Below the pieces are notes generated by a model. It was not told where the DNA came from. It worked only from the letters and a program-made list of their open reading frames with translations, and did no database searches. Position numbers and translations under genes: made by a program. From contig WBVU01000005.1 of assembly GCA_009192285.1 (NCBI GenBank), forward strand, positions 3,304,731-3,368,730: a stretch of 64,000 nt of DNA, given 5' to 3'. This DNA comes from Morchella semilibera (Eukaryota; Ascomycota; Pezizomycetes; Pezizales; Morchellaceae). This document shows, piece by piece, positions 1-64,000 of the stretch (its first letter is position 1; each line of letters begins with the position of its first letter).

Positions 1-2365
1 TTAGGTGGTGATTGACCGAGACGGTGTCAAGTTTAAGCTGTCTCTTATCGGATCAGCTGGGCCGGGGATATGGGGGACACTATATATCTAGGAAGAAGTA
101 TAGAAGAAGGCTGAATTAAGAGTACATGTAGTTACCATACCGTAAAAAATTCTTGTCGGCTGACCAAGGACCAAATTTTCACCGGCATCTCCTTTTCCCC
201 GGTAGGTCGGCTAGGCTTTGAAAGTAAAAGGATGTGATGAGATGAATCACGGGACACATGTAAACTCGTTATATCACATGCGGGAGAACTGTACTACAGC
301 ATTGTAATAGGATCGAAAGGCCTTCGTTTATGATAATCCGGGGGTCAGGCTTGGGAAGGTAGGTTAACAGAGTAATTATCTGACTTTCGATCGGAAGCAC
401 TTTGTCTCACGCTGCCTTATGTCCATAAATACAGGAATGACTCAATTTAACACACTTTACATATCTCAACACGTAAATCTTGCAAACCTATATCTCAAGA
501 ACACCTATTTGACTGAGGTAAAGGTGGGGCAGTACTTGATATTGGTTTCAAGTGAAGCCAGGCCACTAGAATTAGGGATAAGGCCCACGTTAATGCACGC
601 ATGTTGTGCACAAATATGAATCTCTCTGTAATTCAATCTCAATCTCTCGGGGAATAAGATGAGATCGTTAATCTTGTACCAGATTCTAGAAGGCCCTAGG
701 TAAGAGTTACTTGGAGTGACATGTGATATCTAAAGTGTCTATGAGAAGATGATAACCTTGCAAGATAAAGCCAATACGGCATATATGTACGAATTGAAGT
801 ATTCGTGGGAATCTTCAAAGATGATATACCCGGTGGTAACGGTTTAAACCACGGTGTCTTCATCGGATCCGGGTTTTTATGATGTAGCCAGGCATGTGAC
901 TAGGCGTACCTGTGCCGGGGGGACGCCGAAGGGTGGATGTGGATTGAAACACACTAGGAGTTGTGGCGCGTGGGTTGTTTTGAGCCTAAGATGTTTGGAT
1001 CGAGTTCTGATATTATCTGTACCCCACATGGCCGCCACCGAAACATGGGGGATCCTCTCGGCAGTACTAGGCCTCCAGCACCCTGCCTTATCTCAATCCA
1101 AGCTGCAGTATCTATATATACGTCTGCAGATGGTGGGTGCCTGTGCATTAATTTCATTGGCCCGTTCGAATCCCACTGTTTTATGATTAACCTTCTCTGT
1201 TTAAACGCCAATCCAGAGCCATATTCTCCAGAAAACCGGTCCGTACATTTCTTTTCACAGTAATGATCGAGTAGGGGGTCGAAGTAATCCCCCATATAGG
1301 GCGGGGTACTTTTGGGATGTATATTCATGGTTCATCACTCGTTAGTAAGAATTGGAAATGATTTATATAATATATAGGGTTAGGGTTCCTTTTTTTTTCT
1401 TTACTCTTTGAGAACTGTCATTAGCGCATAATTCGAGGCGCCACCCCCATGTCAAGGCTAGCCTTTGTACCTAGATGAGATGGTGGGGGTGGGGGAAGGC
1501 GGTCAGATACTGTGGTCAGTTGTTAAGGCGCTCAGCAAATTCCAGGTTTGTTACTGGTTCCTCTCTCGTTTAATTCGGTATGGAGACAGCTAGTATATAT
1601 GCATGTAGTACTTGAAGGCATGTAGACGGGAGACTCTTACTGTGCAGCACGGTATAATAGAATCGAATCATGGTCAGATGGATTATGTCATTAGGACTTG
1701 TGGGAAGATCTATAGACTTCTATGACGATCAAACACTAGATAATCCAGGTTTTTAAAAATCTTCAGATGTCTTGATATTGTACTACGGTTGCAGGGGTAA
1801 GTCTGTAGTCTACAGTGGTCGTAGTACAACCTGCCTAGATCAGCCCTGTACGACCGCTCTCTGCGCATATTGTAATATCTGATAGGACCCCAAAACGAAG
1901 TAACTACATACCCACACACACACCTCAGCGATTTTTTTAATCGCACAGCACCGAAAAGGGAAATATAGCGCCTGGTGAGCTAGACCGAATTTAGAGTAAC
2001 AAATTTGGTAAATTCTTCCCAAGGTATCAAACTCGGTCAATTCGAAACTCCACACGTCATTCAAGGCACGATAACTACGCATGAGGCCACTTTTAATGCA
2101 ATTGCAAGGTTCACTCAAGGAATTGACCCCATGACTTGAGTTTTATATATATATGTATATATTTAAATCGTTGATTCGTTTCATACCACTGTACACATGT
2201 GCATCAACTACATACATATAGCAATACCTGACGAGAAGCACAAAAGAAAAAGTAAAGTAAAACTATCACACTCCAAAGTGCCCCGGTAATTGGATAAAGG
2301 TTGAAATTGAAAAAATAATATGGTATCTGTGAACCAAATCTGGCCAATGGGGGGTCAATGGCAGC
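1..2365. other. Left-edge intergenic region
   Basis: No coding region could be supported on either strand. Short open frames exist, including one of 124 codons on the minus strand near 954-1328, but none resembles a known family. A short telomere-like run, TAGGGTTAGGGTT, sits at 1375-1387. This stretch also contains the 3' flank of the minus-strand het-c gene. Confidence 0.6.
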
Positions 2366-5300
2366 TTAAGAGTATCTCCTACGCCTGCCATATCCACCCT
2401 CAGACCCACTGCCATAATATTCGTCACCGCTGCCTTCCTCTTCCTCTTCTTCTTCCTCGCCGCGTTCACGTCTACGGCGGGCCTCTTTCTCACGCTTTTT
2501 CATTTCCTTTCTCTCTCTTTTCTCCCTCTTTCTTCTCTCCTCCTCATCCTCCTCCTCCTCCTCCTCCTCTTCCTCGTGCCTCTTATAACGATGTTTCTAC
2601 CAACGATTTTCAGTATAAGCTTCACCCCCTCTCTCATCTCTAGAATCGTATCTATATACCTTTTCAGAGTGCTCATATTCTCTACCGTGGTGGCTGTGGG
2701 AATGATGTTCACGGGTTTCGTAGGACCCTTCACCATATGTGGAGGTCTCGTAGGTCGTTTGCGAACTGTAAGAAACTTGATGACTGCTATATCCACCCGT
2801 GTTAGCGCCATAGCCACCTCCGTATGCAGCTTGCCCCTGATATCCGCCCCCATATCCATGACCATAGCCCTCTTGTCCGTAATGACCCTCTCCATGCGGC
2901 CTGCCAGTACCAAAAGAATCAACTCGTCCATACCCAGATGTTCCGCCTTCTACATAACCCCCTTGGGACACATATCCTTTGTGCCCATGATTCCCACCAT
3001 GGCTATAGGATTCATTCTCTCCTGGTGCGCCGTAGTACCCGCGACCTTCTCCGGAACTGTATGTGTCGCTCTGAAGATAAGCAGTGTCACGAGGCACGGG
3101 TCGCTCGTAACTGGATTCTTGATAGGTCCCTACCCCACCACTCTGGTTGTACGACCGTTGGTAGCCTGATTCTCGCCCCCCATATCCACCTTCAAATCCC
3201 CTTTCCCTGACCTCCTCAAAACCACTCGAGCGGCTTTCCCCGCCGCCACCGCCTCCTAGCTGTTGCGACAGATACCCAGACACAGCTGCACCGGCAATTC
3301 CTCCAAGTAAGCCACCAAAGCCTGAGCCTCCTCCACCACCCTGGTTGCCAGTAAATGCCTGCTCAAGGGCTGTGCCCATGGCAGCTCCCATATCGCTCCC
3401 AACGCCGAACTCACCACCCGAGTTCTTGGGTTTGACTCTGTGGATTGGCGCACCGCACCCATGGCCGGAATCGTGCTGGCCTTCTTTATGATTTTTGCCT
3501 TGTTCAACACCTTCGCGTGAAAGGCAGTATCTGAAAAATTGCCTCTCGTCCTCGCTCTTTTCCCCCCACCATTGCTGGACAACACTAAACATCCGTTGCC
3601 TACCCTCAATACCGTCACGACCATCACCTCCATGGGCGAAAGCAGGGTGGTGAAACACACCAACAATATCGTCGAGTAGCTGGTCGATACTCATGTATTC
3701 GTCATCCCAGGCCTCCATGAGCTTTGGGACGACATACTTGATAACCTCGCTAGCAACCTTTCCCGCAGGTTCGTTCAGGCTGGGTATTTATTAGTAACCA
3801 GGTTACATGTAAGGAAGTGGAAATACCAACAGATTTGTGAAGTGATCCTTCGATAGCATACTGTGTGTAGGGTTGCTAGAATAATGGTCGTGAAATACAA
3901 CAAATTGAAGGTTCTTACTACTTCCAATGACTTCGCCAGACCCTGTAGAGAGTTCAAGTTTTACTTGTTGAAGAATTGGCATAAGAAATGGTGCGATCAG
4001 CGAGAACACAAAAATGCTGACAGCCTCAGAAAGCTTCTCGACGATTGTAGTAAGGCCTGGGATTGACTCCAATGCCTTATTGATGGCCATCATGATCTTG
4101 TCGTGCCATTCAAGGAATGGGTATATATCTGTTCTAAGTTGTTCGCTGTTGGTGATTCCCCAAGGCTCACCACGCTGAGTTGCCTCGGCTTGCAATTTCG
4201 ACTTCTCCTCGAGCTCTGTAGCCTGGGAGTCAAGATCTGCAGCACCACGAATTGGGAGTTTTTTGAGGAGGTCGCTAATGATAGAGTGTTGGCCAACCTG
4301 CTCATAGGCCGCATTGTTGATTGTGCCCTCAAGCTGCTCAATTTCGGATTGAGTCGCTTTGTCGGAGAACTCACCCAAGACTGAGTGAAGACTGTTGAAA
4401 ATTAGCTTTGAGCTTAACCAAATACATAGGGTCAAAATACAAATCGACGCCACCAAAGGTCCCGGTCACAAGCGGAAAGATTCTTCTTCCATTCACATCA
4501 AGCTCTGTATAAGAACCGGAGTGAGGGAAAACTCCCCTCTCCCCCATTTCAATCAGGGCAAGCTCGATATAATTCGAGTGCGCAGAGAAATCTATATATT
4601 CACGGTTAGACTTCTGTCACAGCATAAATAATTGTTGCTTACCTTCAAGACAATGCAAACCAGTCCCCATCAATCTCAAAGCCTCATACTTATCGGCCTT
4701 ATTTCCGCTCCTTCCGTAGTTCCTACCGAGTTCAATACTACGTCTCAAAAGATCACGTACAAGCCCGGCTGATCCGAATACTGTTAGTTCTGTGTTTTCC
4801 CTGCTTCTTTAAGAAGTAAGGATAGAGGTCTTACCACTGGTGTACATCCTGTCTCCATTACTGAGTTCGCGGATATTCTCATTAGCAATGTAATTTTTCA
4901 TTCCAGTCTGGGGATCTATGGCAAGCTCGATTCCCTCGTCAACTGGACAGCGGAGCCGGTGGTCATAGTCACGAGCATCCAAGTTATCGGCATAGTCCTT
5001 TGGGTTGTCTAGTAGGGCCTATTAACATCGTTTCTACAGAGGAGGCTAGCCGATTTATGTACCAATATGTTCCTCTGGACGATAACAGCCCAGTCTTTCC
5101 TCTGTAACTTCAAAGGCGCCAGTTCCGTACCCAAACGTCATAAACGAAAGCATCCAAAGCTAGAATACGTTAACCTCCCAATCACCACATCAATCGATTC
5201 TCTAACAGATCTTACAATAAGCCGAATAGTAGGCGCTTGGACGTATTTAAGCGCACCAACATCAATGGCCTGGGAGTAGTCCCTTAACCAGTTTCCGAAA

Positions 5301-5524
5301 TAGATACGCTTGATAGTCATGGAGTCGAACTTTTTTCCACCGAGACTTTGCGCCATCATAAGTTGAAGCAGAGTATCTTCGATATCCCCATGGCGCCAGT
5401 TCATTCCTTCAATCTTGGAGATGGAAGCAATGTTACCAGCGCCGAAAGCATAGGCTGGGAGGGCTGCATAACAAAGAATCAAGAGTATGGGGAGAAATAG
5501 AGGCGGCAGAGATGAGCCCGCCAT
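2366..5524 (-). CDS. het-c: HET-C heterokaryon incompatibility protein
   Basis: Eight exons give an open frame of 929 residues: 5216-5524, 5063-5159, 4835-5008, 4643-4789, 4441-4591, 3831-4391, 2660-3779 and 2366-2596. The protein opens with a hydrophobic signal segment ending in AYAFGAGNIASISKIEG. The HET-C hallmarks follow: NWRHGDIEDTL, YFGNWLRDYSQAIDVG, RPEEHIDNPKDYADN, LRLMGTGLHCLEDFSAHSN, PLVTGTFGG, THSMLSKDHF and NEPAGKVASE. The C-terminal third is Gly/Tyr/Ser-rich, as in other HET-C proteins, and then changes into an acidic/basic tail of poly-Glu and Arg-rich sequence. In Neurospora this plasma-membrane or secreted protein controls vegetative incompatibility through allele-specific complexes. 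Two splice choices are uncertain. The third intron could end at 4781 instead of 4790, and the sixth intron (3780-3830) needs a weak GTTGGT donor. The last intron (2597-2659, 63 nt) is inferred because it removes an in-frame stop and restores a long acidic reading frame. Confidence 0.95.
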
Positions 5525-7734
5525 ATTTGGAGATAGATGTGGTTCTGCTAATCTGTTTACGTGCGTTAACGGATATTCGCCAGTTGAAGGCGATGGGGAT
5601 AACGAGTAATGTGGAGAAAAAATGGGGTGAAGAGGGGCAGCCGATAGTTAATACGGCTCAGAGGTATGATGGGGTGAGCTAGCTACATGCATGTTCCTAA
5701 CGATGGAGGGGCACCAATGCCAAGAGGAGGGGCGCCGAAAATCTGAGCTGCGTGTTACGCAAGCACAATGGATTACACCTGACCAACCTACAGGAATACT
5801 CATCACTTGGCCGGTAACAGTGAGACACCTCTATTGGCTTTTAAAGATGGGCTCCCCTTGTTAGAGCACGTATAACCGTGGCACAAGAATGTCTCCAATG
5901 CGTTCGAAGCTGAATTCGATAGGATACTAGTTCCAAAGAGATGTGTTCCTTGCTTTATTCCTTTCACATGACCCATGAGGTGCTTATGTTCACAAAGTTT
6001 CAAAGATAGAAGATTCTCAAAATATTATTTTAGAGGGTTTGACAAGGCTAAGAACCTGCCAAGCCTCATGCTGTCCTGACCAAGAAATACCTACATATAA
6101 ATTAACAGACCCACTTTTTCCTCTTTTCCTTTCCGCGCGCTTCAGCTGTCAAATTCTTACTCCAAGGCTTGGAGTCAAGTAATACAACTGATCTAAACAA
6201 TGTAGGAGTTCGGATAAGTAAAGAAAATAACTATAGCTATAGAGGTAGATAGGTTGAGTTGGATGATAAGTTTTTGGTTCCCCCATAACGATCATTTTCC
6301 CTTGATACTCATCTTTGCGGTAATTATTAGAAGGCGAAAGGGGAACTCATGCAGCCAAGCCTGCGCCACCATTGAAGCTGACATGTGTAGAATCTTCGGT
6401 CCTCAGCATACAGCTGCAATGTCTACCTCTTGTTCGTCAATAACCTCATATACAAGGTTCCGTATTTAGTGAGTGAACGGATCCTGTCAACACCCAACTT
6501 AGTTCACACATGATACCAGAGCCTTGTACTCGACTGATATTGCATACCACACAAAAATTCCAAGGGTGTATGCAATAGCGGCCCAGCCCAAAAACGTCAG
6601 GACACTACGAGTATATGGTGGAATATTGGCTGTACGAATCCCCGGGGTTGCACTGAAAGACTCTAATGGAAGGATCCCTCTGACAAAGGCTGATAAACAA
6701 AAGTATAAACCATTCCGGTCTCTTCACACGACGCTATCAGTTCGCTCTGGGCTCATCAAATCTCCTGGCAGGGTATATCGGTAAGACTACCAAGTTTACT
6801 ATACTGGATATCTCCAGTAGGGCCCCTCCCGAACGTTTTTCAATTATCATCTAATCTACATCATCTAATCATTACCCACCGAGTGATATTCAGTGACACA
6901 GAACGACACGTGCACATTGTGCGAGATCCATAACTACACGTAAGTTGTATCCACCCCACTAGAACTCACTTCCATCATAACCTTCAGGTTGCATGCATCA
7001 ATCGATCGACCAATCAATATATCATCATTTATCCGATTGCAACTTCGAGTGCATACCGCTGCCGATTAGTCAATCATTCTCAGAGCATATGGTGGGCATA
7101 CTAGTACTAGGGTTTCCTGGACGTAGGAACTCTTTTCCTAGCAAGATGCTGGTACCCAGGCCAGTAGTAATCTCATTCTGGCAGTTAAATACCGTATAAC
7201 TCTCTAATCGAGGTTCGTTGGCCCCGAATATCTAGGCGCCCACGATATCATTGCGGCCAAGCACCCCACAGGGAGCGGCCACCCAATATGTCACGCCGTC
7301 ACGCCGCACGATCCCCAGGGTACAGCTTACAGGGTCCCGACTTATTTGTCACGCGCAACAGGTACAAGGTACACCCTGGAGTCCAACGCCAACACGTGTC
7401 TAGCCTCTCGTAAAGGAACTGCCGGAAGAATTAAGGCGGCTGAAGTTTCTCCGCTAGGACCGGGAGCCTAGCTAGGTTCCTGATCTACTAGGTATTTGGA
7501 GACGAGTCGAGTTGGCGAGGGAGTAGAGTTAGGGAGCGATGATCGATCCCTGCCGGACGTAAAGTTGCCTCCATATAGATGACATCATACCATACAAAGC
7601 CGAGAGGGTCTTCGGCGTCACAATGACATTTTTTTGTTTGTTTGCCCATGCTTTTTAATTTCAAGCATAGAAATGTTTTTTAAAACTCCTGCTTTTTTGC
7701 GGCGGGGGATTTGATATTTAAAGAGACCTTCGAA
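5525..7734. other. Intergenic region between het-c and the SDR gene
   Basis: This is the shared upstream region of two divergent genes. Apart from one unexplained minus-strand frame at 6499-6723 (listed separately) I see no coding signal. The part just upstream of the SDR gene is locally richer in G and C around 7200-7560. Confidence 0.5.
6499..6723 (-). CDS. Possible terminal exon or gene remnant with one membrane segment
   Basis: A 74-codon minus-strand frame runs to a TAA without a credible ATG. It encodes polar sequence followed by a clear hydrophobic stretch, VLTFLGWAAIAYTLGIFVWY, and a short tail ending SCVN. The composition looks more like a real membrane exon than a random frame. I could not find matching upstream exons, so it may be the last exon of a decayed membrane-protein gene. 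A further open minus-strand stretch near 6290-6400 may belong to the same remnant. I do not recognise the family. Confidence 0.2.
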   Translation of the reverse strand, partial: RDRNGLYFCLSAFVRGILPLESFSATPGIRTANIPPYTRSVLTFLGWAAIAYTLGIFVWYAISVEYKALVSCVN

Positions 7735-9062
7735 ATGAGTTTTCGTGTAATCTCGCAGAGAACACTACCGATATTCTACAAAAGAGCCGTATACCACATA
7801 TCAAGTACATCGCGAATAGCAGCAGGTAGCCGCAAAATGTCTAGCTCGGGAAAGGGTGGAACGTTCAAAGCGGATTTCCCTAAGCAGGAACAACCTTTAC
7901 CAGGGTAGGCGGGCGCTGGAATTCATTCTAGATAAACTGGAGCGCAAGTTTATTGACTATCTATAATTCAGTCTTGAACGGGATATGAAGCCATCGTCCG
8001 AGGTAACAAAACTTGAAGGCCCCGATGGCTTCATCGAATACCGTGGCTCCGATAAACTTCTCGACCGTAAGGTTATTATTACAGGTGGTGACTCTGGCAT
8101 TGGGCGGGCTGTTGCGGTCCAAATGGCCCGTGAAGGTGCCGATATCACCATTGTGTACCTGCCGGTCGAGCAGCCAGATGCAGACGACACCAAGGCTATG
8201 GTTGAGAGAGAGGGTAGACAATGCCTCTGCATTCCATTTGACCTTGAAAATGTCAGTAATTGCGGGCAGATCATCGATCAGCATATGAGGAAGTTTGGAA
8301 AGTTGGACGTGTTGGTGAACAATGCTAGTAAGCAAGTAATGTGTAAAGATATTTCAGAAATCGATTTAGGTATCACTTCCCTTTCAATGCCGAATTGAGT
8401 GTTTGTTTGTACTGCTAATTCGATAATGTTATTTATAGACCAGGTTTCATCAACCTTCCAGTCAAACATCATACAAATGTTTGCTATGACAAAGTTTGCC
8501 GTTCCCCATATGAAAAAGGGGTCATCGTATGCTCCCAATTCCATATAGATCCCATCATGCGTATATGCTAAAAGTGTCCACCTGTCAGTATCATCAACAC
8601 AACCTCTGTCGTTGCCTTCCGTGGGACTCCCGAGATGATAGACTATGCCGCTACCAAAGGTGCAATTGTAGCTTTCACGCGCGCGCTCGCTAAAAACCTT
8701 ACACCTAAGGGAATTCGCGTTAATGCTGTAGCGTAAGTCCTCTATCCTGATTGTGACTCGTGTGACTTGGCAGAAGCTAACAACGACGCGCCCGCCACAG
8801 ACCGGGACCTGTTCACACGCCGCTCCAGCCAGCGTCACGCCCGGCGGAACAGATGGAAGGATTCGGCCAGAAGTCGCAGATCGACCGTCCGGGTCAGCCG
8901 AGCGAGATCGCTCCAACTTATGTCTTCCTTGCATCCGTGGAGGCGTCGTTGTATTACGGCCAAATCCTGCATCCGTATCCCATGGGGTGAGTACTGTTCT
9001 CCCCTGCCCCCTTTTCAAGACTTCTCCAAAGGGTACTAATGTGGATATCCCCTAGCGATTAA
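7735..9062 (+). CDS. Short-chain dehydrogenase/reductase (classical SDR)
   Basis: Six exons (7735-7904, 7972-8369, 8439-8526, 8589-8732, 8801-8986, 9056-9062) encode 330 residues. The Rossmann cofactor motif TGGDSGIG lies at about residues 94-101. NNAS follows in the middle, and the catalytic Ser/Tyr/Lys set is at about S225, Y238 and K242 in YAATK. RVNAVAPGPVHTPL follows as in the NAD(P)-dependent family related to bacterial YhdG/YghA general-stress oxidoreductases. The first 34 residues are rich in Arg, Ser and Ala without acidic residues, which suggests a mitochondrial presequence. A second ATG at 7837 (MSSSGKGG) would give a leaderless form, so dual targeting is possible. The last intron (8987-9055) has a TACTAAT branch point and leaves a seven-base exon completing PMGD. 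The substrate cannot be predicted. Confidence 0.93.
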
Positions 9063-11366
9063 AATATAATAACTTCTCTCCTTTTTTTTTTTCTCTCTCT
9101 CTCTCTCCGTCGAATATAAGGACTGGTTTAGTTAGCGATTGTGGATTGTGGGTTGTAGTGTAGCTATATTTAAAAGTCAGACGGGGCGGTTGCCCGCTGC
9201 TGTCATCATCATGAACTACAGTGCCATCAGCGAATCGTGAATTCCAATCCGTCGAAGTGTACCAGCCTACGCGTGTGTCCCTTTTTTTACTCTGCCTTCA
9301 GGTCCCCTGTCTGGGGTTATGGTAGGTGGTTATTTTTTATTCCTTTTCAGAAAGCATGTGCTTGTGTTGTTGCTTCTTGGAGAATCGCTGCAAGGGCAAA
9401 AGTCAATTGGTAACGGAGACTTTATATAAATGGGGGCTGTTGTCTCACCGCTGTTTCACACGGGAATTCATTGGAAGGCCTCCCTCATGCTGTATGGTAT
9501 ATAGAAGGTACAAAAAAGTTGGTAACAGATATAGGTAGGACCCTACCTACTATGTATGTACATGTATGTATCATGTAGAGAGGACTCGTGCCGATCCCGA
9601 GCTGAGCATGCTGAATTATGTGTGTTGTGTGCACGTCAATTCATAACCCAGTTAGCCGCCGCCTCGGCGCCGCCCACTGTACTAGCCCAGCCATTGCCAG
9701 CGCTGTCATTGTTGTCGTAGCCGTTGTCGTAGTCGTAGTCGTCTCACGAAACAAAGGACTTCTTTTTTTTTCTTCCCCTTCACACTTGTTCATGTCAAGG
9801 TGGTACCAGTGGCACTGGGTGGTGAGTGGAGTTTAGTTTTAGGTTGAGGTGTGGGGGAGAGGCGGGATGTGGTTAGTGGTGGAGGAGATGGTGGTGGGTG
9901 GCTTTCGCCAAAGAAGGTACATGTATGTACCTACCTCGTACCAGTTACACATGTACCTATACTCTAGAGTACCTATACACCAATTAGCTAGCTTGTAGCT
10001 GCTACTTAGAGCGGTCAATGTTTAATCCAACACCACCACCGCCGCCTCCTCCTCCTTCCCCCCCTTTCCGAAAGCCTAAAAGATGATTAGAAATGGATGA
10101 TTCGGCCCGTATGGGGGAGTCTATCGTATTCCGTATGCGGGGTTCAAATAGAAAAGACACAAGGACAACAATAACAAAGAAAGACAAAGTAATTGAGGCG
10201 TTAATCCTCAATTTCTCCCGCGGCATTCCCCGACGGTAACTCCATAACATGTAGTAGTAATAGGTAAGCTAAGCGAACTCTACCCTGTCGAGATAGAGCA
10301 GCCCATAGAAGTAGGTAACAGGTAACAGGGTAGCTAGGATATATATTGGTGATAGTGCTTTACTGATCTGTTTGACGATACGATCGATAGAGAGTCTACA
10401 GAGATACCTAGGGGAATAGATAGGCAGAGAGCTAAATAGAGATATAGTACCTCCAGCAAATCCCTATGTAGGTACCCCTACCCTTGCGCCACCACAGGAA
10501 CATTTCCCTATCTGCCTAGGGCTACTTACATGTATGTACCTAGAAGTACCGCCGACCGAGTACTCTGCGAGTCACATGTATGTAGCTAGCTAGCTGTAGG
10601 TCACCCACTCAACCAACAATTCACAAGGCATCACTCGCCCAACCACACCCACACTCTTCATGCACGTCTTTGCTGTCTCCTCCAATCCCCACCCCCCATC
10701 ACGGAAAAAATAAAAAAAAAAAGGACAACCATCCAGGAGCGAACAGCTTTCACTTGTCCCGTGCCGAGGTAAGCGGTCCTATGGAGTGCTGTAGAGTTTG
10801 AGACATACAGATTCCACATACGTCACGCTGTTCGCTCGTTCGTTGTTCGTGCTGCTGCGAGTTGGACGGACTGCAGCCCGCTTGCTTGAGAGAGTGAGTA
10901 ACCCATTTGATGGGGGGGTTATTAGCCATTATTATTAGCAGTGGGTAGAGAGGGTGGTAGCGCGGGGAAGGGAAAAAAAAAAAAAAAAAGGCATCCCTCG
11001 ATTCTTTCTTTCCTGCCTGGCCTGATTCAGTGCGCAAGGCCTTCAAGACACAGAAGAATCAGCAGCTAGCTGGATCAGAGCTACTCTACTCTACTGACCT
11101 ACTCCACCTCCAGTTCGAAAAGGATAAAAAAGAAAAAAAGAAACTACCATACCCTCAGGAAAAATCGCTACTTACATAGACCCTCTCCCCCCCCCCCACC
11201 CCCTTCCCATCTTCTCTTCCCTCTCTTCCCATCTTAATCAATCAATCAATCCAGCTAGCTAGTTTAAGTAGCTACAAGGTGCGTTCCTAGCAAAACAAAC
11301 AGCACAGCACAGCACGGCACGGCACGGCATCGTTTCGTTTCGTTTCACGCCGCCCTATCTACAACT
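9063..11366. other. Intergenic region rich in simple repeats
   Basis: No gene is supported. The stretch holds a T-run followed by CT repeats (9080-9108), short GTC/GTA triplet repeats near 9710-9745, several ACATGTATGTAC-type motifs (9560, 9920, 10528) and an A-run near 10975-10990. A minus-strand frame at 10750-11046 is interrupted in composition by a poly-Phe run and is not convincing. Confidence 0.5.
11160..11347 (+). promoter_or_regulatory. Pyrimidine tract and pentamer repeats before the 413-aa gene
   Basis: Directly upstream of the ATG at 11367 lies a long C/T-rich tract (about 11180-11240), a common feature of filamentous-fungal promoters and leaders. Tandem pentamers of the GCACA/GGCAC/GTTTC type follow at about 11300-11347. 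The spacing suggests the core promoter and 5' untranslated region. No transcription start can be read directly. Confidence 0.35.
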
Positions 11367-12608
11367 ATGGACGACATAGATATTCCCATGGGCCCCGACC
11401 GCCCCGTCAGTCCCCTCTACGAGGCCATCCGCGACATTATGGCTGGCACCTGGCCCGAAGACGAGTATGACGTTAACGAATCCCCTTTCTCATACACCCA
11501 ATTCAAGAGCCAGGTCTCGCTGGACGGCGAGGTTGAGCCCGTCCCCGTCGTTGCTGCAGTAGGTAGAGAGGGCAGAGAGAGGAACAGTACGAGTACGGGC
11601 ACTGGGACAGGGACGGACTTTGAGAGCCTCAAGAGTGATGAGTCGTCGGAATGGGGTGAGGATGACGAACACCAAGAGGATGATACTATGAATACGGATA
11701 TTGCGGAGATGGAGGGCAGGGGTGATAGTGCCGCCGCCGCAGCTGCAAGGGAGCGCAGGAGATCGGTTGTGGAGGATATGGCAGCGGTGGCGGCGCCGGG
11801 GATCCCAACGACAAGTATTGATACGGTGATGGAGGAGGAGGACGAGGTGAAGATCCGGCCGAGGCGGAATACAATCGCCGATGAGTTTGCGGAGGGGTTC
11901 AGGGCCGAGATCGCGCAAGAGCTGAGTAACCTCGTGCATGAAGAAGAGGAGGAGGAGGTAGTGCAACCAGCGGCTGGAATTGAAGCTGGGGGTAGCGTTC
12001 TCCCGCCATTGCCAGAACATACGGCGCTCACAGCCGACATCCCTGAATCCTACATATATACCCACCCAGAGAAGCATCTCCCGCGCCTGACAATCCCACA
12101 GGTAAACCCCGCTGCCGCACCTATACCGAGCAGCGAGCCCACGCCGCCGCCGATTCCCTCGCGCAGCCCATCCAGACCTAACACCGCACTCGCGGGGTAT
12201 ACAATCCTCCCTGCAGCGTCGGCGAGCGTGACAAGTCTGCATCCACTGAAGCCGACTGTGTCAGCACTGTCAACGCCGAGGAGCTCTCGATTCTTTGAGG
12301 ACCTGGCGACGACGACGGCGACGAGTATGGAAATGAAGAGGGAGGGCGGGGATCCGGCGGGAGAGGAGAAAACGGAGAAGGGGCAGCAAAAGGAGAAGGA
12401 GAAGGAGAAGGAAAAGGAAAAGGAAAAGGAAAAGGAAAAGGAGAAAGTGCCGAAGGTGCCGGTGCGGACGGAGGAGAAGAGGAAGAGGAGGTCGAGCTTC
12501 TCGTGTGGGTTGCGGCTATGGGGGAGGAGGAAGGCGAAGAAAGCGGCGGCGGCGGATGATAATGCGAGGCCGGCCACTGGGAGCACTAGTTCCATTGTCA
12601 AACGATAG
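11367..12608 (+). CDS. Acidic low-complexity protein of unknown function
   Basis: A single uninterrupted frame encodes 413 residues from an ATG preceded by a pyrimidine-rich leader. The first 55 residues (start MDDIDIPMGPDRPVSPLYEA) look ordered and may be the conserved part. The rest is acidic stretches, Ala-rich and Pro/Ser-rich linkers, and near residue 340 a run of alternating Lys and Glu. The C-terminus is strongly basic (RRSSFSCGLRLWGRRKAKK) and could be a nuclear or nucleic-acid-binding signal. No enzyme or fold motif is visible and I do not recognise a family. It is probably a mostly disordered protein. The coding case rests on frame length and a plausible leader. Open antisense frames here are composition shadows. 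Confidence 0.7.
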   Translation: MDDIDIPMGPDRPVSPLYEAIRDIMAGTWPEDEYDVNESPFSYTQFKSQVSLDGEVEPVPVVAAVGREGRERNSTSTGTGTGTDFESLKSDESSEWGEDDEHQEDDTMNTDIAEMEGRGDSAAAAAARERRRSVVEDMAAVAAPGIPTTSIDTVMEEEDEVKIRPRRNTIADEFAEGFRAEIAQELSNLVHEEEEEEVVQPAAGIEAGGSVLPPLPEHTALTADIPESYIYTHPEKHLPRLTIPQVNPAAAPIPSSEPTPPPIPSRSPSRPNTALAGYTILPAASASVTSLHPLKPTVSALSTPRSSRFFEDLATTTATSMEMKREGGDPAGEEKTEKGQQKEKEKEKEKEKEKEKEKEKVPKVPVRTEEKRKRRSSFSCGLRLWGRRKAKKAAAADDNARPATGSTSSIVKR

Positions 12609-15105
12609 TTGGCACTAAGCGGAAATACCCCGAGGAGCCGGGGATTTTTTTAGAAGATTTGAGGGGGGGAGAGCTTAAAATTAGACCCTCCAGACACCAC
12701 CATAACCATATCTCATGGTAGAGACCAGTATTCCGAGCTGATGAGCTCACCCACATTCATTTATACTACACCCCATGTTTCATTTGTTGTCTTTTCCTTC
12801 TTTATGAGTGCCTTCTAATGTGTGCGAATTATTCTCCTTTTTTTTTTTTTGTTCATCTGGGAGCGGGAAATCGGAGCTAGGGATTGGGGAGTTCTTTTTT
12901 TTTTATTCTATATATCCATTTACTTTGGCTTATTTTATTTTATTTATTCCGAGAGGAAAAGAGAGGGGGAAAAAAGTCTAGAGCTGCAGCTATGGTGCGG
13001 GCGCCGGCCTTTTTTTTTATATGCCCTTTTTTTTTTCCTCTTCCCATATTACGAGGCGTTGCCAAAAGACTTTTACTGCTACGAACGTGTTTCACGACGG
13101 ACGATGTGTGTATGATCAGTTAGGACGAGGAATAATAAAAACTAATGATATGTGTGTACTATAACGGGGGACGAGAGAAAAAAGCAGGGAGGTTTGAAGT
13201 AGTAGCGCATGAAATGGACCGGTGCTATGTATGTTGAGTATGTAGCTAACGGGAGAAACAGATCGGTCTAATTGACGATGTTGGTATGTATGTAGGTACA
13301 TGTTGTACTTACATGTACTTACATGTATGTACTCTAGTTGCTGCTCGGGGGTGTGTGGTGCCTGTCTATTGGGTCTCTTGGGCGTCGTGGTATGTAGTAC
13401 TGGGTGGGGGGGGGGTTGAATAGGATATATATCGGCGAGTAATGTAATGTAATGTCTATTTTAATTCTGTGCTGCGTGCGAGATTCCAGACGTACGTACG
13501 TACATGAGATACCCTAGGAGGTTATGGATACATCTAAGTACATGTAAGTACATGTATACATCGCTAGCCATAGCTTACGAAAAGTGGCGGTGCAAGGCAC
13601 ATCAGAGGATTCGATATCCGGATATATTTGTATGACGCGCAACTGATCGTACTCTACTCTATGATCTTCCTACTCTACTCTACTCCTACGTACTCTAGAT
13701 ACATGTACCACATCGCCATTGATTGAATGGGGCTCCGACCGACTACATGTAGGTAGATCTCTTGAGCCGGGGCCACACAGCATGTCAAGGGTCCACGAAC
13801 CGATCTCCGGCCTGCGGGCCAATTGGTTGCAGCCCATTGGCTCGTTTATACGCCGGGTACAGAGTAGAGTAGAGGGATACCTACTGCGTGTTGACGGATC
13901 CTACCAATTGAAGAGAAACAGCCAAGCCCAGCTGGCCCCTGTCAGTCAACACCCAGTGATTGGCAGTACTCTACAGGATCGCAGGGTGTTCAGGTCCCAT
14001 CCATTCATCCATCTATCTAGTTCAGTAGAGCGTGGGGGATAAAGAGACAGATAAGATGTACTGGCCAGCCGGAATTATCATACACTACTACTAGTGACGG
14101 CCGGTTGGTGAAGGGTAGACGTACGGACAGAACAGGACAGGTCAACAGGGAGATATGTAAATACTCGGCTGAAAGAAAAGACGACTCGGAATATGGTGTA
14201 GCTGGCTGGCTCTTCTTTTGATATGATGTATATGTTGCAGCCTTACTCTGGCTCTACCTCTGCCTCTGCCTCTGGGCGATCCGTGAAAGTTACACTTTGT
14301 ATACCGTATACAAACACCACCGCCCACCCAATAGCTGCCAGCACAATATTAATACACTCACCCACCCACGGCCATCTATCGATACTCCGTCCTACATACT
14401 CTCCACAGCTCACCCAGGGCCAGTTAATAGACAAGAAACCGTAACAACCTGACCCTACTAAATATCTAACTCCATCAGCTACTTACCTACTATGCACTGA
14501 CGTCCAATCATGGAGCCTCACTCGATGATATGCGCTAGCCCCGAATACGGTTAGGGCTTACACCCTCCAAGCCAAGCTCGATCGGCAACAGCAACACTCA
14601 TGAGCTGAGCATTGCATCCTCAGCTACTAGTGATCTACGCTATATAGAGTATGTAGAGTATGATGGTACCGCGGAGTCATAGGCTTGCAGCTCAGGTCTT
14701 AGGTCGGCGCGTACTCGGGTGCAGCAATAAGAACCAGAACATGGAAAACAGGGATTATTTGTATGGAGTGGCGCCGCTCTGCCATACAAATAACTCTAAT
14801 GCATGTTCTGGTTCTAACCCTCGTACCCGAGTACAAGCACCGTGTCCAATTACAATCTACAATCTACTAACAAGTCCCCGGTTGCGGGGAGAAGTCGATC
14901 GATGCAACAGACAGTTGCAAGGGCAGCTATGATGTGTGTGTGTAGCTCTGACTCTACTCTACCACACTTAAAACCTGCTTGACTCACCAGCTCGTTATTA
15001 TCAGAGTCCTTATATTAACTTGTGGCCGTATACATAAAGCCCACCTGAGCCCGGTCTGAAGCTGAGCTACAGGCTACAACCTCCACAACTACCACAACAA
15101 CAACA
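12609..15105. other. Intergenic region with poly-T tracts and a foldback
   Basis: No coding region is supported. The first 500 bases carry several long T-runs (12840, 12895, 13010, 13030) that fit the 3' flank of the upstream gene. Many ACATGT palindromes follow (13298-13325, 13539-13558, 13702, 13744). An imperfect foldback at 14711-14834 is listed separately. Confidence 0.5.
14711..14834. repeat. 124-bp imperfect foldback (hairpin) element
   Basis: The left arm (14711-14766) and the reverse complement of the right arm (14782-14834) share three blocks in the same order: GTACTCGGGT, AGAACCAGAACATG and TTATTTGTATGG. Diverged spacers separate the blocks. The loop is about 15 bases and contains TGGCGCC. 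This is either a small foldback/MITE-type insertion or a hairpin-RNA precursor. No target-site duplication was evident. Confidence 0.6.
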
Positions 15106-17311
15106 ATGGCCTCAGAACTTGAAGATAAGGTCAACACTCAGGTGTTTAAAGTTCACGACCTCAAGACACGCAGCGTTACTCTGTATCCAACCCGTGCTGC
15201 GGTGGTGCGTGACATAGAGAATGTCAAGATCAAGGTAAATATATGCTCACACACCAGAGAAAACCGTACTAACAACCCCGCGATAGCCCGGCAGGAACGA
15301 GATCACAATCGTAGGGCTCAGTTCATACGTGGACGAGAACACCATAAAGATCGAAGGTCACGGCACTAACGCGCTCATTACTGATACCGTTATTGAGGGT
15401 GTTTTGAACCCTTACTACGATGATGAGAGCTCCGAGGAGGAGGAGGAGGGGGAGGAGGAGGGGGATCCCGAGTGCGCAAGACTAACGAAGGAGATAAAGG
15501 AGCTGAAATCGCAGATTGAGGACGCGCAAGAGTTGTCAAAGTCTTACTCGAACCAGATCGCATATATGGAGCAGCACGCAGCGAGCCTGAGTTCTGGGAA
15601 GGAGCTGTTGGCGACCGCAACAATGGCAGAGAATATGAAGGTGTACGGCGAGTTCCGCGAGAAGGCCTGGGCAGGGTACAAGGACGCACAAAACTGCATC
15701 AAGAGCCTGACAGAGAAGCGTGACAAGAAGGTTGCTGAGCACCGCAAGAAGTGGAAGAAATGGCAGAACAGGACAAGAGACGAAAGAGACGAGAGGCAAC
15801 GAAACTTGGAGAGGAAGGGAAATAGACCCCAGATTGTCAAGAAGGTTACGGTCACGATCGAACTGGGTAGTCTCCCGAAGGCAACGGCGGCCGTAGAGTC
15901 GTATGTCTCCACCGGTAAGCCGGCCAGAGCCGACGATGATGAACCGCCAAGGTCGAGGGGCCCGAGCTTGAGGATCTCATATGTTACTATGAGGGCAGGC
16001 TGGAGACCTCGATACGATATGCGGTTGGATACAACCTCGGAAACCGCCCTCGTGACTTACCGTGCCGAGTTCTCGAACAGTACCGGAGAGACATGGACAG
16101 ATGCCGAGGTCACGCTGTCGACAAGCCAGACATCATTCACCGGGCTGGAGGATAAGGTTCCCTGGCTAGATTCCTGGCGGATGAGTCTTCAGAAAGATGG
16201 AAATAGGGCCAGGGGGGGGGCTGCGCAGGCACTATACTCTACGAAAGAAAAGCAGGTAAGAAATGGAGGAAAGAGAAAAAAGGAAACCCACGTAGCTAGA
16301 TACAGTGCAACAAGTCCGGCGTTCTCACCTCATTCAGCTTCGTATTCACCTCATTCACCGCCACCACCACCACCGCCACCACCACCTGGCACATCGGGTC
16401 TCTTTGGGTCAGCAGCACCTGCTGGTTTTTTTGGGGGTTCACCGCCCGTAGTCCCCGCTATGGCCGAGGATAAGATGTATAAACGGACTAGCGAAAGTAT
16501 CAGGTTCCATAATTATAACCCACTCTGCACGGATGACGGCGGCGGCGGCTCTGAAGAGGAAGATGATAGTGAAGCCGACACGATCGACATCCCCAGAAAA
16601 ATGGGCCTTGCATTGAGCAAATCCGAGTCATATGGTCTTACCACCACCTACGACCTCCCCGGCACACGCACCATCCCCACCTCGCCCCTGGCGCGCCGCC
16701 ATGTCATCGTGGAACTCACACTCCCCAACGTCAAGTTTTCGCACATCTCCGTGCCCAAGCTCCGCGCCGCTGCGTTCCTCAAGGCAACGATCACCAATTC
16801 GTCTAGCACCTCGCTGCTCACGGGTCCGTGCGGACTCACGGTCGACGGGTCCTTCCTGGGCAACTCGACGGTGGACCGGTGCCCGCCCGGCGGCACGTTC
16901 GACCTCAGCCTCGGCATCGACGAGGAGGTGCTGGTGGGGTACCGCAAGCCGGTCAAGAAGACGGCAAGCCATGGGATGCTCTCGAGGGAGCAGGTGGTCA
17001 CCTATGAGCGCTCAATCAGCGTGCACAACGCCAAGAGGAGGAAGGTTGAGGTGCTCCTGTTTGATCAGGTGCCTGTGAGCGAGAATGAGAGGCTCAAGGT
17101 TGTGCTGCTGACGCCGAAGGTGCGCGAGGAGGGCGCTATGGCCAACGCGGAGTACGAAACTGCCGCCGGAAAATTTATGAGTGTGGGGAGGATGCTGAAG
17201 AAGGGCGGGGAGATTAGGTTTAAGGTGTTGTTGGATGAGGGAGAAGGGGTGACGCTGCCTATTGAGTACGAGACGAGGTTCCCGATGGGTGAGCATATTG
17301 AGATTGTTTGA
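15106..17311 (+). CDS. DUF4140/DUF4139 domain protein (mucoidy-inhibitor A-like)
   Basis: Two exons (15106-15234 and 15287-17311) encode 717 residues. The 52-nt intron has a TACTAAC branch point. The N-terminus (SVTLYPTRAAVVRDIENVKI, then PGRNEITIVGLSSYVDE) is a DUF4140 domain. An acidic patch and a coiled coil (about residues 110-230) follow. The C-terminal half has DUF4139 features, including SLRISYVTMRAGWRPRYDM, ETWTDAEVTLSTSQ and, at the end, LLFDQVPVSENERLKV. A Pro/His-rich spacer with a poly-Pro run interrupts the middle. The family is widespread in fungi and bacteria and has no settled biochemical role. The position at 16254 reads like a splice donor (GTAAGA), but no acceptor keeps the frame, so I keep the exon intact. 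The gene converges on the clr2-like gene. Confidence 0.9.
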
Positions 17312-19193
17312 TTTCCGCTGCATGGGTACTTGGTTTAGGTGGTTCTGGGCCTGTAGTTGAGTAGTACCGTATTGTGTACTTGAAATACCAATTTGAACTG
17401 ATTTTTTTCTTCTTCTCTCTCTTTTGGAACGTGTCATGTATCTAGCACCAAAAATGAATTCCGGAAAGTCTGTTGATCAAAACGATTGCTTGAGGTTGAG
17501 ATGAAGCAGAAGAAGAAACAAAGCCCTTCTCTCCGAACGAACAAACCAAACACGCACCTCACAAAAGAAAGCAAACTCACCCGCAGCAGACGAGCTGCGC
17601 AAGCTGTCTCTAAATCTTCCCGCCGCGCCACAATAACCCAGCTGCAGCCAGCTAGCCACGTGGTGCATAGTAGAGGCTGCGAACCATCTCTTCTGCTATG
17701 GTGGCTGGATCATAGATGATCACTCGGCCGCACACGTGATTGACGTTTTGTTTCTTTTTTTTTTTTTTTTTTTTGTTTACATCAGTAATCGTATCCAGCC
17801 CTAAGGCTATGACGATATCGCACCATTTGACGTTTTGTTTCGGGGGTTAATACTTCATGCAGCTTGTGCGCAATGGGTTCGTTTGGTAGGGTGTGTACGT
17901 GCCCTGGCGGAGTAGCTGGAGTGGGTAGAGTGGTGGGTAGAGAATAAGTAGAAAGTGGCTGTGGGGAGGTGCATGTATTATATTCTACAAGTACTTGAAT
18001 TACAGACAGACATGTTAAGTACCTACATCAAAACAACAACTGTACCTACATGTATCGAAAGATATACACACATGATATATACATACATACATACATGTAG
18101 CCACCCCGTCACTCACCCAAGCAAGCAAAACAAAACACCCAGACAAACAGAACTGCAAGCACTCAAATAAAAACCAGTGTATAAGTACATGTAACGGAGC
18201 AGTCACAGCACACAGACAGGTACAGGAATACGTAATCAAATCAATCAGCCGCTATCCCGCCGGGATAAAGCCCCCAGCTGCAAAGCCCCCAGCGTGCCTG
18301 CCGTCCTTGCATCGTATAGCTTTTCTTCCCGTCTCGTTGAGCCCCCGTTGATCTTGATCGACATTCCTTAGATCCTTCTATCCACTCTTCGCAACCTGGA
18401 GGAAGAAGTGGCAGCACTCGTTGTTGTTGTTGCTGGGGTTATCGATAGCGATGAGGATGATGAGAATGGGACGGAGGGTGGTTGAATCGATGATGGGCTC
18501 TGTTTACCGTTGGGTGGCGCAGGAAGGGTCACTAACGAAGTACCTACGGATTTCTGTTCTGGAGAAGGAGCAAGAAGGATAAGAGGAAGAATAGGTCGGT
18601 CTCCCCTGCGCACAGTGGTGGTTCAGAAACTTTGTTCATTCATTTCATTTCATCCCGTTCATAACGTGGCTAACTTAATACTATAGATAAAACCCAGTTC
18701 CAAAACCAGATGGTACTCAATATAGATATTTCCCGACGATGAGGTGTGTGTGGGGGGGTAGGTGAGTGACGACAGATGAGATTAAACAAGATAAGTTATA
18801 AAACTCCACCTCTTTCCCTTGCGCCATTTCGGCCAATAGAGGGGGGGGGGGGTGAGATCTAGCTAGGCCAGTTCAGTTAAGTTGGATTATTGATTGGAAT
18901 TAATGCTTGTTGGATTAAGTGTTGGATCCACAGCCAGTGAGTAAAATATTTTTTTTGGTTTTGTTCCCGTTTTGGTTATATGCATGTTTAAAGTGTTGGT
19001 TTTTCCCAAGGATTCCCTATCCCATCCGGCCCAGTATACGTAAGACATGACTTTTTTTTCTTTTTCTTTTGATATTTAATATTTTTTTTATTTCCGGTTC
19101 TTCGCTCCCAATTCTGGTATCGTGATGTGTCGCTGACTGAAAAACCCGAAGAAATAATAATAATAGACGAATCCGCCACAGCATTGAGAGTGA
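17312..19193. other. Intergenic region between convergent genes
   Basis: This is 3' flank for genes on both sides. It has a long T-run at about 17757-17774, a G-run at 18841-18852 and several ACATGT motifs (18050, 18100, 18187). A Ser/Pro-rich minus-strand frame at 18368-18613 has no supporting features. I see no gene. Confidence 0.5.
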
Positions 19194-21169
19194 CTAGCGT
19201 CGGGGACGCTTGGTTGGGCTTTGTGAGAGGACCTCCGGTCCCGGACGGCGATATTTGTCGAAAATCCCCGCCAAATCCTCGAGCTCGTCGCCTTCATAAT
19301 CTTCGTCATCCTCGGCATTCGCTTCCACCATTTCCACCTCCACCTCCGGCTCCTCTTCCTCCTCCTCCTCCTCCTCCTCCTCTTCCTCCTCTTCCTCCTC
19401 TTCCTCCTCGCTCCCCACCACCTCTTCCTTCACCGCCATTCCCTTCCGAGGACTGGTGCCCGGCGTGATAGAAGGAATCCTTAGGTTGACGCTTTTAAAG
19501 CCCCTTTCCGGGGTCACCTGGTCTCTGATGGGGGCATCTTCAGTATCATCCAATTTCAATAGTCCAGGTCGGATCTTTACTTCCACGTCCGTCTCCAGGT
19601 CTACGCCGTTGAGTGAATGAAGGCCCAAACCCTCCTTCCTATTCTTTACAGTCCGCTTCACGACCGCGCGGTACAGGGCCATATCCCCGGTGCGGTTCCC
19701 ACCGGAAAAGCCAGTGGACCCGGTCCAAGCAAAGACTGCCTGTGGCTCGTACCAGCGCCCGAGAACGGTTGCGAGGGATGTCTCGGCGCGCTGGTTGGGG
19801 CGGGTGCGGCGGTACCACCTGATAATCTGATCAAACCCGCTGCCGCGCTTCATGCGGAACGGGAGGTTCATGAACTCCTCGACCGTAAGGGGGGTGCAAC
19901 CATCACTCGGGTAGGCGGTGTATTGGGTACCGTGAAACATGAAGATGCTTCGCTCCTTCCCCGTCTCCGCGTCTCTCTTTTTGTCGATGTAGATCTTTTC
20001 AACGACCATGACGTCCTCGAATTCGTGGCTGTCATGTGTGATGCGGATAGGATCATGCAGAAAGATCTTTTCGGGGCCGACGAAGGCGCCTTTGAACGCT
20101 ATGTCGTCCGACTGGCGTTCAAACAGGCAGAACGTCTCCGCCATTCTACGCGCGATAGGGATGGTAGGGTGTTCAGTGTAGTCAGATACCTCGGCGCACT
20201 CAGGGCGCGCCAGCCATGGCTTAACATGATGTTGTCTGACGTTTGCCATGATTTCGCCAGGTCCCGAATCCGAGCAGAGCTGAATAGTATAGCACTCATC
20301 ACCAATCTCCTGCCAAGGCGATACGTTATCGTCAGTTTCGATTTTCGAAAATAGACTCCTATCCTTCTCAAGCGGCGGAGTGTAATTTGGCCGGTCCGCA
20401 ACGATCCCAGCCATCCAGATACCACCGTCAAAATCAATTAGCGGGTCACTTTCATCTTGCTCCGCCTCACGGTTATCCGGAACCCAGACCCAAATAATCT
20501 CTCCCTTCCTCAGCACCCATCCCGCCGTCTCCTGCTCCTTCTGCCGCTCCTCAATGTTAATAGTTTTCCTCGCCTCGATAGCATCAGATTTCTTCGTCCC
20601 TCTGCGAACCGTCGTTCCGGGCCTGTGAGAGCCCCGCTCACAGTACGTGCACGTGCACACCTTATCCTTCCCCGCAAGATAGCGTAGATGTGGACGAAAC
20701 TCGTTAACGGAGCGGAAGCGCTTACTCGCTGGATGCCCAAATAGATACGTGTCCGTGCGCAACTTCCCGCCGCGGAACTTGACGTGCTCAAAGAGCTTGT
20801 AGTTCTCGGGGAATGCGGTGAAGAGGTACTCGACATCTATCGCGGCGAAACAGCAGTGAGTCAGCTTACCCTTCTCACAACCACCAGCGAGCACAGGAAC
20901 GCGGAGGAGGAGAAGAAGAAGAAGAAGGAGAAGAAGAATGAGGAGAACTGGGACTTACTTGGCTTGTTGAGATTGTACGCCTCCATAAGCCCGTTCGCGC
21001 TCTTGTTGCGCCACCAGATGGACTTGTTCTCGTCGTGAGCGACAGAACGAAAGTATTCGTACGAGCCGTCTGGCTCTATGAGCTTCTCTGTCTTTTCGGG
21101 GTAGACGGTGTCGACTCCGTCGGACGTGTGAAACGTCAATTGCGTGTAGACGTTCGGAGGAGGCGACAT
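19194..21169 (-). CDS. clr2: Cryptic loci regulator 2 (Clr2)-like silencing protein
   Basis: Two exons (20959-21169 and 19194-20836) encode 617 residues. The 122-nt intron has a GCTGAC branch point and joins NLNKP to NVEYLFTAFPENY. The N-terminal part, with YKLFEHVKFRGGKLRTDTYL, FGHPASKRFRSVNEFRPHL and the cysteine cluster CTCTYC, matches the Clr2 transcription-silencing domain. The region around GEIIWVWVPDNREAEQDESD onward fits the Clr2 core domain. In fission yeast Clr2 belongs to SHREC, a histone deacetylase and remodelling complex acting at heterochromatin. The C-terminus has a long poly-Glu run encoded by near-pure GAG/GAA repeats and ends in a basic QSPTKRPRR tail that could be a nuclear signal. 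The family call comes from recalled motifs, so a specialised paralogue is possible. Confidence 0.87.
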
Positions 21170-22702
21170 TTTCGCGGCGCGTTGTTCTATGCTATCCGGT
21201 GATGGGAGGATAAGGGCAGGATAGGTTAATAATGGTTTGTTGTCGCGGCTTTGTTATTGACGTTGATGTTGACGTTGATGTTGATGTTGTTGTTATAGTG
21301 GAGTGGTAGTGATTAGTGGGTGGGTGTCGATGGGATGGTGGGGTGGGTAGTGGGTTGTCTGTCAGCTTTTAGTAAGTACTAAGGGCAAGGAATATCCCCC
21401 AACTTTATCGCGAGACGCGATATAAGGACACACTATTATAGGGCGGGGGTCAGCGGGAACAGGTAAGTACAGGTACATGTATGTATGTATCTCTACCATT
21501 CTGGAGTGTCCCAGTATGTACTCGACAAATCAAGGGGGAATTCTACGTATAAATATAAAAGTAGTATATACAGTATATTTAATGCTGTCGATCTATTATA
21601 TATATATGGAGCTATAGCGGTATTACATGGGGGCCTGGAGATACATGTATATCTGTTTGAAAATTCTATTGACGATGATGGCATTGTGGGCCTGTCCTTC
21701 CTTATCATCACGATTATAGAAAATGTAGTTAGTCGTCCCTCGGTTTTATGAGGATTACAACAACTAGCGCGAAAATACTCGAGTGATTTCTCATGTCGTA
21801 GCTACCTACGTCCCCCATCCGTCACATCGAGCGGGGCAGGGGCTTTTCGACGGCCGCAAAAGCCTAGCAAGATGAAAGTATAGGTCTCAGTTTCCATGTA
21901 CATGTATTTTGGTAGCTTCGTTTTGGTGGGCTGCCGTACGTGATCGGTAGTACTGTAGCTGTATGTAGCCGCTCTACCATCAACGGTGTTGCGTGCTATG
22001 TACCTGCTGGAAACGCAGAGAGCGGGTACGTAGCGTACCTGCGCAGCCTATTGGAACTTAGGTCGTGCCTGAGGGGAGGGAGAGCTAATCCCAATGTAGA
22101 AACAGTCAATCTGTTTTTGGGCTTACCTCGTAATTGGGATGTATGTAGTAGGGGCTTTCCGGGTGCTGAAGTTGATACCACTCCCATAAAGTACATGTAT
22201 GTAGATACGGCCGCTAGGGATAGAGAGCTAAGCCTATCGGGGCAATAGATATCCCGAACAGTCTCTCTGGTACTTTTATTTAAAGCTCTGTATCATGTAG
22301 TCAATTCAGATTTATCTGCACTTGTGTCCCGGGTCCTTGCAGAGAATGTACGCTTTGGGTTAGGGTTGATGGGGAACGTATAATTATAAATGTAACAGGA
22401 CAGACAGATTGATGGTGAGCTAAAGGGCACAGCCAAGAATATGGAGGTATGTCATAACGTACTATACATGTACATACGAGAGATGTAGTATGATCGATCA
22501 CACATGTGCTTTGGGAATATATGCGCTAGAGACCACGATGATTAAAGTAGCTGAGTTGCATACACCTACACGGCCTTTCAACGAGGGCAGGATGCGGAGT
22601 TTTGATAATAGGGGCCAATGTTGGCCTCTATCCGTGTGGCCATGGTATGTATTATCAGTATTAACCCTAAAACGGCAGCGTGGGCGAAGAGGACAGGGTG
22701 TA

Positions 22703-23032
22703 TCGAGTTGCCTCTCCCTTCCGCTTTGGGTTTCCTCGAGCCATATACACCTATGCCTCGAGCTGTCTCGATTTTCCTCGAACTAAGTCTTAACAGTGGG
22801 TTCTCGATAGTTCTTATCTGGTTCGATCACCTGGGATCTATGGTACACGAGCGGGTACCTACATGTATCTCTGCTCTGGCGGCTTGAAGAGTATATACTA
22901 AGTTGACTCGAGTCAATTCGAGTCGAGGGACATGCCATGTATCGAGATTCTTCGGCTCATGGAAGGGTATACCTCGTATCACCTCGAGGCATTTGCTTCG
23001 AGGAGAGGCGCGAAGCGCTTCGCCATCGTCGA
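22703..23032. repeat. TCGA-dense palindromic patch
   Basis: Fourteen TCGA tetramers occur in 330 bases, where about one would be expected by chance. Four of them lie inside CTCGAG. Two longer perfect palindromes are present: TTGACTCGAGTCAA at 22903-22916 and GCGAAGCGCTTCGC at 23010-23023. No open reading frame explains the bias. Confidence 0.6.
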
Positions 23033-24657
23033 CCACACTGCTAGAACGTTCTTTCTCGCTGCAAGCCACCATACCTCACCACCACCTCACCACCACCCCC
23101 GCCAGTCCATATGCATTGGTAAGAATCATTATACCATTAATTCTTGGTTCCGTGAAAGCTACCACAATTGGTATAGACATACAGACTACCCCGTTCTGTT
23201 CAACATTCACGCGAGCTAAAGGCACCTGGTGAATCAGTCCCCTACATGCATACCCACTACCAGCTCTGGGGGTAAGTCAGTGAGGGCTATATCTCAGCAC
23301 GCGCGATCACCCCTACCAGCAGCTGAAATAGGAGAAGATCGAATAATATTGGGTCTAGCTGAGTCCATCAACCAACAATCTGGGTCGATTCAAACTGTGT
23401 CGCTAATCAATAAATCGGTCAGTGGGAACAACAGGGAACAACGCAACGCACTGTGTATCAATCTCGGTAGAAACATGCATATACTAAGGGGGAAACGGAT
23501 TCCGGAAACATCTAACACTGGAGTAGCAATGGCCGTATCAATCTTCCCCTTCGCCTCCCGATCACCCCCGCACCAACACCCAGTATATAAACAATCTAGT
23601 TGTAGATTGAAAATCCAGACTGAAATCTCCTAACCCCCGGACCACTCCCGTAATAATTAAACTTCAGCTCCCCACGTTAGACATACAACCTATGGTCTCG
23701 AAGATTCCGATTGGAGTAGGGTTGGGCTCGTGCCAGGACTTGGGTTGGCGAGTGATAGTGTGTGATCCATCCCACACATATTCTGGCTAATAAACTAGTG
23801 AGACATAAAATAAAAAGTATAGTTCTAGCTTCCGAGGCATACATAGACTCATCTGCCGGTGCCACAAACTCAAGCGACCCGACTAGGTATTACCCACGTG
23901 TATTTTGATTTTTTAGGTGGTGGGAAGAGTTTGATCCTGGATTGAAGCGCTGCTTTCTTGCTTTCCCCCCGGGATGAGAGGGCCCAGACACTCCTGCTGC
24001 ACATGTACCTGAGAACGGTGATTTATGGTCCTCTTGGCGCCGGGGCTGCCCTAGATCTCGCCCTAAGGCCAGAATCTTGTTTACTGTGCCGTCGGAGCTT
24101 TCGAAGCTGAGTGGGTGTGCTACATACTCATAGTGTCACAATTACATGCAATTTGAGCTACTTGCATGAAATAAGGCACTGTTGACAGGTCTAGACATGT
24201 TTGTCAAGCTTGCAAAATCAAAACTGACACTTTTCTGTAAGTATGTACAACGAGAACTTTAGCTATACATCCTCGGCAATCATCAATTTTGGTATCGTTA
24301 GAATATGCCCGATTTTTCGACTCTTCATGTCGAACAGGCCTTAGTTATGCGCCGAGACTAATGCGGTTCTGGAAGTATGTTTGCGCGAAGAGATAATGTA
24401 TCTGCTCTAATCGGGCACTCACTTCCCCTTTCAAGCAGGAGCTGAAAGGGTCACGGGAGTTATTAAAAACCATGTCTGGAGTGGGAGTAATGGAGGGAAC
24501 TTTGGATCTCAGACATTGGTGCAGCTTGGTTGGGGTGCTTGAGGGCTAATATTTATAAGTAAATCATTATAACCCTGCTTTGCATAAATGAAGAAGGCTT
24601 TCATTAGACATTACTCGGTTTTTCTCCTTCGTTAAAATCTGCAGAACGTCATCCTGC

Positions 24658-24890
24658 ACACGGAACACGGAGGTCGGTTAGTGTTGGAGAAGACAAGGAT
24701 GATGTTTTGTTTGTTTCTTTTTGTTTTGTAGTTGGCGGTGGAAGTTGTCAGCCTGCTGAATGCTCTTTACTGAGTGTGGCCAGAGGTTGGCGGGGTAGTT
24801 CAGGGGATAAAATAGTGCGATATCGTCATAGCCTGTCAGGCTGGATACGATTACTGATGTAAACAAAAAAAAAAAAACACGGAACACGGA
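24658..24890 (+). mobile_element. SINE-like or processed retroposon with 14-bp target-site duplication
   Basis: The 14-base sequence ACACGGAACACGGA occurs at 24658-24671 and again at 24877-24890. Between the copies lies a 205-base insert that ends in a run of about 13 A residues abutting the right copy. That arrangement (direct repeats, 3' poly-A, plus orientation) is the signature of LINE-type target-primed reverse transcription. Within the insert, TAGTTCAGGGGAT at about 24797 resembles a tRNA-type A box, but no clear B box follows. The source RNA is therefore unknown. No protein is encoded. Confidence 0.75.
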
Positions 24891-25445
24891 CCCTATGTAC
24901 CTCCATTCAACGTGCGAACCCCTTACCCATGTCCACGTTGTGCTAACTCTCATTTGCAAACCGGCTATCCGGCTGCAATCCGGGTGCATGTCGCTTCCCC
25001 AGCGGAACAATAGACGAAAGGTTCTTATAAAGGGTCAACTTATTGCTCCGAATTTCCTCCGCATCCGAGCTAAACCGTTAGAAAAAAAAATCAGCCCACT
25101 CAGCCACGATTGGTGAACCTCTGTTAAGCCCTTTTCTGGAATCACTCTATCATACTGGGCCCACTTGATTAAGCGGCTAGCTGTGGGGACTGGTAAAATA
25201 GTAAAATAGGGCTGTGGAATGGCATTAATAATATTGATTTGTCATGGAGCGCCCTACTATATATGTATATATTGGGGTCAAAGGGGGATTGTCTTATCAG
25301 AGTCTATTTCCCCTACTTTTTGCGTCGTCGCCTAGGTATCAGTGAATGTAGGGACTCGGTTCAGGGACCATCTGTAGTCTTAAAGGGAATGCATGCACTC
25401 GAGAGTGATTTTTTGTTGAGGGGGGGGAGGGGAGGGAACATGAGT

Positions 25446-26412
25446 CAGTACGAAAAAAGACTAGGGTGGGATCACTACAGTAACCCTAGGTAGCAGCAGT
25501 ATGGTATTCTTATCTATACCGTATTCTTCACAATGCCGATTGATTAGGGGCCCGTTTGGCAACAGGCCAAAACGTTGTAAACTCCGTTTCAATGATCTTT
25601 TTGTTAGGCCTTGACCCTTGGAGACTCCGTTTTGTCTGGGCCCTAGATTATTTATAGTGTCAATTAGCGTCTTCCGGTATAGCAGATGAGGCCTTGTACT
25701 GCTTGGTTTGAGCATAGGGCCTGAAGCTAAGGGTAGGCTGTCTGTAGGGAGTACTACAGTATGAAAAATGGGCTATAGGACTACGGAATTTAGTGACAAA
25801 TACCGAATCAAGTCGGCATTAGGGAAAGGGTACTGTACAAGTACCGTATTCTTACCGCAATGCTAGCGTACCAACGAGAATACCGTAGTGATCCCACCCC
25901 TCTCGTCGGGACTGTAGTACGAGACTCAGTCGATCATCATCATCGTGATAATAATCATAATCGATCGGGGTGGAGCACCATTCTCGAAGCATGTAGCTAG
26001 GTATGCCTATATATATCATAAAAATATATGTTTTAGAAGTACTTCCCAGTTCTAGAAAGCCCATCACCAGGGGGTAAACTCTGGGGTATCTATTGGTGTA
26101 TTAGATATCTGGCGATGTTCATATTTGTGATGCTTCAAGCTTAAAATGCGGGATTAGGGTTAGGGACAGAAAGTGTTGAGTATTTTCCTATATCCTGCGG
26201 TTTTACTGGAGCACGGTAATTAGTAAAACTCAGTATTAAGATCACTGACTTTGCATTCTCTAAAATATGTACAATTGTATTCTTACCGCATTTTTTTCAC
26301 TTCGGTATTCTCGAAAATACATATTTTTAATTATATAGCATTTATATTAGTGCTGTAGCAATATCGCACTATACTTCCTATGGTAGTGATCCCACCCCCT
26401 TTTTTCGTACTG
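25446..26412. mobile_element. Non-autonomous terminal-inverted-repeat element
   Basis: CAGTACGAAAAAAG begins the left end at 25446, and its exact reverse complement ends the right end at 26412. After a few unequal bases both arms continue with GGGTGGGATCACTAC, giving an inverted repeat of about 31 bases. A third copy of GTAGTGATCCCACCC lies inside at about 25886, and the motif GTATTCTTACCGCA recurs near 25850 and 26278. This suggests nested or duplicated ends. A TA target duplication is possible if the termini start at CGAAAAAAG. No transposase frame is present, so it would need a helper. Confidence 0.55.
25545..25645. mobile_element. Small GGGCCC-ended insert (hAT-MITE-like)
   Basis: A 101-bp segment begins TAGGGGCCCGTTTGGCAAC and ends TCTGGGCCCTA, so its ends are short inverted repeats. 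A diverged relative in the opposite orientation lies at 33590-33655. Both share the GGCCAAAACG and TTTTTGTTAG blocks. The start resembles short hAT-type MITEs. The flanks GATTGATT and GATTATTT could be a decayed 8-bp duplication. It lies inside the larger terminal-inverted-repeat element. Confidence 0.45.
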
Positions 26413-28450
26413 GTGTTTTGAACAGGCAATCTTCCGCTAAATGAGAAAATGTAAATATTACACACTGAGTACTTGGTGGGAGGGCTGGTTTTGTGTTTCA
26501 ATCATATATTTCTACTATAGTGCTCATGGCTGAGTATATTGGGTGAACGTTAAAAATCGCAAATTTCCACCGGCAAGGAAACCGGCCATATTGTGTATGT
26601 TTCATCTCGGAACAGTTTCTCCCCCCGTATACGGCATATGCGGCGGGGCTGACATCTCAAGGCTGCCGGTTTGATTCATTTATGACTGCATGTTGTTGCA
26701 ATTGTGCCTGGTGGATAAATGTGTTATGTACTGGGACGTGTGTTTTACGGAGGTGTACTTACCTACGTTCCGTACGCGACCTTTGGCAGCGCCCATTTGA
26801 ATGAATTGCTAGATATATTTGAGCCTTCTGAAAAGAAGGCCTAGAGATCTTGAGTCTGCCAATTTAGCATTGATGATCGGTTCCGAGTTTTTGGAAAGAA
26901 GGAGATGATTCTCGGTGAGTTCCGTTACAACCCCCACTCCTAATCAACGTTTCCAGTTACACTATAGTACTAGCTATATACATGTATCCATCCCCAGACT
27001 GCCGACTAACCCGAAACACGGTTAAGGTCATCGTCCCCTGCAGTTTAGCGAGGATGTTGAGCCTGTTCAGCGCAAAAGCTTTTGCATATATGTACACAGA
27101 CAGACTCTAGCGGGACGGGTCTCCGGGAGGATGGCGGGGGGATGGGGGATGGGGTAGCTAGCGGTGTGTATTAGGGTCTCAGAAAGAATATTCTAAGGCT
27201 CCAGGCCGACGTTTAATCGAGATGTGGCTAGCTGGCTGGATGGCTAAGTAGCACTTTGGCGCATTTTTTTAATTCATTAGCTAGCTAGCTGCTTTTAATT
27301 GTAGATAAGTACTGACCACCTCTTGTTTTGTCTTACTTTATGGCTACTTTTCGCGAAGGATGTATGTACTTTACCTACACAAGTAATTTAGTTTAGAATC
27401 AAGTGGCGTTCGAATCACAATCATTTATAAGGGTAGAATTTTAGTACGGGCATTTCCCAGGGGGGGAGCCTTAATGATCGAGTTCCATCCCAGCTACATT
27501 GCATGTGCCTATTTAATATTCCCATGGCCATTGCATCTCCTCCTCCTCTTGTAATCGAAGGCTTGTAAAAAAATATATCGTTTTGTGGTATATCCTTGTC
27601 GCACCTGCTGGTTCATTGATTAAATTTCGAGACTCTGTAAAAGAAAATCTGCCGGTTCCCCATGATGATCATCTTGACAATATCGAGCAACTCTAGAATT
27701 CTTGGAACTAGGGAAGGAAAGCGATAAAAAAAAAAAGTAGAGTACCCAAGCATGTACGGGGTCAGTACTACAGCACAGCGCTATAAGAAACGCCAAGGTT
27801 GCGGCGGTTCTTGTTTCTTATACATGTAGTTATAGCGAGGTTTCTTATAGCGAGGTATGCGGCCATATATGCCATTTCCACGCGGAGGTATCCGATCTCT
27901 TCTAGCCCTGCATGCATTCACACTTTAGAATATGTCGAGGTACTATATTTTTTTTTTCGCCCCTGCTATAATCACCATCTAGCTCTATATGACCACCCGG
28001 CCGGCCCATGCGACATTTTGCCATGTATGTAGAGTAGGAAACTTTTAGATGCGATGATGGGTTAAGGTGATGGCTGCTTTTGAGGTGGTAATCCAACGGC
28101 TTTGATCGCTAATATATAGATCTACGTGTGCGCGCGTGCCTTTCTATAAGATCTTCGAAAGGTCCCTGTACCAAAGAAAGAAAGAAAAAGAGAGACTTAA
28201 GCAAGTAGTTGCCCCCCCCCACCCATACGCGCTCCGCCCCCCAGCTGCAGCAGCAGCTAGCTTATAGCTAGTTCGACCTGCCTGCCTGCTTTGACGATAA
28301 CCGTATACATATAATATATATATACTACCGCCAGCTGGGTATATATATAAGTAGAACCTTCTTTGAATTCTACTAGTTACGGGGACTGGAGAGGTTCGAA
28401 TATCAGTATTTCCTTGTTTTTTTATCTTTATTCTCTTTTAATCTTGCGCG

Positions 28451-30047
28451 ATGGTTCTGGGCCCGCTGTTGTTTGCAGTGGAGTTCCCACTGTTAACACT
28501 GTCGACGGCGTTTGTGGCTTTAAGGTGAGAATCACAGATATATGTGCATGTTTGTTTTTTTTGTTTTTTTGTGCATGTGCTGATTGAGATGAGTGGGTAC
28601 TGGTAGATTCCATTGTCGACATGTTATAGTGCGGAATTTAGGGGCGGATGATTGGATCATGTTGGTAGCGCTGGTATGTACTGTTCTTATGCATGACTTT
28701 GAAGGTGGTGAATAGCAGGACTGACACTGCCGCTGTTAATACATAGTTTAACGCGTGGGGTATTGGCATACTTAATATTTTTCAAGTCAAATATGGGTCT
28801 GGGTAAGTGGTCAATTTTAATTCCTCTGTGCAAAGAAATACTCTATGCAATGATTCTTTATTAACTGACTGAACAGTACCCATATGAAAGATCTGGTATA
28901 TTATATATATATATCCATCTGGGTGGAAAAAATTTGTAACTGGGCTGACGATTGATAATATAGCCTCTCACGCCCGAGACATTCTTGGGAACCCTGAAAG
29001 TATGGTATATCTACCAGATGCTCTACCTCATAACCCTCTTCTTCGTCAAGATGAGCATTCTGGCGTTCTATCGCCGGCTGTCGCCAGCACAGGGATACCA
29101 TCTGGCGATTAAGATTACCGCGGCAATGGTGACGATTTTTACGATATCTATGGTCTTTGTTAATGTAGGTTACCATAGATTGCCTACCTGCTAGCCTGTT
29201 AGTTGGGTAGGTATAATGTGGGTGAGAGAGTAGTTTGCTGATAATTGAGATGATATGTAGGCCTTTGAATGTCCGAAGAAGCCGAGCCTGGCGTGGGCCC
29301 CGACGTTCCCGGCGGGTTGCAATAATCTTGTGCCAGTGTACTATGCGCAGGCAGGATTCAACATTTTTTCCGATATCGTAATTTTGTTGCTGCCATTGCC
29401 GTCTTTGTTGCGGCTGCAGGTGAACAAAAGGAAGAGAGGTATCTAGCTATAACTCTCCTGCATTATATGATGCGCTGCTCTGGTACTAATATTTGACAGT
29501 GGCCCTGATACTCGTTTTCTCAATCGGCGGAGTGGCAGTAATTGCATCGATAGTCAGGATCAATGCGCTGTACATCTTTCAGCACTCGACAGACATCCCA
29601 TGTAAGCCTACCATATAGTTCCGGGTCTCGATACTTGAGCTTCTAGGACAGCTACTAACAAGCAACCGCACCCCCTCCCCAGACGATGGCATCTTCATCC
29701 TCATCTGGTCGCAGGTCGAAATCAACGTCGCAATTATCTCTGCCTCCGCGCCCTCCCTCCGACCACTGGTAAGATCCATCCTCGGCGGCGCCTCAACCGC
29801 AAGCTCCAGCAACCCGAAATCCACCTCCTACTACACGCGCAAGAACCGCATTCCGCTCCAATCGTTCAGCGGGCCCGGGCGGGACGCGGAGATCATCACA
29901 AATGTGAGTGGGCGCAGTGCGGGCATGGGGAATGAGAGTGAGGAGCATATCGTTGCTAAGTCGGGTGGGATCATTAGGACGACGGATGTTACGGTGGAGG
30001 TGATGGACGAGGATAGGGAGCGGAGAGGATCGTGGGGGAAGGTTTAG
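28451..30047 (+). CDS. Fungal rhodopsin-domain (PTH11-like) integral membrane protein
   Basis: Eight exons (28451-28524, 28607-28673, 28747-28802, 28877-28895, 28964-29164, 29261-29438, 29500-29601, 29683-30047) encode 353 residues. The frame stays intact across seven introns of 61-96 nt. The protein has the layout of the fungal rhodopsin-like domain with seven membrane segments. Family landmarks are NLGADDWIMLVAL after the first helix, KVWYIYQMLYLITLFFVKMS, FYRRLSP, ECPKKP with GCNNLV in the extracellular loop, VYYAQAGFNIFSDIVILLLP and IWSQVEINVAIISASAPSLRPL near the last helix. The C-terminal tail is hydrophilic and probably cytoplasmic. Such proteins are thought to sense external signals at the plasma membrane, though ligands are mostly unknown. 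One exon (28877-28895) is only 19 nt. Confidence 0.92.
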
Positions 30048-31904
30048 GCTATCGAGGTTATTTATTTATTTATGCTTCATAGGAGCTAGGCTATCGAGGT
30101 TTATGTGGATCTCTTTTTTTTTTTAATGTCTTCTTTGTGTTTATTTTTTTTCTTTCTTTTCTTTCTTTTTTTTTCTTTCCCTTTTGGTCGGAATTAAGGC
30201 TTGGGTGGCGCGGGAGGCTAGCAGGCGTTGATCGAATGATACTACGAATTTGGAATTTGGGAATACATGTAATTACTGAACTATCAATAACATGGTCATG
30301 GAACGCATAGGTACATGTATTTATAATGTACTTTGGTCATATTCAAGTTGCACGTGCATTGAAGCCGTCCATCCGTACATACTTGTAGGTATGTACAGGG
30401 GAGAAGCTTTACGAACCAGGTATAATCAGTCCATCTCTCTCTATTCAGTTATATAAGTACATGTACTCATAAAGGTTTCAGTAGCGTCGACAATACGAGG
30501 AGTGTGTCAAACTTGTACATAAAACGACAACATTTCTGGGTTTACCATACCAATATTCCCTCCCTATCCCCCTCCTCTAACAGAGATGTAGATATACGTA
30601 GTTAGTTTGGAATAATATATATTCTATCATAGGGTTCGCCTATTAGTAATTATGTCCATCGCAGACAATCACATGAAACTACATGTATCAATTAATCCCT
30701 TCGTCCGCCGTCACCGCCCGTCTTCCCCTATACCTACGTCCAGGGAGGAACATGGGACATCAATTCGAGGAAAAGGAGTCTGACTACTCCAGGATAATGC
30801 AGCATACTACCACTTTTTAGTTGCAGTTCAACGTCGGCTACACCAAACTAATTTAACCGTATTTCCCACGGCCGGGTATAGTATGATCTAGACATGTAGT
30901 TTGGAACATGCTAGGAAAGGTCGCAATATTGTGACGCGCGCCTGAGATCCTTTTGGTAGTTGTAGAGAACAAGATCAAGTCATGATCAAGCATTCTCGTT
31001 GATAGCAGTCTACCCTTCCCTATATCCGCTAGCTAGGTAGTTACTTTATACACGGAGTCCCCAGTCAAGACATTGTATATAGACCACATGTACATAGTAC
31101 CGAGAGCTAACCAATACAGGTCGCTTAGCGTCTCTCTTCATATGGCTCTACTATCGAAGCACGCAAGCCGGATTGCGATTTGTGAGCGTACATGTATGTA
31201 GTAAGTAGTGGACGCTTTGACATTGACGGGCCGTACGGCGACGGGAGATAGGGAATTTGGGTCAAAGGTTTAACCGCGGTGTAGATAGGTGGAGATTTCC
31301 TATTTAATCGCCTGAGGCGCTTTGTTCTGAACCTTATAGGCCTAGCTGGTTGTATATATATACCTACGTACGTACGTGTAAGTGAATAGTTAGCATTGTG
31401 GTCTTAGAATGAAGATAAGTGGAGTACTATATGTAGCTATGCACTCAGTTTCTGCCGAGTTCCCCCAGTAAAATAAATGTCTCCACTCGCTTCCCATGGT
31501 AGATGTCGTTTGGGGGAAGAACGAAAAAACGCATTCTTTCTGTTCCGGGACCAAGGATCTGTTATGTATCCCTAGTGCCATGTAAGTATGTGGAGAACTG
31601 TGGAGATGCCTAGGTACATGTAGGAAGGGTACTCTAGGCAGATATGTAGGTACATGTAGGCAGCTTTTTCAGCGAGGTAGGTGTACATGTAAGTACATGT
31701 ACGTAGATTACATACATGTAGGCAGGGTTCTTTAAATTTGTTAACCATGGGCATGGGGGCTGTGCGCTGGTAGTAGACAAACCCACATACATAAAAAAAA
31801 TCGGTACTTATAAACTGCTAAAGGTTCTCCCCTCTTGGTAGATCAACAACAGAATCTCGGTAGTCTCACTTGTCACTTCTGTCATCTTACATACTTCTAG
31901 AAAT
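30048..31904. other. Intergenic region upstream of the tyrosinase
   Basis: No gene is supported. T-rich tracts at about 30110-30185 fit the 3' flank of the rhodopsin-domain gene. ACATGT palindromes are frequent (30264, 30311, 30460, 30683, 31087, 31189, 31614-31711). The last 100 bases before 31905 contain a C/T-rich stretch fitting the tyrosinase leader. Confidence 0.5.
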
Positions 31905-33149
31905 ATGCGTTCGGTCAGCACTATTATCACTTCGGCACTCTCTTTGGCCTCTGTTCTTGGGGGTGTTAATGCTACTCCCATAGTAGATACATGTCGTGAT
32001 CCAATCATACGTAAAGAATGGTAAGATACTCTGCTTAATATCCTAGAAGAGTGCTGATGAGCCGGTAGGAGAACATTGAAGAACTCTGAAAAGGCGAGCT
32101 ACATCACCGCCGTAAAGTGTCTGCAAAAAACCCCGTCAATTGCCAGGGCCACAATCCCGAACGCAGTCAGTAGGTTCGACGACTTTCAGGGTGTACACAT
32201 TCAGCGAACGTTCCAGATTCATTTTGTCGTGAGTAGCAGCACAGCACCTAGCCAGACCTAGAAACAAATCCTAACTTTCCTATAGGGACACTTCCTGGCA
32301 TGGCACAGATATTACGTGGCCACCTACGAAAAGGCTCTTCGCGAAGAATGTGGGTACGACGGTGCCCAACCATACTGGGACTGGACTTTAGACTCCTCTG
32401 ACTTCCTTTCCTCTCCACTATGGGACCCTATTACTGGCTTCGGCGGCAATGGGGCCACCATAGCGGCGACCAATAGCAGTTTTGCTGTTCCTGGGGCAAC
32501 TGGCGGTGGCTGTATCTCGGACGGACCGTTCGTAGACTTCCGGCTCCATCTTGGGCCTGGAGACTCCCTGAATGCCACTAGCCGCTGCCTTACTAGAGGC
32601 TTCAGTCCTGTCATAGCTGCGAACTTCTCAAATACCGCAAAGGTTGACCGTGCGCTCGCTCAGGTTGACTTTGGCTGGTTTAATAAGATCGTAGAAGGGG
32701 AGACGAATTTCATCAATGTTGGCATCCATGGCGGTGGACATTACTCAATCGGTGGAGAGGCGGGCGATCTTTATGCTAGTCCCGGAGGTATTAACATAGA
32801 AATCCCATTTACCAAAAACTAGTAGAGTGGTTTGCTGATATAGATAGATCCGGTTTTCTATCTCCACCACGCAAACCTTGACCGTGTCTATTGGCTTTGG
32901 CAGTCTCAAAACCTTGCGGCAAGGCTTCTAGATATCTCTGGACCGATTGAGCTCATGGGGCCTACAACTGGACCGAACGTGACGCTGAGTTTCCCGATTG
33001 AGATGGGTCCACTGGCCAAGAACATTACTGTCGGGAATTTGATGAATATTCAGGGCTTGGCGGTGGGGACGGGACCTTTGTGTTACGACTATGCGGATAG
33101 TCCGGCGTTGGATGATGAAGACGATGAGGGGGAGAATGAGAAGTGTTGA
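31905..33149 (+). CDS. Secreted short tyrosinase (type-3 copper oxidase)
   Basis: Four exons (31905-32020, 32069-32228, 32286-32787, 32848-33149) encode 359 residues. The first 23 or so residues (MRSVSTIITSALSLASVLGG) form a signal peptide. The CuA site is seen in IHFVGHFLAWHRYY, with H90 and H99 spaced by eight residues and a further His upstream in GVHIQ. The CuB site has IHGGGH (about H240 and H244) and DPVFYLHHANLDR (about H267). The third intron splits that CuB block, and joining at 32848 restores SPGDPVFYLHH. Several NxS/T sites suggest glycosylation. The protein would oxidise phenols to quinones outside the cell, in melanin-type chemistry. It lacks the long C-terminal lid of mushroom tyrosinases and fits the short secreted ascomycete type. 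The acidic C-terminus ends in Cys. Confidence 0.93.
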
Positions 33150-33589
33150 GTGTGAGCTGACCACCAAGTAATTTTTAATTTCATGTCTGTATTGTTGAGG
33201 AGTTGGGGGATATATAGGGAATAGTGAAAATCTATATAATGAGATCTTCAGTAATTATAATCATGTCTTAACACAGATATTCTTATCAGTTAGTACTGGT
33301 TACGTTGTAGGTACGTACTTAAGCGGCAAAACGAGTGATTCGAGCTCGATGGTCAATACTGACCCCCTATAGTAGAGGGATTAAATTTGCATGGAAGATC
33401 CATTATTTGATAAGGGGATCCGGGATCTGTTAGTAAAGCCACACAAAACCTGCTTCTTCTGGGGGGGGGGGGGTCAGCATTTACTGACAGACTAAGGGAT
33501 AGTGGGTTTTGGAGCAACGATGGGATTGTAATACTAAGTAGCATGATTTGTTGAAGCATTAATTATAACTATAGATATGGCTAGCTTAC

Positions 33590-33655
33590 TAAGGGCCTTT
33601 AAGACAAAACTAACAAAAAGGTCGTCGTTTTGGCCGGTTGCCGAACAAGGCCCTA
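33590..33655. mobile_element. Small GGGCCT-ended insert, second copy
   Basis: This 66-bp segment starts TAAGGGCC and ends AAGGCCCTA. Its reverse complement shares GGCAAC-GGCCAAAACG and the TTTTTGTTAG block with the insert at 25545-25645. It is shorter and diverged. No target duplication is clear. Confidence 0.4.
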
Positions 33656-33674
33656 ATTGTGTGCCAACCTACTT

Positions 33675-33810
33675 TACATGTATGTACTACGGGGGGGGTA
33701 CGTAGGGGTAAGTCTCCAGAACTGCGGCCATGGTTGTAACAGGCCATACATTACCCCCGTAGTACTACGGGTAAGTCTGTAGACCTACCCCTACACCCGT
33801 AGTACATGTA
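33675..33810. repeat. 136-bp foldback element
   Basis: The left arm (TACATGTATGTACTACGGGG, then GTAGGGGTAAGTCT) is matched in reverse complement by the right arm (TACATGTACTACGGGTGTAG, then GGGTAGGTCT). An inner palindrome lies at about 33769-33790. It looks like a small foldback insertion whose ends coincide with ACATGTA motifs. Confidence 0.5.
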
Positions 33811-34022
33811 CTTATTGCTCATTTTAGAGACTACATGTATTCTATAGTATGAGATACAATATTTGGGGATTTACCCCAAATTAACGTGACTATGCTAGTT
33901 GACCAGCCAATCAATCTTCTGGTAGTGTGTATTATATGTCACGAACGCGTACTTCCCATACTACGATGCACCAAACACATTGAGCGTGCAATTGATTATC
34001 GTCTGGACATGTACTTTCCATC

Positions 34023-35269
34023 ATGCAGCGCCTCCTAACTTTTCGGTTTCAAACAATCCTATCACGCAGGTTTTTTCCGCATGGATCCTCATACGGAAAC
34101 CGTCACATCAGTTTGGTCTCCTCGCTCCCCGCTGTGCTAGTTCCACCAGTTGTCTTCGGGGGTCTTGTCGTCTCGTTATGGGTGTATAAGGTTAGAGCCG
34201 CAATAGCGTATCATGTCATCGATAGTAAAGGTTCTATGTCATCAAACTGACAAGAGATGGAAGCTCTAGTGTGCAATGATGATTTTGTTTCAGAATAAGA
34301 TTATCTACATGCCCGGTGTGTTTAATCAATCTAAAACATTGCTTGCGAAGAATCTATGAACGCTAAACTGCCCAGGTGTCCCTCTGGGTGCCAAGCGAGA
34401 GACTCTTCAAGACTATAAGCATTTGTGTAAAGGGATAAAATGGCATGAGCACCACAAAAATATAGCCACATCCGACGGGAAGCAGCTCTCCGCGGTCACA
34501 GCAACAGGCGGCCAGGAGGGTAAAAAGCATATACTCATTGTATACTTCCAAGGGTACCTCCTCCATGCCATTCCCTAACTCTTGCAACTACCAACAACCT
34601 GCCTTCCATAGCAATGCGTCCTCTACCCCTCCTCGGTTGTCATACTTGTCTAGGATCCTATCAACCCTCGCAAAGGAGACCACTGTATTGTATACGTTCC
34701 TTATCCCCTCATACCGGGGGTATTGGACATCAACTGGAACACCTTCACAGGCGGGCATAGAGCGAGATCTATCCGCAATTTTTCACCTCCTTGGTACAGA
34801 CCCTCAGTATACCGACACGGAGGTCATTCTCTGGGGGCAAAGCATTGGGTGCGGCATCGCCCTGAAGGGTTGGTCGAACTATCTCCAGTCCGGGGGCTCG
34901 GGGGTGAATGTAACAGGGCTGATCCTAGAAACACCATTTGTGAGTGTGCCTAACATGCTCCGCGCATTATATCCTCAGCGTTGGCTACCGTATCGGTATC
35001 TATCTATGTTCTTGTGGAATACGTGGGATATGAAAGAATCTGTAGAAGTTTTTAGGCGTGCTGGGGATGTGCAAGTACTGATTCTGAGGGCTGGAATGGA
35101 TGAGGTTGTACCACTTGACGAGACTGTTGGGGTCGAGGAACTCATAAGGGACAGGGTGGGAAGAGAGAGAGTTAGTACAGTTACTGTGCAGGGTGCTTTA
35201 CATGTCGAGTGCTCTACGAGACCCCAGGGAAGGGAAGAAATAGTGCGTTTTATGAAAAGGCTTGAATGA
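34023..35269 (+). CDS. BEM46-family alpha/beta hydrolase, membrane anchored
   Basis: Four exons (34023-34190, 34294-34315, 34376-34553, 34612-35269) encode 341 residues. Splicing restores the family string YKNKIIYMPGVPLGAKRETL and then VYFQGNASSTPPRLSYLSRI. An N-terminal hydrophobic anchor (SSLPAVLVPPVVFGGLVVSL) precedes the hydrolase fold. The nucleophile elbow is GQSIG (Ser about 200). The acid is likely the Asp in AGMDEVVPLD and the His lies in GALHVECS. Related proteins in fission yeast and Neurospora are linked to endomembranes and polarity. The substrate is unknown. The second exon is only 22 nt, and the first intron uses a GTTAGA donor. Start choice is uncertain because the leader is short of other landmarks. 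Confidence 0.9.
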
Positions 35270-36110
35270 TATGACGTATAGAAATGAACTATTAGGTGCA
35301 AAATCCGTGACTGTTAAAAGCTTTTGAGTTCAAGATTATATCAAAAACAACCCTAATAAGTCCTTTCTGGTGAATTGTCTGCGTGCTTTCTTAAAGTCAT
35401 TAGTTCTGATAAATCTTTCGCTCACATAGTAGAGACTTTCGGCTGATGTATAGCTAAAATATTGAGACTAGTATCTTCGAGAATGTATCTGCTTGATTCT
35501 GTATACGGTGGGCAATCTGCTCTTTGAAGAAACTGTGGTTTAGGAATTAGGTTAAGTCGAAGTCTTGTTAGCTGGGAAATACCGGGGCAGAGCTAGAGTA
35601 TTGGAGAACTCTATTAGGAAGACTTTGATGGGGGAGGTGTGTTGCCAGAAGAAAATCAGAAGCAGCCCCCAGAACTCAGAAAAGTGGCTTGCCAATTAAG
35701 TAACAGAGACAAGAGGAGTTGGATACCAGCGCTTGGATCTTTACCCCGTTTAGGCGCTCGCCAAACGCGCCCTAATGCTTACCCCGCAGGCGCCCACACC
35801 TTTAAATAGCAATTAGGGCTAAGGGTGTCCTTCAACTCTGCCTTTTAAGTAAAATCAACACAATCGTTACGCATCGTGATCACATCCATATCCACACCCA
35901 GAAAGATATTATCAACGACTTCCGGTAGCGTGTTGTGAACTTCTTTAATTTTCATCTAAGTTTTTGGCAACAATAGGACTGATCTGATCCCCGCTCACAA
36001 GAAAGCCAGAGCTCAACTAAGGTACAGGGGCCAAGGAAGTTAGGTGTCTGACGACATACAAACATCTGGAATTGACGCGTGTCGACCATTGAACAATAAA
36101 TCGCCCGGAA
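35270..36110. other. Intergenic region upstream of the NLR gene
   Basis: No gene is supported. TAGGCGCTCGCCAAACGCG (from 35751) followed by CCCTA resembles another trimmed end of the GGGCCC-type inserts. The rest is presumably the NLR promoter, without a motif I can name. Confidence 0.45.
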
Positions 36111-39100
36111 ATGCCCAGCAAATTCAGGGTCCGTGAGCGGCTCAGAGTTAGGTTGGGCAAGAGCCCTAGTCCTGTTCCAACCAGCCAGACCCCTCTGCCA
36201 GCAGGGCCACAGATTTCAGCATCAAACTCGTAAGTACATATACACTTGTATCTATATCATATTACATGTATACATGTATATACGTACATTTTGGGGGCAT
36301 TAAATGCCTAAGTCATGTGTGAAGTACATGTAAGTGGGTAATTGATTAAGTTTACGGGCTGATAAATCTTAGTAACTCAACAGTCAACAATCTCCCTGCA
36401 CCAAGCACTCCTCCACCTCCCCCGAGTTCGCAGCCTGTGCCAACAGAAAACCTCGCTTTCGTCCAGGCTCTAAAAAAACACATTCAAGACCTCTCACCTG
36501 AAGAGCGACAAGCATTCGGTAATTGCAGTAATATATCACCAGATACCCTCCTAGCCAGTGTTAAGAATTATGATGACATCCACAGCAACTCGAGCTATTC
36601 CCGTAAATGTATGTCCAGAATCGAGGGGTTTTTGACCGCTGTGGATGGCTATCTGAAACCCTTATCGATAATGATCGGGCATCATCAGGATATTTCTTCT
36701 CTTGTTGTAGGAGGTGCACAGCTTATCGTTCAGCTCGGACTGAAATTCGCGAATTTTTTCAGTAGGTTGACAGAGATGATGGAAAATTTGTCCAGTCATT
36801 TAAATTACCTATCTCGGTATGCCAAGTGCTTTGATCAATCCAAGGATGTACAAGACGCACTTTCCGCTGCATATGGAGATCTACTCAAGTTTTTTACAAC
36901 TGCGAGGAGGGTTTTCGTAGATAGTAAGGGGAACTATAGTCGCTGGGTATCGTTTCGGGTCTTTTTGACGATTACGTGGGAACCGTTCGAGGAAAATTTC
37001 AATTCCTTGCTCTCGGGGTTCCAGAATCATGTTGATGTTGTGATTCGGACAGCTTCTGTCGATGAATATGAACGGTTACGCTCTGAAAGATTATTGGATA
37101 CTGAGGAGAAAGAGAATGAAAACAGGAACAAATTGCTGTTATGGCTCTCACAGCTGGATTTCGATGAAGATCATAATCGGATATTCAAGAAAAGGCATCA
37201 GAATACTGGGAATTGGCTCGTTGACTCTCCTGAGTTCAAAAAATGGGAAAATTCTAAAAGTTCTTCCCTATTATGGTGCTATGGAAACCGTAAGACACCC
37301 CCGTATTTGGGTAGTTCACGGACTTTAAAAGCTGACCTTGTAAAAGCTGGTGTTGGAAAGTCTGTTTTAGCGTTAGTAGCTAGCTCCACTCTTCATCTGA
37401 TATTAGGGGAGAACCGCTAATAGTTATTTCCTGATAGGTCTCTTGTTTTAGAAACGATCTCGACCAAATATTCCTTGGATAGCCAGACCGGTATAGCGTT
37501 TGTATATTTCAACTTCCAGGATCAGGGAACTCAAAAATCCATCAGAATTATTTCCACGATGATCAAACAGCTTGCTCGCCAAAAGAAGAACCTACCAAGC
37601 GATTTAAAAACACTTTTATAAAACGTATCATCGGGACGCCAAATTTCCAACCGAAGAGAAAATTGAAGCTCAATTTTTGGATATTTCTAAAACATTCAAC
37701 CAAGTATTCCTTATCATGGATGCACTGGATGAATTCGAGGGCCGGAAGGAGTTTCTTTCTATGATCTCAAGATTTACTCAAGACCCTTCTGTTATTTGCA
37801 AGATTTTTGTCACGAGCCGCAGGGAGGTAGACATTGAGGACGCTTTCAATCGATGCGGATTCAGCATAATCCAAGTTGAGGTCAAAAAGGTTGACGCCGA
37901 TATCGCCACTTACGTCCGTGATGAGGTCGAGAGGCGCACCAAAGAAATGAGAAGAACCATCATAGACAAAGAACTTCAAGCAAAAATCACCAATACTCTA
38001 ACATCTAGGTCAGAGGGAATGTAGGTTTTTTTCAATCACTACTGCTCAGTTAATTAAGTCCTGGGAAGTCCTGGCGGCAACCACCTCACAAGACTTCTCG
38101 GGACTTAGGTATATAAATAGGGGTTTGGATTTGACGATGTATAGGTTTTTATGGGTCAAATATCAACTAGATTTCATCTATGATCAACCTTCCGCCAGAC
38201 ATATTGCCAAGGCCCTAGGTACACTCCCCGCCGACATGAACGCGACATACGCTCAGATTTTAAGGAGAATCAATAAACAGGTCCCGGCCAAACGCGAGAT
38301 TGCCCAACACGTTTTGATGTGGGTACTTTGCGCTAAAAGGCCGCTTACCCTCAATGAACTGAGCATTGCTATTTCTCTCCAACCGGAATCGGAAAAGCAC
38401 GAAGACTTGGAAATGTATGACGCAGAATCACTCCTCGAAACATGTTGTAACCTGATCACTTTTGATAATGGCATTTTTCGACCTTTTCATTATACGGTCC
38501 AAGAATTTCTCGTTTCTACTAAGCCAGATTTGGTTGATAGCACCGATATGGCCTTGTTTCAAAGATATCAAGTTACTGTAAATGACCACGCAAGGCTGGC
38601 AGAGGCTTGCGTTCGATATTTTCTACTATCGGATGTGGCCAGTGCCCAGCCACGTATACTACATCCCTTCAAAGTTATATACCCATTTTCAGCATATGCA
38701 GCGGCATATTGGCATCACCACGTCAGAGATCTTACTGAGTTACCAAAATCTTTGGCTCAGGCTATCGACACGATTTTCGACGATTCCCACAGAAATAGCC
38801 TTCTATGGGCATATCGGACAGCTGCGGAGGAACTTAGGGGAGCGGAGTCTATCGACCCGTTGAATTATTGCTTATCCCTTGATATCCTCCACCTTTTTCA
38901 AAGATCTCACCAGTTCGACATATCAACTACCGACATGAAGAAATACGAGGACGCTTTGCATCATGCCGCGTATGGTGGATCAAAGTCAAACATTAAGTCT
39001 CTCCTGGAAATGGGATTCCCGGTAAATTGTTTGGATAACAGGAGAAAGACGCCATTGTATTTCGCTGCCATGGCTGGGCACACGGAGGCATCGATCCTAC

Positions 39101-41081
39101 TTATAGAAAATGGAGCAGATGTAAATATTGAGTGTGGGGGAGATTGCGGTAATGCTTTGAATGTGGCCGCCTTCAAAGGCTATGCGGGAGTAGTAGGCTT
39201 GCTTCTCGACAGAGAGGCCGATATCAACGCCCGTGGGAAATACGGCAATGCCTTGTGTACGGCCGCCTTCGGTGGTTCTGCGGAGGTGGTAGGCTTGCTT
39301 CTCGACAGAGGGGCCGACGTCAACGCTCGGGGCGGACACTACGGCAATGCATTGCAGGCAGCTGCGAGCAGTGAGAACGGCTTGGAGATAGTACGGGTTC
39401 TCTTAGATCGGGGGGCCGATGTCAACGCTCAGGGTGGAGTGTGCAGCAACGCATTGCAGGCAGCTGCGTTTAATGAGAAAGGCTTGGAGATGGTACAGAT
39501 TCTCTTGGATCGAGGGGCCGACGCCAGCGCTCAGGGTGGATTGCACGGCAACGCATTGCAGGCAGCCGCGAATAATGAGAACGCCGGCTTGGAGATAGTA
39601 CGGATTTTCTTGGATCGAGGGGCCGACGTCAACGCTCGGGGTGGACGCTACGGCAACGCATTGCAGGCAGCTGCGTTGAATGAGAAAGGCTTGGAGATAC
39701 TACAGCTTCTCTTAGATCGAGGGGCCGATGTCAGCGCCCGGGGTGGGGTCTACGGCGGCGCATTACAGGCAGCCGCAAGAAATAAGAAAGGCTTGGAGAT
39801 AGTACGGGTTCTCCTGGATCGAGGAGCCGACGTCAACGCCAAGGATGGAGGCTCCGGCAACGCATTGCAGGGAGCTGCGTATGGTGGTCAGTTGGAAATG
39901 GTACAGATTCTCTTGGATCGAGGGGCCAACGTCAACGCCCAGGGCGGAGAGAACGGCAACGCACTGCAGGCAGCTGCGCGTAATACAAAGAATCCGGAGA
40001 TAGTAAAGATTCTCTTGGATCAAGGGGCCGACATCAACGCTCAGGGTGGGTATTGCGGCAACGCATTGCAGGCAGCTGCGTATAATAAGGAAGGCTTGGA
40101 GATAGTACGGGTTCTCTTGGATCGAGGAGCCGATATCAACGCTCAGGGTGGGATATACGGCAGCGCATTGCAGGCAGCTGCGTATAATAAGGAAGGCTTG
40201 GAGATAGTACGGGTTCTCTTAGATCGAGGAGCCGATATCAGCGCTCAGGGTGGGCATTACGGCAACGCATTGCAGGCAGCTGCGTTTAGTGAGGCAGGCT
40301 TGGAGATAGTACGGGTTCTCTTGGATCGGGGGGCTGATGTCAACGCTCAGGGTGGGTATTACGGCAACGCATTGCAGGCAGCCGCGGATAATAAGGAAGG
40401 CTTTGAGATAGTACGGATTCTCTTGGATCGAGGGCCGACGCCAAGGCCCAGGGTGGAACCTTCGGCAACGCATTGCAGGCAGCTGCGTTTAATGAGAAAG
40501 GCTTGGAGATGGCACGGATTCTTTTGGATCGAGGGGCCGATGTCAACGCCCAGGGTGGAGGCTACGGCAACGCATTACAGGCAGCTGCATATAACGGGAA
40601 CTTGGAGATAATACGGGTTCTCTTGGATCGGGGGGCTGATGTCAACGCTCAGGGTGGGTATTACGGCAACGCATTGCAGGCAGCTGCGGATAGTGAGAAG
40701 GGCTTGGAAGTTGTACAGATTCTTTTGGATAGAGAGGCCGATATCAACGCTCAGGGTGGGTATTATGGCAACGCATTGCAGGCAGCCGCGAATAATGAGA
40801 ACGGCTTGGAGATAGTACGGATTTTCTTGGATCGAGGGGCCGACGTCAACGCTCAGGGCGGACGCCACGGCAACGCATTGCAGGCAGCTGCGTGCAATGC
40901 AAAAGGCTTCGAGACAGCACAGATTCTTTTGGATCGAGGGGCCGACGTCAATGCTCAGGGTAGGGTTTTCAAGAATGCTTTATACGCAGCAAAAGAGTAC
41001 TCCCATATAAGAACCTACGAGTTACTATCAAGAACGCTCGAGAGACGTAGAGCCGGGGATGAGATAGAGGCGAATTCATAA
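36111..41081 (+). CDS. STAND/NLR protein: DUF7708-like N-terminus, NACHT, ankyrin repeats (two apparent frameshifts)
   Basis: Exons 36111-36229, 36373-37289, 37347-37371, 37438-about 38020 and 38145-41081 carry one continuous NLR architecture. The N-terminal region (about residues 70-300) resembles the DUF7708 domain common on fungal NLRs. The NACHT P-loop GNPGVGKS is at about residues 344-351, created only after removing the intron 37290-37346. Walker B is seen in VFLIMDALDEFE. A winged-helix segment (HVLMWVLCAKRPLTLNELSI) precedes about 20 ankyrin repeats, mostly of the 34-residue form with LLDRGADVNAQGG. Two reading-frame breaks are seen. Near 37619 a TAA is followed by a shift before YHRDAKFPTEEK. 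Near 40433 the run normally written GGGG has only three G. Either the gene is a recent pseudogene or these are sequence errors. Function by family: recognition of non-self or partner proteins triggering a defence or death response. Confidence 0.88.
39349..40972 (+). repeat. Tandem ankyrin repeats with near-identical DNA (about 102-bp unit)
   Basis: Sixteen successive units of about 102 bp each begin GCATTGCAGGCAGCTGCG and include GATCGAGGGGCCGACGTCAAC. Identity between units remains high, including at third codon positions. Units differ mainly at a few fixed positions of each ankyrin repeat, for example the residues after LQAAA and after AQGG. This pattern of high internal conservation with clustered variable sites fits ongoing unequal exchange between units. 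Confidence 0.85.
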
Positions 41082-42774
41082 ATCTCTTTGGCACTCCCTT
41101 TTGATGTCAGTCTTCACTAATTTCCCCCCTCGTAGGGTGGAAAACGGAAATGGAGACCAAACAATGAGACACCACTCGATATAAAAGAACATATGTCAGG
41201 GAGAGACTGCTCTATCACTTCGACTTTCTTTATTTCTATTATGACTTTACACACACACATCGACTCTCACTTGATAACCTACTGACCCTTCCTTCTTCTC
41301 TCCATCTCTTTATTTCTTCTCTTCATCTCTTTTCATTGCTTAACGCAAATTTCCTCTTTTTTTATAATTTCCTTAGGTATTCAGGAGTCCAAAAGGGGGG
41401 AATTCATGGCTTTCAATTTTCTATTTTTCATCATCTCAAAATGTCAAAATCCCCGATGCATGTATGTCTAGCGACTGGTAATGGGAAATACAACAACTGT
41501 CTACAGACCTACCCCGGAACGTAACCCGCGGGCCACATGTAAGAGTTACCAACCAACCAACCCCGGAGTGCATATAGGAGCGGAGCTGGCGCGATCATGA
41601 AATATCACTCGGTCATTCCCGAACCGAGTTCTGGGGCGTGGGAGAGTCTTAGCCATGTTTTACAGTGAGGAATCTGTCAGCGTGCCCAGGGCTGTCTTCC
41701 GGTACATGTCGTTCCCACGTGGACATGTTATGTTTCCATTCATTAGTGTACGAGACCTGCCTACATATAGTCCTGTAGCCAGTCAACCAACCAAGTCTCG
41801 TACTGTCTTCCCCACCCCTCACAAGTGAATATCAGCAGCAACACCCGCCCTGCCCCGTCAGGACATTATACAGACAGAACGAATTGCTTTAGCTAGGGGT
41901 ATGGACGGAGGTTTGAAGATCAAGTTCGTTATTGTTGTCCCCAAGCTAAGTAAGAAGGGAGACAAGAGTTCCGTATTTAAGTGCTAAGGAAAAAAAGTAC
42001 ATAGTGATACCATATGCGGGTAACGAAAAACAAAAACATATAATGGGTAATCTGCCTGACAAGATCAGATCTTAGAAAAGGAAAAAGGTAAAAACATAGC
42101 TGTTGTCCCGTGTCCGTCGGGTGAATAGCTACGTAGCACTATGATAGTTGCACCGCGCCAGGTGAGGTAAGTAAAGTAATATGAAATAGGATACCTACAT
42201 AACAATAGTAAAGTGTGGCGATATATTGCCAGATCAAGAACTGCTCCTGTAGAGTCGGTGTCCATACACCGGCACTCGGAGGGCGTCGCACTCGCTCGTC
42301 AAGTCATGGATGATCAACTGGCCTGGCCCGCGTAGTGATTGGGGGTTGCGGAATCTAAGCTAGAGGCTAAGGGTCATTGCGCTAATTGAATCCGGTGTCC
42401 TGGGACACGACCGCTGGCACCCCCGGTTTTGATAAGGCCCGGCCCGGTTCATCAAACATTGGGACCTGGCCCTGTCCGGCTAGCTTAGTCGTGGTCCGCC
42501 CCCCCCCCCCCCCTGCATGTCATGGGCCATCTATCATTGGCTTGTATTGGCCAGTGGCCTAGAACATTAATATACATACATCCACTCGTCTGAGCATTAA
42601 ATATACCTCCTTACCTGCCCCTCCCCCCCTCCTTTGCAGCAAAAAAAAACAAAAGAAAACCGTTTCATCGTCGAGTGATACATTGTGACCTAACTCGACG
42701 CAACAAAAGGAAAGAAAAAGAAAAAGAAAAACAGATAGCTCATATTCCCCCCCCCGAACGCCCCACACATAAAA
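41082..42774. other. Intergenic region downstream of the NLR gene
   Basis: This is 3' flank for two convergent genes. It contains T-rich and C/T-rich tracts (41220-41380) and a C-run at 42498-42513. No coding signal is seen on either strand. Confidence 0.5.
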
Positions 42775-44314
42775 TCATACGCGCTCTTCGATTTTCACGC
42801 TAACACTTGTGAACTTGGTTGTCCCGTCTGCCTCTGTCTCCGCTTCCCCATTGTCCCTCTCGCTCTCCGCATCCCCGCCGCCAACTCTGATACCAAACTC
42901 CTCCGTCGAGTCGTGTTGTGAGAAGGACTGCATTATGTAAGTGTCACTCTGTTGCTGCTTACCGCGTGACTTTGGGAGATTATTGTTCGGAGCGTTGGGG
43001 AAGGGCTGATCGTCAGAGGTAGAGTTGGAGCTGCCGAGGAACTTTGGGAGGTAACGAGAGAAGAGAGGCCGGGCTGCCGGGGCGGAGCCACAGGTTATGC
43101 TAATTAGAACTTCGACGCTGCGCGAGTCAGCAGCTGTAGGAACACTGCAATCATGATCGATGGGGTACTTACTTTGACCAAACGGAGAGGTCGATGTAGT
43201 CCCCTGCGGTATTGGTGGTTAGTGGAGTTGAGACGAGGGAGGAGGGGGGGGGGCTACATGAAGGATCATTTCCCTTGACTGCCACTCCCACACTCCAGAG
43301 TCGTAATATTCCTGCAAGAACACCCCTATGGTTTACAGGTACCAACGTCAGCGTCTATACTCGACATAATGCCAGTGGAGAGAGTAGCACTCACAATCCG
43401 CCCAACGAAAACACCGCAACCAACCCCCACTTCTGTCTCCGCGGCAGCTGAACCCTCCAGATGAGCTTGATTGGCAATAACCATACCAAGAGGTCCGTCG
43501 CGATATTGATAGATGGCAACGCATACTGGAGCGCCTCTTGGTTCACGCAATGGTGCTCGATCTTTCCTGCTAGGAATGGGTTGACCTGGTCCCACAGGTA
43601 GGACAATGGGACACACTGTAAGCATGACGATACGAAAGCGGAGATTGTAAATGATGTGCAGATGAAGAGGAGTATCCAGCAGGTGCGTATCATGCGGTCA
43701 GAGGGCTGGAGACGTATTATGAAGAGGAGGAGCGAGGCTTTGGTTAGGCCGAGAGCGACAAAGTAGAATATTTGCGCGGCGAGACCAATCTATTGGAGTG
43801 TTTTAATGATGTGAATGGTTAGTTTTTGTAATTTAAAGGAAGGCTAGGAAAGAATTGGTCTCAATTACCTTTTGACTGTTGACGCCGTCTTGCCAGGTCA
43901 AGTCCCAACGGTGTTTTCCGGCTCCGGTCATATAAACACCTATATAGCATCCAGATTATTAAACATCCCTACATGTCAAGTATTTCCTCATTTCAACATA
44001 CATACCACAGAGAGCACAAATTATCAACGCAATTCCAAAAACCTATTTAACACTGCGTCAGCATAATCCCCCCCCACCCTTATGCGGATTTTTCAAAGTT
44101 TCCTCACAGCAGCAAAAACCATACACCAATCGTCCGCCCCCATCTTCTTCAGCAGCACTGCGCGACAATAAATCCTCGCGCCCAGAACCATCAACATGAG
44201 TGTACCAAGGGACAAACAAGTCGCCACGAGCGCTGGCCCTCGGTTCTCATGGCTCAACTCTGGTTCGACCTCTCTACTGGATAGTAGAATAGCATGTCGA
44301 TGTATCAATGCCAT
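42775..44314 (-). CDS. Fungal rhodopsin-domain membrane protein, second member
   Basis: Seven exons (44108-44314, 44006-44042, 43869-43939, 43395-43789, 43258-43325, 43173-43203, 42775-43117) give 383 residues with the frame closed throughout. Landmarks in order are LLKKMGADDWCMVFAAVFGI after the first helix, AAQIFYFVALGLTKASLLLF, CLQCVPLSYLWD, the conserved Cys in HHCVNQEALQYALP, INIATDLLVWLLPIKLIW, then GVLAGILRLWSVGVAV and WSNVEVLISITCGSAPAARP. The GVLAGILRL segment appears only when the intron 43326-43394 is removed. The alternative frames there are dead ends. The tail is long, acidic and rich in Asn, Gln and Ser. It differs strongly from the member at 28451-30047, so the two are not a recent tandem copy. 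Likely a plasma-membrane receptor of unknown ligand. Confidence 0.92.
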
Positions 44315-47300
44315 CGTCACCAACGGCCAACGAGAGGGTGAAGGGCGCGAGCAATGTGACGGGAGAAAAGATATGAAAAACGAAGAGTATGGGCCCTGCT
44401 TCGGTTATGTATAACTGCATATAGGCTGGAACAAAAAATAATAATAATAAAAGCCCAGGGGTGCGGGGGATCCAAAGGAATAAATAGTGCCTGGGGTAGA
44501 AAATGCTTAAACCTTCATGTATTTACATGTGTGTATGTATATAGCCGCTAGTGTGCCAGGCACTACCGGCACGCCGTATCTACATGTACATACAGCGTAC
44601 GTACTACATGTACTCTAGCTCTACTGTCTGAAGCATCGATGAAGATCAGATCAGGGACAAGTCCCTGTCTCTCCCCATACAGGCACACCCGGAGGTTTGT
44701 TCCGCCGAGTTGGAGCAGGGCAAATATTAAGTTCCACTCTTCAACTCATGTATGTATATAATATGTATCTAGGTAGATGGAGCTATAAGTACATGTATGT
44801 ACACATACTTGTTGTTGGAGTACAATCTTTGACAGCCACCAAGAGTAAGGCGAGTTAGCATCCCCCGTGCCTCTTCCCCACAGATCGCTTCTCGGCTAGA
44901 GTCCCCATCATGTGTGCTTCATGTGCTAGAGTGGAGTATCTATCTTCTAGTACACTACACTAACGCTACGCTACGGACCGTTCTAAGACATGATTGGGGC
45001 CCCGGTATAGTCCGTAACGGCTTTGCCGTTACGGAGGAGGAGGATTTGCAAGTCCGAGGCCATAGCACTAGTGAAGATCCCCTAGCTAGAGTATCCTTGT
45101 AATTGTGACCCGAAACATTGGATCAGGTAACAACCTGGCAGGTATAGAAGACTTGTGGATAATATAATACTTGCAATTGGGTATTCTCCTTCCCGCCTAT
45201 TGTTCTTCGCCTCACCTCTCGATGTTTTCTGTATGAAATAGAGTAGACGTTATAATATGTGTCGTTCATGACATGTGATATACACTCACATGTACTTACT
45301 ACACTATGGCCACGGTTCATAACGTTGATTGAACACTACTAGACGTAGTATAGCAACCTCCATCTGTGCGGGGCGCACAAAATTCGCGCATTATGCAAGG
45401 AACAGGCCTCGAAGTCGAATCAGGGGTACCCAATTCTCGGAACCGACTGATGTCGACGACGGCTTCGATGCGTTCCCATTTCCGGGACAATGGCGCCGTA
45501 GTGCTCTACTAGTAAGTAGCATGTGGAGATAACGCAGCATCCAGTGCTGGCTATCTGTCTGAGACCATCTAGCGTTGGTCTCTGTTGCCCCCCCCCCCCC
45601 CCTCCAGCGATCGTGAGAGGGCTTGATCACTCTTTTTACTTTTTTTTTTCTCTCCTCCTGTCTGTCTCAACTGAAAATCGTGGGCTGCAACATCAATCAA
45701 TCGAAAGCCCACGAGAGAGGGAGCCGGGTCGGTTGACGGGGAACAGGGATATTTTACCCCTTCAGCCTGCTCTCGCTATATGTGAAGAGTAGATATTACA
45801 TATACAACCACTTTAGAGTACGTCTAGAGTACATGCATGGTTTCCTCGCATATATATTATAATTATGTATGTAACCACGAGAACGCAATATTATACCTAG
45901 GGGATTTCCTTTCGCTTGTTATTGAAGGATCGCCGCATACAGTAGGTATGTATGTACGCACATTACTTTTAAAGACGACGTACGTTAATTACAGAATCTG
46001 CCTGTTGAGGGACAGTGATCGATCGGACACCTCTGGCATGGGTATAAGGTGAATTCTCTGATCATGAGTGTATGTGGTCGGTTAATTCATGGTGCGTGTA
46101 GCTGGCCAGAAACTCTCCAACTCCATTATAGACGGCCACGATTCTAGATTCTCCCTTAGTTGCTGAACCCTGAACCTTAATTCGACATTGCCTGGCGTAG
46201 GAGATACTGGCCCGGTACGTGAGCTTTTTGGCTTGCCCGTGGAATTGATAATAGGAATAAGAACAGCCACAACGTTCAAGAAACAGGGCTAGAGTAATTG
46301 CACAGGTGATAGCTAGCTGAACCTCAGAGTTTGATATCTAGCCTGACACCCGGGCTCGTACTCGTACCTATTTACCTACTAGTAGGGTTTCATGGAACTT
46401 GCCGAGACGACTACAGCGTGAGGAGACCTTGGGGTTGCCAAGAATGCATTATTGTAAATTCCTACATATACATATAACGATATCCGTCCTCCCCGAAATC
46501 TTGTTTGAGACACAGGACTGAGCGACCTACGTGGTGGCCTGCCTACTCTACGTGGTGGTGGATATACATTTGAGACCTGGAGGCGTCGTTACTTTGATAT
46601 ATAGCTCATGATCGCGCTAGCTCTAGCCTTTATGAATACCAGCCATATATGTCTCGTCACTCGAAAACTGCTACACGGAAATGTATAAGGCTCTAGCGTT
46701 TTTGGTGAGTGAAGGATTCTCACTTGTCAGCGCCTCTAGCTCTTGTACAGCCTTGTATAGAGACTACATATTAGTATGTTCATGGGGTATGCTTTCGAAG
46801 TGTAAGTGGTACCTACTGTAGATCTTCGAGTGATATTTGGCGTGTAGATACTACATGTAAGATTGACGTGTTCGCCCCTACTAGACAGATTGTTTTGTGT
46901 TAACCGATGCTAGAGAAAAATGTTTGGATCAGAGGCAGGCTACTCCCCCCAACCCTTGGCTACATGTTGATATCCACTCTACATACATACTCCAGCCATG
47001 AACTGATACTGTCTAAGCTACTCGCCAAGTGTGACGCCACACAAATCTACACCAACTACCCCATACTCTACTCTGTACCTACACTGTTACGTATCAGCGG
47101 CCTGTTCTAAAGCCACTCACACAAGATTGGTGGCTGACCTGACTAGAGCACCAGTCACAGTCCCTAGCCTCGATCAGCCCGGCCGCGCGAGAAACTTACC
47201 ACCGCATCCCAATTGGCCTGGCTTCACTCCCGCCGTATACCCATTTGTAAGTGGCTGAGGGGCTTCTACACACTTATGTACCTGCCCCAAAGATGCTAGT

Positions 47301-48279
47301 TTTCAACGCATGTATCTGTAAGCCAGAGCGCATTCTCCGTTTTACTTACAAGTATCGTTCCTGAGACATCCATTTGCACCGCGCGCACGGCTCGGATCCT
47401 AACACTCGAGCGCCATTGTCAGCCCCCGTACGTGGTTGCTTACTTGGTGGGCGCTAGCTTAATTGTCTACCGCCTACCAGCGCCAGGACCCTCGAGGTGG
47501 GGAATGAGAATCATAAAATATCACTCACACATGACGTACCTACCTACAACCTCCGTAACTGTGGGGTGTACAAACACGCCCCAGGGCACTTTCCACAAAA
47601 CTAGGCGGAGCGTACCGCCCAAGCATGATGGAGCTTGGAGCTTCCAGGCTATCTTTTTTTTCAGACGCGGAAATCTTTTAAGTTTCGTGGGGCTTGGCGG
47701 GTAAGAAAGGAAGGGCCCGGAATGAGGGGAAGAGGCAGAGGTGAGTGTTTGGCTTGACACACTCCGGGACGCTGATGCGGTAGAATATATCAGCTCGCTG
47801 CCATAGCACCCCCTCCTCCCCCGCGCTGCATGGGGAACCTCGTATCATGCCAGCTCACCGTCACCACCGCTGAGGGTATTTGGGAATTAATGAGATTGGC
47901 CTATTCCTTAGCCTTTACAAGTAGATGGCATTTTCCTGCTCATGTAGCATCGGGGTCCCTTTCTGGGCCCTTCTGTGGGGTAAGAAACGAAGAACAGAGC
48001 CACAACTCTTTCAGCAGAGGTGGCCTTGAGATCTGGGTACAGTCGGTATAGGATGGCTCTCGAAGTGAGGATAGGTTTCGTTGGGTGTCCATCGATAGGA
48101 TAGCATAAAGTTCAGCACCACCCTGTCATAAGACTTGTTCCATACCAGTCATCCATAAGGTGAACCCTAATGTTCAGATTCGTTCAGCTACATTCATATA
48201 GCTATATACAAGATTTTGTACAAAATTGCCAGCAGTATCAAGTCAGCAGTCTCACCCTCATGCGAGTATGAAGATGGCC
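44315..48279. other. 4-kb gene-poor region
   Basis: No gene is supported. Contents include ACATGT/TACATGTA motifs (44526, 44583, 44610, 44790 and others), a C-run at about 45589-45602 and short palindromic AT sequence. The frame at 46082-46279 on the minus strand is ordinary in composition but short and isolated. Promoter sequence of the second rhodopsin-domain gene must lie at the left end. Confidence 0.5.
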
Positions 48280-50308
48280 CTATTTCTCTGCCTCTGCTCT
48301 CACGACCTTGTCGCAATTTAGAAGCCACAGCGGATCAAATGCATATTTTAACTGCGTCACTCTCGTCAGTAATCACACGAGGGAAATCGGAGAGGAGGAC
48401 GGCTCACCCTTCTCATTGCATTCACTGTATCCTCGCCCAACTCTTCTTTGAGGTAGTCTCTCTTTACAAGTCCAATGCCATGCTCTCCTGTTACAGTACC
48501 CTCCATTGCGATCGCACGTTTGATCATCCTATGAACGAGTTCCTCCGCAACCGCTCGCTCGCGATCATTATAAAGGATAATAGCATGGAAGTTTCCATCA
48601 CCCACATGGCCAACAATACTACCAAGGATGTTGCATTTGACCATGTCGGCCTTTGTTTCTTCGATTATCTCAGCGAGCCGAGACATTGGGACTGCAACAT
48701 CGGTGGTCCATACACTATTTCATAAGGTATCAATTAGCATGGTATATCACTAGGTCCGGGGAGATTTGGGTTGAATTACTGGTCTTCTTCAGTACGTTTG
48801 AGCGCCATCATACTCCAGAGGGCCTCCTTACGTGCCGACCAGAGATCGTGCTCTTCCTCTTTTGTGCGCGCAAACTCAAAGCTCCTGGACCCATGGGTTT
48901 TCCCTATCGCCTTGATGAGGGCAATTTGCTCCTTGACGCCTGCAGAGGTACCTGCGCAATACATTTACTCAATACCTCTACCTCCGATCATTTCCATAGG
49001 AGAGGGGCATACCGGCAAACTTGAAGAAGAGCGTAGGCTCCTCCTTCCAGCTCCTCGCAGTAGTACCAGAATTATTAATACACTTCATCATTACATCGTC
49101 CAAAATCTCGATCGCGGCAATGGGAATTCCCTTGCCAATTACCTCTGCGACCATCTCTGCAGCAGCCGTGATGCTTGGGAAAGAAGACACAGCTACACTT
49201 TCTGCTGCCGGCTTCACGGCCAGCTTCAGGGTGGCCTCAGTTACCAGTCCAAGTGTGCCCTCGGAGCCTATGAACATTTTCGTCAAGTCATATCCTGCAC
49301 TTGACTTTCGAGGACGTTGACGGGTCTTGATGATTGTTCCGTCGGCGAGCACCACGGTAAGCGATAGGACCCACTCCCTCATCGTCCCATATCTGGCCGC
49401 GTTAGTGCCGCTACAGCCGGTGCCTACCATTCCGCCGATCTGCGCGCCCGGGCCAGGGTCCGGGGGGAAGAAAAGGCCGTCGGCAGCCAATATCTCGTTG
49501 AGATTTTCCCAGCCTACGGCTGGCTGCACAACGACATCGAGATCATCCTTGTGAATGCTAAGGATCTTATCCATACGTGAGAAATCAATACACACACCGC
49601 CCCTGGTTGGCGCAAAGTGACCCTCTAGCGATGTTCCCCCGGAGAAGGCGGTCATGGGAATGCGCCGTTCATGGCAGATCTTTGCGATGCCCGAAACCTC
49701 CTCGGTAGTGCTGGGATAGACGATAAGGAAGGGGACGGCGTCGGCGGCATTCTGGTGTGTTGACCAGGAAGATGTCGAGTGTGTGGCTAGGTCATCGGTG
49801 CGGGTAGAGACGTGCTCGGCACCAAGAAGGCGGACGAATTCGGTCCATGAGGCTTGGAGGTTGGACTTTGAGAGGTTGTGCGCCGGGGGTGTGACGGAGG
49901 AGAGAGGAGAGGTGGAGGAAGTGGGGAGACTCGGTTGTGAGAGAGAACCTAGGTAGTAGAATACACCAGCGACAAATGCCATAGCTGCAATTGCAGATTA
50001 GCAGATGGACTATGCAAGTTTTTTCCCACTTCTTCTTCCCGGGCAGTGATTGAGGCAGACTCACTGAATATACGACTGATGGTCCCTCCACTCGCAACCT
50101 TTGCATCATCCCCGCCAGGTATCCTTCTGGACTGCTGTAACCTCTCCGCCTCCACACGCCGCGCGGTCGATTCAAACAATTGCCCCTTGAAGCTCCTCTT
50201 GAATTTGTCCTCCTCGCCCGCCTGCGTTGACTGGAAACGCATTCCCACGAGACGTCGCATAGGCGGAGGAGCCCTCCTGGCGAGATGTAGTATACGGGGT
50301 GCCAGCAT
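48280..50308 (-). CDS. dld1: Mitochondrial D-lactate dehydrogenase (cytochrome), FAD-linked
   Basis: Five exons (50065-50308, 49013-49984, 48780-48951, 48408-48714, 48280-48351) encode 588 residues. The first 30 residues (MLAPRILHLARRAPPPMRRL) form an Arg-rich mitochondrial presequence. A membrane anchor, MAFVAGVFYYLGSL, follows at about residue 83, as in yeast Dld1. The FAD-binding domain is seen in FSGGTSLEGHFAPTRGGVC, DPGPGAQIGGMVGTGCSGTN and FIGSEGTLGLVTEATL. The catalytic domain carries VWTTDVAVPMSRL, GHVGDGNFH and TGEHGIGLVKRDYL, and the C-terminus is DPLWLLNCDKVV. The enzyme oxidises D-lactate to pyruvate in the inner mitochondrial membrane and passes electrons to cytochrome c. All four splice joins restore conserved sequence and the total length is divisible by three. 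An assignment to a closely related glycolate or 2-hydroxyglutarate oxidase is less likely. Confidence 0.95.
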
Positions 50309-53300
50309 TGTATTGTATCCACTGTACAGTTGGAGCCTGTTTGTTTATCGGGTTGTAGATTTCGAGTTGCAGACTGTGGCCGCTGGACTGGACAGCTGCA
50401 GCTTATGTGGACCAGGACCAGGATCGGGCAAATGAGGTGGGGTGGGGTATGTATATGTAAGTAAACTCCGTAATTAAGCTCGGATGTGGGCCGGTACTCG
50501 GGTCGGGGAGGGCAGTAGATTTAATAAAAAAAAAAAAAAAGAGGTGTAGCCGAAAGGCGACCTTGCTTGTTATTTAATTCTAGATTGAGAAGGCAAAAGT
50601 CGGAGATGGCACCTGTGGCTGTTGAGGTGGGGTGGGGGTATGGTTGGTACTAGCCACAGGCGACGGTGCAGGCACCAAGAGAAGTCTACATACATGTAGG
50701 TACTTACATCAAACCCATACTAAGTTCACCAACACGAGGAACCAACACTTCATCTACTCGTAATTTCGTAGCGCTTCCGGATTCAACTGCTATTGCATAG
50801 ATACACAGCAAAAAAGAAAAACTGCCAGGGCTATCTTTTGTATAGCATATACCTAATAGTGGTCGGGTCTAGAAATGTCATGAATTTACAAGTACTACAT
50901 GTATCAACCTAGAATCTCTTCTCTCTTAGAGCGACTATAAGAGTATACATACACCATGTACAAACATATAACCGATAAAAAAAAAATAGGAAAAAATGGG
51001 AGAGGGAAAAGGTACCCATCGACCCCTCACCTCCAAGCTAGGGATTGTTTATATATAATATTTTGTGACACCCGTGGTCGCCCTCCTGAGGGAATTGTAG
51101 CTTACTGGTCTGTGCAGTACATCGAGAGCAGTATATGTATATACTACAGTTTTCTGTAAGTTCGGGTCAGGGATACCGAGTGATAAGCGGTGATAGGTGT
51201 CCACGCCAAGAATATGTATTGTATGTATTCCAGTCACAAGGTGATCGATACGAGGCCCGTCCTGTACCTACTACTTACATGTACCTAGGCTTGTTCCTCC
51301 TACCCTATATATACCGTATCTAGTGCCATCACATTATTTCTTGGTAGTGAAGTGCAATTAAGCTTTTTTTTTGTCTCACTTGAACATCCTGTGCAGTACC
51401 GCTCGTGTGTTAATTGATAATGGCGGGACATCATGATAGATCCGTTCAAGGCTAAAAGGAATTATGGGTGTGTTTTGGTCTGGTATTTCCTTCATCCCAG
51501 TGGTTGGGTTTCGAAGGTAAAGGTTGGGCAGCGGGCTAACGTATAACCGGAGGTCCTATGTATGCATAACGCGATGGGTCTAGTGCAGTTCAATTAAGGG
51601 TTTCCTCGGTGAAGAGTCTATAAAGAGTTGTTAATAGAGTTCTGTGCTAATCGAGAGTAGGTCACTGACGGGAGGCCTAGCAAACGCAATACATATAACC
51701 ATGTACCTAAGTACGTGCATGCATGTAATCCGGTAATATACCAAGGAAGAGCTACCACATCTCAAGCGACGTTATATTAACGACCACGTTTTGTCAACAT
51801 GAGCTCGGCTTCGAGCGTGTTGGGTTGACGGTGTTATTGATCTCCATTATTAAGGGACTCGTTCACAAACGGTAGCAAAGTGCTTCGGATCTCCACCATA
51901 GTGAAGTGATCATACTCCAACATGCCTGGGTTAGCGGCTTGCCTTCTGGGAGATATCGCTCGCGCTTCAAATATTTGTGTGTGGCATAGGGGCATAACAG
52001 GCCGACCTCGGTGCGAGGGATCTAAGTGCTAGCGTTATTTCGGGTGTCCGGGAAGGTATTGAATAGGATCTTAAGAACGTATAGTGGTGGTGTAGCTGCG
52101 GGGGATCGGGGGGATGGGGGGAAGGTCTATTACTTTTAGAATATATGTTGGTGGGGGGCATACTGGCCCCAAGCTCGGGTGGGGCATTTGCGCACTCTCT
52201 ATCGGTGTGCATAACTTACTAGAGGAACACGTAGTGCATTCTCGATGTAGTATGTTTTCGTCGTGGGGGGCAGGGTCTATCATTTGTAAGAAGAGGATAG
52301 AGAGACTTGAATTTTAGAGGGGGGGGGGGAGGTGGTACATGTAATTAACAGGTAAGTAGAGAAATAGAAATAGCAGAGCCTCATCTGTTCCTGCGCTCTA
52401 AGCTTCGTGCAGTTACCCCGCATTCCGTTGAGCCGCACCGTACTCTTATCGTTATCTTTGAGCCGCATCGCATTCCAGCGTGGACTAGTGCGCAACATCA
52501 ATCAACGTCACCACAACTCTTACCCCGATACGCACAGAACATAAACCACGACCCCCCACCCCCCGGCGCAAGATGACAGTTGACGTGCAACAAAATTGAG
52601 CTACACCATACCTTATGATCATCCGAATGAGATGGAGTACCGTGAGTCTCTCCGCAGCCCGACGGTGCTTTTATCGACAACCAAGAGATCAGTGACTGAC
52701 GCGCGTGGCGACTGTGGTGTTTCCAGGTTATATCAGAGCCGAGGAGGCATAAATGCTTTTACGTGTCTACATAGATGCACCTTCATACACACTCACTCAC
52801 CCAACGATTTGGAGACCTCTGTTCTATAGTAGCGCTTGCATGGTTGGGGGCACCAAGCAGCTCCGGGGGGCTACGTCTGGTTGGGCCGGGCATCCAACGC
52901 CGAGAACCGCCGTAACGGCAGCCTTTATCCTATCAACCAATACATGAAAAATGTATGGATATAGCCTCGAGATCACCTGGCATGTGTCTTTGATGTAACA
53001 GCGCAGCAGCACGGGGCCGATGGTTGGGACACCTTGAGGCGGAGCATGCGAGATTGGGTCTCATAAATTCAAGTAATTACTTGGCCTAATACGCCAAGAC
53101 AGCGATCTTATGCCCAGATTCCGAATGCCATGTGCGGCATTCAGTCATCCCATCCTCTCACCAAAGCCGAACTTTTAGAAACCCAATAGCCCAACAATAA
53201 TAGCGGGTAAAATTAATTAGGTTTATCATAGTGCTATTTACCTCTTTCTCTATCACTCTACAGAGCTCCTTTAATTTTTGGTGTTTGTGGTGATTGTTCA

Positions 53301-53551
53301 TTACGCCTCAAAGTTCCCCAACAAAATTACAATAAACAAAATATGAGTATATCCAAACAAGTTAAAATAGATAAAATTTCCCATTCACAGTCCTCATTGT
53401 CCAAAAATTCCAAAATTCGAAATAAAAGCTGAAAACCCTGACGTTAGCACATGCAGAACGGACCCAACGCACTGAGGTAGAAAATCACCAAAGAAAAATG
53501 ACATGAATACATACTCGAAATCTCCTCGCACCGATGATAAAACGCCAGCAA
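50309..53551. other. Intergenic region
   Basis: No gene is supported. The left end is the D-lactate dehydrogenase promoter. An A-run at 50525-50540 and a G-run at 52319-52329 stand out. The right end, just below 53552, is AT-rich and fits the 3' flank of the ankyrin membrane protein. Confidence 0.5.
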
Positions 53552-56500
53552 CTATTTTTTCTTGCCCTCCATCGCCTGCAAAACGAGCCCCTCTAATTTT
53601 TTATCACCCCTCTTTTTGAAAAATTGTAGTGCCGTCTCTTGATCTCTGTTTACCAGAGAGATATCTATCCCGTTTTGAAGAAGGAGTTCCGCAATTTTTT
53701 CTTTGTCCTCGCCCTTGTTTCTAGTTGCGGAGTGGAGCGCTGAACCGTATATACTGCATTTATTAACGTCCGCGCCATTCTGCAGAATCAACTTGACAAA
53801 ACTGGCATCTGCAAATTGAGCTGCAAGCATCAAAGCCGTGGCCCTGTTTTCGTCTGCCCTGTTGATGTCTGCTCCTGCCTTCAGGAGGGCTTCTGCCTGC
53901 GGAATGTTCCCACTCGCGGCGGCTACAAGTAATGCCGTGCGGCCAAATGCGCCTGGCGCCTCGATATCTGCTTTATTCTGAAGAAGTATTTCTATTACCT
54001 CTACCCGGCCCTCTTTTTTCGGTAATGATGCCCGATGTAGTGCGCTATCCCCGTTGTTCATGGCCTTATGAATGTCCGCGCCATTCTTCACCAAGAAGCT
54101 TGTCATACTGGCATCTGCGAGTTCAGCTGCAAGTGTCAAAGCCGTGGCCCCGTTTTTGTCTGCCTTGTTGATGTCTGCTCCTGCCTTCAGGAGGGCTTCT
54201 GCCTGCGGAATGTTCCCACTCGCGGCGGCTACAAGTAATGCCGTGCGACCATATTCGCCTTGCGCCTCGATATCTCCTTTATTCTGAAGAAGTAATTCTA
54301 TTACCTCTACCCGGCCCTCTTTTTCCGAAAATGATGCCCGATGTAGTGCCCTATCCCCGTTGTTCATGGCCTTATGAATGTCCGCGCCATTCTTCACCAA
54401 GAAGCTTGTCATACTGGCATCTGCGAGTTCAGCTGCAAGTATCAAAGCCGTGGACCCAGTTTCGTCTGCCTTGTTGATGTCTGCTCCTGCCTTCAGGAGG
54501 GCTTCCGCCTGCGGAATGTTCCCACTCCCGACGGCTACAAGTAATGCCGTGCGGCCAAATTGGCCTGGCGCCTCGATATCGGCTTTGTTCTGAAGAAGCA
54601 TTTCTATTACCTCTACCCGGCCCTCTTTTTTCGATAATGATGCCATATGTAGTGCCCTACCCCCGACGTTCATGGCCTTATGAATGTCCGCGCCATTCTT
54701 CACCAAGAAGCTTGCCATACTGGCATCTGCGTGTTCAGCTGCAAGTATCAAAGCCGTTGCCCCGTTTTCGTCTGGCTTGTTGACATCTGCTCCAGCGCTC
54801 AGAAGAGCTCCTACAAAAGATAGATCTCCGTTCGTGACAGCATTATGCAGTTCTGTGCGACCATATGCACCTGTATCTGCCGGATCGATATTTAGTCCGT
54901 TCTCAACGAGTGCTTTAATAGTAGATGAACTTCCACATTCAACTGCCTTCTTTAGTACTATCTTCCCATGCACCCCGTCTATATTCGGCCTTAGATTTCT
55001 GAGGGAGAATAAATGTCGGATCACATCATTATACCCTCGTTCGACCGCTCTCACCAATGCTTTCTCGCGGTCAAATCTACTTCTGAGGAGTAATTTGATT
55101 GTCTCCATTTGACCACTTGATACAGCCGCCTCAAGAGCAGTTTTTCCTAGCGGGGAGCCTGAGCTGCTGCTGTCTATATCTGCACCAGCATTTATGAGCA
55201 TTGTGATGATTGCCCCGTCGCCGCCGCTTGCTGCCGCTTGTAATGATGATATTTCAGGCAAACTGGCCGGTTCGTTTTTGAAAATCTTTCCGTAACTCAA
55301 AAGGTACTCCACGATTTTGGTGTGACATCCCTCGGCCGCTGCCTGTAATGCTGTTCGTCCCGAAAATTTTGCAGGTGCGGTCATGACGTATTCGATATCG
55401 TTCTGTGTGCGGTGCGTGATCATATGGGTATCTTTGGTCGCGAGCACATTTTGTGGCCCTGTTGATTCGAGGGAAGGTCAGCCAAGTCTTTGGGATCATT
55501 TGTAAAATCCTTTTCTCCCTACCTTTTGTTTCCTCTGTATCAAGGGCTTGTGGTCCTATAGCCCTAGCTTGGGTTTTAGCATCCTCGAGATCGCCGCAAA
55601 GAAACCGGAGGACATTAAGGTGCCCGGCTCCTGCAGCTGCCTGTAGTGCTGTGAGGCCAAAATAGTCCGCCGGTGCTTCATCACGTTTCGCCCCACTCTC
55701 CATGAGTGTCTTAACAATATCTAGATGACCGGCACCTGCTGCTGCCTGCAATGCTGTCCTACCATAGTGTAGCGCAGGTTCTCCGTTGACCGCGGCACCG
55801 GCCCCCAAAAGATCCCTAACGAGCCCCATATCACCCACTTCTGCTGCCATCTGGATCGGTGACCGATATTTTCTGATTAATAAGAGGTCGATTGGAAAAT
55901 GAGGATCTTTGATTTCTTCGATGGTGGGGCCGAGGTCGGCAGTGACCATTGCCGCCGCTCTTAGGTGTTGTTGGACAGAGAGGTACCTTCTAAGTTCATC
56001 GCAAAATAGAACAGATTCAATGTCTCGGAGAGCATTGATTAATACCCTGGAAATTAGATGACACTCTTCCCGCTCGCTCTCTAACCAACCAATGACCGTG
56101 TTCTCCCACAAAAACCTTGCAGTTAATCTAAAATCGTTCAACACCCCCCTGCCCAACGCCTCTAGAACCTTTATCTTGAAATCTTGATTTTCATGCATCT
56201 CCCCGCCACCACAGGAATGTATCGTATCGCATATCAATCTCAGAATTGTATCGTGGCCCAGCACAGCACAGCTTGCGTAGGTTAGGCATAAGGTTACAAG
56301 TCCTAAAGCTCGCTCCTCGGATTCCTCTGATCGAAGTAATTGGCAGTACGAGTGAACCATTTCCCAGGTTCTAAGGCGCTCGGGGGGCTGCTGGATATGT
56401 CTGGTACCTTTTGCCAATATGCGAATTTGCTTCAGGAGACGCCGCGTTATAATACTAGTGACGCTCACCGGGACATACTCTGATCCGGCATTTATATGTA

Positions 56501-59090
56501 GCCAGGAATCCTTCTCAAGACAGTCTTCCCACTTCTTATCTGCAGCTGCCTCTTTTGCATCATTTATAACCTCGAGAGAAGTCTCATATGGATAAGGAAG
56601 CTTTCCGGCGGAACCAAACGCGGAAATAATAGAGAAGTACGCATCCTCGGTTGTTCCTAGGCCATGTACAGTATATGTCTGGACGAGGTGTTCGAGGTTC
56701 GAGTTATGAAGACGGAATTTTTTGGCTTTGGTGTCATTGAGCATCCTGGGAGCTCTGGTTCTTGTATCCTTGTTGAGAGCTGTCGTGTTGCCCCCAATGT
56801 CTTGTACTATTTCTGCAAGCCTGAAAATGAATAAGCTATAGATCTCCTGAGAACATAAAGTGATCGAATCACCGGCTTCGACATCTATGTAGAGATACCC
56901 GGGTGTATGGTCATCGTCGCTAGAAGGAGCCCTTGTGTATCCGTAATATCGGCTTTCTTTATTATACAATTTCTCTAACTTGGGTTTTCTTCCGCGAGGT
57001 ACCCAGATACTGTAGTGAGTGCTTGCTAATTGCGAGGCAGGTGCTAGGATTCTAATCGACCGGAGTCGTGGTGTCTTATCCCTTGCCCTTTGTCTATCGG
57101 CCTGGACGATTGAAGATGTCCAAAGGCACAGAACAGCTTCCAATTCACTCTTTCCAACGGTCCAGGCGCCAACATTCTGGTTCTCGTTAATTGTTCTGCG
57201 GAAAGTCAGGTTGATCATTTCGGATTTTGTGTCGCCCTTAAATGAAGCTTCGATTGGTATGGCCCAGGTGAATTCCATTTCAGTCTTCATGTCTTTATGC
57301 ACAGTCATGTTGTCAAAGACTTCGTTCATGGTTTCCTCAATCAGACTATGTAGAGCTTCTGCCTTCTTTCTGCCACCGAACTCCCAGTCAAGTGATAGTC
57401 TTGCTAGGCGGGCTCGAGTTTTCATCACCGCGGCAATGTTGTCATCGTCGTTCCCAGCGGGAGCTCGTTGTTCGATATCCTCCTTTTCACCTGCTGAATT
57501 ATCTACTGGCACTGCGCTTACGTGATCGTTTCCTTTTGATAATGTTTGAATTAAACCGGAAGCCCCATTTAGACCTGCGGATCCTTCAAGTGGAACCGGT
57601 GACGGTTGGGTAGCATGTGGACTAGGATCGGGATTAGACTGTGTTCCTCCACTCGTGCCCCCACCCATACCCGTACTGATCTCCCAAGACTGACAGCCTT
57701 TTAGGTGTTTTGCCAACCAATCCAGCTCATAACCTTCTATCTCATCAGGATCGCCCATATCGTTACGGCCCTCCCGCTGTAGACGAGTACAACATCGCAG
57801 GACAGTCATTATCAGAACCGCACCTAGTTGGGCTATGGTAACTGATGGATGCATTGCGCGTAATCCGACAAATTGAGCGACGAAGCCGAAGAAAGCAGCG
57901 CAGATGGCAATGATAACAAGAAGCGGTCTACCTTTTTCTCCACTTCCTAAGCTCTTTACTACCTTGTGTGAAGTTAGAACCCGGTTTTCAGGAAAGTTTA
58001 CCCCGGTTTGCCGTGCGAATGATCCAAACCGCTGATCGCCGACAGTTTGCCCTCCTTGTTGCAACCATATAACAGATTTTGACTCGCCCTTTTTCGTTGG
58101 TTCCCAAACCTCTTCATCCGTGCTCGTCTCCACGGCCTGGGCGCACAAAAACATCCCAATGACTAGGCTGATCGTTCCTGTCAACAAGACAGGAAAGCCG
58201 TAACCTGGAACACTGGCTTTGTTTTTGTCCAATCGTAACCGGTACTGAGAAATCGCGGCATACACAAGAACTCCGGCTTGTAGAAAGAACCCAATACCCG
58301 CAAAAAGCATGCGGATCTGAGCACTGAGAGGCTTAATGCTGACATTCAGAGAAAGGTTTGGAGGGTTTTGTCGGTATAGAAAATCGTCGATGTCTTCCAT
58401 ATTATTACCCATTGTCTGTTGTACATCGCGTGGTGACTTTGAATCTCCCTTCTTTCGATAGAGATCCAGCCTAATTGCTTCATGGAAGAGATAAACTCCT
58501 TCAGAATTCTTTATCATTGGCGGTTTGTTCTCCGGGCCTTCAATATCCCCAGGCCGTTTGGCATCGTCCAGTCTTTCAACATCTCCAGACCCAACATGAA
58601 CCAACTGCAGAAGGACTGGAGACCCAAGAACCCTAGAAACGCCTTCTCCACCCCATAGCTCACAAACATCTGCTGAGGTTGATGACATCAGCTCCGCTTC
58701 GACAACCCCTCGACTTTCCTTTGCCCTCCCGATTAGGGACCAGAGAACTGGCCTACCAGCAACCCGGATTGCGGCGACCATCGCCGAGATAATTCCTAGT
58801 GGGGCAAATGCGAAAAGTAGACTATCGATCCAGCTCAATGATTCGTTCAGATATTGAGTTGTCACCTGCTCGCCTAGAAGAGTGAGCAGTGGAGCCAAGT
58901 CGGTGGCAAGATTATTGACGAAGGTATCCCATCCCTCAGGAGGGGCACAGTCAACAGTGCACGCGGCCTTGGCAGAGCCGACAAAAAATGATAATAAAAG
59001 ACCAACTTTGAGGGCTGTATCTAGGAGGATTCCCGCATTGCCCTGGAGTCGAGTGTGGGCGCGCATAGTGCTAGGCGAATATTTCTGCAT
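53552..59090 (-). CDS. Large multi-pass membrane protein with C-terminal ankyrin repeats
   Basis: Two exons (55523-59090 and 53552-55458) joined over a 64-nt intron with a GCTGAC branch point encode 1,824 residues. The N-terminus has a hydrophobic segment (LLDTALKVGLLLSFFVGSA) followed by CTVDCAPPEGWDTFV and a second one, LLFAFAPLGIISAMVAAIRV. Further membrane segments occur near MLFAGIGFFLQAGVLVYAAI, LLTGTISLVIGMFL and LLVIIAICAAFFGFVAQFVG. The block VVEAELMSSTSADVCELWGG is typical of a large uncharacterised fungal family. A long mid-region of about 600 residues has no motif I recognise. The last 750 residues are ankyrin repeats, first as GRTALQAAAGAGHLDIVKTL and then as a long array containing a 306-bp tandem triplication. 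It resembles NLR-linked recognition proteins in its repeats but shows no P-loop. The function is unknown. Confidence 0.9.
53820..54790 (-). repeat. 306-bp tandem triplication within the ankyrin array
   Basis: Landmark sequence TTCAGGAGGGCTTCTGCCTG recurs at 53880 and 54186, with one change at 54492, exactly 306 bases apart. Each unit encodes about 102 residues, three ankyrin repeats including LVKNGADIHKAMNNGD and LLKAGADINKAD. The copies differ by only scattered changes, so the expansion is recent. A diverged fourth unit starts near 54798. Confidence 0.85.
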
Positions 59091-60951
59091 TCGCGCCGAC
59101 TAAAATCATATCAGTTCTGTCGAGGTAGGACCAAACTTCCCTTGATGGCATAATTACCTCGGACACGGTGAGGATAAATTGTTCCTGTCTCGGTCCCCAA
59201 CGAAGTAGTAGGTAGTCTAATTAAACCAAGAGTTTACTAGTTAATTAGTGCATCCTTCAAAATATAGATAAATAGAGGATCGAAGTTTACACTTGTATAT
59301 CGGGCGGGTTTGGCGACGAAGAATTTCCTAGAGTGCCCCGTAGGCGTGGGAATGGGGTTGGATTTTCAAGGATGAATATTATTGGGATCAAAAACTGGAA
59401 GTTTGGCGGCCGGTTAATGGAGATTAGGAACTGAAAGTGGATTGTACCCAGAAGATGTATAATGCTAACTTATTTGACTTGGGGTGGGAATAACAAATTT
59501 TTACTGAGAGAATTCAAGTGTTGCCTTCAATCACAAAGCTGCACAATGCAGCGTCTGAGACATGCGCGCGTCTAGTGGATAACAACTGATGTTACACATG
59601 GTGGTGGCCTCGTAAAGCAACCAAGCAGACGGCTTAGATTTGACATTTGAATCGGACGGTTCTTTTGAGAAATGAGAGTTACTGACGGTACCAAAGGCAG
59701 GCTTTACAGCTGAGAGCTAAAACCTTGACGTGTCTACCGTTCCCCCGCAAGCTCCTGCTCAGCGATTCTACATACAGGTTTCCAAAGACAGATCGACTCA
59801 CAGGGAACCGGGGTGATTCTATTTCGATTTCTATTGCTCGTCGTGTCCAATCTCTCTGCAAGGAATAGAACAGCCTCTATCTCATATATAGACGGTCACT
59901 CGGAGTTACAACGACACCTAAACCCTTTCTAGTAACCATGATATAAAAATCGCACAGAATTGAAAACAGTGCACAAACTGTCATGCATGCCGGAAGCTAC
60001 AACTCGGACTTACTCGGCGTTAGATTCATCACGCTACCATAAAGGGTTTAAAGTGTCTCGAGTTGTAATTTGGATTCTGCAACTTCCGTTAGCTATCGGC
60101 GACTCAGGCAGTGAAGTTCCCTAGAGTACAACAAGCGGGCGTGCCAAATAAGAAATTTGTCTTGTTGCGCACAAGTGATGCGGGGCAGGCATGGGCCAAC
60201 CAGAGACAGCCTTGATTTCTTACATCAATTTAAATCATTGGTTGCTGCGGTTATCTCTTATACATATAACGCAAAAATGTATGATTGAGCAGCTTGAGTC
60301 GAGATTGCGCTAAAAGTGAATCATCCCTACTGTCTCACAACGAGATTACGTACAGTATGCAGAATTGCCAAGATCCCAAAAACTTCATACTGAGTGGCAA
60401 ATCATCTGGATAATATCAAGGGATCCGGGGTATTGGGCTCCGGCATATCTGGTTGCGGCTGTAATCACAGGGGGTCACTCGATCTTGGCGATCACCTGAA
60501 TGCGATAGTTATTGGAGGAGCTAGCTGGATGCATGGCTTGGAGACGTGGGGAATTGGTGGGGTTTGAAAAATTCACGGCCTTAGCAGGAATCCCACGATT
60601 ATTCGAACAGAAGCTGCATATAGGACGTATGCGGGGGCTGATACTCGTCTCATGCTCATATTTCTGAGACATTCAATATAATATAGCACGCGCACTGGAG
60701 CAATAGTTGACCGATAAGAAATTGAGATTTGGGCGCTCTACAAAAATTGATCTGGCAATAGAAACTTTACCCGAGGAAATAAAAATCAAAACACCAGTCT
60801 TGTTCATATCACATTCACCATTCAGAAAAAAAAAACGAAGAGAAAAAAAAAACAAAAAAAAAACAGAAAAAAACAGAAAAATGACGAAGCCTTATATCCC
60901 GATAATCCCAGCTACAGATCCACACGATCGATAGATAAACATGCATGCAAT
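59091..60951. other. Intergenic region between the membrane ankyrin gene and the dynamin-like gene
   Basis: The left end is the promoter region of the membrane ankyrin gene and the right end is the 3' flank of the dynamin-like gene. An A-rich stretch lies at 60825-60880. No gene is supported. Confidence 0.5.
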
Positions 60952-63387
60952 CTACCCCTTAGTAACCTTCTTTGCAATATCCATAGCTTGATTCAGCCTG
61001 CGAATACGGCTGTTAATCTCCGTCCTAAGATTCCTCATGGCCAAATCATCGCCCGCGATATCCGCCACCTCACTATCCAAAAGACCACCAACATGCTCGA
61101 CAGAGAAGCTTTTTACTGGCCCAGAGGAACCAAGAAGATGTCTCTCGATAACCTGAACTACAACGTTATCCGTAAACCTTTCGACAGCAATCTTGTAAAA
61201 GGTTTTGAGGATATCGTGGATATCGTAAACTGCTTGGTCCTCAAGACTAAGGTGGACATAACCAGCAATAGTAGTGGGATAACCGCTCATATTGGAGCTA
61301 GCGCTGTATCCCGATTTTGATGACATGCGAGCAATGATCCGATCAAGACGCGCAGTGTTTAGAGTGGTCTCAAAAATCTTGTTGAAAGTTAATAGAGTGC
61401 CCTCCCGCTCATCACGAAGGATCCTCGCTAATTCCTCTTCGGCAGCTTTCATGCCGGCAGAGATCAGGGGTTCCATGTGGGAAATAATATTTCGCCGGAT
61501 GCGATCGTCGGAAACTGTATCTCTGAACAATGCATCGTTAAATTTGGTAACAATATCTTCCACGTTCATAAGGTGGCTATTGGCGATCTCAACCCATCCA
61601 GCCGACTGCTGTCGGAACAAACTCTCGACAACGGCTGGATTGACGGTACCGGGGAGCTCAGCACCACGCGACTCTTTGTACCAAGCTCTAATCCACTCAT
61701 AAACTCCGCCAGAGGTCCTCGGCTGATAGGCAGGATCGAGAACATTATTTGCGTTCATGAACTGATAACTATGGCCTTCCTTAGAGATACGCTCAACAAA
61801 TGCGGTGTTCGCGGTATGTGTATGTATTCGTAGCTTTAGGGGATGTGTTGCAGGTAGGTCGCTGGGATATGTCCCAGCAAGGGCTTTGTTAACTGCGATC
61901 TGGTATTCGTTGACTACCTTGGTAAGATACACCCTCTGGTCTGATGCAGACTGCCTTGGGGCCCCCATATCCTCGAGCTCTTGGACACTCTCTGCATGTC
62001 TCGCTTCAATATCCCTCACAAGGGCTGGGAACTCATTCCTTATGTGCTCGTATAGGAGTTTACCAAGAAAAGATTTCAGTGGTTTGATACCCACTCGATC
62101 TTTGGGGAGCGTGCTCCAAGGGTAAGTAGTGAAGAAGTTTTCTTCATTGACATGCCGCTCTTCTATAGTAACGTTATTTTTAATATCTTTCGCCGATCGG
62201 TTTCTAACTCCGAACCAGCCGTGCTTAAGATGCTCGACGGAGTTTTCCAGAATTCGAAGGACCTAGATCACGATAACACCAACCTTTAGTTGAGATCTTG
62301 GATAGGGGTAGAAAGAAATTTGGTCTTTGATAGCTATAAGGGCTCCTTACACCAAGCTCTTCTCCGGGCTGGAGGGCGTCGCATTTGGTCACGACACCAA
62401 CGGTACGGCTGCCCCTTGGATCGGCCGCCTTTGCCATACGGAACACCTCTTGGTTTGCGAGGTTGTTTCTCCCGTCCATAACGGCCCTATTTACTCTTAT
62501 TAGCATTTCCTAGAGTACAAAGCTTGGTCTAACCGCTGGGAATCTATACATAATGATGGTACGTCTGTCAGTAATATAACTCAGAATTAAATTTCTTATA
62601 ATGACCGCATCTTCCTTCGTTTGGTACTTTGTCGGATCTAGCAATCATCCATGGTCAATCAAATGAAACGTAGAATTCGATTACTGTTAGATAGTAACGT
62701 ACTGTGAAAGAGACCAGGGACGTCTACCACGCTCAGATGCGGATGTTCAGGCCCGGATAGTTCAACCTTCAAAACATGTTCCGAGAATCTGTGTTCAAGA
62801 TCCTCGACATCCTCTGTCCCGGGTTTCGGGAGTCCCATCCTCTCCGCAGCCTTTCCAACAGAGTTAGCACAAACATAACCAGGCCACGCCAATAGCGGTA
62901 ACGGTACTCCGAATAGCAAATAGACTTACACTCCCTAGCAACCCCGCAAACTCCTCAGCACCAAACTCGGCATTTTCTGAAGTATGCTTGAATCCTGCCA
63001 AATAGCTCTTCAAAAGCTCATTCGTCTGGGCCTCTGGCCCTGGAATAATGGAGACCTTAACATTGGCCTCCTCTGCAGGTGTACGACGGAGCACGATCTG
63101 CGTTGCAAACCGTGTACATAGGTCGGATGCAATAGGAAATGCAAGGCCTGTTAGACCTTCCAGAAGCGAAGACTTTCCACTCGATTGGTCCCCAACAACA
63201 ACGAGCTGGTTGGAGGGCGTTATTAATATGACTAGTAGACATGACAACTGACAGTGATATAACGAACCTGCGGAAGTGGAATATCGTCGCTAATACCAAG
63301 CTCGCGAAGATGGTCAATTACCCCAAGGAGCTTTACACGGTCCGCGTTGTCGAATGTATTGACATTTTCCTTCCAACCTTTGGCCAT
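60952..63387 (-). CDS. Dynamin-like (Mx/DRP-type) GTPase
   Basis: Six exons (63268-63387, 62930-63205, 62703-62850, 62550-62637, 62351-62486, 60952-62262) encode 692 residues. The GTPase motifs are complete: G1 GDQSSGKSS (about residues 45-53), G3 DVPG (about 175-178) and G4 TKCD (about 244-247). Dynamin blocks FHNPTKYQTKEDAVIIRNLI, AVMDGRNNLANQEVFRMAKA, HGWFGVRNRSAKD and PKDRVGIKPLKSFLGKLLYE follow in order. The C-terminal 90 residues (DIHDILKTFYKIAVERFTDN to the end) form a GTPase effector domain. No PH domain or proline-rich tail is present, so it groups with soluble Mx/DRP-like fungal dynamins rather than classical endocytic dynamin. Such proteins self-assemble and remodel membranes, and in animals Mx proteins restrict viruses. 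The intron between exons 1 and 2 uses a GTTCGT donor. It lies upstream of, and on the same strand as, the membrane ankyrin gene. Confidence 0.95.
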
Positions 63388-64000
63388 GATTAAAGATGGT
63401 GATTGTGTTAAAACTTGGGTCGAAATCTAAATTGGTATACTATAAGGTAGACGGTTGGGTTTCTGTTTGCTTGGGGATGAGAGTGCAGGCCTGAAATTAT
63501 CAATTGGGTATTTGGAAACAGGTTAGCTCTTGATTCTCTCTGTTGATAGTAGTAATTTCGTTGATTATTACAGGCTTCTGGGTATGCTAGATGAATTTAA
63601 TTTACCTACCGGTTCTTCGCAAGCGGGTGGGCCTTTGGCTTTAGATTCGAGGACAGATGCTGAGGGAGTGCGGATTGGATTCTCTGGAGCGTCCAGCGGG
63701 GGAGTCTTAACTACATGTACCAAACAGACTGTAAGGCATCCAACTACATCTATTTACGTATTACTAGACACATATTTAGCCGAGTCATTGATAAGAGACC
63801 TTGCTTACAATTTATGCACGGTTCAGGCATCCAACCTAGATTTGTTTGAGGCGGCCAGCTGAAGTTTGTTGGTAGCCTTGGTTAAGATAACAATCTCGCT
63901 ACATAGCTGGTTCATATTCCCCGCGTTCCAAGGGCGGTGTTATCCGCAGTGGCTGAACAGCCTTTTCTCCGCAAAATTGATCATTGCTTGAGAGGCGGGG
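63388..64000. other. Right-edge intergenic region
   Basis: This is the presumed promoter of the dynamin-like gene. A plus-strand frame at 63530-63862 begins at TTG and matches nothing I know. No other feature is visible before the window ends. Confidence 0.45.

Follow-up and report, generated by a model that had tools for sequence, protein, structure and literature searches.

The Morchella semilibera gene at positions 36111-41081 (+ strand) of the window, the whole 64,000-nt stretch of DNA that was analysed, is real and belongs to a class of immune-type receptor that fungi are known to have, the ankyrin-array NLR, to which the locus adds a further member. It quite probably encodes a DUF7708–NACHT–winged helix–ankyrin NLR (STAND) receptor with an ankyrin sensor, in which two frame breaks are most likely assembly errors and the gene itself is probably intact.

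The predicted gene comprises five exons on the + strand, and its four predicted GT-AG introns account for all frame changes except the two breaks. Exon 1 (36111..36229) carries, by translation, the start codon and a short basic N-terminus, and is followed by intron 1 (36230..36372), with a GTAAGT donor at 36230. Exon 2 (36373..37289) covers the DUF7708-like domain and the first part of NACHT, as placed by Pfam matches to PF24809 and NPHP3_N. Intron 2 (37290..37346, 57 nt) and intron 3 (37372..37437, 66 nt) flank exon 3 (37347..37371), a 25-nt microexon bearing the Walker A motif. Exon 4 (37438..38020), delimited by NPHP3_N matches and by alignment to the open-frame paralog on contig C2, holds the remaining NACHT domain together with frame break 1 (37613..37619), which lies beside short T and A runs. 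Beyond intron 4 (38021..38144, 124 nt), exon 5 (38145..41081) encodes the winged helix, degenerate and then similar ankyrin units, a C-terminal cap and the stop. Within it, the GPIID_WHD winged-helix domain occupies 38278..38520 (36.7 bits, residues 45-125 of the piece from 38146) and 16 similar ankyrin units occupy 39343..40970, the eleventh of which (40363..40463) is interrupted by frame break 2 within a short run of G. The array is intronless in the predicted gene model, and stop codons are absent from the predicted coding pieces, frame breaks aside. A search of the whole window against Rfam gave no match.

Pfam matches bear out the full NLR plan that had been read from the sequence in the original prediction, namely a DUF7708-like domain, NACHT and repeats. 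DUF7708 (PF24809) scores 25.5 bits, just above the Pfam cut-off of 25 (27.1 bits in the genome search), and NPHP3_N is spread over three exon pieces of 23.3, 26.2 and 39.4 bits, two of which exceed its cut-off of 24.8 bits; downstream of NACHT follow GPIID_WHD and then Ank families. The combination that characterizes NLR/STAND proteins, an N-terminal domain, a NACHT module and C-terminal superstructure-forming repeats, is thus present in one gene, together with a canonical Walker A motif, GNPGVGKSVLA, restored across the microexon by ordinary predicted splicing. A single open reading frame does not run across all exons, given the two frame breaks in the assembly; known NLRs with breaks are still filed as NLR genes or pseudogenes. 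For the N-terminal domain, a PDB sequence search returned nothing convincing (best E 0.34), and its single-sequence fold model was poor (mean pLDDT 42.6).

Both frame breaks persist once the predicted introns are removed: the first falls within the NACHT exon, at 37613-37619, and the second in the G run of a 101-nt unit, the remaining 15 units being 99, 102 or 105 nt long. The C2 paralog spans the site of break 1 in a single frame. A scan for an intron at this site (donors 37500-37618, introns up to 160 nt) yielded one frame-keeping GT-AG candidate, 37502-37658 (157 nt), which was rejected, as it removes NACHT sequence that the C2 paralog retains. No duplicate of the stretches searched around the gene was found in the genome, so the breaks are not directly checkable by a second copy.

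The assembly contains duplicated contig ends, and comparison of ten duplicated segment pairs between copies demonstrates that it artificially breaks ankyrin genes. Across 5,879 columns, the two ankyrin pairs picked because one copy lacked an ankyrin match show 2 substitutions and 32 indels, 30 of them one-base and the others two-base, and in both pairs one copy is open and the other broken. The other eight pairs comprise seven that entered because both copies gave matches and one at a position chosen without regard to gene content; together their 28,140 bases contain a single indel and no substitution. Among the matches listed, 2 of the 10 duplicated C21/C22 ankyrin loci had no match in one copy, and the duplicated C12/C13 ankyrin locus had one in both. 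Since short indels break two other ankyrin genes in one duplicate copy only, the assembly-error reading is favoured: the breaks more likely arose as one-base errors of assembly than through loss of the gene's function, and the living fungus probably carries the gene in intact form. Of the two explanations first offered for them, the duplicate-copy comparison therefore favours homopolymer error and speaks less for recent silencing. The error rate is patchy, at 1 in 28 kb in the eight clean pairs versus about 1 in 184 in the two bad ones; at the former rate two breaks in ~4.6 kb of coding sequence are unlikely, and at the latter far more would be expected, so either the error rate at this locus lies between the two or one of the breaks is genuine. 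A comparable case is described in PMC12222747, where one base missing from a repeat of het-d, a Podospora NLR, was attributed to misassembly at a small homopolymer.

It is rather unlikely that the gene is a recently silenced allele, in which at least one of the breaks is a real mutation and only a truncated protein is made. Such silencing would fit the observation that no other locus was found truly split over frames among the 51 ankyrin loci that have two or more segments among the matches listed, a count that includes duplicated copies; inactivated NLRs also exist, as illustrated by a het-d allele with read-supported stops and by NWD pseudogenes (PMC12222747). However, the same assembly produces the same kind of break artificially, the coding pieces are free of stop codons, and constraint outside a set of unit positions fixed beforehand resembles that of the open C20 paralog (pN/pS 0.50 in each array, 0.27 in C2). 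With C20-like constraint and no stops, any real loss would have to be young. A second apparent frame split, at C21:1496117-1498426 and in its identical C22 copy, was rejected, the C21 locus reading as one open frame. Programmed frameshifting, in which ribosomes would shift at both breaks to give the full protein, is highly improbable: short runs do lie at both breaks, but two separate shifts would be required, the C2 paralog reads the break 1 site in one frame, and break 2 occurs in only 1 of 16 units.

The ankyrin array had originally been described as about 16 units almost identical in DNA, of which the count stands and the near-identity does not. Pairwise DNA identity averages 0.811 (range 0.686-0.971, 120 pairs), and protein identity averages 0.720 pairwise and 0.814 to the consensus. 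Compared with the highly conserved-ANK NLRs, the whole array falls under the 85% internal-conservation level of that class (Dyrka 2014) and an eight-unit run reaches it: the best 8-unit run scores 0.854 and the best 3-unit run 0.912 to the consensus (pairwise lower, 0.775 and 0.833), with unit 11 counted in the 8-unit run only up to its break and with a measure of our own rather than the program of the Dyrka paper. Concerted evolution of the units, a further mark of the class (Dyrka 2014), is evident in DNA identities of 0.821, 0.897 and 0.885 within three paralogous arrays versus 0.591-0.659 between them, and in a longest exact tract common to units of 88 nt, when none of 500 column shuffles gave more than 56. 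Because likeness within genes far exceeds that between genes and the shared tracts beat all 500 shuffles, sequence comparison indicates that the units have been exchanged or homogenised within the locus, and the array displays the known fungal NLR repeat pattern. RIP damage was considered and rejected: the dinucleotide indices of the array (TpA/ApT 0.68; (CpA+TpG)/(ApC+GpT) 1.56) give no sign of it, values that we take to mean no RIP.

Column entropy agrees with the proposal that differences between units fall at fixed repeat positions. Columns 9, 33 and 34 of the unit have the highest entropy; the most variable positions, at the inner-helix end and the beta-hairpin tip, are variable too in the arrays of two paralogs from this genome, and columns chosen from these paralogs (C2, C20) rank 1, 2, 3 and 11 by entropy in the 39343-40970 array. 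In the latter, pN/pS is 0.93 at the positions fixed beforehand versus 0.50 in the remaining columns, and 1.22 at paralog-chosen positions versus 0.45 elsewhere, which is suggestive of selection for amino-acid change. It is unlikely that the array is an ordinary ankyrin scaffold, its units homogenised by chance recombination with no selection for new binding surfaces. The values of only about 1 at its variable positions and its overall conservation below 85% accord with such a scaffold, but its variable columns vary also in two separately homogenised arrays, where pN/pS at the positions fixed beforehand reaches 3.30 (C20) and 1.41 (C2, with a weak share test, 1,051 of 20,000 random sets). Moreover, Dyrka et al. 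(PMC4986451) report this pattern for Podospora ankyrin repeats and find their concave face to be under positive selection. The diversifying NLR originally proposed therefore holds as to its kind, on domains, homogenisation, long tracts and shared variable positions, and the excess of amino-acid change is at most suggestive.

In a structure model, the region 39331-40434 was predicted to form an ankyrin solenoid of 22 helices (mean pLDDT 76.4), and a Foldseek search with this model returned DARPins and ankyrins, at query TM-scores of only 0.26-0.65 among the 50 matches listed. DARPins are the closest solved relatives by sequence and are among the best fold matches listed; the natural variable positions presumably overlap the positions randomised in DARPins, whereas the natural units show further variation at position 4 of the hairpin and have additional loop residues. 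The gene and its two paralogs, homogenised separately yet varying at shared positions, may represent nature's equivalent of designed binder libraries. The solenoid would act as the sensor, built from many copies of a stable scaffold, and by analogy with known ankyrin binders the few variable positions of each unit would line a concave binding face. As in known fungal NLRs, ligand binding would free the NACHT module for nucleotide binding and oligomerisation, and the clustered N-terminal domains could then trigger a response, e.g., cell death.

Among known systems, Podospora anserina Pa_3_8560 (PNP_UDP/NACHT/ANK) likewise combines NACHT with tandem ankyrin units alike within the gene, and NLRs of this type have variable positions that map to the inner helix and to the beta-hairpin region (PMC4986451); the N-terminus of Pa_3_8560 is PNP_UDP, in contrast to the DUF7708-like domain here. 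The Podospora HNWD genes (het-d, het-e, het-r) share NACHT and repeats exchanged within the locus, and one-base breaks occur in their repeats too, including one attributed to misassembly (PMC12222747); they differ in having WD40 repeats and a HET effector domain, with het-c known as the gene for their ligand. As the duplicated contigs reveal, an interrupted frame in the repeats of a fungal NLR can be an artefact of assembly, so pseudogenes should be counted in assemblies of this sort only with support from reads.

Of the 23 distinct NLR-type loci tested in the same genome, 18 carry the Walker A motif on an exon of 25 nt. Skipping of this exon in the gene studied here would shift the frame and end the protein at most 5 codons on, just before the nucleotide-binding loop; that the exon serves as a splicing switch setting the amount of active receptor across the repertoire is a doubtful proposition. 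Tuber melanosporum nank (NACHT-ANK) is also a NACHT-ankyrin family whose genes contain microexons, as cited in PMC4986451, PMC3689799 and PMC10197012, but there codon-sized microexons of the sensor part are alternatively spliced, whereas here the array is free of introns. An exon of 25 nt could easily be missed by gene predictors, in which case intact NLRs would appear to lack the nucleotide-binding loop.

The gene at 36111–41081 (+ strand) belongs to a known kind of fungal receptor, of which it is an ordinary though well-resolved example, and is probably intact. Five exons and four GT-AG introns are predicted, and the introns explain all reading-frame changes but two. The NLR plan of the original prediction (a DUF7708-like domain, NACHT and a repeat array) was recovered by Pfam, which places DUF7708 in exon 2 (25.5 bits, cut-off 25), NPHP3_N in exons 2 and 4 (first piece at 23.3 bits, under the 24.8 cut-off; others at 26.2 and 39.4 bits), and GPIID_WHD and ankyrin families in exon 5, all on the + strand. 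The array comprises 16 similar units at 39343–40970, in line with the roughly 16 predicted, and is preceded by two degenerate units and ended by a degenerate cap. Both predicted frame breaks were also found, break 1 at 37613–37619 in exon 4, and break 2 in unit 11 (40363–40463), which is 101 nt long while the other 15 units measure 99, 102 or 105 nt. The name DUF7708 was not found in the open-access literature searched; effector domains and NLR repertoires are treated in sections of PMC9815663 and PMC12258605.

The Walker A motif is carried by an exon of exactly 25 nt (37347–37371), and splicing yields the nucleotide-binding loop GNPGVGKSVLA; skipping this exon leads to a stop within five codons. 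A genome search gave 67 matches, the best 30 of which were fetched, and the 25 that reach the end of the preceding exon were tested. Among these, the same 25-nt exon lies between AG and GT in 20 of 25 loci (this gene and the NLR-type loci L005–L007, L009–L011, L015–L017, L019–L021, L023–L026, L028, L030 and L031), or 18 of 23 without two duplicated-contig copies, this gene being counted. The exceptions are L008 (25 nt, but with an altered loop), L013 (without introns), L022 (first intron only), and L027 and L029, each with an extra base in a short run of the nucleotide-binding loop, the exon of L027 being one base longer. These extra bases are the same type of break as seen in the gene at 36111–41081. 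In a non-exhaustive search of open-access papers, a Walker A microexon in fungal NLRs did not come up; the passages on microexons deal with codon-sized exons in truffle.

The array units are less alike than the predicted near-identity in DNA, with a mean pairwise identity of 0.811 (range 0.686–0.971, 120 pairs). At the protein level the mean is 0.720 between pairs of units and 0.814 against the consensus, so that the whole array lies below the 85% level of internal conservation used by Dyrka and others (PMC4986451); the eight-unit run 8–15 reaches 0.854 to the consensus and 0.775 pairwise, with unit 11 taken only to its break. Paralogous arrays on contigs C20 (near 3,651,000; 20 units, 0.830 pairwise) and C2 (near 3,513,000; 12 units, 0.863 pairwise) are more uniform; a divergent final unit is left out of both counts, which come to 21 and 13 with it. 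Mean DNA identity within arrays is 0.821 in this gene, 0.897 in C20 and 0.885 in C2, against 0.591–0.659 between arrays, where the best unit pair reaches 0.74 and identity gives no sign of recent exchange among the three. Non-adjacent units of this gene have exact tracts in common that reach 88 nt, whereas column-wise shuffling among units gave a longest shared tract of at most 56 in 500 shuffles. Together, the identity contrast and the long shared tracts indicate that units are homogenised within each gene.

Columns 9, 33 and 34 are the most variable of the unit and correspond, in ankyrin terms, to the inner helix end and the β-hairpin tip; we take columns 9 and 33 to be DARPin positions 13 and 3. 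The predicted concentration of differences at fixed repeat positions was reproduced, and columns selected on the C20 and C2 arrays alone take ranks 1, 2, 3 and 11 in this gene. Six of the 34 columns, the DARPin position set, were fixed beforehand; they hold 35% of the amino-acid differences in this gene, a share reached by 410 of 20,000 random sets (102 for C20 and 1,051 for C2). At these positions pN/pS is 0.93 in this gene, 3.30 in C20 and 1.41 in C2, compared with 0.50, 0.50 and 0.27 for the other columns. On these figures, with a ratio of only about 1 in this gene, the anticipated nonsynonymous excess and positive selection at the variable positions of this array are no more than suggestive. 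A single-sequence model of 39331–40434 (mean pLDDT 76.4) has 22 helices that follow the ankyrin register, and DARPins and ankyrins are the best solved relatives by both sequence and fold. TM-scores on the query are 0.26–0.65 among the 50 rows listed, so overall curvature is not matched well. For the N-terminal domain, the model obtained was of too low quality for use. By analogy with these relatives, the variable positions may face the binding surface.

The two breaks were most likely made by assembly. The assembly spans 56.76 Mb in 23 contigs. Collinear matches show that C21 and C22 have roughly 1.5 Mb of their left ends in common and that C12 pairs with C13; offsets also shift in larger steps, indicating longer length differences as well. 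Seven locus pairs, taken in because both copies gave matches, show no substitutions and one indel in 26,640 bases, and a pair from a position not picked by gene content is identical across 1,500 bases. Two further pairs were fetched since an ankyrin match was listed for one copy only: the first has 6 indels and no substitution over 1,805 columns, the second 26 indels and 2 substitutions over 4,074. Of these 32 indels, 30 involve a single base and 31 fall in runs of 2–6 equal bases. In each pair the frame stays open over a long stretch in one copy (510 and 592 aa) and is broken in the other, where the longest frame on the strand concerned measures 192 and 380 aa. Because real divergence should give more substitutions than indels, these short indels would be assembly errors occurring in patches, whichever copy is correct at a given place. 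In a listing of 150 out of 157 matches, for which 97 of 511 candidates had been scored, an ankyrin match is absent from one copy at 2 of 10 duplicated C21/C22 loci and present in both copies at the C12/C13 locus. Assembly error by itself should therefore break some ankyrin genes.

The rival reading, a recently silenced allele with breaks real in the organism, appears rather unlikely in view of these error patches, yet it draws on the poor fit of both error rates: that of the clean pairs makes two breaks in this gene improbable, and that of the bad pairs would predict many more. Moreover, this gene is the only locus found to be truly split over frames among the 51 multi-segment ankyrin loci listed (duplicates included, 71 loci in all), in a listing that favours unbroken arrays. 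Three loci had been flagged as frame-split, namely this gene, a C21 locus and its C22 copy; the C21 locus proved to be in a single frame in the fetched sequence, and its copy is identical over 4,044 bases. No duplicate of stretches in and beside the gene was found in the assembly. Between homopolymer error and silencing, both raised originally, the short indels in duplicated copies favour error, and the gene is probably intact. The authors of a 2025 study (PMC12222747) put the loss of one base in a repeat of het-d down to misassembly at a small homopolymer, and also describe another allele whose stops are supported by reads.

Several other elements lie nearby. A second ankyrin gene (53552–59100, − strand), in which no NACHT domain was detected, contains a 306-bp unit repeated 3.4 times with 91% matches; judged by eye, a GT-AG intron would account for the change of frame near 55500, so the gene looks open. 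A Het-C (PF07217) gene lies at about 2600–5650 (− strand), about 30 kb from the NLR; of its frame changes, the one that was checked is consistent with a GT-AG intron that has TACTAAT as branch site. The locus G000:C21:3388683–3394009, starting about 43 kb downstream of the NLR, has a DUF7708 match and, after it, a long ankyrin frame (1097 aa); it and the NLR possibly form a small NLR cluster. At 33352–33519, a dispersed element of ~150 bp has at least 42 further genome matches at 72–89% identity, duplicated contigs counted; it holds a long G run, and its ends look inverted by eye, MITE-like.
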